From: Physcia stellaris
Lineage: Eukaryota; Ascomycota; Lecanoromycetes; Caliciales; Physciaceae
Reading direction: 5' to 3'
Assembly (NCBI GenBank): GCA_018902385.1
Contig: JABSSW010000077.1
Span: 83,262 to 147,261, forward strand
DNA length: 64,000 nt
The notes below the pieces were generated by a model that did no database searches, was not told where the DNA came from, and worked only from the letters and a program-made list of their open reading frames with translations. A program made the translations under genes and the position numbers. Shown here piece by piece: positions 1 to 64,000 of this stretch; position 1 is the first letter of the stretch, and each line of letters begins with the position of its first letter.

Positions 1-225
1 GATTCTATGAACGAGGTATACCGATTCTAGACTTATAACGCCAGGCCATCCCCATTGCCCCTGGACCTCAAAAACACCCTCGCTATGCATGAGCCGCTCA
101 CTCTATCTGTCATTGAGCGCCCTTCTATCCTTATCCCATCCCCATGACCTACAGCCCCCGGAAAGGCAGGCGTGTCTCCGAAGCCCTTCATATAATAATA
201 AGAAACCGAAAAGTAAGAACGAACC

Positions 226-3221
226 TCAACGCCGCATAACCCGTTGCCGACTCAGCAACTGGCTAACCATAAAATGGCTCACATCCTCATCAGCCCAGTA
301 ACTCAAATGGCTCGCGATACTAGCAATGAGCGAAATATCAAACACGCCCTCCTGGATACTGAAATCCACCCTCCCGTTCCCGTTCAGGGCGCGCACTTTC
401 CCTTCTTCCCGCCGCGCCCGCTCGTCGGACTCGGCATCGAGCGGGTCGGAGCTCTGTTGCCGTTTCTGGAAGCCGGCGTAGAGGGTTTCGATTTCGCTGT
501 CTATGAGGGTTGGGGGGTGTTCGGCTGGTGTGTCGTCGCTTTTCGAGGCGCCATCTGGGGAATGGAGGGTTGATGATGAGGATGGGATACTGGCAGGTGC
601 GCCGCTGGAGGTCGGGGCGCGCAGCACCTGAGGGTTGGAGACGGATTGAGAGGAAGACAGCTGCCCATCGCCTGTGAGGCCCAGGCTGCGGTTTAGCAGA
701 CTGCTCGCTACGCCAGACGTAAAATTTGTCCAGAGTCCCGACACGCTCTGGCCCACTCGTGCGCCGATACCGGTGATGCCGGCGCCCGGGGCTCCGAAGA
801 TGCCTTTCTTGGTGTACGGAAGTGGCTGAGGTTTCAATGATGACATGGCTGGGGATATGAGCGGTTCGATACGGTAGGCGATGGGATCGGCGGGGTGGAA
901 GATATTGAAGAGTTGCTGGCACTTGGGTGATGAGACGGTGATGGAGAGGATCTCTTCGTCGTTGGCACTGGCGCCGTTGTTGGCTGCTGCGCCGAGAAAA
1001 GGGTCGTCGAGAGCGTCCGGATCCATTGGGCTTTGGGAGGCGGGAGCATTCGGAGAGCGGCCGGCAATGCGTCGCCCTTTGAGCATTTGGTAGAGACCAA
1101 GAGGCGAGCCAAGGCAGAAGAAGGATTCAACATCAAAGTTCAGAGCTAAATCCGGGGTGTGGTCCGATATTTGGGTACTGCCGCCTCGGCGGGAATGTCG
1201 TTTATTTCGCGATAGGCTTGGGGCTAACTTGAGAGGGCTTTGTTGGCGGCAGAGAATATCAAAGAGGATGGCTGAGCCGAGGGAGTGGCCTATCAGGCTG
1301 ACTTTTCCGTTGAACTTGGGGTTGCGCTGCATGAAGAGTTCGTAAATGCGGTTGCATTCGCGCTGGACGATGCCCGAGATGTGCTCCCTGTACGCAGATT
1401 GATAAAGCAATATATCCAATGCTAGGTCTGAGATGAGATTTCGTATGGCGGGCACCCCTTCAACAGTGATGTCTTCCAAGCTGGGATACTTCTCATCCTC
1501 GCCAAAGGCATCAGCATCGGTGAGATCCTGCTCCTTGCTGTTCTGCTTGAAGCTTTGCTTGGGGAAATCCAAAAGATGCCGCCACATTACAGGCAAGACT
1601 TGAACACGGCAATTCTTTGGTAGCTTCTCGACTTCGTTGTTGAGCGCTTGTAGGTCCGGCGAGTTGTCATATACGCTTTTCAGCGTCTTTCTCAGCACGT
1701 TCACATCATGGATGAAATTGATGCTCTCCAAGCGTAGGCCCAGCCTTTGTCCAATGCCATGCGTCACAAGAATGAGATGTTCGATCTCGCGACCTTGGTC
1801 ATCCCCGTCGGAGTCTCTGTAGTCTTTCCGAAACTGATCTTCATCCCGCTTGCGAGCCGCTTCTTCCTCCTTTGAAGGATCTTCGGGTTCTGGCGAAATG
1901 ATTAGAGATGACATCTGTCTTTCCAGTTTCAACAGCCTTGGCTCGGAGTCTGACTCTGCTGCCTCGGCTTCTCGCGTCGTAGCAGCTTCATCTGAGACTT
2001 TTGGTTCAGCTCCTCGATCTTTGGGGTCGGCCAGAGTAGGCTCAACATTGTTTGAACTCGACTCTGCTCCCACTTCCGATTTCTTTTCTTTACTCTTAAC
2101 AGCTTCGGTAAACCCGCGAACGACTTTCATCCCTCCCAGGTGACCGCCTCCAGCAAAGCGTTGATATACTGTGCTACTCATGCGAGACAAAAAGTCATCT
2201 GTTAGAAGCCATGCCACGGTAGCATCCTGATAGGTAACTACTGAGTTCATGTAATTACCGAATAGACGCTGCGTTTGGAGTTCAAACTTTGCAGTAATAT
2301 TAGGGCTAGTCGCTTCCTCTTTGTCCTTGTTGATATCCTCAGATGAAATGCTTCTCGTAGGTCGAGGCTTTGAATCAGGCCTCTGGTCTTGACGCCCTGG
2401 TGGATCCATCGATACCGGTCTCGATCTAGGTTTGTTGTCCGAAGAAGGCGGTGCTAGATTCTCGTATCGCCATGGTTTTATTTTCAGGTATCCTTCTTCC
2501 AGCTGAATTGCCAAGTTCTCGTCACATGGGCGGAGATTGGAACCTTCCTGGTGAAACCAACTGCCACGCCGTACATCGTATATGGGGCCCAGCCAGTATG
2601 TTGGTGCTAGTTCACGCTTCTCGACGTCTACATCGAACAAAAAGTCCTCGTTGACAGGCACCTTGATCTTTCCTCCTTTCTCCGTGCTTGTGGAGTCATT
2701 GATGCTGGTATTCTTCTTTGATCCAACATCCTCAAGACTGGTCTCCGAAAGCCTGGCGGTCATCTTTCCAATGTCTCCGCTGGATTGATCTACCTTGTCC
2801 GACTCGGCATCCTCGACTAGTCGCTGGAAAGCAGCCTCTATCGAGCGGGAATCCCTGGCTGAGAAGCCTGTGTACTTTTTAGGTAGAGGTAGAGGTTTGG
2901 CATCCTTGGAGGATTTATCTAGCGGTTGCGGCTTGCGCTTTGGAACCTACGAGCAGGTCAGCGCAAAGTTCACACAGTGCAGGTAGGCAATCTTACATCT
3001 ATTGCGTAAAACCATCTGATGTTGGACTTGGGGCAATCGGAAGGGTAGTCTTTGCGACTTAGACGGTGACGCGCCGTGATGGTATGATCGTCTCCCTTGG
3101 ATTTCTCCAGCGGTGCAGGCGTCGCCTTATCCTCCTTACTGCCATGGTCAGGCTTCGGGGTGTTACTCCTTGACGGCCAGGGAGAGATGGACTCTAGGAA
3201 GCTTTTCTGGGTAGCAGCCAT
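226..3221 (-). CDS. DDHD-domain phospholipase (PA-preferring phospholipase A1-like)
   Basis: Two exons, 3221-2997 and 2946-226, joined across a 50 bp GT-AG intron, give 981 aa. The start is the ATG at 3221; an earlier in-frame ATG at 3263 is possible. A lipase nucleophile elbow, GHSLGS, lies at about residues 628-633. The C-terminal part has the DDHD-type features HPADPIAYRIEPL (about 757-770) and a terminal Asp/His-rich stretch. Residues 1-150 and about 270-390 are charged and low-complexity. Known for the family: intracellular phospholipases A1 hydrolyse phosphatidic acid and related phospholipids at ER/Golgi or mitochondrial membranes; yeast Ddl1 is the fungal reference. No signal peptide is seen. 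The gene is divergent from the thioesterase at 3543 and shares its 321 bp promoter. The family call is firm; the substrate is inferred. Confidence 0.9.
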
Positions 3222-3542
3222 CTTACCTCCCCGGACAAACCGGAGGAGACTGAAAGGTGCCAACGTGAAAGTGTTGGGACGGACATCAATCAGGTGGGCA
3301 AGAAGTTGGTTGAGTGGAAAGTGACGCGAATCTTGAAATTGAGGTCATGCTCATGGCTTGGCAGACACGTGACAGGCACATGAAATCACATGACAGACAC
3401 ATGACATTTCGGGTCGAACCGTCCCTCACCTCCATCGACGGACAACTACTAGTAGTAAGTACAGTAGTAAGTGTTACTGTTACAACTCTCCACTTCTATT
3501 CGACCCCCATCTTACCTTACGTCACATCTCTCTAGTCTTGTA
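3222..3542. promoter_or_regulatory. Bidirectional promoter between lipase and thioesterase genes
   Basis: This 321 bp stretch separates two divergent starts (3221 minus, 3543 plus), so it must hold both promoters. It contains a cluster of CACRTGA motifs at 3366-3405, annotated separately, and a short AGTAGTAAGT-type repeat at about 3450-3472. I see no clear TATA box. Confidence 0.7.
3366..3405 (+). promoter_or_regulatory. Four evenly spaced CACRTGA (E-box-like) sites
   Basis: CACGTGAC at 3366 is followed by CACATGA at 3377, CACATGAC at 3387 and CACATGAC at 3398. The start-to-start spacing is 11, 10 and 11 bp, about one helical turn, so all four would face the same side of the DNA. CACRTG is the core of bHLH and bHLH-zip binding sites. 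That such a factor binds here is inference. Confidence 0.55.
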
Positions 3543-3986
3543 ATGGCGTCGACCAAACCCGACGAGTCTACCGAGCTGGCTCGTGTTCGCAGCTATTGGG
3601 CCGAGATGTGGCCAAACAGCCCAATCTACGAATTCCTTCTCAAAGACGTCGAGCTTGTCTCGGCCTCCAAGGGACTGGTCGTAGCTAAGCTAAAAGTCGA
3701 GCCAACACACATGAACTCGAAGGGTACATTACACGGTACAGTGTCAGCATGCATTACTGATGGGTTTGGTGGACTGGCCATTGCGTCTACTGGATCGAGT
3801 AATACTGGGCTCTCCACGGACATACACACCACCTACGTCTCCACTGCCAAGGTCGGAGATATCTTGGAGATCGAGGCGAAGTGCGGTAAAGTGGGAAGAA
3901 ATATTGCGTTCACAACAGTGGAGATCAGGCATGAGAATGGTGCTGTGGTCACGACTGGGACGCATACGAAATACATCAAGTCGTAA
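3543..3986 (+). CDS. Hot-dog fold thioesterase (4HBT / THEM2-PaaI-like)
   Basis: A single exon encodes 147 aa from the ATG at 3543; the frame is open further upstream to 3471, but MASTKP fits the family length. The segment HMNSKGTLHGTVSACITDGFG matches the hot-dog thioesterase core (N-S-K-G-T-L-H-G followed by the central Asp helix), and the C-terminal half supplies the beta strands (STAKVGDILEIEAKCGKVGRN). Family members hydrolyse acyl-CoA thioesters, usually as dimers or tetramers in cytosol or mitochondria. No obvious targeting peptide is seen. It shares a promoter with the DDHD phospholipase, which suggests, but does not prove, co-regulated lipid metabolism. Confidence 0.88.
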   Translation: MASTKPDESTELARVRSYWAEMWPNSPIYEFLLKDVELVSASKGLVVAKLKVEPTHMNSKGTLHGTVSACITDGFGGLAIASTGSSNTGLSTDIHTTYVSTAKVGDILEIEAKCGKVGRNIAFTTVEIRHENGAVVTTGTHTKYIKS

Positions 3987-4321
3987 AGAGCAGTTACACC
4001 CAACGCCTATTGTTTCTATGAAGCAACACTATCCCCAAGGTAAGACCATACGCATTCTTCTTTGCGTCTGTTGCAGCATCTCATTGCTTCAGACTTCACT
4101 CGGATTGCGAAGATCAACTCCCGTCTTCCGCTTTAGATGCCTTTCCTCCATATTATGACGACTAGGCAATAAACCGATGGGCAAATACGTTGATAGACCT
4201 TTCTCCTGATTATACGCTTAAGGATGAGAAGATTTCGCTTGTCCTTGCTTAAGCTCAAGGATGAATTGCGTTCAGTGGCGAGATACGGCATGGCTTTATG
4301 CTGGAGCCTCTGGTCATAAAC
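3987..4321. other. Convergent intergenic spacer
   Basis: The 335 bp lie between two convergent genes and must contain both 3' ends. I see no further gene, repeat or RNA. Confidence 0.6.
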
Positions 4322-5136
4322 TCAACTATCCAACCATCCGTGGTTGAGCCACTCTTTCCAGTTCCCCTCCATCGTGGCAGCGCGTTGTTGGGCCGTCATC
4401 CCATTGCTATCCTGTAGTGATCTGATATCAGGCTTACATACCATGGCTTCTCGCGGCATCTCAAGCTCTTGTGCTTGCGCAATGATCTCCTGGGGAAATT
4501 GAGCTGTATCGAGGCTTGAGGCAAGCCACAGTAGCAGCCAAGCAACGGTGACATTGTTATTACTGACTGCAGCATGCAATGCTGAGCTCATGTCGCCAAT
4601 TGGATCCTGATACCTCAAGAGATCGATTGCATCTGCTTCCCCGCCGTCTTCAGCGTCTTCCTTGAGCATCTCGATCATTGATATCACATCTCCTTCTCCC
4701 GCAAACTCAACGAAGGCTCGACCCCTTCGTTCTTCTGGGTATGTCTTGAGGTAAGATGCCTCAACTAGAAGTGGCATGATATCTAGTCCTTCTTGTAACC
4801 CGCCCTCATTGTTCAGATTGCACAGCACCTGCTCTTGACCGGTATTTGACATGCTTACAATGCTCGCTCCGCAGTTGGGGCATTCGCTCATGGAGTAGGC
4901 GTCAAGCAAACACTCCCTATAGCGAAGACCATGTTAGCCCGAGTCAGCGATTTTCACTGCATGGATGAGATGACAGACCAATGGAAAAAACACCCACACG
5001 TTAGCTGCACGGAATCTGGCACGGTGCGTCTGGCGATTTCATTTGCCCCGGCGCCCATCGATTGAGCATCTTCGGCCTCATCGTCGGAGTTGATTTCCAG
5101 AGTTAATGGCTGGCTGCAACTGACGCACTTGTCCAT
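4322..5136 (-). CDS. RING-like zinc-binding protein with ankyrin-like region
   Basis: Exons 5136-4979 and 4916-4322 join across a 62 bp intron to give 250 aa; the split codon rebuilds the Trp in FHWECLLDAYS. The N-terminus has the zinc-ligand pattern CVSC, CGCFFHWEC, CPNC, which resembles a RING or treble-clef finger. The C-terminal half (about residues 150-200) has an ankyrin-like helix pair around LHAAVSNNNVTVAWLLLWL. The overall architecture is common in filamentous fungi as an uncharacterised conserved protein. Ubiquitin ligase activity is possible from the cysteine pattern but is not established. Its start is about 690 bp from the divergent PX gene. Confidence 0.8.
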
Positions 5137-5830
5137 ATCACAGTCGTAGTATGCCTAAGACTGCTTGGATGCAAAGTCTCTCAATCTTTTTTACCGTCTT
5201 CGGCTTTTTTCATGCAGACTGAGGAGCTTGGCTCATGTCAACGTGCAGGAGGCTGGCTCGTTGGTTGGTAACTTCCTACCTTGGCCGCAATTTGACCACT
5301 GGACGCTAGTCTCGACGAAATAGACATGGGCTGTTCAAGTTGAGATTGTCATATGCATGAATTCCCAGAAACACTGCTCAGAAAATTACACTTTCGGGAG
5401 GCCCCGAGTTTCAGAGTGGTCCTGACCCACGATTAGGTTGACATCTAGAAATCTGCTCAAAGAAGCCTGAGACCATCGATGTTCTGGGTATCAAGTCCTA
5501 AATTACCGATGGATGCATCCATACGCCGATGCTCCAATTCGGCTCGTGAAACATGGATACTGAAGACGCATGAAATAGGCAAATATAAATTAGAAGAAAG
5601 GCGAGAAAAGACACGATCGCCAAGGGAGCATCTTCGCGCGGCTATTTCACGCTATTTAGCCGAGACTTTAGCCTCGGCCCCTCAAATGCTTTGTCAGCAT
5701 TCGCCGATCGCATTGCCATTGTGGCCTTTCCCAGTGGGCGTGAAACTGTCACTATGTGAAACATCCATTACGATTGACCCATCTAGGTAGCAGGAACGTA
5801 TTAGGACTGCATGATGAAGTCGAGGAAGCT
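5137..5830. promoter_or_regulatory. Divergent promoter region
   Basis: The spacer separates the starts of the RING-like gene (minus) and the PXA-PX gene (plus). A TATA-like AATATAAATT lies at about 5581-5590, roughly 240 bp before the plus-strand start. No other feature is recognised. Confidence 0.45.
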
Positions 5831-8800
5831 ATGGCACACCAAAGCGATGAACCTACATCGACCGCCAACACGATCTTGATCGAAGCTTCACCACAACACC
5901 GATCGGAAGATCCACCCAAGGCAGACCACCCAGGAACCAGCCAAAGTAATGAGGGTCTTCTCTCGAACAAAGTCCAAAACCTTACAGATAACCTCCTAGA
6001 TTGGCTTTCGAATGCAAGCAACGAATCTCTAGGTGCTTGCCTTGTCGGCTTAGGCGCATCGACCTACTTCATACTCGGCCGGGTCGGACTCCTATTAATC
6101 GGTATTGTAGGAGGTATTGCTCTTCACGCGACGTGGGAGTCAAACAGTCACAGCCGTGAGGGCAATGACGCCAAAGCGTTGGAAATCAAGAGAAGGCGGG
6201 AGGTTGGCCTCGATATTGTACGGCGGGTGCTTGATTGGAGAGAAAAAGAACTGGGCGAACAGGATGGGGAAACGCAAGGACAATCGCATATGGCGACAAC
6301 ATCATCATCGCAGCATCAACTCGACTACTCGAGCTTTAGGCCCGCGACAGGAGCTGCCTTGACTGGCCTTACCGACGCTATTGTTCGGGACTATGTAAAG
6401 TATGAAATCCCAGATAATTTGATGTCGATGCTGATGTCTCCAGGTGGTGGTATAGCCCTCTACTACCCGATGATGATAATTTCCCTACGTCTTGCCGAAT
6501 GACCCTTGTCAACTTCGTCCTATCCTTTTCTACACATCTCTCAAGAAAACGGCCCGCAGATACCTTCATCGACTTTCTCACAAACTCTTCTTCTATCACT
6601 GTTGTTTTCATGAACGAACTTTCTTCGGCTTTGATGGCGCCTGGAGCGTACAATGTCGAATGCTCCGATGCTCTGCACCGCTACTTGGAAATGAATCCAG
6701 ACAGCCACCTCGCAAATGTTATGGACGTGGAACAACAGCGAAGGAAGCTCAAGGCTGTAGCCGAGGACGCATTGCATTCTTTCCTGGATTCCTCCGCCTA
6801 CAAATGTGAACCTGTCAAAGCCTTCTTGCGGGAGGTCCTAGCTGGTCTCATTCTGGAGACAACTGTTCAAAGCTGCTCAAAGGCGGAATTCATCAATGGC
6901 TGGATTATATACTTGCTGGAAGAGGGGGATACTGAACTCATGGATGTTATTGATGCCGGGGTCAGTACCGCGACAGGACAGCCCAGCAATAAAGATTCGG
7001 CAGCGTCGACCATGAATGCAGTAGAGTTAGACGTGGCAAAGGAGCCTAGAGACGGCGAATCCAAGAGAACCATGGAACACAGAAGAACAATTAGTAGGGC
7101 TGAGGGCGCTATGGAAGAAGCCATGCAAGAAGCCAAGAGGTTGACCGAGCTTATCGCTGCCGAGGAAGCGAAGAAGGATCAAGAGGTCCGGATCGAAGAA
7201 ACCACTAAGAGCCAGGATATATTAGAAAGCGAGTCATCGAGTGCCACAACTCCGAACGGACCTACCCCAAATTCTTCGGCAAGCGATTTGGCGGGTTCAA
7301 TGCACAGCGCTGAGAACCGTGCTGCGATGCGTCCTTTATCAACAGCAGAAACCCCTGTGGCAGCCAGCTTTACGAGCTTTGATCAAATACTTCCAGTAAA
7401 AAAGACTACCGCTTTGCAAGAGAGTAGTCTTAGTCCCACGCCAAATATTCCTCCTCTAACACTTTACAACGCTACAGTCTCTATCTTTGATGATGCCCAG
7501 CCAGGTGAAAAGACTACCATGCGATCCAAGCCGCAAGCAGATTACTTGATCCAGATCGAGCCCGCTACCCCTCAACATCCTGGATGGATGATAGCGCGAA
7601 GGTATCCGGATTTTGAAACTCTCCACGAAGTCCTCAGAAGGATTTCTGTTATTTCTGGGGTGCCCGATTTTGCACAAAAACACTCGACACTTCCGGGTTG
7701 GAAGAACAGGACGAAAGAGGAGCTGCGAAGCGATCTCGAGCGCTATATTCGTGACGCCTTGTCATTTAGTAGACTGGCGGAAAGTGAGGGTATGAAACGG
7801 TTTCTCGAGAGAGACCAACCTCCCGGCGGGTCAGGATCTAGTGGTAATAAAGGAGGCTTTGGATTCCCTAGTCCAGCGGCCTTTGAGAATATGGGCAAAG
7901 GTATGCTCGATGTCCTTGCTAGTGCTCCGAAAGGTGCTGCTGGAGGGGGTAAAGCCATTTTGGGAGGATTTACTGGGGTTGTGGGAGGTCTGGGGTCAAT
8001 TGGGCAGAAGAAGCCCACATCAATCAGTCCGAGTCGTCCATCTACTTCCGTTTCAAGAGCGAGTACCACTCTCTCGCGAGCGGAGAGCTTCGAAGTTACA
8101 CACAACGAACAACCGCTCGTAAGGCAGTCACAGGACAGCGTGCGCGAATCATCCAGAGCTTCTGGTGAAACTGGAAATGTGTCCCCTGCGTTCAACCAGC
8201 CGGTAGATTTTCTATCTCAAGATAATGTTGGATCTACAACTAGAGAATCTCTCAAGCCACCAATAACGCGTCCGTCCACGAACGGCTCCTTACTTGATCC
8301 GTATGTCGAAGCTTCTGAGACAAAGTTCGATAGAGTTGATCAACCCGAGCTGCATCTGCCGCCTCCACCGAGCGAGATCTCGGATGACTACAACAACTCT
8401 GGTGGCTCGCAAAATCTACTGAAAAGAAGTGATGAGTCGTCGCAACAATCTCCTCCCACCTCTTCGTCCACTGGGCGTGTACCTCCGTCACCAGTGACAA
8501 CAACTTCCCAAAAGGGCTCCCTTCGTCCCACAGCCCAACCCCTAAGCGAACCTGAAACTCGTGTCGCTGTCGAGCTCTTCTTTGCTCTGATCAATGAGCT
8601 CTACACACTCTCTTCAGCATGGAACATTCGTCGAACGCTCCTTAATGCCGCCAAATCTTTCCTACTTCGTCCAGGCAACCCTTCCCTCAGCTCCATCCAA
8701 CAGCTCCTTCAGTCCTCGCTCGATAGCAACACGTCCGACGAAGGTATTGCTGCTCACCTGACCAAGCTACGAGAGAACTCGTTACCCACCGAAGTGGAGC

Positions 8801-9030
8801 TGAAAAGGTGGCCCGCACCACCTAATGAAGAAGAAAAAGAGGAGCTTCGAAGAAAAGCGCGCAAGCTGCTAGTTGAGAAAGGCATGCCATCTGCCCTGAC
8901 TAGTGTGATGGGTGCAGCGGCGAGCGGAGAAGCTTTGGGCCGAGTGTTTGACTCACTACAGGTCCAGAGCGTGGCAAGAGGCTTCATGTTCGCGATCATC
9001 CTGCAAGTAATCCGAGCACTTGCTCAGTAG
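5831..9030 (+). CDS. PXA-PX-nexin_C membrane protein (Mdm1/SNX13-like, without RGS)
   Basis: Exons 5831-6399 and 6444-9030 join across a 44 bp intron to give 1051 aa; the junction restores the PXA signature DYVKWWYSPLLPDD. Domain order: a hydrophobic hairpin or membrane segment (about 66-102), PXA (about 170-360), a charged coiled-coil-like stretch (about 390-430), PX (about 525-640, with ARRYPDFETLHEVLR and LPGWKNRT), a long Ser/Pro-rich linker, and nexin_C (about 890-1051). Proteins of this class tether the ER to endolysosomes or the vacuole and bind phosphoinositides through PX. I found no RGS domain. The upstream frame is open but lacks an ATG, so Met at 5831 was chosen. Family assignment is firm; the contact site is inferred. 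Confidence 0.9.
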
Positions 9031-9053
9031 GGACCCATCAAGCAACAGGAACA

Positions 9054-9518
9054 GTGACACTTGATTCCTTTGCATGGCTCGAAGTAGACCTAACAGGTGC
9101 ATTTGAACCAGTAGTAAAGGTGGACCTAGGAGATCCAACATGCTTGGCTTTATTAAGCCAACTGATAGAATTAGATACAATGCCTTGCTATGCTCAGGAA
9201 AGCTCAGATACTAAGAGGCCAATACCGATTGGATCAATTCCAAGAATGGTTATGTATATAACTTCTCAAGCTAAGAAAGATGGGGCACCAGTAGCTGCAA
9301 ACTCCCAAGCAGGTTTAGACGGACTTACGCAGCTGATGAGAGCCGTCATAGCAATGGATTATGGCAAGACAGTATATCACCAACAGGTAGATGAAGCCAA
9401 TGAGAAACGCAGCCCTGGCATTGCCAAGATAACATTCGACGTTTGTCATGCTACTATCAAAGCTAGGAACAGAAATCCTGGAGCCCAAGTGGCTGATAGG
9501 CCGTTGGGAAGGCCCTAA
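9054..9518 (+). CDS. Hypothetical 154 aa ORF on a CpG-poor island
   Basis: An open frame of 154 codons begins 24 bp after the stop of the PXA-PX gene. I do not recognise the protein, and it has no signal peptide or membrane segment. The surrounding 9031-9700 sequence has few CpG and many CTAGG/CCTAAG-type words, unlike the adjacent genes. It could be part of an old repeat, a 3' UTR or an orphan gene. No intron or expression evidence is visible. Confidence 0.25.
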   Translation: MTLDSFAWLEVDLTGAFEPVVKVDLGDPTCLALLSQLIELDTMPCYAQESSDTKRPIPIGSIPRMVMYITSQAKKDGAPVAANSQAGLDGLTQLMRAVIAMDYGKTVYHQQVDEANEKRSPGIAKITFDVCHATIKARNRNPGAQVADRPLGRP

Positions 9519-10148
9519 GTCCTACTTGGCCTGGAAGGCTGGAAGCTTGTGGCTACAGGGCTGGGTGGTCAAAACCAAAAATAGGGGCCCCTACCACTAG
9601 ACTAAGGTACCTACCTAAGCCCCGGAATCCTAGGCTAGTGAGTAGTGAGGCCTCTAGGAATTTAATTAAGATCATACCTCAGCCTCTCAGCTTGTTGGAT
9701 CCTGAATCCTGCACGTCGTCGCTCGCCTAGTCGGTATGATTGTGGTATTATGCAAGGAGGTCTCCCCTTGCAGTACTCGTACACGGGTGGTAGCGAAAAT
9801 GCAAAAAGGTCACCGCGATGGAGAATCGTGAGGTTCTGATCTCTGCGATCCAGTCAACTTCTTCGATTGGATGTAGTTTGCTGCTGCAATCATAGAAAGT
9901 AGAAAGATGGAAGGCCGCAAGTCCTATTTGAGGGACTGTCTCGAAACACTGCGCCCCAGGATGGACTTCACAGACGCCTCACAGCAAATCCTACCGACAT
10001 GTAGATGAGTATATACATTACTATCATCCTCCACGACCAAAAAAGCATTCGGTCATCGCGATTCGCTTTTGTCTCTTCTTATTTCCTTTGTTGTTGTTGC
10101 CGATTTCCTTGCGTCGTTTATATTTCCATCGATAGAGACGTCACAACC
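9519..10148. other. Intergenic spacer and protease promoter
   Basis: The first part (to about 9700) continues the CpG-poor, CTAG-rich sequence. The rest is a pyrimidine-rich leader (about 10065-10130) before the protease start, typical of fungal promoters. No gene is seen. Confidence 0.4.
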
Positions 10149-11929
10149 ATGGTTTATCCAGCTCTTCTAGCTGTATTTGCAGCTGCTTCATACCTACAAA
10201 CCACACTGGCTGAACCTAAGGTTGTTGGCATCGACTTCGACAAAGCCTTGGGTTCACCGCAAGTCGCAGGTCTCAGCCGCCGTGCTGATGTCGTTCCAGT
10301 CACCATGCAGAATTTCAAATATCTATATACCCTCAATCTTACCGTAGGCACGCCTCCTCAACATATACGGGTTTTGATCGACACCGGAAGCAGTGATCTC
10401 TGGGTTCCGTCGGTGGGTGCAGACATGTGCAAGGAGAACAAGGCAGAATGCAAAGCAAACGGCGCATGTGAGTTTTTCAATATCAAACCCCTCATGCCTG
10501 GCATTAATCTCCGATGTCTAGACGATGCACGCGCATCCAAGACAAGCGTCAACACTCATGAGCCTTTTGAGGCCAACTATGCCGATGAAAGTCATTATAC
10601 CGGTACTTATTACAAGGACGCTGTTGGTTTCAAAGGAGTTTCGATGAAAGATGTGCAATTTGGTCTTGCCAAGAAAACAGAAAATGTTGTCATTAACGAC
10701 GGCGAAACAGACACTGTTGGTCTCATGGGTCTTGGCTTCGAACAGAGTGAATTCAGTATAGACAATGGAGGAAAGCAGTATCTGAACGTCATGGGAGAGC
10801 TGAAGAAGCAAGGCTTTATCAAGACCAAATCTTTCAGCTTGTACCTGAACTCCTTCGGTATGTGAATCTTATTCGCACCCGAATAGCTTCATGTCATCAG
10901 ACCTTATACTACTCTACCTGACCTTAGCTAACCTTCCCTCTCATACTAGATGCACCTACCGGCACTCTTCTCTTCGGCGGCCTCGACAAGTCCAAGTATA
11001 AAGGACCTCTAATCGCCGCTCCAATGGTCCCCAGCCCCGGAGACGACAAGGTCTCCGCATACGCTATCGAATGCACATCCATCACCGCATCGTCTCCAGG
11101 AGGAAATACCTCACTAATGCCTTCCAATTCCACCAACGTAGTCTACGCCTTACTCGACAGCGGCGCAGCCCACACCTCCATCCCGCTCTACCTAATCCCA
11201 GCCCTCCACGCCTACCTCGGCGCAAAGACGGACCCAAACATGTCGAACGCCATCGTCCCCTGCAACCTCTCCACCGCAGACGCAACCTTCACCTTCGGCT
11301 TCGGCGGCCCCAAAGGGCCCCAAATCACAGTGCCCATCAGCGACTTCATCAGCCCTCGCAGCAAGCACCCCGACCTCGCCTTCGAGGACGGCACTCCGGC
11401 ATGCGAGCTCACCATCGGCGCCAGCGGCGGCACGGGCATGAGTCTAGGCGACAGCTTCCTGCACTCCGCGTACGCGGTCTACGACATCGAGAACCAAGCC
11501 ATCGCCCTCGCGCAGAGCAACCTCGCGCCCAAAAGCGACCCCCAGATCGTCGAAATCACCCCCGCCGACGGCATCCCTGGCCTCAAGTCCGTCGTCAAGA
11601 CCATCGCTTTCGATGACAAGGCGCTCGAGGCCCAGTCTGAGGCTATCGCGGCTGTCGAGGCGACTGCGTCGTCGCTGCCCGAGCAGACGGATTTCTCGTA
11701 TGGCACCGTTAGTGAGATGCCTGGCACGGCGAGCGTTACGGCGCAGAGTGCGGCGAGGACGAGTGAGGGTACGGCCAAGGAGACGGCTGATCGGACGAAG
11801 GGGAGGCGATCTTCGTCTACGACGTCGCAGACTGGGACGCCGACGCCGACGGGGGGCGCGGTGGCGCTGAAGGGGCCGGGCGGAGTCATATTCTTGGCTG
11901 TGCTGGTGGGGCTTTTGTGTTGGATCTAG
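10149..11929 (+). CDS. GPI-anchored aspartic protease (yapsin-like, peptidase A1)
   Basis: Three exons, 10149-10467, 10522-10857 and 10950-11929, give 544 aa. The 54 bp first intron is a multiple of three and reads through as open frame, but GTGAGT and CTAG borders and the restored family motif GAYDARASKT support splicing. A signal peptide occupies residues 1-20. A short propeptide ends near LSRRAD. Catalytic Asp motifs are DTGSSDLWVP (Asp78) and LLDSGAAHTS (Asp288, DSG instead of DTG). The C-terminus is Ser/Thr-rich and ends in a hydrophobic tail suited to a GPI anchor. Yapsins process proteins at the fungal cell surface and act in wall maintenance. The third exon is markedly GC-rich. Confidence 0.92.
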
Positions 11930-12803
11930 TTGGAGGGTTCTTTGGGAGGGATTTGTGTTCTTTAGCGTTGGCGTTTGGGGTGGGATGGCGGTGAGATGGA
12001 TATGTGCAATCGTTGGATGAGTTTAGAGTAGATACCCTTATGAAATATATTCCCTCCTTTGGAAACGTTTTAATCCTCACCAACTGTTGGCTTCACAGTA
12101 TGTATCAAGTGGTGCTATCACATTCCTTTCCATCCGACCAACCGCGACTCGGGATCTGGTTTGTGAGATTGGAAATCTCGCCTACCCTACTTCCATACTC
12201 GGGCATTTACTTTGTCGACGGGAGAGAGAGTAAAGTACAGTAGTCACCCTCTCTCTGCCTGGAGCCAACCTCAAGCCAGAATTCTAGTCCGCCATCCCTT
12301 CCCCCCCCATAAAAGTTCTCACCTAACTCACCTCCCACGTATAATACGCAACAAACCATATCCCCTTCCCTTCCCTTCCCCTCCCATCCCCAATCCCACT
12401 CCACTCCACCCTCTCTAAGCCAGACCGTCGGGATTCCCGCGCTCGGATCCCAGCCCGTGAGAAGTGGAAATCTCAACTATTATCCAAGCTCATTGCGGGT
12501 TTTTGAAGGAGGTTGGTTGAAGTAAGTGGGGGTAATTGGAGGAGGAGAATGCTTAGGTAGTTTCTCGGTGACTTGCTATGCGATTGTGGGTTTCGAACCC
12601 GTTCGTGGATTTGAATTGTATGGTAGTTGTTGAAATTGAGCAGGAGTCCAATTGAGGAGTTACTTAAAACTGTAACGTATGGCCTGGCCCTGGCGCGTCG
12701 CCCGCTTTTCGAGTTATGTTCGGGGGCTGTCTATCACATCTTCTGAACATCTGTGCCATTGTCCATCTGAATCGCAACCCTACAATCCTTCCAGAGCGTC
12801 AAC
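11930..12803. other. Intergenic spacer
   Basis: This region contains the protease 3' end, short C and CCCTT runs at about 12300-12410, and no recognisable gene. Confidence 0.4.
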
Positions 12804-13658
12804 ATGGTCCAGACCCGAGCCCGCGATCATGAAGATATCCAAGCCTGCGGAAAAGAGCAAGGCCAAATCTCTCCCCTCCACAAAAGCTAACAGCGACACC
12901 GCGAGTCCCAAAAGCGCGGACATACCGACAACGAGCCCGACGCTATCCCCAGCGCCCAAGAAAGCAAAACCCTCCCACAATGCCCCCACCACCAAATCCA
13001 AACCCCTCGCCAACGCCAACGCCTCCACCTCAAAGCTCTCCAATATGATAGAAAAACACGGCGCCCTCCCGCTCTCAGACCTCCGCCTCCCAAACACCAT
13101 CCACCCTCCTCGCGCTCGTCTTCCACGCCATGCTGACTTCGGCGCGCATCTCGCACGAGGCGTGGCGTGTCTGATTGAGCCCGGGTAGACGCTGAGGAAG
13201 AGCTCGTGGGAGGAGAGGACTAGGGGCGGGTATACGCGGCGTAGAGAGAAGACGGCGAGGGCGCTGGGGGAGGGGGGGTGTTTGGTACGTTTCGTTTGTT
13301 TCCCTTTGTCTATGCGTTTGGACGTGGGTGTGGGGATGGGGGGGTTGCTATCGAAGGGGTGTGACTGATAGGCTCTTCTAGATGGCGATCTCAACAACAT
13401 CGTTGAACGCGCGGAGTCCTCTCTATCAAAGATCAGGGATATGATCAAGGGCATCAAAGAGATTGGGAATGGCGGCGCTGATATCTTTTTCGATACCGCG
13501 CGCCGTTTGTGGATCTGAGGAGTCTCAAGACTGCGGAGCTGTGTGGGCTCGGTGATCGGTTGTGGGAGGGTGTTGTTAAAGATGCGACCCAGATGTGTAA
13601 ATTGGCGTCGGCGTTGACGAAGATTCGGTTGGAGAAGAGGGAGAAGGAGTTTCGGTGA
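12804..13658 (+). pseudogene. Broken copy of a conserved fungal gene of unknown function
   Basis: Coherent protein pieces occur in different frames: SKLSNMIEKHGALPLSDL (about 13035-13090), TLLALVFHAMLTSARISHEAW (about 13100-13165), SSWEERT and GGYTRRREKTA (about 13200-13255), then, after an intron-like GTACGT...CTAG stretch (about 13288-13380), DGDLNNIVERAESSLSKIR (13381 on) and finally PFVDLRSLKTAELCGLGDRLW to the terminal KEFR stop at 13658. Moving between pieces requires at least three frame changes, and there is an in-frame TAG near 13187. The pieces keep the order of one ancestral protein of about 250-270 aa. GC content is still high, so the damage is indels rather than AT-directed mutation. 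The family is a conserved Pezizomycotina protein whose function I do not know. Confidence 0.7.
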
Positions 13659-13792
13659 AGATGGGTTGAGTGAGGTCCACCTTGAGAGTGGGATCCAAAC
13701 CTCTTCTCTACCCATCTGCAGATCCCATTCAAATGGAGGGATCAAGGAGCCGTGGATTTCGAAGCTACGGTCAATGATGAAGAGATTACTGT

Positions 13793-14625
13793 CTATGGCT
13801 GTATCTGTGCCAGGTTCGCAAGCTCCTGGTACTCAACATCCACGTCCAAAGCGCTCGGACAACTCGCCGCCTGGCGCCCGATCTTGACGCTGACCTTTTC
13901 GTCTACTAGGCCGTGGCCGATGAAGATGGGTGTTCTGAGACGGACTGGGAACTGAGTAGTTAGAGGAAGATCCAAGTCTTGGCAAAGGTAGTTCAGAGCT
14001 TGTCTCGTTGGCGATTCCGATGGCTTGTCTGCAAATATCTTAGTTGAGCACTTAGGGGTCTCCTTTTGCTGAACTGACTCCACTCACCTTCAGCGTCGCT
14101 ACTGCGAGCAAACACATCATCTTGCGTCGCCATGCCACCGTCCCTCTCCTTCACCTCTCGCCATCTCCTCAATCTGTCTCCCCAATGGCAGACACCCGCG
14201 CATCCCAAGAACTGCTCTTATGGGCTCCCCACTCCAAGTCAAGCACCACCAGCGCAGCAGCACATCCCTGGCTTAGGCCTTCAAGCAACACGTTCTCCGC
14301 TCCCACTTCTTCGAATGCCTCCGAAATCAGCCCATGGTTATAGGCACTTGTCTCCTGCATTCCCTTAATCTATAAGTCCTCCCTCCGCATCGCCATTAGT
14401 GGGGTCTCCAGTATCCAGTTGTCGAACCACCGACTTATTGACGTGCATTTGAAATGAGGGGCGTGTCGCCTGGAGGCGGTGGGGAGTGTAGATCTTGCAG
14501 CGGGGAAAGTGTGCGAAGGGTTGGATGTGAGGGGACGGGGCGAACGAAGATCACGAGGCCGAGATCCTGCGCGTTTGAATCACGGCGGTGGAGGATGATG
14601 ATGGTATGGATCTGGGGTTATCGTC
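13793..14625 (-). pseudogene. Decayed acyl-protein thioesterase-like carboxylesterase
   Basis: Read leftwards, the family order is preserved in several frames: HTIIILHRRDSNAQDLG (N-terminal strand, about 14610-14560), RWFDNWILETP (about 14430), a stop codon where the family has a Gln (REDL-stop-I), LEGLSQGCAAALVVL with the nucleophile Ser (about 14280), and TPIFIGHGLVDEKVSVKIG with the catalytic Asp (about 13910). The expected catalytic His in the final LGHW-like motif reads LAQI here. The family hydrolyses acyl thioesters or carboxylesters in the cytosol. At least one stop and two frame changes make it inactive. It lies tail to tail with the pseudogene at 12804-13658. Confidence 0.72.
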
Positions 14626-14752
14626 TGAGGTGCCTCTCGCGGCGTAGAATTGAGAATAGCTGGCAGGCCATTGGATACCTCAGTATTCAGATGTATTCTG
14701 TAACGTGTCTCATCGTTCCGCAATACGACAGGTGTAAATGGATTTTGTAATA

Positions 14753-14792
14753 GAGAGGTTTAGCAGTCGATTCTCGCGTGTTTTACTCGCAA
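14753..14792 (+). repeat. Left terminal inverted repeat of MITE-like element
   Basis: Forty bases that match the right end in reverse complement except for a few positions at 14768-14772. Confidence 0.8.
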
Positions 14793-15653
14793 ATTTTCAC
14801 CCACCATTCCATCTAGGAAGTGCTGAGCCACAGATTAAAAATCAAGCGAGAACTTGCGAGTAAAAAAAAAAGAGCAATTTACTGAAATGTCACTACCGAC
14901 CTCGGACGTTAGTAATTTACTGAACTGTCACGCGGCCCGTACGAGACTTATCTAAGCGGAAGATGACGAGTGATCTAGCTTTGTATGTGTGCGTCATCAA
15001 TTTCGAGGTCCCCTTCTAGTACCCCCCAACTATTCTTTCCCTTGCCAGTCTCATCATCACAGTGATCATAACACTGTATTTTCGCTCGAGTCGAAATCAA
15101 CATCTCATCACATTCTTTGCTGTGCGCAACAACGACGACGATTCATCGATCAAAGATATTTAATTATATTAGCTACTATCGCCAAAATTTGAATCACTCA
15201 GTCCGTTGCAATGTCTCGTCATCGACGATTGATCGAAGAATCAATGACGTAAATGCGATCTCTACAAAGATTGAATTGTGCAATGTCGTAGAGCACGATT
15301 ACTGTTTCGCGTGTATGTTAGTACTGTTGACGACTAACCTGACGTGATGATCATGATGTTGATTCTGAAAACAATGATGATGAGAAAATAAAAAGATACT
15401 CAACATTTGATGACGCATCCATACAAAGCTTGATCACTCGTCATTCTCGCTTAAACAAGTCTCGTACGAGAGACTTGTCATTTCAGTAAATACTAGTCTC
15501 GAGAGTGACATTTCAGTAAATTGCTTTAAAAAAATCTCAGCGAGATTTTTTCAACTCGCAAGTTGTACTTTCTGTTTGAGTTTAAACAGAATCATTAATA
15601 GTTTAGCGTGTCGTTTCGTTTTATGCTACATTGAAGTTGCGCCTCTTTTGACG

Positions 15654-15693
15654 TTGCGAGTAAAACACGCGAGTAAAAACTGCTAAACCTCTC
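15654..15693 (-). repeat. Right terminal inverted repeat of MITE-like element
   Basis: Reverse-complement partner of 14753-14792, ending directly at the TA target dinucleotide. Confidence 0.8.
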
Positions 15694-16407
15694 TAATGGC
15701 GGGGATGGATTTTGCCATGGGATGTTTCCAAGCCGTCATGTTCTAGATCGGACGGATCTTCCATCTCTCGGCTCCTTCCCGCTGGCTCGTGCTCTGCACT
15801 GCCACCATGACGTTGATCATGTGGCGCATCAAGATTTTTCTTCAGGCTTGGCATCAATCTTGATTCCTTGCGTTGAAGCCGACGTTTGTACTCAGGAGTT
15901 GAGACTATGATGCTCGGTTGGCAAGTGTTGTATGTCAGGTACAGCGCATGATCTCAATCGCTGGATGGTTTGTTGTCATCAGATCGTGGCTCGCATAAAC
16001 CATTCTGTGTTGCTCATATCCGAGATTGTGGATGGTCCTTGGAGATGCTCTCAATGATGTAAACCTGCTTCCAACCCGAAATTACCGTTCGACCCTGAAG
16101 AAGCAGCCAAATCCAAGTGATTGGATCCGGTAACGATGACGTCGCGTGGCTGCCCACTTGGCCATTTGCCAATTTGGCCAACCGGATCGGGCGGAAAGCA
16201 AGGAAGTGGAAGTGAAGCAATCTGAAGAGTCCATCGCAAGTGCCCGTCCACGTAATTCTTCATAACTTCACCTGCTTCCCTTCCCTCCTCCCTCCCTCTG
16301 ATAACCTTCGACCTTCATCCATCCGAATCCTCGGAATACCCTCCCTTCGTCTCCCCTACGTCCGTCTACCAACCATCCAGGTTGGTAGCTGCCCTTGACA
16401 ACTCATC
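15694..16407. other. Intergenic spacer and promoter of the MARVEL gene
   Basis: No gene is recognised. A pyrimidine-rich tract (CCTTCCCTCCTCCCTCCCTC type) at about 16275-16300 precedes the start of the MARVEL gene and resembles fungal promoter sequence. Confidence 0.45.
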
Positions 16408-17448
16408 ATGCCGTCAAAAGGGGGCCTCGCTTTACGAGGCGGTGACTCTGCCATACGCTCTCTCGAATTTCTCTGCTCTGCCTTGATCCTCGGCATCTTC
16501 TCCTACTTCCTGGCTTGTACGTACCCAAATACCATCTCCTTGGCAAGAAGCTAACATCAGGCAGACCTTACACACCATCACCAGCATATCCCAACATGGA
16601 TGAAGGCGGTCGAGGGCATGGCTGGTGCTGCTGTCATTTACACCGCCTTTGCCACGCTTCTGACCTGTTTTCTCGGCGGCCTCACTTTCTTTGCCCTCCT
16701 TGCCATCCTTCTCGATCTTCTCTTCTGTGCAGCTATGGTCGCTATAGCTATCTTGACAAGAGCTGGTCGTCACACCTCTGGGTCCTACTCTCCTCTCGGC
16801 AACCGTAAAGTGCGGGATGCCAAGTTTCAGACGGCTGTGTTTGCTGTTTCTATCGTCGCTGCGTAAGTCTTTTCTTCCATAGACCACTACCCTCGATCTT
16901 GCTAACCATCTATTAGCTTCCTCTTCCTCATCACCGCCGTCATGGCTGTCCTCCTTATGCGCCACCACAAGAAAGAAAAGAAGTTCGGCCCCGGGCCCTC
17001 AAACAACTACACTTCCGGCAAAGGCAAAACCCCCTTTTGGAAACGCAACCGCAAATCCAACCGCGATGCCGAAGAGCTTGGTACCCTAGGCGCAGGCAGT
17101 GCAGTCATCGCCGAAGAGAAACACAAGAAGAACAAGCGCGTCAGCGATATCCGCCCCTCTCATGAGACCGGCATGACTGGCTCCACGGCCGCTGCCCCTG
17201 ACGCGTACGGCGGAGCGGCGAACAAGTATGCTGAACCAGCGATGCCGACACACCATAATCAAACCACGGGCTATGCGCATACACCGTATGCGCAACAGCA
17301 AACTGGCACTGCGGTTACGGCACCTGATGCTACGTACGGTGGTGGGTATGGACATGGACATCAGCATACGGCGGCCACTACCGTGGTCCATGATGCTAAT
17401 CCCTACGCCGACGTGCATAACAATGGCAATATCCACAGAGAGTATTAG
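16408..17448 (+). CDS. MARVEL-domain membrane protein
   Basis: Three exons, 16408-16516, 16565-16862 and 16917-17448 (introns 48 and 54 bp), give 312 aa. Four membrane segments are visible: about residues 18-37, 55-80, 82-102 and 127-150, matching the four-helix MARVEL/Nce102-like topology. The long cytosolic tail is basic after the last helix (RHHKKEKK), then rich in His, Gly, Tyr and Thr. Fungal MARVEL proteins organise plasma-membrane domains such as eisosomes. The specific role of this one is not determined by the sequence. Confidence 0.85.
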
Positions 17449-19104
17449 GTCAGTGGTGACTATTATCGCTCAATCCAGCGCTTCAAGGATTTCGAGGACT
17501 CTTTGCTCACCTGCGGTGTCTTTTTACTACTTAATACTACAAGGCGAAGACTGACCCAGCTTTCCATTTTTCGGAGGTAGTAATGGTCACCAAAATTTTT
17601 TCAACGATGCGGATGTTCTAGCGACGGAGCAACGTGGGTGCTCTGGGATTTGTACATATGCGGACAGTGATGAGGTTATGATAGCTTAAATACCCTTAGT
17701 GCGTAATTATCAGCTAGGCTAATTTGATCCATAAAATACTCTAAGAATTCTTCAGAGTTGATGATGCATCGAATGTCCTTTGCCTGTGTCAATTCGATGT
17801 AATTGATGGAGTTTTGTTATCAGTTTCTGACCATTCGTGGGCTATTCGTAAGGGAGTGAAGTGGGTACTTTATCAATGCCCCGGAGAATCCGATCTCGTC
17901 TATTCAGAGTCGAAAGACGAGAGAAGACAATCTGGAGACTGACTGGAACCTCTATGATTAACTATCTATCCTGTTCTATTCTTTCCTTCAGCCCTCCGGT
18001 TAATATAGTCTATGTATGTCAAGTATCGAAATCCCTTCCCACCCTCTCTTCAACCTCATTATCTCCCAAATCCCATTTCCCGCAAATCAGCTCTCATCGT
18101 TATTCTTTCTTTCTTTTTCTCTTCATCTCTCTCAAGGTAGAGATACTATCGAGGAAATAACAAGTAAGCGAAAAAGCGTGAGTTGCTCGGAAAAAGAAAT
18201 AAGTGAATTCGAAATATTTCGTGTGGAGAACTCTGTCGTTGCATCGAATTTTTTGGAGGGGCGCGAAAAGGGGCGGAGAGTGGGGGGAGAAGAAAAATGA
18301 GTAAGGGCTGGGAAGAACATCAAAAAGGACGGGAGGAAGAGAAAGAACGAGGAAATTACCAAGGGCTGTGAGTGGATGATATATCGATGAAATAAACGTC
18401 ATCTTTATTTTCATTTCATTCTTTTGATGGAAATGCACTCTTCTTCACAGTTGGTAGATGATGTTGCTTCATTCGATTCGATTCGATTGGTTTTCTTTTT
18501 CGGCTTTTTGGAGGTTGAGATTGTGCTTGAGGACTGGGAGTTCAGATAGGCGTGAGAGGAAGGGAGGAATGGAAGAGAAGAAAGAGAGGATGATAGAGAA
18601 GAGGATGATGAGAGAAAGATACAAACAAACAAGATCTGGGAAGGGAAACGGGGAAAAACAAGGGAGAAGGAATAGGCGCGGATACTTTCGCTTGGATTGC
18701 AAGAGGTTACGATCTTCTGAGCAGAAAAAAAGCAAAAGAAGAAAAGAGAGAAAAAAAAAAAAAGGTAAAGTCCGAGATCAGTGTTGCAAGGCTGATTGAA
18801 ACGAAGTGCGACTTGGGGTGGGGAAGGAGGGGATGAGGGGATGAGGGGAAGGCGTTAGGATGAAGCCGTGAAGGAGGAATGCGATTCGTGGACCTAAATA
18901 GCCTGCCTATCGGGATTGCCACCCGGAAGGGGAGGGGGACGGGTCCCTGGAGACAGAATAAGTCAGGGAACAAAGTTAGCTGGATACAGCTTCCATCAAT
19001 CGTATCGCCTCATCCCCTCCAAAGAATATTACGATTACCATCCAAAAAACCCCTCTCCCTCCATCAACCACCCAGAAAATTACCCTCTATCCAACCCCCA
19101 CCAC
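17449..19104. other. Gene-poor spacer with purine-rich low-complexity tracts
   Basis: The 1.66 kb contain no credible gene. From about 18290 to 18860 the plus strand is almost all A and G (GGAAGAGAAAGAACGAGG-like), with a short ATTCG repeat at about 18473-18489. Several long open frames here are by-products of that composition. Confidence 0.5.
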
Positions 19105-20635
19105 TCACCGCGGCGCCAACCCCCTCCCCCCCAAAAACTCATTAATAACCCTATAAGCCCCAGTCTGGTTATAGTGGAAATTCAAACCATGGCCGGTATT
19201 GGGCTGGATATAAGCTGTAAAATTGCCCGCGCCGACGTTGGGGAAATTGGCCGCGACGGCGGCGGGGATGGAAGGCAGGGTCGGGATGCCGGTTGCGAGG
19301 CAGTCGCCGCCGCAGTAGGGGAGGTCGTTTGCTAGATGGGGGGGGATGTCAGCTTGTGTCGTTCGATGAAATGAATATTGGGGCTGAGAGGGAAAATACT
19401 CACACCCCGTAAGAACAAGCACGGGCCCAGCGAACCGATTCACCATCGGCACACTCCCCAACGTAAGCAACTCCCCCACCGCAACAGGCTGCTTCCTCAT
19501 CTCCCCCGCCAACGCCAGCTGCGCGTCGAAGAACCCCGGCAGGAAAAACAGATACTGGTTGCTATCCGCGTTCGCGTTCGCGAGGTACCCGTCCGCGTAC
19601 TCCACCCTCTGCCGCGTCTGCAGGCCCGCTACGTAGTCCGTGAGGCCGTAGGATGCGATGATGCTCATGGCTGCGGGGACGTGGTGGAGGTGTTTAGGGC
19701 CGAGGCGATGGAGTTGAGGATCGTGTCGCCGATGGCGAAGGAGGCGTTGCCGAAGCGGAAGGGCTGGTTCAGGCGCGCGAGGAGGAAGTTGCCGCCGGCT
19801 TGGAAGAAGGGCGTGAAGGATGAGTTCATGGAGAAGCCGGTTAGGACGATGCCGTCTGAGATGTCGGGGTACATGTTTACGAGGGAGTAGGTTTGGGCGG
19901 AGCCGAAGGAGTGGCTGGGTTTGGGGGGTTGGTTAGCTTGCTTTGAGTTGTGGGAGAGCGGGTGGGAGGGTTTGGTGGTTGATTATCGATGGAATTGATT
20001 GTTGCTGATTGGATAGGTGACTCACCCGACATGTGTGATGGTTTTGAAAGCCTTGGGAACGCCTGGGAAGGTGCCGTTGCGGAACATCATCGTGATCTCG
20101 GCCAAGGCGGCGACTTCGAGATAAGATTGTATCTCATTCAGGGGCTCGCCATGGGAAGAATTGCCAATGCCGAGGCGGTCGTAGGATAGAGTGCAGTATT
20201 TGTACTGGTCGGTAGCAACATCCACATAGCTGTAATTGAAGTTGTTATAAGGGTTGTCCCAATAGCTTTTGCACCAATTAGTACCGGTTTACAGCAACGC
20301 CAGCTGCCTTACGTTTTATCAAACCCAATCCCATGCGTCAAGATCTGTAGCGTAGGTGTCGAGACATTGTTTACGCTGGGGACGCAGAATTGCGTGCTGA
20401 TTTGATATTTGCCCGCTGTGTTCTTGTACCCGGTCAAGGCGAGATCAGTAAAGTTGCGCCCTTGCTGGGTGAGGTTCTGGATAAATGCCGTGGCGTCCGA
20501 GTTCGATTGGGGTATGGGGAGATCGAAGATTGCGGTCCGCGCCGAGATATCGACAGGAACAGAAATGTTCATACATTGCTTAGCCGCTGCTGAGCTGGCC
20601 AGCAGTAATAACGTCGAGATAGGGAGCGCGAGCAT
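19105..20635 (-). CDS. Secreted alpha/beta hydrolase, reading frame broken in exon 3
   Basis: Four exons fit: 20635-20313, 20265-20026, 19914-19404 and 19331-19105 (introns 47, 111 and 72 bp). A signal peptide (MLALPISTLLLLASSAAA) starts the protein. Splicing restores the nucleophile elbow GHSFGS at the exon 2/3 junction and LTGSNDLPYCGGDC at the exon 3/4 junction. The catalytic His is in NTGHGLNFHYN near the end. In exon 3 the first frame ends in TGA at 19665-19667, while the continuing protein (MSIIASYGLTDYVAGLQ) is in another frame; ATGA overlaps there. I found no GT-AG intron that could bridge it. Either the gene is a recent pseudogene or one base near the CCCC run at about 19675 is wrong. 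The family is a secreted fungal hydrolase of unknown substrate. Confidence 0.75.
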
Positions 20636-23600
20636 CTTGGGCACGGTAAAGATCTGAGGTAGAGTATTCCCGGCGAGAAAGAAGGTCCGAAGTCGTGGAC
20701 TCGCGGATCTGAGTGAACGAGGACATGGCGAGTTTATGCACCGGCTTCGGGAGCTGCTGGCGTAACGTCATGGAGGTTCTTTGGTGATTGGACTTTTGAA
20801 TTTTCGTCCTGGTTGGACATCGGGATCTCATAGGTTCCATGTCGAACATCTTCCCAATATTTGGTGCTAGAGATTAGGGGCGGGGAAGGTCGATCGCGTC
20901 TGGACCAAAATCGACAAGTTGGGGAAAGCGGACAATCGGTGATGCAGCGATTGGTGCAGTGAGAAAAGACTCGACAGGGGAAGCTTGGAGGAGACATGTT
21001 CCTGTCGAGCGCATGCCGTCTTTTCCACGGGCTATACCGGATATATCTTGTGTCTAGGCTTAGGGTGTCCCGTTGTGGAAAGCAGCTTGGGATCTAGCGT
21101 TGATGTGCATGATTCGCGCATGGTGATGTCACTCTCTCAGATAACTCGGAAGTGTCGGCTTGTCGCATGCCACGCTGGCACTGGCAAACATCTACACCTG
21201 ACTTAGAACGGACTGTACAAGTCCTTATTCTCTTCTGTGATACTCTCTGTCCAAGCGGATCTTTTTCATGAGCTGACACTTCCGCTGGGATGGTAACGAC
21301 AAGGATATCTGCCTTGCGCTATACTTTGCCTGGTCGTTCACTATTTTTCTTTGCACTTCCGCCGGATGCCTGCGGGACGTCAGTTTGGGATCGGGAGACG
21401 AGAGGTAGCGAAGCCTGTACCTTACATCACTTAGGAGTTGGAAATTCGAATACCTCCATTCTGATCCTCCCTCGCAAGCGCGTCAGCCAGAAGGAGCGAA
21501 TCAATGCCACGGTGGTGAATGTAGTCGATGCATGCACATTTGATAATTCTACTCAATGCAGTCGCGGATGAAGGCAGCGCACCGTATAACAGTCAGCGGC
21601 TCCTAAACCTCGTGGTTTTTTTCCCTGAACGTGCTAGAGTAAGGATGTACCCACAATGTCAAAAAGTTGAAAGGAGGACTGTTCCAGGAGTTTCTTGTGG
21701 CGAGAGCTGCATTACCCGTATTGTACTTTGGTCTCAATTCGACTGCATCGATCATGTAGTACGACCGTTCATTGTCTGCGCTCTGTATTTGGAGCACCAT
21801 ATCTGCATGATTGTTATGAATGGAGTGTGCGAGCTACCAAGACTTCTTCACACCGCTCGCGAATATTCTGGTTTTCTCTGAAGCTCGAGGGCACAGTCAA
21901 AGCTCGTTCGTTGTTCATTGCTCGTAATTCCAACCCTCGCGTCCTAGAAGACGTGCTGATATGGTTGCACATCTGCCAGAGCCTGGGTAACTGGCGACAA
22001 GATCTGAGAAACCACTTGGTCATTACGATGCTATAGGCGTGCATTCCTGTACTGCGTAAGCTCTTGCTTCTTTAGAGGACTAATAAGGCACTTTTCCCAA
22101 GAAAGGAGATGTTGAGAAAAAGATTTTAAGCGTGAAAGTCGGCGGAACGTGCGACCAATGTAACGATCAAGGACAGATACACTATTCCATGAGTACGCTA
22201 CTGTCAAACTCAAGAGAATTTGGTCGACGACGTCTGATTAGGTCGATATTTCTTTTTACTTCTTGAACCAGGGATGTAAGGGATGGCAGCTATGAGAGTT
22301 CCCTAAATTGTCAGATATTGTTGCCCTGAAATTATTGGTTAAGAGTAAAACTTGATTAAAACATCTGATCGTTAGAAAAACGAAAGTCCAGCGATAGACA
22401 TCGATTCAGCCTCGCCTTGGATAATCTTGGAATTTCGTAACTTTCCCCAGACAGCATTCGTTGCGAAAAATGACAAGTCCGATAAACTTGCCTGAGCCTT
22501 GGCGAGATGGTGGCTATGTTAGGCTACCTAAGATTAGAGTATAGACCACGCGTTGGCTCGATGCGTTGGAGCAAGCGCGAGCACATTAGAGATGTTCCCC
22601 CTGCTATCATGGTGTGTGGATTGCGTCAGCTTATCGGCGTTTGAGCTCATCGGCGTTTGAGCTTGGGGATGCCCATCGATCTAGGATGTGAAAGCCGAAA
22701 AGCATAAAGCACAGTGCTTGTCGACAGCGCTCCTGGATGTTATCTGCATAAGAGTGTCCCTGTCAAACTGAGATTCGTGCTCCGGGGCAGTGACAGATGA
22801 TGGAAATGCGAGCTGACCTCATTGAATCAGCTTATTTAGTGTGTATAAGAGACCTCATCTTCATAATTAATGAAACATTGGATTCATATTGATCAACAGC
22901 TGCAGAACCCGTGTCTATTAGCGGAAGAATCTTCTTGGACTCTGCGCTGTGCGTGGGAGGTATGGATGGTTGACTCCGCTGCTGGGGAGAGGTGAGCTTG
23001 GAGCTCAATTGTTCAGATATTGAAAGTTTTTGTAGGCTCGCGGAACTGGGTGCATATTTTAGATCTTGAAGACTCATGCATGGGAAACGGTTATCGTTTT
23101 TAGATGGGTTGAAATGCTCGATGTGTAACTACAGCCTGTAGTCACTTGAATGAATTGCGCATCTGGAATTATGCATTCTTGACTTGATCGCTTCAAGCAT
23201 TTGTGACTTTGTGATACCCTATCTCTTCGAGCCAATTCGAAAGGGCAGTGGATAATGACATCGAGGAAGGGCCTACAAGGCTTGTCAGAGTGGCTGGAGT
23301 GTTCGTTGGTACTGCTGCACATTCGAAGTTTTGTTCCCTGCTGGAGAAGTTGCCGTGGATGTAGTCTCGCCGCTGCTTCCTACGTAAGCTACTACTTGGC
23401 TCGGACTTTCCATTCGAAGCTATGATTATGTTGATGGGACAATATTGACCGCAACGTAGACAACATGTAAATTGGCACCAACGACGGGGAGAACCAAACT
23501 ACCGTTATCCTATTTGAATGGAAAAATATAATGTGTACGTAGAGCTCCATCGTGAGGAGAACAGAGATCCTGGTGTCTCGAAGATGTCAGGATCTGGACG

Positions 23601-24900
23601 ATTCCTGCCATTAAAGGATGGCGACTGTGGATGAGTTCGAGCTTGAGCGATACAATGGCTGAACATGTCGCCGCATCCTCCGAGATGTCTTTCAGTACTA
23701 TACAATCCGAACATCGCCATTGTGAATATTAGTAACTTTTCGTCGACCGGGCAAGGTGCCATGGATACAGCTTTATACCAAGCAATGTATGAGTTGCATG
23801 TATAGGGAAAGGACTTACCTGTGCAATGTTGTTCCTTCCCTTGCTCGACCCGGTTACGAGATCGAGGTGCACCTGCCTTGGGTCAGCGTGTCCTCCAGTT
23901 TTGGGGCAGAACTGGTCTTACATATTTTTATCTTCTTATTTTTTCCTTCTTCTTCCATTTCCCATCATCTATGGCTCAACGCTCTCACTACATACCCGAT
24001 TATATTCCTTTCCACACTACTACCGCTATCATCCAAGTCAGTCAAGTGGCAGCCCTTCTCGTTGTTGTAGCTTGTTTGCTTGCAAGCCACATTATTTGGT
24101 GTCTCGACCTCGTTGGCTTGATTATCTTGCTCGTGTTCCTATTCAATAAGTAAGCCTAACGCTGCAACACCAAAATCTCAGCTTCCGAGGTGATCTCGGG
24201 CCTTTGATAGAAGACCATGGTGCCAGTGCAGTACAATATTCCAAGCATGCCATCTGTACTCCAGCTGTCCGCGTCGTCAACAAGATCGTCGATCCTTCGA
24301 GGAGTGGTGCTATCTCCTTAAGCTAGCTCGGTGTCTCCAAGATATGTCTGGTACATGCTAACATCTCTCCAGTAGTTGCTCACCTACTCATGCCATGGTC
24401 GCTTCCACCTCAATACTTTTCGACGAGCTCTTCGGCACCTGAGTCCTACCTGCTTTGCTAGTATCTGACAACTTTTCCATTAGGGTACGAAGGTGCTTGT
24501 CAGCCAGGATCCATTACACATGAAGTGTCTCAGGTTCTTCGATAACTTGCTTCCTTTCTCAGTGCTGCAGTCCAGTCCTGTCAGGAGCAACAGCTAATCA
24601 CATCTCGCTGGGTACTCCATTCACGATCTTCGTCCTGCGAGCAGTTATCTACGCAGTTCACCCAGACGTGCCATATCTCCATCTCTGGTTTGTAGGCCAC
24701 GTCTCCAATACGAACAATGTCACCAAGCCAGCTGTAGAACACTTGTCTTATCCACGAGGACTCAGATCTTACTAAGGCCATCCGCGATGGGTATGCAGCC
24801 TTATTTGTCATCATAGTCCTGGAATCCCTCTGGCCTATTGGCCCGCTGTGTAAATTAACCAACAGATCCTAAACCATCAACGCGTACCCGGGATAGGAAA
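20636..24900. other. Gene-poor region, mostly unassigned
   Basis: About 4.3 kb without a gene I can defend. One short ORF (23971-24153) is described separately. The remaining ORFs are short, lack introns or domains, and overlap each other on both strands. Confidence 0.4.
23971..24153 (+). CDS. Possible 60 aa two-helix membrane peptide
   Basis: The frame from ATG 23971 encodes a soluble N-terminus followed by two hydrophobic stretches (about residues 23-40 and 44-58) ending in LFNK. I do not recognise it. It may be a remnant or chance ORF. Confidence 0.2.
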   Translation: MAQRSHYIPDYIPFHTTTAIIQVSQVAALLVVVACLLASHIIWCLDLVGLIILLVFLFNK

Positions 24901-25220
24901 CGAGAGGCTTTGGACTGGTAATACATTGGAGCTGAAGAGGCCAGTAGGAATTTTTGTCCCCAGTGAAGCTCCAATACGACTTTTTTGAACACCGATGATA
25001 ATAATAAGCGGAGAGGGGGAAGAAATGAACTACTAGCCGGCCCTTGTGACTGAGAGACGAGAGGCTTTGGACTAGCGATATATTGACACTTTAAAGGCAG
25101 TAGCGGAATCCCTCTCCCCACATGAATTCCTCGTTACGACTTCCTGAACACCGATGATGATAATACAATGGAGTAGGAGAGAGCGAGATAAACTGCTGGC
25201 CGGCCCTTCTGGCTGACAAA
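24901..25220. repeat. Diverged tandem duplication, about 157 bp unit
   Basis: CGAGAGGCTTTGGACT starts at 24901 and again at 25058. The two units share, in order, that word, GAACACCGATGAT, and GCCGGCCCTT with CTGA, with 10-25 percent differences judged by eye. The second unit ends near 25215. The function is unknown; it may be a minisatellite or a subtelomeric repeat remnant. Confidence 0.65.
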
Positions 25221-26477
25221 TAGAGTACTTATTAGTATTGCCGGATCCAACCGCCAGATCTCAACATCAGGAGCAATCCTCAACAGCATCATGAGTAAGT
25301 GACCTACTGCCTCTTTCTCGGATCTCTATACACGAAACTTTACGCTAATTGGTCGTTAGTATATCGCGTCTGAATAACTGTTGGGACACGAACCTTTCTA
25401 TAAGTCACGGCAGCCCGGAATGCGACCTCAATTCCATAGGTAGCCGAACATGTTGAGGGTAGGATCGGGTCGGTACGGAACATGTCCGTGAACGTGAAGT
25501 AATGGGGCGGCACTGTCGGTTCGGCTAGTTGGACCCCTTCCTGGGAGCCTTGTTCTATTCACGGGAATCTGCGGAATCACGGACAATGACCAAGGGTCGA
25601 TTTCTCCTTACCTCCCAGAGAGCGACCAAGCAAGCTGCTAATACGGAGTGCAGTGTTCAGACCACCGATAAATTTTCTCCGTCTCTAGCGGTCCAGCTCG
25701 CTCAATTTCGCTGTTCCTAAAATCACACTCAAGCCTCAAATGACATCTCTCAGGTACAGCTCTGCCGACATAAGGATCAACACATATGGCGGGAACAGCT
25801 ACTGGTGACTGATCCACATGGAGGACATGCTATGTAAAGAGGGAACGGGAAGATGAGCGGGCGCCGAGGTTACAGAGAGCGATGTCGGTTGATGCAAGGT
25901 AGACATGCTTAGCTCGTTCACTGGATCGAGTTTCGGTCTTAGTAGTACCAGCTGGAGTAGGTGTTCTAGAGAGGCCCTAAAGCATATGTTAAGGATTGTA
26001 AACAGTTCTCCAGCTCTACAGTTCAGCTGGAGAGACGGGTTTTGACCAAAGCATCAAATCTTCGTGGGGCTGATAGCGCATCAATACAGACCTGGTTGTA
26101 GATATCTCAAGACTCCGACAGTGATGTAAATTCCCTTGAATTTTCCGTACGAAAAATCTGGGTATACGGAGTGGTTGAAGAAGGAACCGCGAATCAGGAG
26201 TTAAGCGGAATTGAGCATTGGGAATTCCTATGCTAATAGTAGGAGGAGGTAAGACGTGAGCCCCAGCCACTTTTCCTAGCGCTGGCGCGGCTGCCAGCTT
26301 GCTCGTTGCAATCTTTTCCCGTTAGCTTGCTAGAACAAATCAAATGATCTAGGTAGGTGACTGATGAGATAATCGTGAGATGCAAGCTTTTAAAGCAAAA
26401 GCTTTGATATTATTAGCGCCGTGAGTAATGGAGTATCCATACTTTTCTTCCTGTTTGTGGGGCTGAGAAGCATTCGA
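25221..26477. other. Intergenic spacer
   Basis: No gene, RNA or repeat is recognised. It contains the 3' side of the asparagine synthetase gene. Confidence 0.4.
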
Positions 26478-28874
26478 TCAAAAAACCAGGTCTAGCTCGC
26501 TTGCCTTTGGTACTTGGAGTCTTTGACTGAGGACAATCCACTGAGCGACCACGAAGACAACACCCATCAAGATCTTGTCCTGCTTTTCGAATGCCGATTC
26601 CACCATAGAACCCACTTGGGCCCAATCCAGGAAGCCCAAGGCCTCGACGTTCGCAGGCGTGATTAGACGAGACATCAGGCGGAAGAGTGGTCCATCTACT
26701 GGATGGACGACTGGCGAAGAGTATGGCTAGCGAACACTCGGATCAGCTTGTAAGGGGCATGAATCGGTACGCTGCTACTTACGTGTTTCTTCCTTAGGTA
26801 CAATTCATCGGTGATGAACGGCTTGCTTGCTTCCCGAAGCACATACTTCTCCACGAGCTGGTCTGTCTTGGAATTGTACCTGATCTTTAGACTTGGTGGG
26901 AGTGTATTGACATATTCGACCACATGGTGATCCAGAAAGGGCGTCCTTCCTTCGATGGAACTTGACATCTCCGTCCGGTCTCCAATGCAAGTAAGGAGTA
27001 AATTCGGAAGATGGCATTTATACCATGTGTACAAGGCGGAGTTCAATGGATGCCACTTTGTCCTCATAAGCTCGCGAATGCGCTCATCCACAATCTCGTC
27101 AAGGGTAACCTGTGCGTCGCTCTCACCATATCCCTCGGTCCATGTCGAGAAGGGTATACGGTCGTGGACTTGAGCATAAGCTGGAGCTGGACTATACATC
27201 GTTCTCGGCTTATGCAGAGTGGACTCGACTTCACCAAGCTTTTGGAGTCTCTTAGCTTTATTGAGCCCTTTCTGAACCCAGGAGTGATCCGACTCCGAAA
27301 GGAAATCGGCTAGGTACGAGGAGTATCCGCCAAGGAATTCGTCCGCACCTTGACCTACGACACCACTTAGGCTCAACGGTAAATGCAACAACACTGGCAC
27401 CTTCAGGGTCTTACCGTTCAGCACTACTTTCAGTCCAACATCTCTGGTAAATCTGGACAGGGTATGCTTTGCAACGAAGCCTAAGTCAAAGTAGTGCTGC
27501 TCGGAAGCCCACGCCGCCTCTTCAAAGTCCGCTGCGAGATCTTCCTCGTTCACGACGATCTTGTGAAATTTGACACCAAGTGAGTCCGCGGTGCGGTCCG
27601 CGATTTCTTTGCATTCATGGTCAGACCTGCGCTTTCACTCTTCGTTGAAAGCACTCACCAGATTCATCGAATCCGCTACCTTCTTCAAATCCGAGACCCA
27701 AGCATATAAGCTTATGGCTTGCGCCTTCCGAGCCAAGTCTGACTTGTCCAGTCTCAAGCAAGTGTTTGGCAATTCCAGCAATCACGGAGGAATCAATGCC
27801 TCCACTAAGGTAGATCCCAACAGGAACGTCCGCTTGAAGCCGAATCCGGACTGCCTCGATGAGCCGTGTACGAAGGCCAATGACAATTTCCTCCTCACTA
27901 CGATGCTCGATAACGTTCTGCTCGCCAGTCAGTCTCATCTAACTTCGAAGAATTCTTGGCGTTGTTGTATAAATAATCGAAAACCTACCTTGTCCGGGAA
28001 GTCGAGATCCCAATAACGCTTGATGGCGATGTGGTCGAATGCAGTACAGGTTAGATAGCTTCCAGGCGGTATCTGCTCTTTCGGTGAACATCAAGTCCTA
28101 GATTACAAAGATTAATTACTAACTTTCTTGAGCCCACGGAAAATGGTTCTGTCCTCGGTGTTCCATCCTGCATCCCTCAAGCTTCTGACGTCCCACTCTG
28201 GCTTCCACCCGAGCGGCATCAAAGCTTTAGCCTCACTGGCAATCAGCAATCGTCCATCAACGATAGTCCAGAAGAGTGGCTTGACGCCACTGCGATCTCT
28301 GGCTGCAACGACTATCTGTCGGCGAGAATCATAAATGCATAGAGCGTACTCTCCGTTGAGCTTTGACAAGAAAGACGTCCCGTAGAGTTCATAGAGGGCC
28401 AGAACGCTTTCGCAATCACTCCTTCCTCGGAATTTGTAGTTTGTTCTCTCGAGCACCTCCTTGCGTAGAGTTTCATGGTTGTATATCTCACCATTGACGA
28501 CAGCGGTAATAGTTTTGGTGGAATTCTGGAACGGCTGATCGCCTGTAGGCGTCAAGTCGTTGATTTGCAAGCGCGTGTTACCGAGACCTATGCAGAGTCA
28601 ATCGAAGCTCTCTGACCGGCGAAGACCAAGATTTCGCGCCAAAGGCTCACAGACCGACATGCCCGTTATCACTGACCCACCTGCCACTGGAGTCAGGACC
28701 GCGATGATGGATTGCTTTGAGGCTTTCGATTAGTTCCAAATCGAGCTTCTTCCTTGAATCATGGCCATTGGTTGAAGTGCCGTTGCTCGCTTGGGCACCA
28801 CCATGGGCATGATGGGCTGACGCTTGCGCCTCCTGCCGACCGACTAAGGTAACAGCCGCTGCTATGCCGCACAT
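26478..28874 (-). CDS. Glutamine-hydrolysing asparagine synthetase (AsnB-type)
   Basis: Seven exons fit with consistent phase: 28874-28655, 28587-28124, 28072-27989, 27917-27659, 27606-27415, 27354-26783 and 26726-26478, giving 679 aa. The start MCGIAA places the glutaminase nucleophile at Cys2. The amidotransferase half has NGEIYNH and LNGEYA. The synthetase half has the PPi loop LSGGIDSS (about residue 293) and GQGADEFLGGY. Intron 5 (27414-27355) must be removed to give NGQGADE; unspliced it adds a 20-residue insertion in frame. The enzyme makes asparagine from aspartate, glutamine and ATP. The length and C-terminal extension (LDWAQVGSMVES, then a hydrophobic segment) differ from the housekeeping yeast enzymes of about 570 aa and resemble the accessory paralogues of filamentous fungi. 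Confidence 0.92.
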
Positions 28875-30231
28875 GATGCAGGCTCTGTTACACAATCTAC
28901 GGTGTCACACGAGGTCGTAGTCAAAAAGAGACTCGTTCAGATGCCATCGAGACAGATTGTCCAGAGCGTCATCGGATGTTGGTACCATCAGTGGTTGCCA
29001 TTCTTAATGGGGAAGGTGCGCCTTCCTAAAATGACCCAGATGCGCACAGACTCGCTTCATGTACGAGTGCTCCTTTGGCATGTCGAGACACGATAGATGC
29101 GGGGCTGAACACACATTATTGCTCGGTTACTTGACTTGACTGTTGCAGCGTGAATGTTTTTCTTTTTCTTTTTCTTTTTCGGAGTTGTCTGGTGAAATCA
29201 CGTCATCGAGGGGCCCCCGTAGCTAATAATAACTCCACCATTCCAGATCCGACCTCGCACTCGACTGGTCGACTGGGTTGGAAGGACTAGAAGTACGCAA
29301 TCAAACAATTGGATTGAAACGGAGAGCTTCTCTGGTCACATAATGTGGCGTTGACCTTGCGCCGCCGAATCGCTGTCCGAACAAAGATGGTTCCTGGGAA
29401 CTCGAAAGCCTAAGGTACTAGCTATCTTCTGCTACGATATTCCCACACAGCTTGTATCAAGTCCCAGATCACCCCGAGATGAATGTCTCTAGCAAATGCG
29501 AGCCCCAATGGCCCGTGTGTGAGTCGTTGCCCAGATGGGTGTGACATCAATCTCAAGACCGATCGAGCGTGGAGAGACCCGGCCTGCTTTAATCGACATC
29601 GATCTGGATCCTACCTACTCTCTATGGCTCAAGCTTTACACTATAAGATCCGGAGAAATCATGCTTTGGCCCCTGTCAGGCATGGAGAATGCTACTCAGT
29701 ATCAATCGCCCATCAGGCCTTGCCCTCCAGAATGCCACCTAATCAATCAAAAGTAACACCTGCTCATACTATTTCACAACCGCTTTTGCCATCGAGATAC
29801 AGTCAATATGTCTGAAATCAGCACCTATGAATTTGAAGCGACGGTCTTGCAATTCTAGGTGAAGTGAATTCGTCGTTGGACCGCCGTGGGTAGAATTAGT
29901 TCTCTGAATTCATCGTTCACTAGGTCGAAGTCACTGGTCATGACGAAGATATGCACTCCAAAATGACACATGATGTTCACCACCACAGGCCACCTTGGGT
30001 CGAGTGATAAGACAGCAAGGTAGTCACATGCTCATGCTGGCTGGTCGACTCTGAACCTGCTGCTGCCCGTCTATTCTACTTGTGACTGGGTATTCTTCCT
30101 TGCTTAAACCTAATATTACCTTAACTTATTGAGCTAGATGAAATGTCTGACGGGCACTTTGTCCTTTCGGCGATAAAGATACCAAGGAAGTTCTCCGACA
30201 GATCTAGCTGAATTCAGGAGCTTGCACCAGT
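28875..30231. other. Intergenic spacer with short microsatellite
   Basis: This is the promoter side of both neighbours. A CTTTTT repeat of about 28 bp lies at 29153-29181. No gene is recognised; the ORFs around 29480-29815 have no domain or splice structure. Confidence 0.45.
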
Positions 30232-31697
30232 ATGGCTTGCTATATAACAAGACTCTCGAACGAGCTTCACATCCAGATATTCGAGTCTTTGAACGATCTT
30301 GACGATGCTCGTGATCTTGCCAGAAGTTGCCGCCACTTCTCTAAACTGCATGTTACCAACAAACGGAAGATCGCACGATCAATAATTGTAAGTCAGAAAA
30401 TCATAGGGTTTCGTCGATCAAAATAACGCCACGTACTCGGATTGTAGCCAGGCATAGCATGAATAGAGCCGGTTAACTTTAGGTTGTAGCTTAGCTCGGA
30501 GGTCTACGCCTACGATATCTGTCTTTCGGCATTCAACGTTGCCACATCTGAGCTTGCTACTAAATATTGCATTTACGACAAACAGTACTGGGAGCCCAGC
30601 ATAAGACCCTGTCAAGATATCTACGTACGATGTAGAAACCTACCGCGAAATTCAAGTTCACTAGACGATCAGCTACTCAACGACATATGTTCTCGATGGC
30701 AGCAGACAAGAATACTTCGTGACACTCTGTTGGATCGCAAGCGGCTTTATCCTGAATATGCCAGATTTCGTGAAAAATTAGCGAAGCTAGGCGAAGATGA
30801 AAGAAGCTATATGATCTCGAAGCAGGGCTTTCCGATTGTTGATGGTCCCGAGCGTGTACAAGTCGGAGCTGCAGGATTCGATGAAGCATACATAGAACGC
30901 TTCCATAAAGCCCTCTGCCTCAATTCGCTTGCCAGGGGCGCTCGATCGCTTGCTCTTGCAACTACTACCGACCATGGAGTAACACCTCTCATAGGGGACA
31001 AAGATCGCCAATACTGGCCTTATCCAAACCGCGATATGATCATCGGTGGGAAAGTGATAGTTCAATCTCTGCAGGATAAAGTGGATCGTCTGGAAGTTTT
31101 TGATCTGATTTATCATTTCATCTTGGGAAAGGTTCTTCCGAAAAAGAAGTTGAAAAAGTGGCTTCAAGATTGTTCTGCAACTTGGATGTTTGAAGGATAC
31201 TTTCCTGCCGACGAGCTCACTAAGGATGCAAGCCTATGCGAACTCACGGCTTGTTTGCGCTACTGTTTAAGCCCGGAGGATATTGGAGGTAAGTTCTCCT
31301 TTGGAGCACGCATGGTTTCACTCGAAACAGGAAAATCTGCCAGAAAGACATAGTTCATAAAAGTCATTTAGCCTTAACCGAGCATGCTGACATCGAGATC
31401 TTCACAGATTTGATAACACACCTAGCGTGGAGACTAGAGTCAAACTACCCCATAGATATAGAAGAGTACCTGGGCGTGCGAGGTGCCTTCGATCCGGGAG
31501 AATATGAAAGCATGATGGATTATCATACCGGTTACGAGCGAAGGCATATCATCGATGATCTTGGCCTACACGAGCGGCTTGAGAAAGGTGATCCGGGAGA
31601 GAACTGTTGGTGGGATCGCTTCAGAGCGACATCAAGATCACCGTTCGAGAAGGAATTCGATTGGGAGGAGTTGAAGAACAAGGACAGGGACCTTTAA
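30232..31697 (+). CDS. F-box-like protein
   Basis: Exons 30232-30387, 30490-31288 and 31408-31697 (introns 102 and 119 bp, GTAAGT donors) give 414 aa. Residues about 5-45 (RLSNELHIQIFESLNDLDDARDLARSC, shortened) match the F-box pattern of a leading LP/LS-E-hydrophobic helix and a later SCRHF. The rest shows no recognised repeat and is probably the substrate-binding part. F-box proteins link substrates to SCF ubiquitin ligases through Skp1. Fungal genomes carry many lineage-specific copies, so the partner is unknown. Intron 1 contains in-frame stops, supporting the spliced model. Confidence 0.75.
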
Positions 31698-32464
31698 CTG
31701 CACCTTGGCTATGGACCTATGGACTCTTAGATAGCAATAAGACTGTACCAGTCAATCAATAACAGCAGAGCAACGAGCACATGTACCACCTGATCAGCTG
31801 GCAATGCTGGTGGGCTGCCTCGTCGTAACCGTACCCTCAACATATACCCGAGACAAATCGGAGCTCCGGCGACCACCCAGTAGCATCAGCATACCCAATC
31901 ACGTTAAGATCATCAGACAATCTTGACACTAATCCCATGTCACATTCCTACATTGCTAAGTGGAATGGACGAAGAGCCCCTACCTGGATATCGTCAATGA
32001 TATGGAGAGAAAAGACGATCATCGTTCTGTGACGGTACCAAGACTCTCCGTGCTGCATCAGACCTGCTGGACCGCAGACACGAGTTTCTTTGATGGTACA
32101 TCCAATTATCCATCCTGCTGCCAACCGGAGGCAAAAACAAGAACCTCGGCATAATAATATTTGATTGGAGCGCATGGAAGAGACGGACCCTTGGCGGCGC
32201 TGAGTATCCGCACGCCATTTTTGCCCCTCTCTTGTTTCTGGCATGCCGCATCATGCTGCTACCCTGCAGCTGAAGAAACTATAAGAGATTGACTTGCAGC
32301 ACCTGGTAACTAATCAGTGTTCAACCATGGACTCGTCGGGCATAGATTCGAAATCGGATGTGCGTGATGACCTGCATTTTCATTGTTGAGCCCTGCAGCT
32401 GATACTTGATAGAGTGACTCTGCATATGCGGAGTCGCAGGACGAGTACATTGCATCACAGCTCC
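31698..32464. other. Intergenic spacer
   Basis: Contains the promoter of the methyltransferase gene. No other feature is recognised. Confidence 0.45.
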
Positions 32465-34004
32465 ATGGACCATTTTTCGGCTGTTAACATGGATAGCTCA
32501 TCCTATACCACGTCCCTCGCGTCGAGCATCACTGCCTACAAATACGAGCATGGTCGTCGCTACCATGCCTACCAAGAAGGGAGTAAGCGTCGATTTAGTC
32601 TTTATCTTTAACAGTCTCTGACCGTAAATAGGATATATCTTACCGAATGACGAGGTTTGTGATGTTTGAGGATCGATGTCTTCGAGGATGGCACTGACTT
32701 TATTGCTATAGCAAGAACAAGAGCGGTAAAGCTATTCAAGGTACCCAGTGGATGTTGAAATTGAGTTGATATGTTGGTAGTCTGGACATACAGTACCATG
32801 CTCTACGTCTAGCATTTGGAGACAAGCCATTCTTGGCACCAGTTGATAAGCCGACGAATGTTCTGGATGTAGGAACTGGGACAGGTGAAAACCCAAGCTG
32901 CCTTTGGCATTAGCATCGGAAGTACAATTATTGACAATGATAGGTATCTGGGCCATGGACGTCGGTCAGTCAGAACCTGGATACGATGATTCCCGTCCCG
33001 TGTCCCTAACTTACTGCACCTCTTAGCCGACTTGCATCCTGACACTGAGGTAAGTTGTGGCATAAACTAATCTTGGGGCTATGGCCTTTATGGAGGTGAT
33101 ATCTGATCGGGGGATATAGATTATCGGCACCGATCTAAGTCCGATTCAGCCTTTGTGGTAAGTTTCCACTGTCAATGATCGCAAATCACTACTATACGCT
33201 TTTCGCAGGGTCCCACCAAATGTGAAAGTAAGTGTTCTTGTCAGTCAGTTTCAGAAGCTCATGTTGAGTTGATTTTGTGTCTTGTAGTTTGAAGTCGACG
33301 ACTTCGAACAGGTGTGGACTTTCCCTCCTGACCACTTCGATCTGATCCATACACGGATTTTGGGAGGCAGCGTTCAAGACTGGAAACTCCTCTTTGAACA
33401 AAGCTTCACGTAAGCGACATACACTAATGATGGTTCTGAAACACAATGAATCAATGCTGATCTAGAGTGTCTAGACATTGCAAACCTGGAGGCTACCTTG
33501 AATGCCAGGAGCTCGACGTCTGTGCTTTCTCAGACGACAAGTCCCTCTCAGACGACAGCGCCATCCGCAAATGGTGCGCCAACCAAGAGGAAGCAGCCCA
33601 GAAAATGGGCCGGTCTCTCCGAGCGTCCGGAGAAAGCTTCAAGAAGCAGATGGAAGCGGCAGGGTTCGAGAACGTGCAAGTGCGCGAATTCAAGCTGCCC
33701 ATCGGCCCTTGGCCCAAAGATGCGAAACTGAAGGAGGTGGGACTGTTTCAGTTGGCTGCCATGTTGGAAGGCATTGATGGCTTGACGCTCGCGCTCTGGA
33801 CGCGGTTCTTGGGGTACAGTGAGGAGGAGATTACGGTTTTCTTGGCGAAGGTCAAGGCGGAGTTTAGGCGCTCTTCGGTGCATTCGTACTGGCCGCTGTA
33901 AGTTTAATAGTCATTATTCGTGGGAAACAGTGGCTGATGATGTGTCGATTAGGTACTCGATCTATGGCCAGAAACCTCAGAGCGCTGACAAAAAGGAAGC
34001 GTGA
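32465..34004 (+). CDS. LaeA-like SAM-dependent methyltransferase, eleven exons
   Basis: Exons: 32465-32582, 32632-32654, 32712-32725, 32781-32884, 32944-32964, 33027-33049, 33120-33157, 33209-33227, 33288-33409, 33466-33897 and 33953-34004. Together they encode 321 aa with every junction in phase. Key pieces: GRYILPNDE across exons 1-2, QEQERLDIQYHALRLAF across exons 3-4, the SAM-binding motif I VLDVGTGTGIWAMDVADLHP across exons 4-6, [23 protein letters not shown] across exons 7-9, and CKPGGYLECQE (motif III region). Exons of 14, 19, 21, 23 and 23 bp are unusually small. The family includes LaeA, a regulator of secondary metabolism, but most paralogues have unknown substrates. The second in-frame ATG at 32489 is an alternative start. 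Confidence 0.9.
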
Positions 34005-36546
34005 TCACGCCTGGTGCACCTCAGGTTTGTGGAGCATTTTGCAAGGACAAGGAAGGTGGTCATAAGATTGTCTTCGGGTTTACGTGATATGAAGATACCG
34101 GTGGAGGCATAGTGTTTCAAATCGTCGTCAACTAACGCTGTCTCTTTTTGATTTCCGTTCCAGCTGAAACGGCTCTCATCACCATTGTAGGCAGTATAGG
34201 CAACGTTGAGGTAGGTCTCACATTATCTCCTCGGCGATTTTCTCCTCCAGATTTGTAGATCCCATGTTGGGAATTCTGTGCGGCGCCGGCTACTTACCGT
34301 GCGGTTGAGGTTTTCGACCATTATAGGGACGCCACCAAATTGGGCTATGCACAGCTAGGCTCTTCGGTCGCAATCTTCCTCGCACAGTCGATTCACATAG
34401 TTGTATCAAAATTCAGAAGATAGCTTGCACGGATCTAAAGGCATGATCTCTCGTGTTGCTATCGGACTGGGTGAGGATCTATTTCTTTCACCAGTGGACC
34501 TATACATCCAATCGAGCCCATAGGCCAGGTAAGCCTCGAAGCGGCATTTCTGGATATTGGCCCGTTTCTTTTTCTTTGATCTGGCCTCACCATTCATACA
34601 CAAGCTCTGTCTCTCTACTATGGTCTCCGCTTACCGTTGGTTCGGATTCTGTGCTACCGGTGCGGTCATGCTAACACGGCAAAGAACTTTCCCACGCCAT
34701 GTGACACATCCTTCCATGGAAGCATCGAGCATACAATCTCGCCAAGCTACCAACGCGCCCTTCATGAATTCTGCGCGCAAAGACTCTACAGCTTTAATCC
34801 ACACATAAATGCCCCTGGTGCTAAGCATGCATCTTCTTCTAGCTTGCTTCTTCCTACCCCTACCCCTCTCATTGCCGTCCACACCCTCTTAATCGCCTCA
34901 CGAACATGGCAATCCCAATTCCCTAAAACAAGGTCACTAATCTCACGTTTGTGTACGCCATCATTGGTATCTATAGTTACTGCGCCTGCCGCGCAAGCAT
35001 GAGCGCGAGACCTGGCGGTACGAGCTGCTGACGCAGCGGTAGGGGTTTTGTGGAGGCTGGAGTGGATGTTGTCCAACCTTATCTCTCTAACTGCCGTATA
35101 TTCGAGGCAGATGAATCTCGAAGATTGCCTGGAGGATGGAGATGCTGACGAGGAGGCTGCGGACAGGTGACTTGTGATGCACTTTGTGGCCGGTGGTAGT
35201 TTAGGTCGGAGGGTGGGGTGGATGACTGATTGCGTTTGAGGATGAGGATGAGGATGGAGTTGGTTCAATGGGGAGGTAAGATGGATTGTTAGGTTGAGAA
35301 GTTCGTGTGGTGCTGTTTGGGGGTCTGATGAGCTGAGTGTGTGGGGGTGGGGACATGATTCTGCGCTGATGGGGTTTTCGTAAAGGAGCGGGATTACTAT
35401 TGCGACTTTGTCTGGTTGATGTTCGGATGACTTCCAAAGTAAGAAGACTGTATGTACAAAGCGGGTGCGTGGTGTGAAAGACGGGTGTCTTCTTAGTGAT
35501 CTGATTTTTCATTCTTGAGCGTCTGAGCTAACTTGCCTTCTCTATGTCAATGGTGCGGCCTTATGAAGCTGTTCCGAGGCCCTCCAAAGTCGAGTCAATG
35601 ACGCTTCGACAGAGCCCATTGGCTCCAGTGACATTCTGCAGTGGTTTCCCTTTGTTTTCATCTACAGATGGTCTGTATCTATCGGCTCTTCCTCGAGAGC
35701 AATCACTTTTTGGAAATTCAGTGTGAGTAGATAGATTAGAGGATATCGGGCAGTTTCGTTAATTGGCACCATCGGAGTAGCACCAACCCGATCGATTTTT
35801 TCGGTGTCCCTTTTGCTGCTACTCAAAACCATAGGCGCTCCACGATAGATGGTGACCACTTTGATGTTGAAGAAGGAGTTCGATATCTGAATATCCTGGA
35901 CCCGGAAGGGAGTCCCCGGTAGTCTTTCATTTCGGTAGAGTCTGTCCACGAACTACCTTGGGGCCTTCCATCCAGATCTTGCGCCATCATGAAGCAGATG
36001 ACTACTTCTACAGGCATATCCTGTACCCTCTTGCGTCCAATGGCTGCCGACGTCAGCTATAAAGGGAAAGAGATCTTGAACAGTACAGGTCTTTAAGCTC
36101 GCGGCACTCGATACATCAGTGTCCGCTCATGATCAACCGATGTAACCAGATGCAGTTTTGAGATGAATTGTACAGGCACCAAGTGGAACAAGCCATTCTC
36201 TAGAGTTCAAAGGAGAGTTCTGGTCGGTTTTTGAGGTCACTTATCGGCCTATCCCCCTCCCCTACATCTTACGCAGCGAAATCCGTTAAATGGGGCGTTG
36301 AAAAGCTTTGTCCAATAGGAATGGCAACGGAAATGTCTTTTGCGCCTTTCCCGAGCTCAACTGGAATATGCATATTCCGGGTTCCCGTCTCCTCAACAAA
36401 GATCCCAACAAACTGTCCCGAAGGTATATATGACGAGTAAGCAGCTTTTTAAAGAATGTCGGGTAGCAATCTTCTTTACTTCATCTACTGTCTTCTTCAA
36501 CCGTCGTGATCCATTTCTCTGAGATTTCCCTCATCCAATCGCAACC
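34005..36546. other. Gene-poor spacer with one doubtful minus-strand ORF
   Basis: A minus-strand open frame at about 35268-34786 encodes Ala/Ser-rich sequence and a conserved-looking end (DLVLGNWDCHVREAIKRVW), and could be the last exon of a small gene. It has no ATG in frame and no clear splice partner, so I do not call it. The remainder is the promoter of the gene at 36547. Confidence 0.35.
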
Positions 36547-37155
36547 ATGCGTTTCGTCACGAAGTCCGTGCTCGTGCTCTGCACTCTTGCCCTGAGTCTT
36601 GTTACCGCCGCTCAGCAAGCGCAGTCTGTCCCCCAGAACAGCAGCGCAGACCATGCCAGGCTGCCTGTTGTATCTGGGACTTGTACCAGCAACTGCAACC
36701 ACTCGGCCACGACCCTGATACCATCAAACACTCGCAGTATCCCCGGGTTCAATGCTGCCAAAACAGACCTCCCCACATCCTGTAAGTCCGAGCAGCCTGG
36801 CCAGCAGCCCTACCAGCACCTAACATTCTCACCGGCAGCACCAAGATCAAGCCGTTCCACCTCTGCCTCACCGACAGAAGGGATCGTCGCAAAAGGTTTC
36901 GGGAAAGCCAAAACGGTGACGAAATACCTGACCGCCACGGTCTACAGAGCGCCTACAGTGACGGTCACCAAGACTCCCAGCACGGTGTATAAGACGAAGA
37001 CGAAGACTAAGACAGTCAGCGTCGTGAATGGAACCGCGGCTGCGACGGAGTACAGTGTGGCCACTAACGGTGGATGGTCGATTGGCGACGCGGGGTTGTG
37101 CTTCGGTGGACTTGCTGGGGTCCAAGTGGCGCTGGTGATGATTGTGTTCATGTAG
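36547..37155 (+). CDS. Small secreted, probably GPI-anchored protein
   Basis: A single exon encodes 202 aa. Residues 1-22 form a signal peptide (MRFVTKSVLVLCTLALSLVTAA). The mature part is rich in Ser, Thr and Pro, with four cysteines near residues 45-80 and a Thr/Val/Lys-rich strand (TVTVTKTPSTVYKTKTKTKT). The last 20-25 residues are hydrophobic and follow a small-residue Asn-Gly-Gly stretch, fitting a GPI signal. It is most likely a cell-wall or plasma-membrane surface protein. No enzymatic domain is seen. Confidence 0.72.
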   Translation: MRFVTKSVLVLCTLALSLVTAAQQAQSVPQNSSADHARLPVVSGTCTSNCNHSATTLIPSNTRSIPGFNAAKTDLPTSCKSEQPGQQPYQHLTFSPAAPRSSRSTSASPTEGIVAKGFGKAKTVTKYLTATVYRAPTVTVTKTPSTVYKTKTKTKTVSVVNGTAAATEYSVATNGGWSIGDAGLCFGGLAGVQVALVMIVFM

Positions 37156-38738
37156 GTGGGCGGGAGAGTGAGGATTGGAAATCCGGGTAGTGGCTGTGTA
37201 TGAAAAGTTTATAGGGTACGGAGGATGCAATGCGATACTGGGCGAAGGCAGAGTTTCCTTTGGATAAACTCGTGTTACACCAGTTTGGTGTAACATCCGG
37301 GCTTTCCATCTTTTTGCTTTATTTTTCTTCCCTTACTTCCAGAGTCGTTATCGGTAAGCCACTCTATTTTGCCCTTCACTACCTCGCAGCTGGACGAATA
37401 TTCAAGCATCTTTAATTCCTGAACCATGGAAATATGAAGCGGGAGAAGTCTAGGCTCAAGCAGAATCTTGATGACGCAGCGTAGAGAACTGTCATCTCTC
37501 TCACCCTTACAGAGACTGATCTCCAAAGGACGAAGTATCAGATCAACCAAAAGGATTGGAAAATCTTGGAAGGTTTCTTCTTCTATTGTAAGCAGTAGAC
37601 AGACAGTAATTCATTATAGACACTTGGTTGAGTGATATTTTCCCGACCGGGAAAGATTCCATTCGAAATCAGATTTTCTCACCCTCCGTCTCACACACCC
37701 AAGAGAATTCGCTTAGTCCTTGCATGCACTGAAAGGTTGGACAGGATGACGACAGGCGGATAGAGCTATTATAATTTTTTGAACTTCTCAATGGCGATAT
37801 GGGAAGATATTTTTCGAGTCATGCAGTTGAAGTGTGACACTCGTGTCTGGATCAGCTAATCAATGAGACCTCGCGCCCGAATGCCCTGGCAAGGAAGAAT
37901 TAAGAGGAGGACGAATCGTCCTAGGGACTAATCCCGCGACTCCTATCATTCTCCGTATAGTGGGTTCGCTTAGTGTCGATTATTTTGTTCTAACCGTGAA
38001 AAGTAACTCGTATGCAACCTAAATATACCCTGCATGAACAAGGATTAAATCCCTACCGAGCTAAAGAGTCTAATCACCCGCGGTGCTGAATCACTGTAGC
38101 TCACCCGAAAGCTTATCGAAATAGAGATCTCCGACTAATTGCCATACGTTGCAGCATCTGGACTTTGTGGAGACGTTCGGCTGTGATGATGTATTTGATG
38201 CACACTTGCAGCTCGTACCGGTCGGAGAACTGCATCAAAGTGGCAAGATCATCTCAGACAGGCACAGGCACAATGCTGTTGGGGACGAATCATTAAGCTT
38301 CCATATTGATAAACATAGTTTGTGGCATGTTTTTGGTGACAGTGAGTGCTGGTCATGGCAGACACTGGGAAGACGCTACAAGGATGTCACCAACCGAGCG
38401 CCGGTGATTAATTTACTTCGGCCCTGGCACTGGTCGGCCCGGACAGCTCCCGGAGAAAGTAACTTTCTACCTGATCACTTTCCATCAACTTTCGGAATTT
38501 GAAGTTGATGTTCCATGAGATCTGCTTTAAACTTAAACTCGGTAGGCTACACTATCAACGCGCGACGCATCTAGCATCTGGATACTAGAGCTTCCAATAT
38601 CAAGGTGTAAGACTTATCACTCCGTACTGGAAGGACAGATATGCTATCAGGAGTGGTAGCTTGGCGCTAAACGTGCAAAATCGTAGCTACAACCCATGGC
38701 CCTTGACTTTCAGGATGGTCGCTTCGCAGTCCAGTTGA
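37156..38738. other. Intergenic spacer with dispersed repeat copy
   Basis: No gene is recognised. It holds copy A of the dispersed repeat (37975-38098) and the 3' side of the P450 gene. Confidence 0.4.
37975..38098 (+). repeat. Dispersed repeat, copy A
   Basis: Shares GTCGATTATTTTGTTCT at its start, an exact 18 bp core CCCTACCGAGCTAAAGAG at 38051-38068, then TAATCA, GCTG and CACTGTA, all in the same order as copy B at 43720. Divergence between these blocks is substantial. No coding potential is seen. Confidence 0.65.
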
Positions 38739-40424
38739 TCACATCCTGCGAGAAAGCTTGACGGCCACTGGTTTCGATGTTTCGAGCAGAGTCTCAATCC
38801 GCACCTGGTGATCGGGGTCTTTGACGTCGACTTGATACTTTTTGAGCAGCATCGCAAGATAGACCTTGGCAGCAAGGATTGGGAATTTGTATCCAACCTA
38901 ATAGTTTCAGTCTTCTTGATCACTCGATCGCACCAAGGAACAGAGAATCTTACACAGTTGCGCGGTCCGTACCCGAACGCCATGAAAGGCTGTTCTTTGT
39001 TATATCCACCAAGGAACCTCTCAGGAACGAATTCCCGGGCATCAGGCCCCCAAAACTTTGGCGAGGTATGTAAATGTCGATAATTAATGAATACAAGCAT
39101 GCCAGGCTTTAAGATAGCAGGTTTGCCATTAGCCCAAAGTGTAGTCTCACGGTTCATCACCCGGATAGTAGCGTGGACGATCGGATACATTCTATTGATC
39201 TCCATGATGAAAGCATCAAGATACGGCATCTTTGAGTTGATGGTCGTAAAGTCCGTGATGTCAACGGAATTTATCTCGGCCATTAGCTTCGTTAGGCATT
39301 CGGGATGCCTGGCCAGCTCAATAAATGCCCAACAGATATTTGATCCAATGCTGTGATGCCCCCCTGGCGCTTGTCAGTCGTCGACACTCTACAGGCGATG
39401 GAGAACTAACCGAACAGGTTGAGCTTTGTAAACTCAGTCGCAAATCTGGATAGAGGGCCAGCCCTCGCGCCGCCAGTGTTGACAGAAAGACTTCGAATCG
39501 TCTTCAGAGGAGCATTTGGGTTCTTATGCTCGTATTTTTCAAGTATCTCCAAATTATCTTCAATGACCTCCTCAACTCTTCTTTTGACCTTAGCTTCGGA
39601 CCTGGTCGGCTCGCCTGTGGTCAAGAGTTTCAGGAAGAGCTGGCAGGAATATTGGACCGACGGCCAAGGGCTTCCAGTCAAGCGGAGGAGGATGTCCCCA
39701 ATATCTAGAGTGCGTCCGTCAACGTGATAATTGGGATTGCCGTAAAGGGTCTCGCCCCAGAGCGAAATAGCAAAGTTTTCAGCGGCATGTTTGATGTCTT
39801 CAACCTCTCTTGACGGAAACCCGCCGGTCAAGGCATCGATGTGTGCTGTAGCGATTTCAAAAATCGTGTTGAACTTCTCCGCATTCGACTTCGAGCTGTT
39901 GAACTCACGGATCATTGCACTGCGCTGGCGAGTTGTGTCAGAACCGACGTAGTTGAACAGGTTGGGGCCAATCATTCTCCGAAGAGTCCACCATGGAGAC
40001 AAATTTGTGATCATGGGGTCACCTTCCCTACCAGCTGTCAGTGCAAGAAAAAACGATCAGAGTCAACGTGTAGGATGGCCCACCTCGAAGCGACTTCTTC
40101 CGGATACGACAACACCTCTTTTACCAGCGCTGGATCGTGAACCGATACAAGGGTACTCTTGACGAGGTTTGCATAGGAGATGCCATCGGAGCCAATTGCG
40201 ATGAGTTTCTCTAGAAGCTGTGGAGCTCCAAGACTGAAATAGAGAGGCACCGCCCCCAGAACAGGAATGCCTTTGAGTTCAGGAATTCCAGGAATGATAT
40301 GTTCAGAGGCTACCGTCTTGAACGTGAGAAATCCTAGAAGCATAATTAACCCCACTGCGGCGGTTGTGATAATCGAAGGTCCCATATCCGTCATCATCAA
40401 AGTATGAAGGCTGTCTGGATCCAT
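38739..40424 (-). CDS. Cytochrome P450 monooxygenase
   Basis: Exons 40424-40084, 40027-39411, 39363-38954 and 38897-38739 give 508 aa; introns are 56, 47 and 56 bp. An N-terminal membrane anchor lies at about residues 14-34 (TTAAVGLIMLLGFLTF). The K-helix ExxR motif is Glu374-Arg377 (EINR). The haem-binding loop is FGYGPRNC-VG, where Cys456 is the last residue before the final intron. The I-helix region reads GGHHSIGSN rather than the usual AGxxTT, which is atypical and may alter oxygen activation. P450s of this type oxidise small molecules at the ER with a CPR partner. The frame is open above Met 40424, but that Met best precedes the anchor. Confidence 0.9.
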
Positions 40425-43400
40425 AGTAGATGTTTTGGCCCACGACCAAGGCATGGCAAGCCCAGCAGAAGTCGATCTAGTGATAATAGCTTTTACCCAG
40501 ATGGTCGTCTGGAGATCGGATGTGGATTCTGAGTCAATTGAGACTTTGTCAGGTAGCTTTATACTTGGATAAGGGCCGGCGTAGGGGGACATGAAAAGAT
40601 CGTAGCCTCGGAATGGGAAGCTTATAAGCTAGTAAGGCCCCAAACCATCACGGGCCGATTGAAGTCTAGACAAACAAAGTAAAATTACGTAGTGCGACGT
40701 ATAGGAGGTGGTACAAGAGTGGTTGATCACCACGCCACAGACGCTTCCAGCGAGATACTCCGGATCCTAATTTCTGACTTGCAGTCATCGACCACGGAAT
40801 CGCCGTTGCTCTGTATCCGCAAGTACGAACCCTAATTTCAAACCTGTCAGTGACTGATACGAAGTCCTTGATTCGTCTAATGCTCCTCAAAGGAGTAATG
40901 ACGCTACTTCGATCCTAGCGAGCTACTTCGGAATACTTGCATCTTGTGGTAATTATTCGAGACCCTACATGTTTCTGCATGTTGTGCGAATAACTCCGTA
41001 TCGGGTGAGTGGCCACACTATCTTGTATCCGAGCTCGATCATTACATTACAACGAAGGGAGCAACGCCACGACTCATGCCAAGCCTCTCCATGTCGGGTA
41101 TCGATTGAACAAGCTTTGGTCGCTCGATTGCTGTTTTGCATTGACACCTCTCACATTCAGCGTCTTCCTCGCTGCAGAACTTTCAAGAGCTGGTTACATT
41201 GGTAGCGCTCGATGACGCATGGATTACTGAAGACTGGAATATTAGCAATCTGACGAGGAACACTTGTTGGTCGTCCAGGCCCGACGTGGGTGCTAATGCA
41301 GGAAATTCGAATTGAAAGAGACTTGAAGCTTCTGGTTACATCGAAGGTTAATGCATCATCATTTTCAATCCCCATCTTTGGTCTCTTCTTTTGTTTTGTT
41401 CGCCCACTCCTTTTAGTCTTCTTCGTTGTTCTTCATCTTTTTGAAGACAGTTTATTCACCTCTGATGCAGATATTCTTCTTCTTCTCGCTCCATAACCCG
41501 GTCGCAGAGGCACGGGGAGTAGTCAGGCTCTGAAAGCTGCTTCGTTGGGCCATTTCGCTCATGTAGGAGGCCTACAGGCCGGCCAGGCCCAAAACACCAA
41601 GTTTTTGTACATAGCAATGAAGGAAATACGCACCCTTATCGCGGGCTGTTGAAAATAACTGCACGCCACAACTCTACTAACTATGAAACTCGCTAAGACG
41701 TTGAGCTTCATTCGTCGTGGCGTGTAGGCCTCGACAGTCGCGTACACTCACGATCTCGATGATCGAGATGATTGATCTTACAAAGCCACAAACAGCTCAG
41801 CCTTTCACTGTTACAACCCCTGACTCATTCTCCCGCCACTAATTCTGAGGGAGCGATTCCCAATCAAGCAGGAGTGTCGCGTTTTACACAAACTGATTGG
41901 AAGAGCTAAGCGAGGCTGCACACCACACGTAGACAGAACTTTCATCTTCATCGATGATTCGAGTGATGCCAAGATACCAAGGAAAATACGGTGTCAAGAA
42001 ATGCAGCACTTGACATCGAATTTTGCAAGAGACTTGATTATGGGATCGAGATCGCGCGGAAGGATGCCCGCCAGGGTGTGCTTCGATAGTCTTCAAATTC
42101 CCGTGATTCGATGGTCATTGGAATACAACTCTTGTATCAATTGCTTAACCCTTAAGTGCGTGTTTGTGCAGAGATCTCGATTGCGCTGGGACAGTACCAA
42201 TCAGAAAGGCCAATTGTGTTGGGATAGAAATGTCCAGGAGTGCTTCATGTCACCGCTCACTACCACAAGCGGCCTAAACAGATTCTACCTTAGAAATCAT
42301 ATAAGAGATCGCTCAGGAGATCAGCATGTCTTTCTATCATTCGTCAGAGACATGGACAAGATATGAGTAACTGTGACTGCTTACTCTTTGTCAGACCTGA
42401 AGGTCAAAACCTTTCATACCGCGAGATTGCACTCGTAGATAGCACAGAATCTCGGTCCTTGAAAATAGACGAATTGTACGCAGCGGTATGACCTTGAGTA
42501 TCGTTCCTTCAAGGAAGTCGTTCCATCAGATGATGAGCCAAATGAAGAGTTAAAATTAAGTCCATGTTTAACCTTGTGGCCCTCTAGCCACCAGTCATCT
42601 AATCTTCGCCGACCATTTGAAATCGTCGCTGTATCCCATTTTATCCCATCCATCATTTGGAAAAATTGCTTTAAGAGACAATAAGTGGGATATGTCTGAT
42701 AGGGCAGTTGTCGAGAGCGCATTTCCAACCCTGTCAGCGTCAGTAACTCAGCAACCTGACACAAATTCGCTCTGCCAGCATACAAAGTCGACCATAAAGA
42801 GGGAAGCTCAACCCAAAGTGCTGCTGCAAAATTTTTCAAGCATTGGAGGATCTTAAAGCCTTTGTAGAAGACGATGTCTGCCGATCAGGTCCCTTAAAAG
42901 GATTGCTGCTCACCCTTCGATAGCTAGGATACACTTTGTTCACAGTTCACAGAGCCTCTTTTGATTTGTGTCCGCTTTGAGACTCACGTGACCCTTCGCA
43001 GTTTGCTGCAGGTCAATATGATGGCTAAAGGGACATATCATTGGCAGTTCTTGCTATAACTCGTCGGTTTCTCACTACTGGATTGTAAATGATCTGGCAA
43101 GGAAAGAATCTCGTGTACACTCGAAGCGACCATTTCATCAAATTTGACATCACTTTTCTCTTTGACTCGTCTCAAGCCAACCTGCTCCACCGCCCAACAC
43201 TACATCAGGACTCTATCTGAGAATCTCAGATGTTGAAGCCTAGCCACCTTCTGCTCGATACTGTGCTTTTCATAGTCTCGATCACCGCGCACTTTCCTGT
43301 TTTTAATAACATCAGTATCGAGTTGTAGTTTACGAGGATGTCTCCATATTGCCATGGGTGGCGTAAGTGGCAATATGCGACTCATTTGCAAATGCTATAC

Positions 43401-43851
43401 CTCTTTCAAGACTTGGACTGAGAGCAAAATATACGTGATATACAACCATTATAGGTGAGAATAGCCAGCGATGATAGTCTAGATTATTTCGCTGTAGGGT
43501 TCGCTTCTCTGTCCATTATCCCAGAGGGGGGACTCAGCATAGAACCAGCAGTGATGGATCATCGCCTATCTTGGTATACTAAAAGTCTTTCCCTTATCAA
43601 TCCAGGAATACCCGACGCGGTATGGATGATGTTGGGAATTGCGGATTTATGGTTGCGGCACGAACAGGCAATTTATACCTAACGCACGTAAAAATTTTAG
43701 TAAAGACGCCAATTGAATAGTCGATTATTTTGTTCTCACCATTATGAGTAATACGCATACAGATGCTGTACTGTACAAGAAATGAGTCCCTACCGAGCTA
43801 AAGAGGGTAATCATTCGCTGTACTACCCCACTGTATTGATTGACTGATTCA
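40425..43851. other. Gene-poor region
   Basis: About 3.4 kb without a supportable gene. ORFs here are short and unsupported. Copy B of the dispersed repeat lies at 43720-43835. Confidence 0.4.
43720..43835 (+). repeat. Dispersed repeat, copy B
   Basis: Same orientation and block order as copy A at 37975-38098, including the exact 18 bp core CCCTACCGAGCTAAAGAG. Confidence 0.65.
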
Positions 43852-44241
43852 TCATTCATTCATCATCAAGCACATGAACTGACCCCTTGAGGAGTCTGTC
43901 ATGCGGCTAAAATAACCGAGCCAATCGTCTCTAGGAGGTTCTGGCTCTAAAGGAGAATGCTGCCTAAAGTGACGGACAAAGGGATATAGACACCCTCCTA
44001 GCAGGCCTGTAGTTACTCCCTTGATTATTGCAATCCTAGTCACCGAGGGTTGCATCCATACGAAGTCATTGTTGTCTCCTTCAAGGTACTTTGAAACATA
44101 ATTCAGCACAATGTCGCGTATTGTTAGCGCAATTAAGCCTCGATGGGCATTCAATGGTAAAGTAGACCTAGCGAAGGCTTGGACTTGGAGCCGAAAAGAC
44201 GTAGGCACCAATCTCTGCTGGTTGTTTGGTCGTAAGAACAT
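43852..44241 (-). CDS. Hypothetical 129 aa ORF with one possible membrane segment
   Basis: The frame opens with ATG at 44241 and runs without introns. A hydrophobic stretch (IAIIKGVTTGLLGGCLYPFV, about residues 72-91) could cross a membrane. I recognise no family. It abuts the dispersed repeat and may be an orphan gene or a remnant. Confidence 0.3.
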   Translation of the reverse strand: MFLRPNNQQRLVPTSFRLQVQAFARSTLPLNAHRGLIALTIRDIVLNYVSKYLEGDNNDFVWMQPSVTRIAIIKGVTTGLLGGCLYPFVRHFRQHSPLEPEPPRDDWLGYFSRMTDSSRGQFMCLMMNE

Positions 44242-44521
44242 ACTGATTTAGCGAGTAGTTGCTCGGGTTTTTGGACCAAGTAGCACAGTCCCCTACCAGT
44301 TACGGAGTTAAAACAGAGTGTCAAAAAGATGTGGTAAAATGCATTGATCTGATGGTCAAATTTAAGTAGGTTTCACCTTCCTCTTCAGATTGATGGTCGA
44401 TTTACCGTCCAACAAAATGGCGAGGCAGCACATGAATGCATACTGAGATGTTACAAATCCTAGCTACAACAACGTAGATCGACTACGTATTCTCACTAAA
44501 CCAGGACCGGGCGGCAAGCTG

Positions 44522-45338
44522 ATGCTCGATGAGAAGATTTTCCTTTGGAATGGTGTCAAGACCCCGTTGTGTAGTGTCTATGACTGCCTAGGATACGTCC
44601 TCTCTACCATGGGGACAGCACCCGTGGGAGCCACACGTGAAGATTATTTTGCACCACTGGTCTCTGTCTTCGGTAAAAACCTCATCAATCTAGCGGGTAA
44701 TGTGAAAATGGCGCCCAATAGGGCATTCGTTGCTTATAACGACGTTCCTTTCGAAGAGAAGTCCCTCATTCTTTCCTTCGACGTTCCACAGGAAATCCAT
44801 TCGCCGCCAACCGACCTGGATGTTGCGCTAGGGGCGAATATCGGCGCCGCTGGGCCCTTGAAGACGATCATCCAAGAAGCGAGGTGGTATTGGATGAGAG
44901 ACGAAGGCAAGCTGGATTTGGGACCGAACCTTGAGCAGTCGGTGTTGAGGCAGACTGTCGGAGCGCAGGGCCAGCTGTTTGGACATTGTGCCGAGACAAT
45001 ACCACTGATTGTGCACTTAGGGTAAGTCTACCTAAGCACTCTACCTAAGCACTCTAATTAGACTATTAGGAGTCTGAATTTCCGGGTAGCCATGCTAATG
45101 ATAACTCAGGACTAAGGAATCATGGAAAGCTAAAAGTGTTGCCGGAATATGTATGGACGTGAGATTACTTGCCCCACTGGCTAAGTACGACAACGAAACT
45201 ATTCGAAAGTGTCTGGTAGATCCGTGCCCGAACTGTCAAGAGATTTGGAGGCAGTATCAGAGTGATCCGGTGAGATTCCAAGCGCAGTTGATGGAGATTT
45301 TAGAGACTATTAGGCGTAAAGGCTTGCCTGAGAATTAA
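44522..45338 (+). CDS. Deaminase-fold zinc protein (HCAE / PCxxC), 5' end uncertain
   Basis: Exons 44522-45021 and 45110-45338 join in phase (GG|G, 88 bp intron) to give 242 aa from the first ATG. The protein has the two zinc signatures of the cytidine/nucleic-acid deaminase fold: GHCAET at residues 154-159 and DPCPNC at 204-209, separated as expected by an intervening strand-helix unit. The frame is open about 75 bp upstream of the ATG without another start, so a first exon may be missing. Fungal genomes contain several lineage-specific deaminase-like families related to bacterial effector domains. Which one this is, and its substrate, I cannot say. The zinc signatures are seen directly; the deaminase role is inferred. 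Confidence 0.6.
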
Positions 45339-48300
45339 TTAGGTCGTGAAGGGGTATCACAGGGCTATCTGTCCTGTAGAATGTCTAGCAGTCCATCAAA
45401 TGCCGAACATGAAAGGACGCACGGCTCTAATGTACTCTTCCCTAGCCATACTAAGCTTACAATGAGATTGATTTGGCAAATAATCATCAGAAAGGTTTGG
45501 TCTGGTATCTTTGAGCTAGACAAGACAGCACTGTGTCACTATCGCTTCGCTCTTGATGAAAGACATCTCATACAGAGTGTCCCAAGAGTCAACAATAACA
45601 TGCCTGTGTGAGGTGGGACATTTGCTTCTTGGCCTCCTGGTCCTGACAGGCAAGAAGGAGTCATACTTGAGATGCATTTGGCATTGGAGCTCAGTCAGCT
45701 TAACCACGGCTGCGGGGAAACTTGGCTTATGTTCGTGTCTAAGCCTACGTGCTACCCAACTCTTTTACAACCCCTCGGTCTTGACTCTATCCCTGTACCG
45801 TGCGATGACGTGCTGATTGTCGTCGTATGCCTCCTTTGTTCCTGGGTATTCCAGTAAAGTGCTTTTCAAGCCATTCTCTTCTCGTGTCCCTGTCCCTCTC
45901 AACACTCTTAGGATCCCTTCTATATCCTTCGGTTCATCAATTCGCCATATGTCGTCGGCTATCGCGGTCCAAATGTAAAAGCTACCAGCTCCACATTTGA
46001 CTAAGACATCCTGGTGATTGTCGCTGTATAGGTAAGGTGTGATGGGTAGTGGAATATCGAAAGGTTCCCGGGAAAGCTATCGGGGACATAGGCTAAGTTG
46101 TTATCGACTTCGGCGTGCCAACCTGGCGGAATGTCATCAGGGGAGAACCGGGGAGCCGATGTGACAGATTTGGACTTCAAACAAAAAAGGTCAGCAGTTC
46201 CACAGACTATCCAGTTCTATATGAAAGGAAATCCAAACCATGAGTCGTATTTGATTATGAGACTGGGGAAGCAGTGTTGGAATGGATGTACTCTTCTTCT
46301 GGAAGCGGGAGCGAGAGGCTGGCGATGTGACACGCCGCAAGTGACAAAACGGCCGCAAAAGAGAGAAGCTGACAAGGCGTGAGGTGGGGAGACGTTTCAG
46401 CACTGACGAAGAGATGGGCATAGTTTATGGATCAGGATATAACAGGGTGCGGCGTTCGGTCGTATTAGCAACGAAGACCCGAAAGAACATGTTATTACGG
46501 AACCGTTCCGCTCCAAGTGAACAAGTCTGGGGGTAACCCCGCCCGCCCCGGCAAGTTTTATGTACGTACTTCCTCCAGCTCGGAAGAACGACGAAACCAT
46601 GCGTGGGTGGAATCTACAATCATAATTTCTAATTGGGACTCGACATCGTCTAATCGAAGGAACGCACAATTGTCCAATAAGGTACACGGACTTGACCTGA
46701 CATCGTGAGTCTTTTGTCTCACTTAAATGTTTAAGCCTTCCTAAACACATCGTCCGTCCCAGTTGCGCTCAACTCACTCTATCCGAAGTCGAGAGTCAAC
46801 AGCTTTTTGATCACTGATGTGACTGCAAACGATCACAATTCAATTACATAAATGGCGTCTTATGTATCTATCTCGCAGCATAACACTCGATATAACGCAC
46901 GAAAAACAGCGGCGAGCAAGCAAAGATGGCAAGAGCGGGTTTTGGCATGAATATACATGCTGCATAGTAGTTTACAAATTCATGCTACTGTCTCGGAGAT
47001 ATCCGGGCGAACACACCGTCCCTGCCTCCATGACACTCTAGTAGACTGTGGATCCGGACAAAGTTGGCTTGGAAGATCTTTCAGCAGCACTCAGAGCTTC
47101 ACATTCGAAACAAGAAGAGCGAAACAAATGGCTTGGTATAGTAGTAAAAGACAAAGAAGCGCGATATCCCTTGAGCGGCTCGACGCGCTGGAGATTTCTC
47201 AAAACAGTACGACCTTGCTTTAAACCTAAAACAACGTAGCACATAGTGTATACAGAGCTCCAATCGAACCCCAATTGGGATACATGGTGGAAACAGATCA
47301 GTATGACCAGAACGATCTCGTTACGAATAACTAACATGGACGTCAGGGATGCCTGGGAAGATGCCATCAATGAGAGTTCGGCATACCCGGATGGTACCAA
47401 CATCCTGCGGGCTACTGCGACATCAGCAGAAAAAATAGACTGTACCGCCCCCTAATAACCTGTAGCCACATCAATCAAGAAGCGTTGCCAACTTTTCATC
47501 GGACAAAAAACTTGATCATCCATTCGAGGCAACAGAACTTTGTGAAAGCTATGCAATCTATAGATAACTTCACTCCGGAAACTGGCAATCACATATCGAG
47601 CTTTGTAACAGTGGCTCGTCAGCCATGTCTACCAAATGGTCCAGGTCATTACGGTTCCTTCACGGGCACTAAGGATTTCGAACTCAGCAATCAATATTAC
47701 TACAACTCCGCGCGAGCCTTTTTGATCCCGTGTGCTGCCACCAAAACCACTTTCCATGCGCGAATTGACTCTAGGCTTTGACGTGAATCATCTCAACAAT
47801 AATCAGCCTTTTCAAGAAACGAATGAGGAGCAGAGAGATCTGTTCTAATCACGGGCATTTTGGCTCAATAAGTTTCTTCGCTCACAGTCTCTAAGCTGGA
47901 TCAAATTGCTCTTCGCATTGGTGGATTAACAGGACCCAATGATGGATATTGGGTTTACCAATTGGCTGATTGAGCAGTTAAATGAAGTAGATATCAGGAA
48001 TGTGTTCGTGCCAACGATGATTGGCAAGATGACTATCCTCCCTATGAAGTATGAGGCGGAGTATAGCCCCACATACCCCTTCTTAACATCTGGACCTGAT
48101 ACCCGATCTTGAATACAGATCTTCAACAGCAAAATCAAAGGTCTATTTCAGTATTTCGGTAGGCAGTTCAAGATAAAGCAATAATTCTGGAGGCGCAAAT
48201 ACAGGACGTATCAGGATTTCATTCTGTCTTTGATCGAGAAGCTGCAGACAACTGTTGAATTCTACTAAAAACAGTGGATGAAAAGCGCGTTAGAGATTCA

Positions 48301-49579
48301 TAGACCCAGCTTACTGCTCGACTTTCCCTATAATGATCCGTGATTGCTGTTGAATGTAACTCGGGAGAATACTTAGTTCTAGTAACCACCTATCCCGGGA
48401 GGAAAAGAAGCAGAAAAGAGCCCAGACCGCCGCGAGAGGGTGCTACGAGAAAAACATCTCCATCTTCTGAGAACTCTTATCATCTCGAGGTCAAGGCCTC
48501 GACATTCGGAATTTCAGGTCTTTCTGAAATGAGTAGAAGACGTTGGTTGTGATTTTTTGGAACAGGGATTATGCTTTCTCCACAGCGGAGGGAACTGATA
48601 ACAATCTCTTTTAAGCAAGGAATCTGATATCGACTCCATGATTCCGTTCGCACTCGAAATATCTTCAGCTAATGAGATTTGTACATTCTCAAGTCAACCT
48701 AGTGAGCGATACTTTCAAGCTACGAGCATCCAACGCTACAAGCAAAAAGAAACGATGTCTAAGGAACAAGCAAGTACACAGGTGTTACTAGAAATATCAC
48801 ATCACTGAAGGATGAGTTGGCCCTATTAGAGATATCACACCTAAGAAAGCCACAGTATGCATTCTCAATCTAGTACAAGTATCTCAACTCAAACTGCTGC
48901 AGACAAGAAGACAATGCTTGATGGAGACATCGGACTCGCGAAGACCTGCCCTCGTACGGCTATTGAGAATGGGAGATACATGAATTTCTTGATATCTTGG
49001 ATGAAACACTGATTTAATCTACGCAGAATAGCTATGGCGATTACTTCGAATGTGAAAGGCTCGGCCGCAATAGCGGCAGAAAGATTCAATAGGATGAACA
49101 AAAAATAGCTCTATATCGTAAAGCAATCGCGCTTCGAAGATTTGTGGGTTGCAAGGAACGTGCTACTGCCTGTTGCTAATAATGTAAAGAGACCGATAGC
49201 TTGGGACTAGCGGTAGAAAATTATCGCGAAGAGAGCTTGATAGAAATACCTTATTGTTTTTCCGAGACCCTTTTCAGTCCAGAGCGACCAAGGCTCAACT
49301 GTGGTAACAGTGCTCAATTCTTGACCCAAACAAAGAAGTGCAGATTATCGTTCCTTTCAACCAGTAAGATGGAGTTCTCTTTGATCTAAGTTGATCTTCA
49401 AACCCTCAAGGTTTCTTTGTTTGCGTGTCAATCTGCGCCGCCCAGGAAAGTTTCATCGTCGAAGCTACATCCAGCATACCGTTATCATCAACGTTTCGTG
49501 TTTAGGTAGGACTAATAAGAAGAACCTCCCCTTACTGCCATCTTAATGTCCTATGAGTCAGACCAGGGCAATGGGTAAG
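45339..49579. other. Gene-poor, apparently decayed region
   Basis: About 4.2 kb with no intact gene. Short open pieces occur (for example about 46957-47455 and 47930-48300) that read like coding debris with stops between them, but I could not assign a family. Confidence 0.35.
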
Positions 49580-50390
49580 ATGACTTCCCTGATCCCCTTT
49601 GTCCGTCATTGCTTACACCTTCCTAGCATCCTTCACATTACCGTCCTCATGCACGCAACCTTACTCTACTCTAGGCGATTACATAACATGGGTAACAACA
49701 ACCTACACCCTCGCCAACGGCGCCGCAACGACAGCGCAAGCAGAAGCGATTTACAATCAGATCCAGACAGAAGACGGCAGAACAATCACTCAGCAAGTCG
49801 CTATTTTCAATCACACGTTGTGGATCAATGGAGTGGGTACCGTACATGTTATGACGACGACGCCCATTTCGAGTTGTAGAGTAAGCGGCGTGCAAGGGTG
49901 GCCGAAGAGCTACGAGGGCCCGCTCGCCACTGGAGCAAGCACGTCTGCTGGCGGGAACTGGGATATTTCGCCAACTGTTGGGTCTGGAGACGTCTCCTCT
50001 CGGTTGATTGCATCGCTCCCAAAGATCACTTCAACAGCTCCCGCTCCTACGACAATTGCATCAATTCCTATCACTGCCCCATATTCCACAGGTGCATCAA
50101 TCTCAACCATCGCTACTCCTTACACATCTCCGACAGCCCCCAGTTGTCCAATCTCGTCTTCTCGTTCAGTCCCAGCGGGCCATGTAACCGCCACCAGCGC
50201 AGCAGGAATCGGTGTCGGAAGTGCGCTAGCTGGCGCACTGATTCCAGCATTAGCAGCCTGTTTGCTTAGAGAACGTTTAAGTCTTCGTTTCAAGAGGAAG
50301 AAGCGACTGGGCGAGATGGACGATGTGCGTTCGACGGTAGTGGGTAAGTTGGCGCAAGAGACGAGTCGTTTGGCTGCCGCGCCGTTGTAA
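49580..50390 (+). CDS. Signal-anchored membrane protein with a one-base frame break
   Basis: From about 49600 to 50390 one frame encodes a luminal or secreted domain (GDYITWVTTTYTLANGAATT...NGVGTVHVMTTTPISSC), a Ser/Thr/Pro-rich stalk, a membrane segment near the end (GIGVGSALAGALIPALAACLL) and a basic tail. Its N-terminus looks like a signal peptide (LSVIAYTFLASFTLPSS) but lacks an ATG. An ATG at 49580 starts MTSLIP in the neighbouring frame, and the two would be continuous if the TTT at about 49598-49600 had one base fewer. So either a frameshift mutation or a homopolymer sequencing error separates start from body. Without it the protein would be about 269 aa. The family is uncharacterised. 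Confidence 0.6.
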
Positions 50391-51647
50391 TGGCGCGATG
50401 ATGAATTTGATTGCAAAGGAGGCATCAGATTCATTCACGGGAGATCCCGCGAGTGTTGCTTTGGTCCTTCTAGATTTGGTGTGTTTACTGCATTTCTTAT
50501 TGGTTCTGCGAACAGTCAGAGACTTGAAAGTGCCGAATCGCTTGCATTTGGAAAACGTTCATGTGGATCCCAAGATTATAGAAATTGAGGACGCCGGCCT
50601 CACTAGACGTACCTTGTTTGAAGGTGATTTTCGCAATGACCGGTTGGAATGGATGAGGATATTGGGTTAGAGGGTAGTATGATAAATACCGTTGGGTAAA
50701 GGACATGGCACTCAACATCGGCGTGACTGAATGTTTCGGCTCCAGAAAGGGATGATATTCATACCGTATAATGATTCAAAAAGACTGTGTTTAAAGAGCA
50801 AAATACTCAAGTTGCACCCCAAGAGAGTCATGATCCGAGGTCTCGATGTTGGGCTTCTTGATTAGTACGTACGCGGATGCAGAATTGACGTAGTAGAGCT
50901 GTTGATTCTGAAATACAGTGTGCTTTTCGCTAAGCTATTTCTTCGTCAATACGGGGTGTAATTCGAGATGTGGTAATACTTCGCTTTGTGGATGGGTTGC
51001 CTTATGTGACTTCGTAGCGGAATTAGTTTGGCTCTTTTCAAGTAAAGTAGAGACCTTTGGACTATCCCGTGTTCCTAGTTTGATGTAATTTTTTTCTCCT
51101 TGCATTGCCACTGGTATGCTCATTCTGATAAGAAGTAGATCCGTCTCTGGCATGAAGCACATGATATGACATAGATTAAACATCATCTTCTGATTCCGTC
51201 CTAAGTCGAGCAGTCGCAGCGACGTGTGACTGTAGACACTGCCGATATGAAAGTGTGTTCACAGATTCGCATGCCACTCATTTGAAAAGTTTGATCTCGG
51301 GAATTAGAGTTCTGTTCTTTAGCGAGTCATAGCTGGATGCAGCTTCCCAAAACTGATTCGGCATCGTGCAGCTACATAGACTAATCTCTGGTAAACCTGC
51401 TTTCTTTCCTCGTTTAGTTATTTCAGAGAGCATTTTGCATGATTTGAAGAGCTAATACCTACCATGAATGAATGAACTTCGACATGCGGCTGTACGCAGT
51501 ACGCTCGCAGCTTTTTTTCAAGATGAGACCATATTCTTCACTTGGCGTTCATGAGCGCCTAAGACCGTCTAATCTTCCCTTCCCCTTCGGAAACTTCGTA
51601 CAGTTTCCTAACACAGCTGTGATCCAGTTTAGCCCTTCATCTCTTTA
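50391..51647. other. Intergenic spacer
   Basis: One ORF at 50398-50670 follows directly but has no recognised domain and may be 3' UTR. Nothing else is supported. Confidence 0.35.
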
Positions 51648-52471
51648 CTAAATCAGTTGAGAAATCCACTCACCGCCAGCATAATACCCAAAGTTCACCA
51701 CACTTCTTGAACTCTCTCTTGAAGTGAGCTCTACGGCATCCTGCATCGACTCCGCTTCCCTGACATTCTCCGCCACAGCGCGATCATACATGTGTATCAA
51801 CATATGGACCACATAAGCATACTTCCCATGGATCAAGCCCAGATCTCCAGCCTTGAACTTCACATCCGATCCCAAGTCCGGGCACGGCTGTGAGTCATGG
51901 CCGAGATCATCAAAGAACTGCGGACATACCATGATCCCTCAATCCCAGGCTTTATAAAAACGAGTTCTAGATTTCGCTGCCGGCACTGCGCCAGGATCGG
52001 AGCCGCCATGGTATCACCATCATTGATACACAGAAACACAAGCTGTGGAGCCCAATCGCCGCGGCCAGCAGCTCTCCTTCCAGAGACGATCACGGGGTTT
52101 CCATCCGCAATGTTGCGGTACGCGGCGACGACTTTGGCGATGTTGCGGTTGGATTTGAAGAAAGCGGTAAACCCGTGCTGGGAGCGTGTGCCCAGCTGAG
52201 CGTCGGTGATTGTCTTCTCAAAGTCTCCTTTCATAAGGAAGAGGGAGCCAAGGAGTTTGTTGGCCTTGCTAATTGGATCATGAGGATTACCGCAAACCAT
52301 GATGTCGTAGCCATTCAACGGATGCTTTGTCTGTGAGTTCTGACGGGCAGCAAATTGGGGTGCTCGTAGAGAATGAGTGAGGACGGCGGCTAAGCTGGAT
52401 GAAGAAATTAGTAAAGGGGTGGATATTCTATAGAGTAACTTGTTGGGCAAACATTCGACTGTGGAAGACAC
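51648..52471 (-). pseudogene. Secreted metallopeptidase-like gene, inactivated
   Basis: Read leftwards, the first frame carries a signal-like segment (STPLLISSSSLAAVL) and the conserved block GYDIMVCGNPHDP...SQHGFTAFFKSN...NPVIVSGRRAA. The second frame carries MVCPQFFDDLGH...AYVVHMLIHMYDRA...NFGYYAGG. The two halves belong to one protein but are in different frames around 51940. No intron bridges them; the GTATGTCCGCAG there is only 12 bp. The expected zinc motif HExxH reads HMLIH, so the catalytic Glu is replaced by Met. No in-frame ATG precedes the signal-like segment. The family resembles fungal lysine-type or deuterolysin-like metallopeptidases. Three separate defects make this a pseudogene, or at best a non-catalytic relative. 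Confidence 0.65.
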
Positions 52472-53050
52472 TTCGAAGATACCTTACTTCAGTATCCGGA
52501 CGATTCCTGGGCTTACATTTGCAGAAAATTGTCGCTTTATCGGCAGTAAAGGCAACACCCATCGGTACACGCGTTAGTTGATAAAGGCTCCGCTCTATTA
52601 GGCAAGCGAGAGAAGAGCAGGTAAAATAACAACAGATCTAAAGTGGAGAAGCCCTACGGAACGTGAGCCAGAGACAAAGCTAATGGTTGTTAGCCCCTAG
52701 GCAGAGTTCTTTGCATAAATAGCAGTTACCCTGCTAGTCGTAATCGCCATGGTCGCAACAAAGCCAGGGGAATGATGCACTTTCCTACGAAATAACTCAA
52801 AGTGTGCAGCCTGCCAGCCCCTTCGCTCTCATGCTATGACCTTCGAATCCATTGGAAGGGACGGAAACGAAAACTTCCATCATCTCCTCATTGCTCTTTT
52901 CGAGTTTGTATTAACGTAGACAATATCGCCTCAGAGTTCGTTCATCGTTTCAAGGTCAAGTCATGAGCCCAGCGGAAGGCTGGCAACCCTAGCATTAGGC
53001 TAACCTAGGGTTGTCGGGACTCTTTCTTTTCGCAACACGCAATTGAATAT
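52472..53050. other. Spacer upstream of the LINE insertion
   Basis: Normal base composition up to the insertion point; no gene is recognised. Confidence 0.45.
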
Positions 53051-53063
53051 TCATCTCTTGCGA
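53051..53063 (+). repeat. LINE target-site duplication, 5' copy
   Basis: TCATCTCTTGCGA, identical to 58947-58959. It keeps CpT dinucleotides that are almost absent inside the element. Confidence 0.9.
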
Positions 53064-54020
53064 GAAAAACACAATTTATGTTACAAATCGAATTTTTGAA
53101 ATAACTCAACAACGAAACGTGATATTGATTTGATTGACGCGTCATTCGATTCGTCGAATTTTTGCGCATCGATCAATGAACAATTGATAATAATGAAAAA
53201 AATTACATGATCGCAATTAAATCAAACGAACGAAAATGTTCACAAACAAAAAACAATGTTGTTGAAAAACATCAAAAAATGTCGAAAATTCGTTCGAACA
53301 AAAAAAAAATCATCATCAAAAATCATCGAAAATTGATTTACAATCGTCGTGACATATTTTGAAAACACACAATTTGCATTAATTCAAAAAAACATGATAA
53401 ACGCAATGAATAAAATGATTGTTCAATTCAACAAAAAACACGCGAAAATGAAAAAAAACAATGTCATGATTCGTCATGAAATCACAAAAATAATCATTTT
53501 TTTCAAATTTTTTTTTATTTTTACGATCAAGACGAAATTTCGCAATTGAATAATCGTCGTTGCGATTTTTTTAACGTTTAAAATTATCGCAAACAAAAAC
53601 ATCGAAATCATAATACGTTTAAACGATAACGAAAAAAAACAACAATTGAATCAATACGAAATTAAACGTATCGTCAATGAAATCAACACGTGTATTACGA
53701 AAAAAACATACAAATCAAAAATATTCGAACGATCAAAAAATTTTCGAATGATAATTTCGCGATACACGCGATAAACGCAAAAAAAACAAAAAAATTGCGA
53801 AACAACAATGCATGAACGACGATATTCGATAAAAAAACGAAAACGATCGTTTCGATTTATGCGATCATGATTAACGATATAAAAATCAAAAAATTCGATT
53901 TAAAAAGAACAAAAAATAAAAAAACGACGATGCGTAAAATTAAAAAAAAAAAAACGAAAATGTGAAAAAGTTAAAAAAATGAAAATTTTGTATTTGTTTT
54001 GAAAAAACAAATTCACGACA

Positions 54021-54823
54021 ATGCAACAATATCATATTTTGATTATTGAAATCATTATTTCAAAAATAAATAACAATATGTTGAACAACAACATCATGAT
54101 CGAAAAAAAACTGAAAATTTGTTCAATGTTTAACAAAACATACAAAATTATTCAATGTTATAAATGTTATTATCACGAACACAATACAATTCAATGCAAA
54201 AAAAAAACGATACGATTATTGCGCAAATGCGCATGTTACAAAAAAGAAAAAATGTGCAAAAAATTACAAAATCAAATGTTATGTATGTGAAAAAGCACAT
54301 AATTCATGAAAAAAAAATGCAAAAAAAAATAGAAAAAAATCGAAAAATTATGTATTAACGCTCGATTACGTCAGCGAAATTCGAAATTCAAAAACAACAA
54401 TACATCGTTGTCAACAAAATGATAACGATTTCGAAATCGATGAATACAATTCACGAAAATTCAAAAACGACAATCGTTGCGAAAAAATTCAATCAATTAA
54501 AAAAGTTACAACGACGAAACATCGAAAAATCACAAAAAAAAAAAATTTATTTAAACGAAATCAACAAACGCAAAAAAACGAACGCGCATGAATTTCACGT
54601 GAAAATGATTTTGTCGATCGAAACAATGATGTTATCGCAATTATTTTCAAATTCACAAAAATTTCGAAACAAAAAAGATGATAAATCGACGTTATCGATC
54701 AAAAAAAAAAACATCAATAATCAAAAAAATATAAAAATTCGAAAAAAAAAAAGTTTTCGTTCACGATTATCAAAACATTTTTATTTAACGTCACGAATCG
54801 AAATACGAAATTCAAAACAATGA
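54021..54823 (+). pseudogene. LINE ORF1 (gag-like) remnant with zinc knuckles
   Basis: At about 54153-54300 the translation reads CYKCYYHEHNTIQC, then KCACYKKEKMC, matching two or more CCHC knuckles (CX2CX4HX4C for the first). The following frame (54419-54823) is Lys-rich and belongs to the same ORF1. Stops interrupt it. In LINEs this protein binds the RNA as part of the RNP. Confidence 0.75.
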
Positions 54824-57800
54824 AAAAATGTTAAAAAACGACACATTATCGATATTACAATACAACGTCAACGATTCGAAAATTCAAATCATGATATCGT
54901 TGTTCGAAACAAAAAACATAAAAAAATTCGATATATTGATCATGCAAAAATCATGAAAAAATTCATTTTAATTTACGACAAATGACAAATTTTCGTAACA
55001 GTTCGAATTATTGTATATGTTCGATACAATTACGAAAATGTGCATGTTTGTCAACAAAAAAATAACGAAAATTGTATATTTTCACACGTTTCACAACAAA
55101 AATCTGATTTTATTAAAAATGCAAATCGAAAACAACAAAATTATCAACATTTATAACATGTATAATTTATACAAAAACAACGAGAATTTCAACGCGATAT
55201 TCAGTTTTAAAAACGCGATGCAAAAAAAAAATCAACGAAAAACACGTTATCGTAAAAAATTTTAATTTGCATCATTTCAATTGAAAAAATCACATGTGAA
55301 AACAAACGCGAACGTATATGAATTCATAATTACGATGAAAAAATATAAATTGAAAAAAATCACATCAATCGAATTAATTACATGAAATAAATATACGAAC
55401 GAAAACACAATTGATTTCACATACGCAATATCGTTGTTTCGAAACAACATAATCGAAATCGATATCGACGAAAACATGAACAATCATTCGAATTATCGTT
55501 CAATTAAAACGATATTCAATTTGCGAACAAGAACGATCGCGTCGAAAATTACAAAAATTTGAACGAAAACAAATATCGATATATTACGCGAAAAATTGCA
55601 AACGAAAATCACGAATAATGAAACGATCATTTTCAACAACGACACGCACAACAATCAAACAAAAAAAATCGACGATCAAATTAAAAAATTGATAAAAATC
55701 ATTCAAACAATTATCGAAACAATCATTTCGATTAACAAATCGAATATTTACGCGAAATTAAAATTTATCGAAAAATGCAAACAAACATCGAAAACGATCA
55801 AATCGATCAAAAAAAAATATCAAAACAACGACAAAATCGAAAATCTGTGAAAATCGTACAAAAAAATGAAAAATCGTTTGAATCACGTAATTTTTAAAAT
55901 CATGAAAACACAATAAAAAAAAAAATCGAAAAAAAATGTGATACATTAAACAACATGTAAAAAACATGCAAATAAACAAAAAATAAAATTTCGAAAAAAA
56001 TTTGTTTATCGACATTACACGATCATTCATTTATGTTGTCAAAAATCGATTCAATCAAAAAAACATTCATATTGTTGAAAAAGTTTTTTTCGTCGTTTAC
56101 GATTGTTTTAATCGACATACAAAAAATCACATACAATTAAAATTTGAAATTGAAAAACATACAATTTCACGAAATGACGAAAATTATAATCAAACAAATT
56201 TCGAAAATTATAATCAAACAAATTTCGAACAAAATTTCAAACGACGACGACATAATCAATAAAATTTAAAAATGAATAAATAATATCATTGCATCACATT
56301 TGCAACGAATATACAACGTTAATTTAAACGAAAATTATTATTCGAAACATTTTCGAAAATCGATCACGATCGCATTGCGTAAATCAAACAAAAAAATTTA
56401 TTCATTGACGATTTCGTACAAATCAATTGTTTTATTCAATATTATAAACAAGTTCATGAAATTCATATTGATCAAACGAATCAATTTTTTGACGAAAAAA
56501 CACGATTTGTTGTCACGCACACATTTCGAAATCAAAAAATCGTGTTTACAAAACACGCATTACATTACATGATGAAACGAATACATTCGACATGAAACAA
56601 AAAATTGATAATCGTGATCATGCTTTTCGACGTGATGAACGTTTTCGACAATATAACGCGTTTAAAATTGTTACATAATTTCAAAATGAAACGTTTAAAC
56701 GAGAAACTGATACGATATATTGATTTTTTTTGTTTAATAAAAAAACGATATTGAAAACGAACGAATACGATATCGAATGATTCGAAATATTCATAAAAAT
56801 TTCACAAAATTCATCGATGTCATCGATTTTTTTTTTTTTTTTACAACGCATTTCTATTGAAAATTTTGAAAAAAAAATATTTCAACGAACGAATTCGTCG
56901 ACGATGTAGAAATGTTGACGAAAAATCACATTTTCGAAAAATGCAACGATATCATAATCAAAACACACGAAAAAATCTGCGTATCGTGAACATTGAAGCA
57001 TGAAATGAAATTTGCATTTTTCAAATATCAGCTCATTTATTTCAATCGAAGAAAAAAAACAAACGTCACAAAATCGATATTATTTTCTGAATTCAATCAA
57101 AGAGTCAAAACAAACAAAAAGATGAAATATCTGAACGTCATAATGAACGAGAAACTCAACTGAAAAACACAAATTAATCAAAACAAAACGAAAACATTGA
57201 AATCAATAAAAACATTACGCAATTTTGACGACATTACATAAAATGTTAAATTTTCGAAAATAAAACAAATAATGCAAACGATTTTTATTTCACAATTCAT
57301 ATACGCATGTTCGATATAATACATGTCGACAAAAAAAAATCATAACAAAAATAAAATCAAAAAATTAACGAATGTTCAATATCAAATCGAAAAAATCATA
57401 ACGAAAACATACAAAATTATTTCGAAAAAAACGTTTAACATCGAAATCAATTCAATATTTATGCATTTACGTTTAAATAAATTCATCAACGCGTTCGCAA
57501 TGAAATTAATAACAAATTCGACATACGATACGATTATACGCGATCGTTTCATCAAAAAATCGAAAAACGTTAATTTATTGAAAAAATTAATGAATAAATT
57601 CGAAAAAAAAACGAACATCAAAACACACGATATGAAAAAAATTTTATTTTTTGTCGTATCGTCGTGATAAAAATCGTCAATTACACGTATCATGAAAAAC
57701 AAAAAAAAAATCGAAAAATATCACAAAATGCAATTAACAACGAATTCGATCAATTACATATACACAAACGAAAACGACATTAACGACAAAATGAATGCAA

Positions 57801-58554
57801 CAACGATATTTTCAAAAACGAAATTTATTACAACGAAAACGTATTTGAAATTCATTACGTTATACACGATTTATTTTGCTGAATTATATAATATCGTTTT
57901 AACAATGAATATGCGATTGTATTCGTTTTTGAAATTTGCAAAAAAATCGAAATTCGTCATATGCATCGACAATCAAACAACAATTTAAACGATGCACAAT
58001 TCAAAAATCAATTTCAATCAATATTTGATGAAATGAATAATCTGATTGATCAACGAATTGCGAAACAAATATATAAAAATAAAATTACATTGAATTTCGA
58101 TTTACATCGATATCGAAAATAACGAACAAACAAATATTGCGATCAAACAAATTATAAATTAAAAATTGAAAAAACGAAATAAAAAAAAATAAACATTAAT
58201 CACAAAACACAACAAACGAATATACAAATGTTGAAAAACGCAATCAAAATCGTAATTGATAAATCGATTAAACAACAATGATGTCAAAAATGAAAAAATT
58301 GCAATAAAAAAAAAAATTTATACAAATTTACATCGAAATCGAATACGACAATAATGCGATTACACGAAAAATTCATTAAAAAATTCAATGTCATAACAAT
58401 ACAATTTCGCACGATCAAAATAAAATTAAAAACGTTTTTATACAACAAAAAACAAATCGAAAATTTCATGTGTTTATGCATGTGTAACAAACAGACGATC
58501 AAACACGTGTTTTTCGAATGCAAAAAATTGAAAAAATTTCGAAAAAATTTATGA
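54824..58554 (+). pseudogene. LINE ORF2 (endonuclease, reverse transcriptase, RNase H) remnant
   Basis: The endonuclease begins with ILQYNVNDSK at about 54860. The reverse transcriptase fingers/palm are visible at 56398-56570 and its catalytic box FVDD at about 56897-56908. RNase H runs from about 57755 to 57990 (IYTNENDIND, AELYNIVL, CIDNQTTI). The terminal zinc finger CLCMC...TIKHVFFEC is at about 58467-58525. Stops, mainly TGA in place of TGG, and frame changes break the whole reading frame, so no active enzyme can be made. Confidence 0.82.
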
Positions 58555-58922
58555 ATTGACGAAATTAAAAAAACGAAATGAAAAAAAATAAAATTGATGA
58601 ACGTATTGATCAATTCGATCAATTTGACAAAAACGACAAAATTTATCGAAAAATTCGAATTCATTGATTATTTACGAGTTTCAATTACGAACGACGAAAA
58701 ATAAAAATTGCAAAAAAAATGCATTGAATTGAAAATTTTCGTACAAAATGAAAATGAGAAAAAATCATGAAAATAAAAATGTTTGAAATGATTTGCTCGA
58801 ATAAAAAAACAAAACATCAAAAGCAAATAATTTTGTATAAAGTCAAAAATTTTCTAAAAAATGATTGACTCGATTGTTTTTAATCGCATAACGAATTCTT
58901 AAAATCGATTTCGAATGCTTAA

Positions 58923-58946
58923 TGAATCAATCAATCAATCAATCAA
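58923..58946 (+). repeat. (AATC)n tail of the LINE
   Basis: About five tandem AATC units lie directly before the 3' target-site copy. Short tandem tails at this place are usual for Tad/I-type LINEs. Confidence 0.8.
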
Positions 58947-58959
58947 TCATCTCTTGCGA
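58947..58959 (+). repeat. LINE target-site duplication, 3' copy
   Basis: TCATCTCTTGCGA, identical to 53051-53063. Confidence 0.9.
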
Positions 58960-61207
58960 TGAAATAAACTTACTCTCATTCAAAAGACTCATAATGTCTC
59001 ACCATTCAGGATCCAAAGTGGCAACGCATGTGGCACGAGTCCCGCCTCCCGTACCAAAGCTCGAATCGCGTCTTCCTCGCGATCTCTACGTGGCGATGAT
59101 GTCGCGTCGTGATAAAAGGTATCTGAACAAACCCATACTACGAGGTCGGCGATACTGAAACGCATACAGTGTGAGCCGTTCTTCTTTCGCATCGATCTAG
59201 ATGCAGAAAATTCATGTTTTTCTCGAGACACAATACGAATCGCATTGTTCATCTTTCAGTTTCCAGACAGTTCTTTTCATCTAGTCGTCTTACATCAATC
59301 TCATCTCGTCATCGAACAATCATGTTCATTCCTTCGCGACATCATCTTTCTTTTACTCGTTCCGCTTCGCTTCATTCGCGTTGACGATGTATTTGATATC
59401 GTCTTCCCAGCCGTTAGGCTCGAAACGTCCATGTGAAATCTGAGACAAAATCGAATGACAGAATCGCATTTGATGACTGCTGGATATGAAGAGACGAATT
59501 GAATATCATACTTTCAGTACGAAGGAAAATTGCTTTCTCGAGCGCTCTTGGTATTGTGAAGGCTGAGTATCGGGCGTGTTGGATGAAAGGACTGATGAGA
59601 GAAACGAGTCGAAAGAGTTGATGAGTCTGATGGGATATATGACATGAATGTATGAATTTGAAAGGAAAATGTGAGTGGATTTAGCTGTTACGATAGTGAA
59701 AGACATGAATTCAGCTTTGCCGATTGAGAATGAGGAAATTGCGAGATCACGCGACTAATTTTGGAGTAAGGCATCGCATACTTGCTCTAATCATTAGTCA
59801 CTGCTTGAACAATTTCGTCGATGACTTAATTTTGGATAAATCGAAGATACGTCATTTTAAAAGACAGTATCTTTGTAATCAAATATGATGAAACTTAACG
59901 TCGACACGTCGTGTACTTCTAAGACTTCTACTAGTTTCAGCTGATCATCACAGATGTTGAACTTTAGATTCACATCATTGTCGCGACTATTCAGATCAGA
60001 TTCGGTCAGTGCATTCTTCTCTGTCTATTGTTGATGAGCGATCTCATCGTGTAATGAAGAAAATGTCTACTTCATTGATTAAATTATTCATCTTTCGAAC
60101 ACACTGTCTGCGCTAAGCTAGATCTGAGAAAGTCCGAAAGTGATCTTGAAGACTATGACTCTTTGAATTGAATCAATCTTATTCGAGATTGAAAAAAAGT
60201 AGAATGAACTAATGCAATCACATAGATCATGACAAACTAAGGCTTCGTCTATTCGTTTTCAAATTCTTGTAACAGTTATGTCGTGATACGTTCTGAGCAG
60301 ATTAGTGGTGAGAAGTACTTGCTTTAGAAACAAAATTGCTCATTGTTAGACACTACTGTTGCACGGATATAATCTTGAAAAAGATCAAATTTCTACTCTA
60401 GGATGATTTCTTATTGTCTTGGCAGATTGCATCAATATTTAACATTTTCAATTTCATCAATACGATTGGTAGCGATTTTCTTGAGAATCTCATACTCTGA
60501 CTTCACTATGATCGATAAGTATTTATATATAGACAGGCTCGACAGGATGATTGAAACTTACGGCCGGAAGAGACAACGTTCTAGACCACTGAAGCGGCTC
60601 TAGATGCATCTGACAAGCACCTCGCATCCAACCTGCTTAATTTCGCGTCTTCGAACCCAATGGGAAAGGGGGAAAGGGGAGGCCTGGATATCAAAAGCAC
60701 GCTTTGACTTATCGTGGACGCGATGGCTTGCATGATACGCCTCGTCACAACAGCTCCTGCATTAGCTGATACATCCTTGAGCCTTGTGCAACCCTTCAGC
60801 CTTGTGATGGACAGATCCGAAGGGGTTCATATAGCTCTCGCTGGTCCCATCTCCACGAATGATTGTTACGAACCTTCCTGGACTCCTTTTCTTTTCATTT
60901 ACACGTTTACACCTAGCCTCAATACTAATTCCTGCTTTCTTAGAGAAATCATGGCGACATCCAGCATTCCCTTCACGCCGCTATCGCAAGCACACCAATA
61001 TTCATATTCTTCAACTCTCGCTTCTCTAAACATTCATTTTTCTAATGATTTCGACTCTCAATTTTTTCGAATCAATCATATCCCGCGCAGCCGGAGACTT
61101 TCTCTGCTCCAAATGCACCAGGAGTTCCTCCATTACGGCCGTCTGCAATACAGAATCCAAGTCAACTACAACATTGTGGCCTTTCGCCCGAGAACAGCAC
61201 ATTGTCA
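58960..61207. other. AT-rich subtelomeric spacer, end part open upstream of next gene
   Basis: No gene is supported between 58960 and about 61040; small ORFs on both strands at 58989-59252 overlap and lack domains. From about 61045 to 61207 the frame of the next gene is open and Pro/Ser-rich (SAPNAPGVPPLRPSAIQ), so its true N-terminus may lie here, possibly after a splice at CGCGCAG (about 61090). Confidence 0.4.
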
Positions 61208-63555
61208 ATGAATGCATACCCTCCTCCGCCCAATGCTCCACCAACTCCGGCCTACACGCCCATGAGTCAAAGTAGTTCAGTCTACCCCATGCCGCCACAG
61301 CCTAATCTGCAGACGTATCCTCCGGAATGGTCCGGGAACTGGCAGCCGGAGTGTTATCAATCGGCAAATGCTCCTCCTACACCGGTGTACTCCCCGTACA
61401 CTCCATACTCTCCGACGCGAAAGGAAGAATGTAGAAATCAAGCTAGCTGCCAAGCGTCGATCAATTTATTTTCAACGTTTCAGTACATTTCAGCTGCTTA
61501 CGGGTTTGGGGGTTCAGTACCTCAAGCCCCTGGCCGATATGAGACATCCTACTTTCCACAGCAACAGCAACATTCATCACAGTCTCCCCAGACCCAGCCA
61601 GCTCCCTCTAACCCTATTCTTGCTCCAGCTTACGGTCAAAACCAGACGGTAACCCGTCACTATGTAACCGATTCTGTCCAACTCGATCTATCGAAGCTGT
61701 CACTGAACGAGCCTCAGCCAGCACTCATCCCAACGGCACAATACCCAAGTCCAGCTCAAACCCAGAGTTCGAAACCCACATCTACAGCAGATCAACCTCG
61801 AAATGCTTCACATGCGAAGACAGAGTTGCAACATGAATACACCCCGCCTTCGCCATCGAAGATATACCCTCAGACATCGCATTACGGTGCACACCCAGCA
61901 GTCGCGCAATTTCCCCTGCCGCCTCCACCGCCTCCCCCGTATTCTCTGACTCCACTGGCAGATCCAAACCTCCCTTCTTGTAAAAGCCAGGAGGTCCTGC
62001 CGCAGCAGTCGCAGACAATACTTTCCCAGCAACAACAGCAATATGAGCAGCAGCCGCAGTTTCAGCAGCAACAATTGCAGCAACAAGCTCAGGCTTACGT
62101 ACAGAATCCGAATTGCTACCAAGGCAACGTGCAGCACCAACAATACACCCAAGTGCAGGTTCAAAATCCGGTAATAGGTTTACAGCAACCCCAATATGCT
62201 CAAGCCCAGATACAGCAATTCCAGCAAGTGCAATCATACCAACAAGTCCAGTCCTCATACGGGCAAGAGGCACCGCCCGGGATTCTAGCACACAAGCCCG
62301 GCAAAGATGATCAACAGACTGGCAAAGTCACCCGCTTCCTCGGCGATACGCTTGTTGGGAGATTTGCACGCTCGAGTGTGTCTACGGTAACCACAACTCT
62401 CAAAATGCCTGCCGTACTCTCGCCCTGGGGCGATAACAATCCCGTCACACTCCCCAACGTCCGTTATCGTGACGCTGCTCTCTTCGGCACCTTTGCCATT
62501 ATCGGAGCACCACTGGTGGACGGTATGAGCGACGTAGTGACTAATTCCTTCGGCGCGGAACACTTCATCTCCGATGTTGTATCCTCAGGTGCGGGCTTCA
62601 TCACCGGCAACACCATAGTCAAGTACGGCGTCTTCCAGATCGTGGAACAAGCAATTGACAAAGGCGTTCTGGAACACGTCTTACCTGAAGTCGAAAAGAC
62701 GATGCGCACCACAACAGCCAAAACACTACAAGTCAGCATAAAGCACAAACTTATGGGCGTTGAAGCCGATATACGCATGCACGGTCCGTATCCCACATCC
62801 AACAGCATGGCATGTGAAAAAGGATGGTTCGCCCCTTACCTATTCGCCAGCTCGCGGACACCCGTCATCAGACGATCTGAGGACTTCGCGATTGCGCAGT
62901 TCTTCAAACCGTACCTCATCGGTACGTCCCCAATCCCCACTTAATCTTCACCAATCCTGCATCTCCAGCGATGTGTTGCTGACATTCATTCCTCGAAGCC
63001 GATACCCACCTCACCCACAAGCTCCTCACCGAGTCAGCATCCGTAATTCCCCTGTGCGACCCCTCGCCCTCCGCCCGCCTCCCTCACGCCCGCCTGCTAG
63101 TAACCTTTATCGGGATATCCCCCTTCCGCGGCGAAGGTAGCGGGATGTGGTCAACCTCGCGGCGGCCCGGCTGCGGTCAGCTGCGTATTCACATGCTGAA
63201 CGGCTGCCCCACGCTCGTCGTTCCCGCGGCCTCGGACACGCAGCGGACGCCAGTCATTGCCTGGTCTCCTTGGACGTTGAAACAGATGCAGGAGGGCATT
63301 GGAAGGACGGGGACGGGTGCGCAGGGGCAGTATACGCCGCAGAAACAGCATCAGGAGATCTGTGGGTGGTTGCTTGGGATGGTGGAGAGGAGCGCGTTGC
63401 ATCCTAGTGTTTCAGGCAATGCGGGTAGCTTGGAGAGAGTGGTGGCGAGGGTGGTTACTATGATTATCAATGGGGCTTTGATGACGTCAAAAGGGAAAAA
63501 GATTTACGGAGTCGTGAACTGTGACAGGACGAAAATTGTGATCATGCGATATTGA
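61208..63555 (+). CDS. Large Pro/Gln-rich protein beside the telomere
   Basis: Exons 61208-61430, 61494-62921 and 62999-63555 give 735 aa. The second intron (77 bp, GTACGT donor) is clear. The first (63 bp, in phase) is less certain because its donor GTAGAA is weak. The N-terminal 380 residues are low complexity: Pro-rich (PPPPNAPPTPAYTP), a run of prolines (about 220-230) and Gln-rich tracts (ILSQQQQQYEQQPQ). The C-terminal 330 residues are folded-looking, with Gly-rich hydrophobic helices (ALFGTFAIIGAPLVDGM, SSGAGFITGNTIV) and a final beta-like block ending VNCDRTKIVIMRY. I recognise no family. The stop is about 370 bp from the telomeric repeats. Confidence 0.7.
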
Positions 63556-63924
63556 GAAATTGTTACATGATTATTAGATGATGACTTTCAACTCTTTGAC
63601 GGAGTCAATTTAATCTTTGAAAAATGTATTGCACTCGAGAGGAACGTAAATATTTGAATGAGATGTATAGCGAAGGTCATAATGGATTGAGATACGCTCG
63701 CTGAGATCGCTAACGATCGTGGTCACAATCTCTGGAATGAAGTGCAATAATCATGCAAAGCATAGATTCAATTTGATTCTTCAATACGCCTCTACGATTT
63801 ATCAATTGTTGAATTGCCTAGAACTCTCAAACTTTTCTATCCGCTTGCGGAGTGACATATCCGGTCTCTCTCAACGCCATTTATCCCCCTTACGCCACAA
63901 TAGAATCGGACTAGATGCAGAATT
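63556..63924. other. Subtelomeric junction sequence
   Basis: A 369 bp unique-looking spacer between the last gene and the telomere repeats. No X/Y-like repeat or helicase remnant is seen. Confidence 0.5.
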
Positions 63925-64000
63925 TTAGGGTTAGGGTTAGGGTTAGGGTTAGGGTTAGGTTAGGTTAGGGTTAGGGTTAGGGTTAGGGTTAGGTTAGGTT
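63925..64000 (+). repeat. Telomere, TTAGGG repeats with TTAGG variants
   Basis: TTAGGG units run to the end of the window, interrupted by 5 bp TTAGG units at about 63955-63965 and at the end. The G-rich strand runs 5' to 3' towards position 64000, as at a right chromosome end. Confidence 0.97.

Follow-up and report, generated by a model that had tools for sequence, protein, structure and literature searches.

Results

A LINE stripped of cytosines that precede pyrimidines

A LINE in the genome of Physcia stellaris has lost nearly every cytosine that stands before a pyrimidine, and it has very probably fallen to a C-to-T mutator of the RIP type that is directed at repeats across the genome and works with an inverted preference. 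The observed order, CpC>CpT>>CpA,CpG, is the reverse of that described for RIP. A repeat-directed mutator with a different dinucleotide preference had been proposed in a preliminary description of this DNA, and it is supported: neither of the two results named there as refuting it appeared, CpA being undepleted and the changes lying at CpC and CpT, and several TE families are involved. The element lies in the window, by which we mean the whole 64,000-nucleotide stretch that was analysed, and the boundaries first assigned to it are right, as the LINE, which ends in a (TCAA)n tail, is immediately bordered on each side by a 13-bp duplication (Table 1). The copies L046 and L047 each have their own, differing target-site duplications, and the weakly mutated copy L037/L046 encodes an RVT_1 domain in its open frame.

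Table 1. Features of the LINE insertion in the window
Feature	Position	Strand	Evidence
LINE (non-LTR retrotransposon) with C-to-T changes at CpY, both strands	53064..58946	+	dinucleotide counts, RVT_1 domain, alignment with L046 and L047 over the full length
Target-site duplication, left copy TCATCTCTTGCGA (13 bp)	53051..53063	+	read in sequence
Target-site duplication, right copy TCATCTCTTGCGA (13 bp)	58947..58959	+	read in sequence
LINE 3' tail, five TCAA units	58927..58946	+	sequence; like tails in L046, L047

The composition of the element is extreme. CpC, CpT, GpG and ApG are almost gone, as had been noticed, with counts of CC 0, CT 21, GG 0 and AG 30; across 300 mononucleotide shuffles of the element the means were 120, 225, 69 and 306 and the minima 95, 195, 48 and 264. 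CpA remains plentiful (CA 474, TG 259), and CG occurs 345 times, for an observed/expected ratio of 3.81 and a shuffled mean of 91. The G+C content is 0.25 in the element, compared with 0.49 on its left side and 0.47 on its right, and none of the 1-kb windows in positions 1-53000 is element-like, the minimum CpC share of C there being 0.13. An earlier base-by-base check of 53221-53340 was correct: C stands before A 12 times and before G six times, and G follows C six times and T six times. Stops are present in 140 of 150 reverse transcriptase matches and comprise 250 TGA, 33 TAA and 3 TAG, in keeping with the claim that Trp codons became TGA rather than TAG.

RIP fungi typically have both low-G+C repeats and a RID gene, and we considered classical CpA-type RIP, or else an artefact of composition or assembly, as the source of this pattern. 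There is very little chance of either. The element gives a TpA/ApT of 0.45 and a (CpA+TpG)/(ApC+GpT) of 1.32, both on the wrong side of the RIP index thresholds of 0.89 and 1.03 (PMC10998396), and none of the low-GC bins of the DNA examined has raised TpA. In three TE families, comparison with reference copies that carry few mutations brings out the same rule, and the published assembly is reported to combine Nanopore and Illumina reads (PMC7513301). CpA-based RIP indices thus miss this element, and lineages of this kind may have gone unnoticed in surveys that rely on such indices.

The context rule in copies of the LINE

The genome holds 42 matches to the 3' half of the LINE, some of them fragments of a single copy, and the G+C content of the copies is mostly 23-30%. 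The rule can be read from L046 and L047, two lightly mutated, full-length copies of 5.9 kb that differ at 514 C/T or G/A positions and by no transversion. Nearly all of these differences (509 of the 514) fall at CpY, where 509 of 1437 sites changed compared with 5 of 3111 CpR sites. In the two directions of comparison, changes were found at 140/180 and 52/83 CpC, 199/623 and 118/551 CpT, 4/823 and 1/820 CpA, and 0/734 and 0/734 CpG sites. With the directions summed, 192/263 CpC and 317/1174 CpT sites changed. In this pair CpC mutated about four times faster than CpT, and the CpA preference that is usual, but not universal, in N. crassa and many Pezizomycotina is absent, CpA having changed at 5/1643 sites.

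Older copies follow the same order. Relative to a less mutated copy, the window element has changed at 177/180 CpC, 560/612 CpT, 113/820 CpA and 45/733 CpG sites, and 28 other copies compared with L037 have C-to-T fractions of.95,.88,.11 and.04 at these contexts. In the older copies 11-14% of CpA and 4-6% of CpG sites have changed, which is more often than changes of other kinds occur; CpR is thus weakly mutated in them and not wholly immune. The proposal of C-to-T mutation before a pyrimidine stands in a refined form, with CpC as primary target, CpT second, and CpA and CpG weakly affected in older copies. That mutation acts on both strands is likewise borne out, as G-to-A mirrors C-to-T in the 28 copies and both strands are heavily mutated. 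A point against a RIP-type process is that local clustering of same-strand mutations, a hallmark of RIP, did not appear in the fresh copies L046 and L047 with flanks trimmed.

A slower route to such a pattern would be methylation of heterochromatic cytosines by a DIM-2-type enzyme and then gradual deamination of the 5-methylcytosine, without any dedicated mutator. The genome does contain a DIM-2-like gene, and DIM-2 in Neurospora acts mostly at non-CG sites, with a reported preference for CpT (PMC13297926). We nevertheless consider this route unlikely, because 514 transitions and no transversion over 5.9 kb fit pulses of mutation better than a clock, because the fastest context is CpC and not CpT, with CpG least affected, and because the flanks are clean in most copies.

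The base 5' of the mutated cytosine has little influence. From L037 to L036, changes were found at A[C]C 15/18, C[C]C 13/16, G[C]C 20/28 and T[C]C 17/21 sites, and at A[C]T 16/64, C[C]T 6/20, G[C]T 21/82 and T[C]T 34/97 sites; before a purine, T[C]A changed at 1/145 and T[C]G at 0/142. These counts bear on UV damage in a sun-exposed lichen thallus, for which C-to-T changes at CpC and CpT would be natural, both being dipyrimidine sites. TpC is a dipyrimidine as well, yet it is almost untouched before purines while A[C]C is heavily hit, and UV would also ignore repeat ends, whereas the flanks are mostly normal. We rejected UV mutagenesis on the T[C]R counts and regard it as extremely improbable.

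Hypermutation of retroelements by C-to-T change is known elsewhere, and a deaminase like AID/APOBEC that edits single-stranded cDNA while the element retrotransposes might also be imagined here. The genome has eight PF00383 deaminase matches, and within single copies the two strands are hit at somewhat different rates (CpC from L046 to L047, 41/64 on the plus and 99/116 on the minus strand). Such an enzyme is nonetheless a very doubtful agent, given the small influence of the 5' base, the heavy mutation of both strands in place of a strand-restricted pattern, and a DNA-transposon locus that shares the composition. SNAD4 (PF18750), the sole AID/APOBEC Pfam family searched, has no match in the genome.

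Other TE families, flanks and short copies

The same spectrum is found by alignment in two LINE families and one LTR element, and by composition in a DNA-transposon locus. In the second LINE family, with 41 genome matches and three mutated copies examined, L003 against L056 gives CpC 391/424, CpT 292/381, CpA 17/379 and CpG 9/395; the unmutated copies L002 and L003 differ at 13/379 CpA and 12/395 CpG, near the L003-L056 levels. The LTR element (L001 against L007) gives CpC 433/441, CpT 395/457, CpA 27/440 and CpG 16/409. At the DNA-transposon locus L063, CC+GG make up 0-1% of C contexts, a measure of composition and not of alignment. Three further pairs, L001 with L005, L001 with L006 and L002 with L006, aligned over just 331, 274 and 60 bases of divergent sequence, showed no clear context bias and were excluded; L004 with L005 and L062 with L063 gave no alignment. 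As in RIP, C:G to T:A transitions thus occur on both strands in three TE families. Among 12 arbitrary 1-kb genome spots, three are low-GC, and all three have the signature.

Unique flanking DNA is mostly spared, again as in RIP. We profiled 30 loci, 24 with the element end inside the locus and six without, and CpY in the right flank (20-820 bp) is above 0.40, which is normal, in 21 of the 24. The three remaining copies have values of 0.16 (L018), 0.38 (L013, the window copy) and 0.40 (L027). Pooled over the 21 copies, the first 50 bp of flank has a normal CpY of 0.48, and the pooled profile contains no leakage into the flanks; two of these copies, however, have little CpY just beyond the element, L019 over 200 bp and L022 over 100 bp. 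In the right flank of the window element, at 59200-60500, CC and GG are scarce and CT and AG are not. Five short copies were examined among 40 genome matches to the 3' end of the LINE. Two of them, truncated to 265 and 115 bp and set in ordinary DNA, are unmutated, and the other three (L057, L058 and L060) are mutated and lie inside longer mutated stretches.

Discussion

Candidate enzymes and a possible mechanism

A search for RID/DIM-2-type methyltransferases, suggested in the preliminary description, found three DNMT genes in the P. stellaris genome, of RID, DmtA and DIM-2 type. The RID-family gene is L045; its model is identical to P0121 over residues 620-935 (100%), and it clusters with long homologues from Lecanoromycetes. 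L043 falls with the DmtA proteins of Eurotiomycetes, and its stretch after the catalytic Pro-Pro-Cys-Gln deviates from the AHT..GKDDEMN-like form of other homologues. These two class-I (RID/DmtA) genes, apparently intact, are candidate agents; sequence alone cannot name the agent, and the enzyme is one that we infer. Under the repeat-directed mutator that we favour, repeated DNA above some minimum length would be recognised along its own length and cytosines on both strands converted to T, leaving unique flanks mostly untouched. Its target is C before a pyrimidine, CpC first and CpT second, with CpA and CpG nearly spared. We infer that repeats would be sensed by homology pairing and that the action would fall before meiosis, and the changed preference may be carried by one of the two class-I homologues. 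It is conceivable, though we hold this only tentatively, that a lichen lineage switched its repeat-mutator code, a RID-class enzyme, perhaps the DmtA-like L043, converting C before pyrimidines and hardly before purines. If so, such genomes would seem RIP-free to CpA-based indices.

Relation to known systems

P. stellaris shares with N. crassa RIP the C-to-T change on both strands of repeated DNA, the sparing of most unique DNA and a RID-family gene; the N. crassa length threshold is given as at least 400 bp with 80% identity (PMC3017866). The preferences differ, N. crassa being ranked CpA>CpT>CpG>CpC (PMC5496416) and P. stellaris CpC>CpT>>CpA>CpG. Alignments of N. crassa Tad1 are reported with more CpT than CpA changes (PMC2621366), which is neither CpC-led nor CpA-poor. 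CpT is among the favoured sites, as here, in Botrytis cinerea, Sclerotinia sclerotiorum, Magnaporthe oryzae and Anisogramma anomala (PMC4352252, PMC10998396), the first three of which are reported to have a class-I DNMT as P. stellaris does, and CpT-to-TpT is described as the dominant form by alignment in RIP-capable control fungi (PMC7882544). In CpT-biased fungi, however, CpT is accompanied by CpA (PMC4352252, PMC10998396), whereas in P. stellaris CpA is nearly spared and CpC leads; the term CpC is absent from the available text of both reports. Microbotryum and other Basidiomycota likewise have a non-CpA preference in TE mutation, but they are described as targeting CpG (TpCpG; PMC4352252), the best protected dinucleotide in P. 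stellaris. Among the published CpA, CpT or CpG signatures in our comparison, within the portions available and with the filamentous ascomycete survey of Clutterbuck 2011 outside it, none is CpC-led, and CpC comes last where ranked.

A survey published in 2025, covering 1,239 fungal genomes, took its results as a strong indication that RIP-like defences share a preference for CpA (PMC12543289). The P. stellaris genome is a clean counter-example, implying that RIP can change, or even turn around, its preference for the 3' neighbour with its other behaviour retained. The genome also offers a natural pair of specificities for asking how a RID-class protein picks its cytosine and whether RID does the chemistry, purified RID being reported to have no detectable methyltransferase activity (PMC13297926).

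Among other lichen fungi, RIP has been reported with sliding-window software in Cladonia metacorallifera and Gyalolechia flavorubescens (PMC7882544). In the available portions of the reports on these two species and on Cladonia rangiformis we found no dinucleotide spectrum. C. rangiformis is described as having AT-rich TE compartments with sharp borders, together with RID and DIM-2 homologues, a likeness to P. stellaris; its TE DNA peaks near 16% G+C (PMC12542154), below the range of the P. stellaris LINE copies.

Results

The LINE in the window contains no CC or GG and only 21 CT and 30 AG dinucleotides, alongside 474 CA, 259 TG and 345 CG, counts that were never approached in 300 shuffles. 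This confirms the preliminary description of an element almost devoid of CC, CT, GG and AG in which CA is plentiful. A search of the 43.97-Mb assembly analysed here (147 contigs) with positions 56000-58500, part of the 3′ half, returned at least 42 matches, some of them pieces of one copy, with 40 of 53 candidates scored. An open RVT_1 frame survives in L037 (L046 in its enlarged form), a copy with fewer mutations.

Coordinates of the LINE and its duplications in the window
Feature	Position	Strand	Remarks
LINE	53064-58946	+	TCAA repeats at end; bounded by TCATCTCTTGCGA duplications
Target-site duplications TCATCTCTTGCGA	53051-53063 and 58947-58959		directly outside the LINE

The direction of change is clearest between L046 and L047, a second lightly mutated copy, both being full-length with their own target-site duplications. 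They differ by 514 C/T or G/A changes at scored sites and by no transversions. Classified by context in the copy that keeps C, the sites changed in the two directions were 140/180 and 52/83 for CpC, 199/623 and 118/551 for CpT, 4/823 and 1/820 for CpA, and 0/734 and 0/734 for CpG. Summed over both directions, 509/1437 sites changed at CpY (C before C or T) versus 5/3111 at CpR (C before A or G), a 220-fold rate ratio. The hazard at CpC is 3.9-4.1 times that at CpT between L046 and L047, and 1.7-2.6 times in five further comparisons. The base 5′ of the mutated C has little effect, and same-strand local clustering of mutations was not found between L046 and L047. Strand rates are alike but unequal (L046 to L047 CpC, 41/64 on + and 99/116 on -). 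C-to-T mutation before a pyrimidine, acting on both strands, holds as originally proposed. Among 28 other LINE copies compared with L037, 11% of CpA and 4% of CpG changed, and the window copy differs from L046 at 113/820 CpA and 45/733 CpG; purine contexts are therefore struck weakly or late.

The signature is not confined to one transposon family. In a second LINE family, the changed fractions between an unmutated copy (L003) and three others (L054, L055, L056) were.79-.92 at CpC,.46-.77 at CpT,.037-.045 at CpA and.023-.025 at CpG; the corresponding differences between L003 and L002, neither of them mutated, were.034 (CpA) and.030 (CpG). For LTR element L001 against L007 and L008, the values were.98 and.97 (CpC),.86 and.86 (CpT),.06 and.11 (CpA), and.04 and.03 (CpG). 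The DNA-transposon locus L063 is CpY-poor; L062 has an open frame and lacks this composition. Stops in reverse transcriptase matches comprise 250 TGA, 33 TAA and 3 TAG in 140 of 150 matches, the other 10 being stop-free. TGA, already noted at Trp codons in the preliminary description, is the product expected of GpG-to-GpA in these codons with CpA, TpG and CpG spared.

Below 30% G+C, all 250-base classes of the examined DNA, from loci mostly picked as transposable elements, show a CpY-poor picture like that of the LINE, and no rise in TpA/ApT was found in them. Of 12 arbitrary 1-kb spots, nine were ordinary and three AT-rich, all three carrying the signature.

The mutation is tied to repeats. 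The 3′ end of the LINE was contained in 24 of 30 loci, and CpY content over 20-820 bp of right flank was normal in 21 of these 24 copies; pooled over the 21, the first 50 bp outside are already normal (0.48). L046 and L047 have normal CpY content on either side. Borderline values were obtained for the window copy (0.38) and L027 (0.40), and copy L018 sits within mutated DNA. Contrary to clean flanks, however, L019 and L022 are CpY-poor for the first 200 and 100 bp beyond the LINE, then normal. Two of five short matches, the 3′ fragments L059 (265 bp) and L061 (115 bp), lie in ordinary DNA and are unmutated; the other three (L057, L058, L060) are mutated and embedded in long mutated stretches. 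These observations on flanks and short copies resemble repeat-induced point mutation (RIP).

In L057, L058 and L060, LINE-related 3′ ends adjoin other heavily mutated DNA; these may be chimeric elements that share the LINE tail. Right of the window copy (59200-60500), CC and GG are scarce, CT and AG normal, and G+C mostly 0.30-0.44, which may point to a repeat that is older or has mutated only lightly, or to mutation leaking locally.

Discussion

As far as the available excerpts go, the order is CpA>CpT>CpG>CpC in N. crassa, with CpC likewise last in T. reesei (PMC5496416); ten fungal genomes show CpA, CpT and CpG signatures (PMC4352252), some alignment-based work calls CpT-to-TpT dominant (PMC7882544, PMC2621366), and a kingdom-wide survey concludes in favour of a shared CpA preference (PMC12543289). 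Lichen RIP reports in these excerpts are based on sliding-window software or G+C (PMC7882544, PMC12542154). The P. stellaris genome note, on an ascospore culture sequenced with Nanopore and Illumina, gives an assembly of 46.57 Mb in 184 scaffolds (PMC7513301); the terms 'repeat-induced' and 'point mutation' are absent from its available portion. In the accessible parts of the literature on fungal repeat mutation surveyed, Clutterbuck 2011 aside, we found no CpC-led spectrum. Whereas RIP in N. crassa strikes CpA first and CpC last, P. stellaris mutates CpC first and CpT second, nearly sparing CpA and CpG. The best reading is RIP-like repeat mutation with an inverted 3′-neighbour preference.

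The genome search for methyltransferases that the preliminary description had suggested gave four PF00145 matches in three genes. L044, which we take to be DIM-2, combines PF00145 with DUF7893; among PDB entries its closest relative is 9bap, a DNA (cytosine-5-)-methyltransferase of 1456 residues. From known RIP genetics, we infer that one of the class-I enzymes, L043 (DmtA-like) or L045 (RID-type), would be the candidate mutator. The L045 model equals G7Y79_00005g016670 of P. stellaris (100% over the compared region). In a tree of 179 sequences selected from 220, with several nodes weakly supported, L045 falls among long Lecanoromycete homologues and L043 (L043:1901-3559, G000:C6) beside Eurotiomycete DmtA, not the short Lecanoromycete paralogues. 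Among named relatives of L043 the closest is a Heterodermia protein (72% identity); another protein is 96% identical over 74%. Both class-I proteins keep the catalytic motif PPCQ, which is followed by AHT..GKDDEMN or a near variant in five of nine aligned proteins; L043, its Heterodermia relative and two further proteins (P0028, P0092) deviate, each differently. The divergence of L043 after PPCQ is a lead towards a putative mutator enzyme.

A PF00383 deaminase match (L048, G000:C64:178666-179121) lies in DNA whose composition is normal and has four TGA stops in its frame, probably reflecting introns or a pseudogene.
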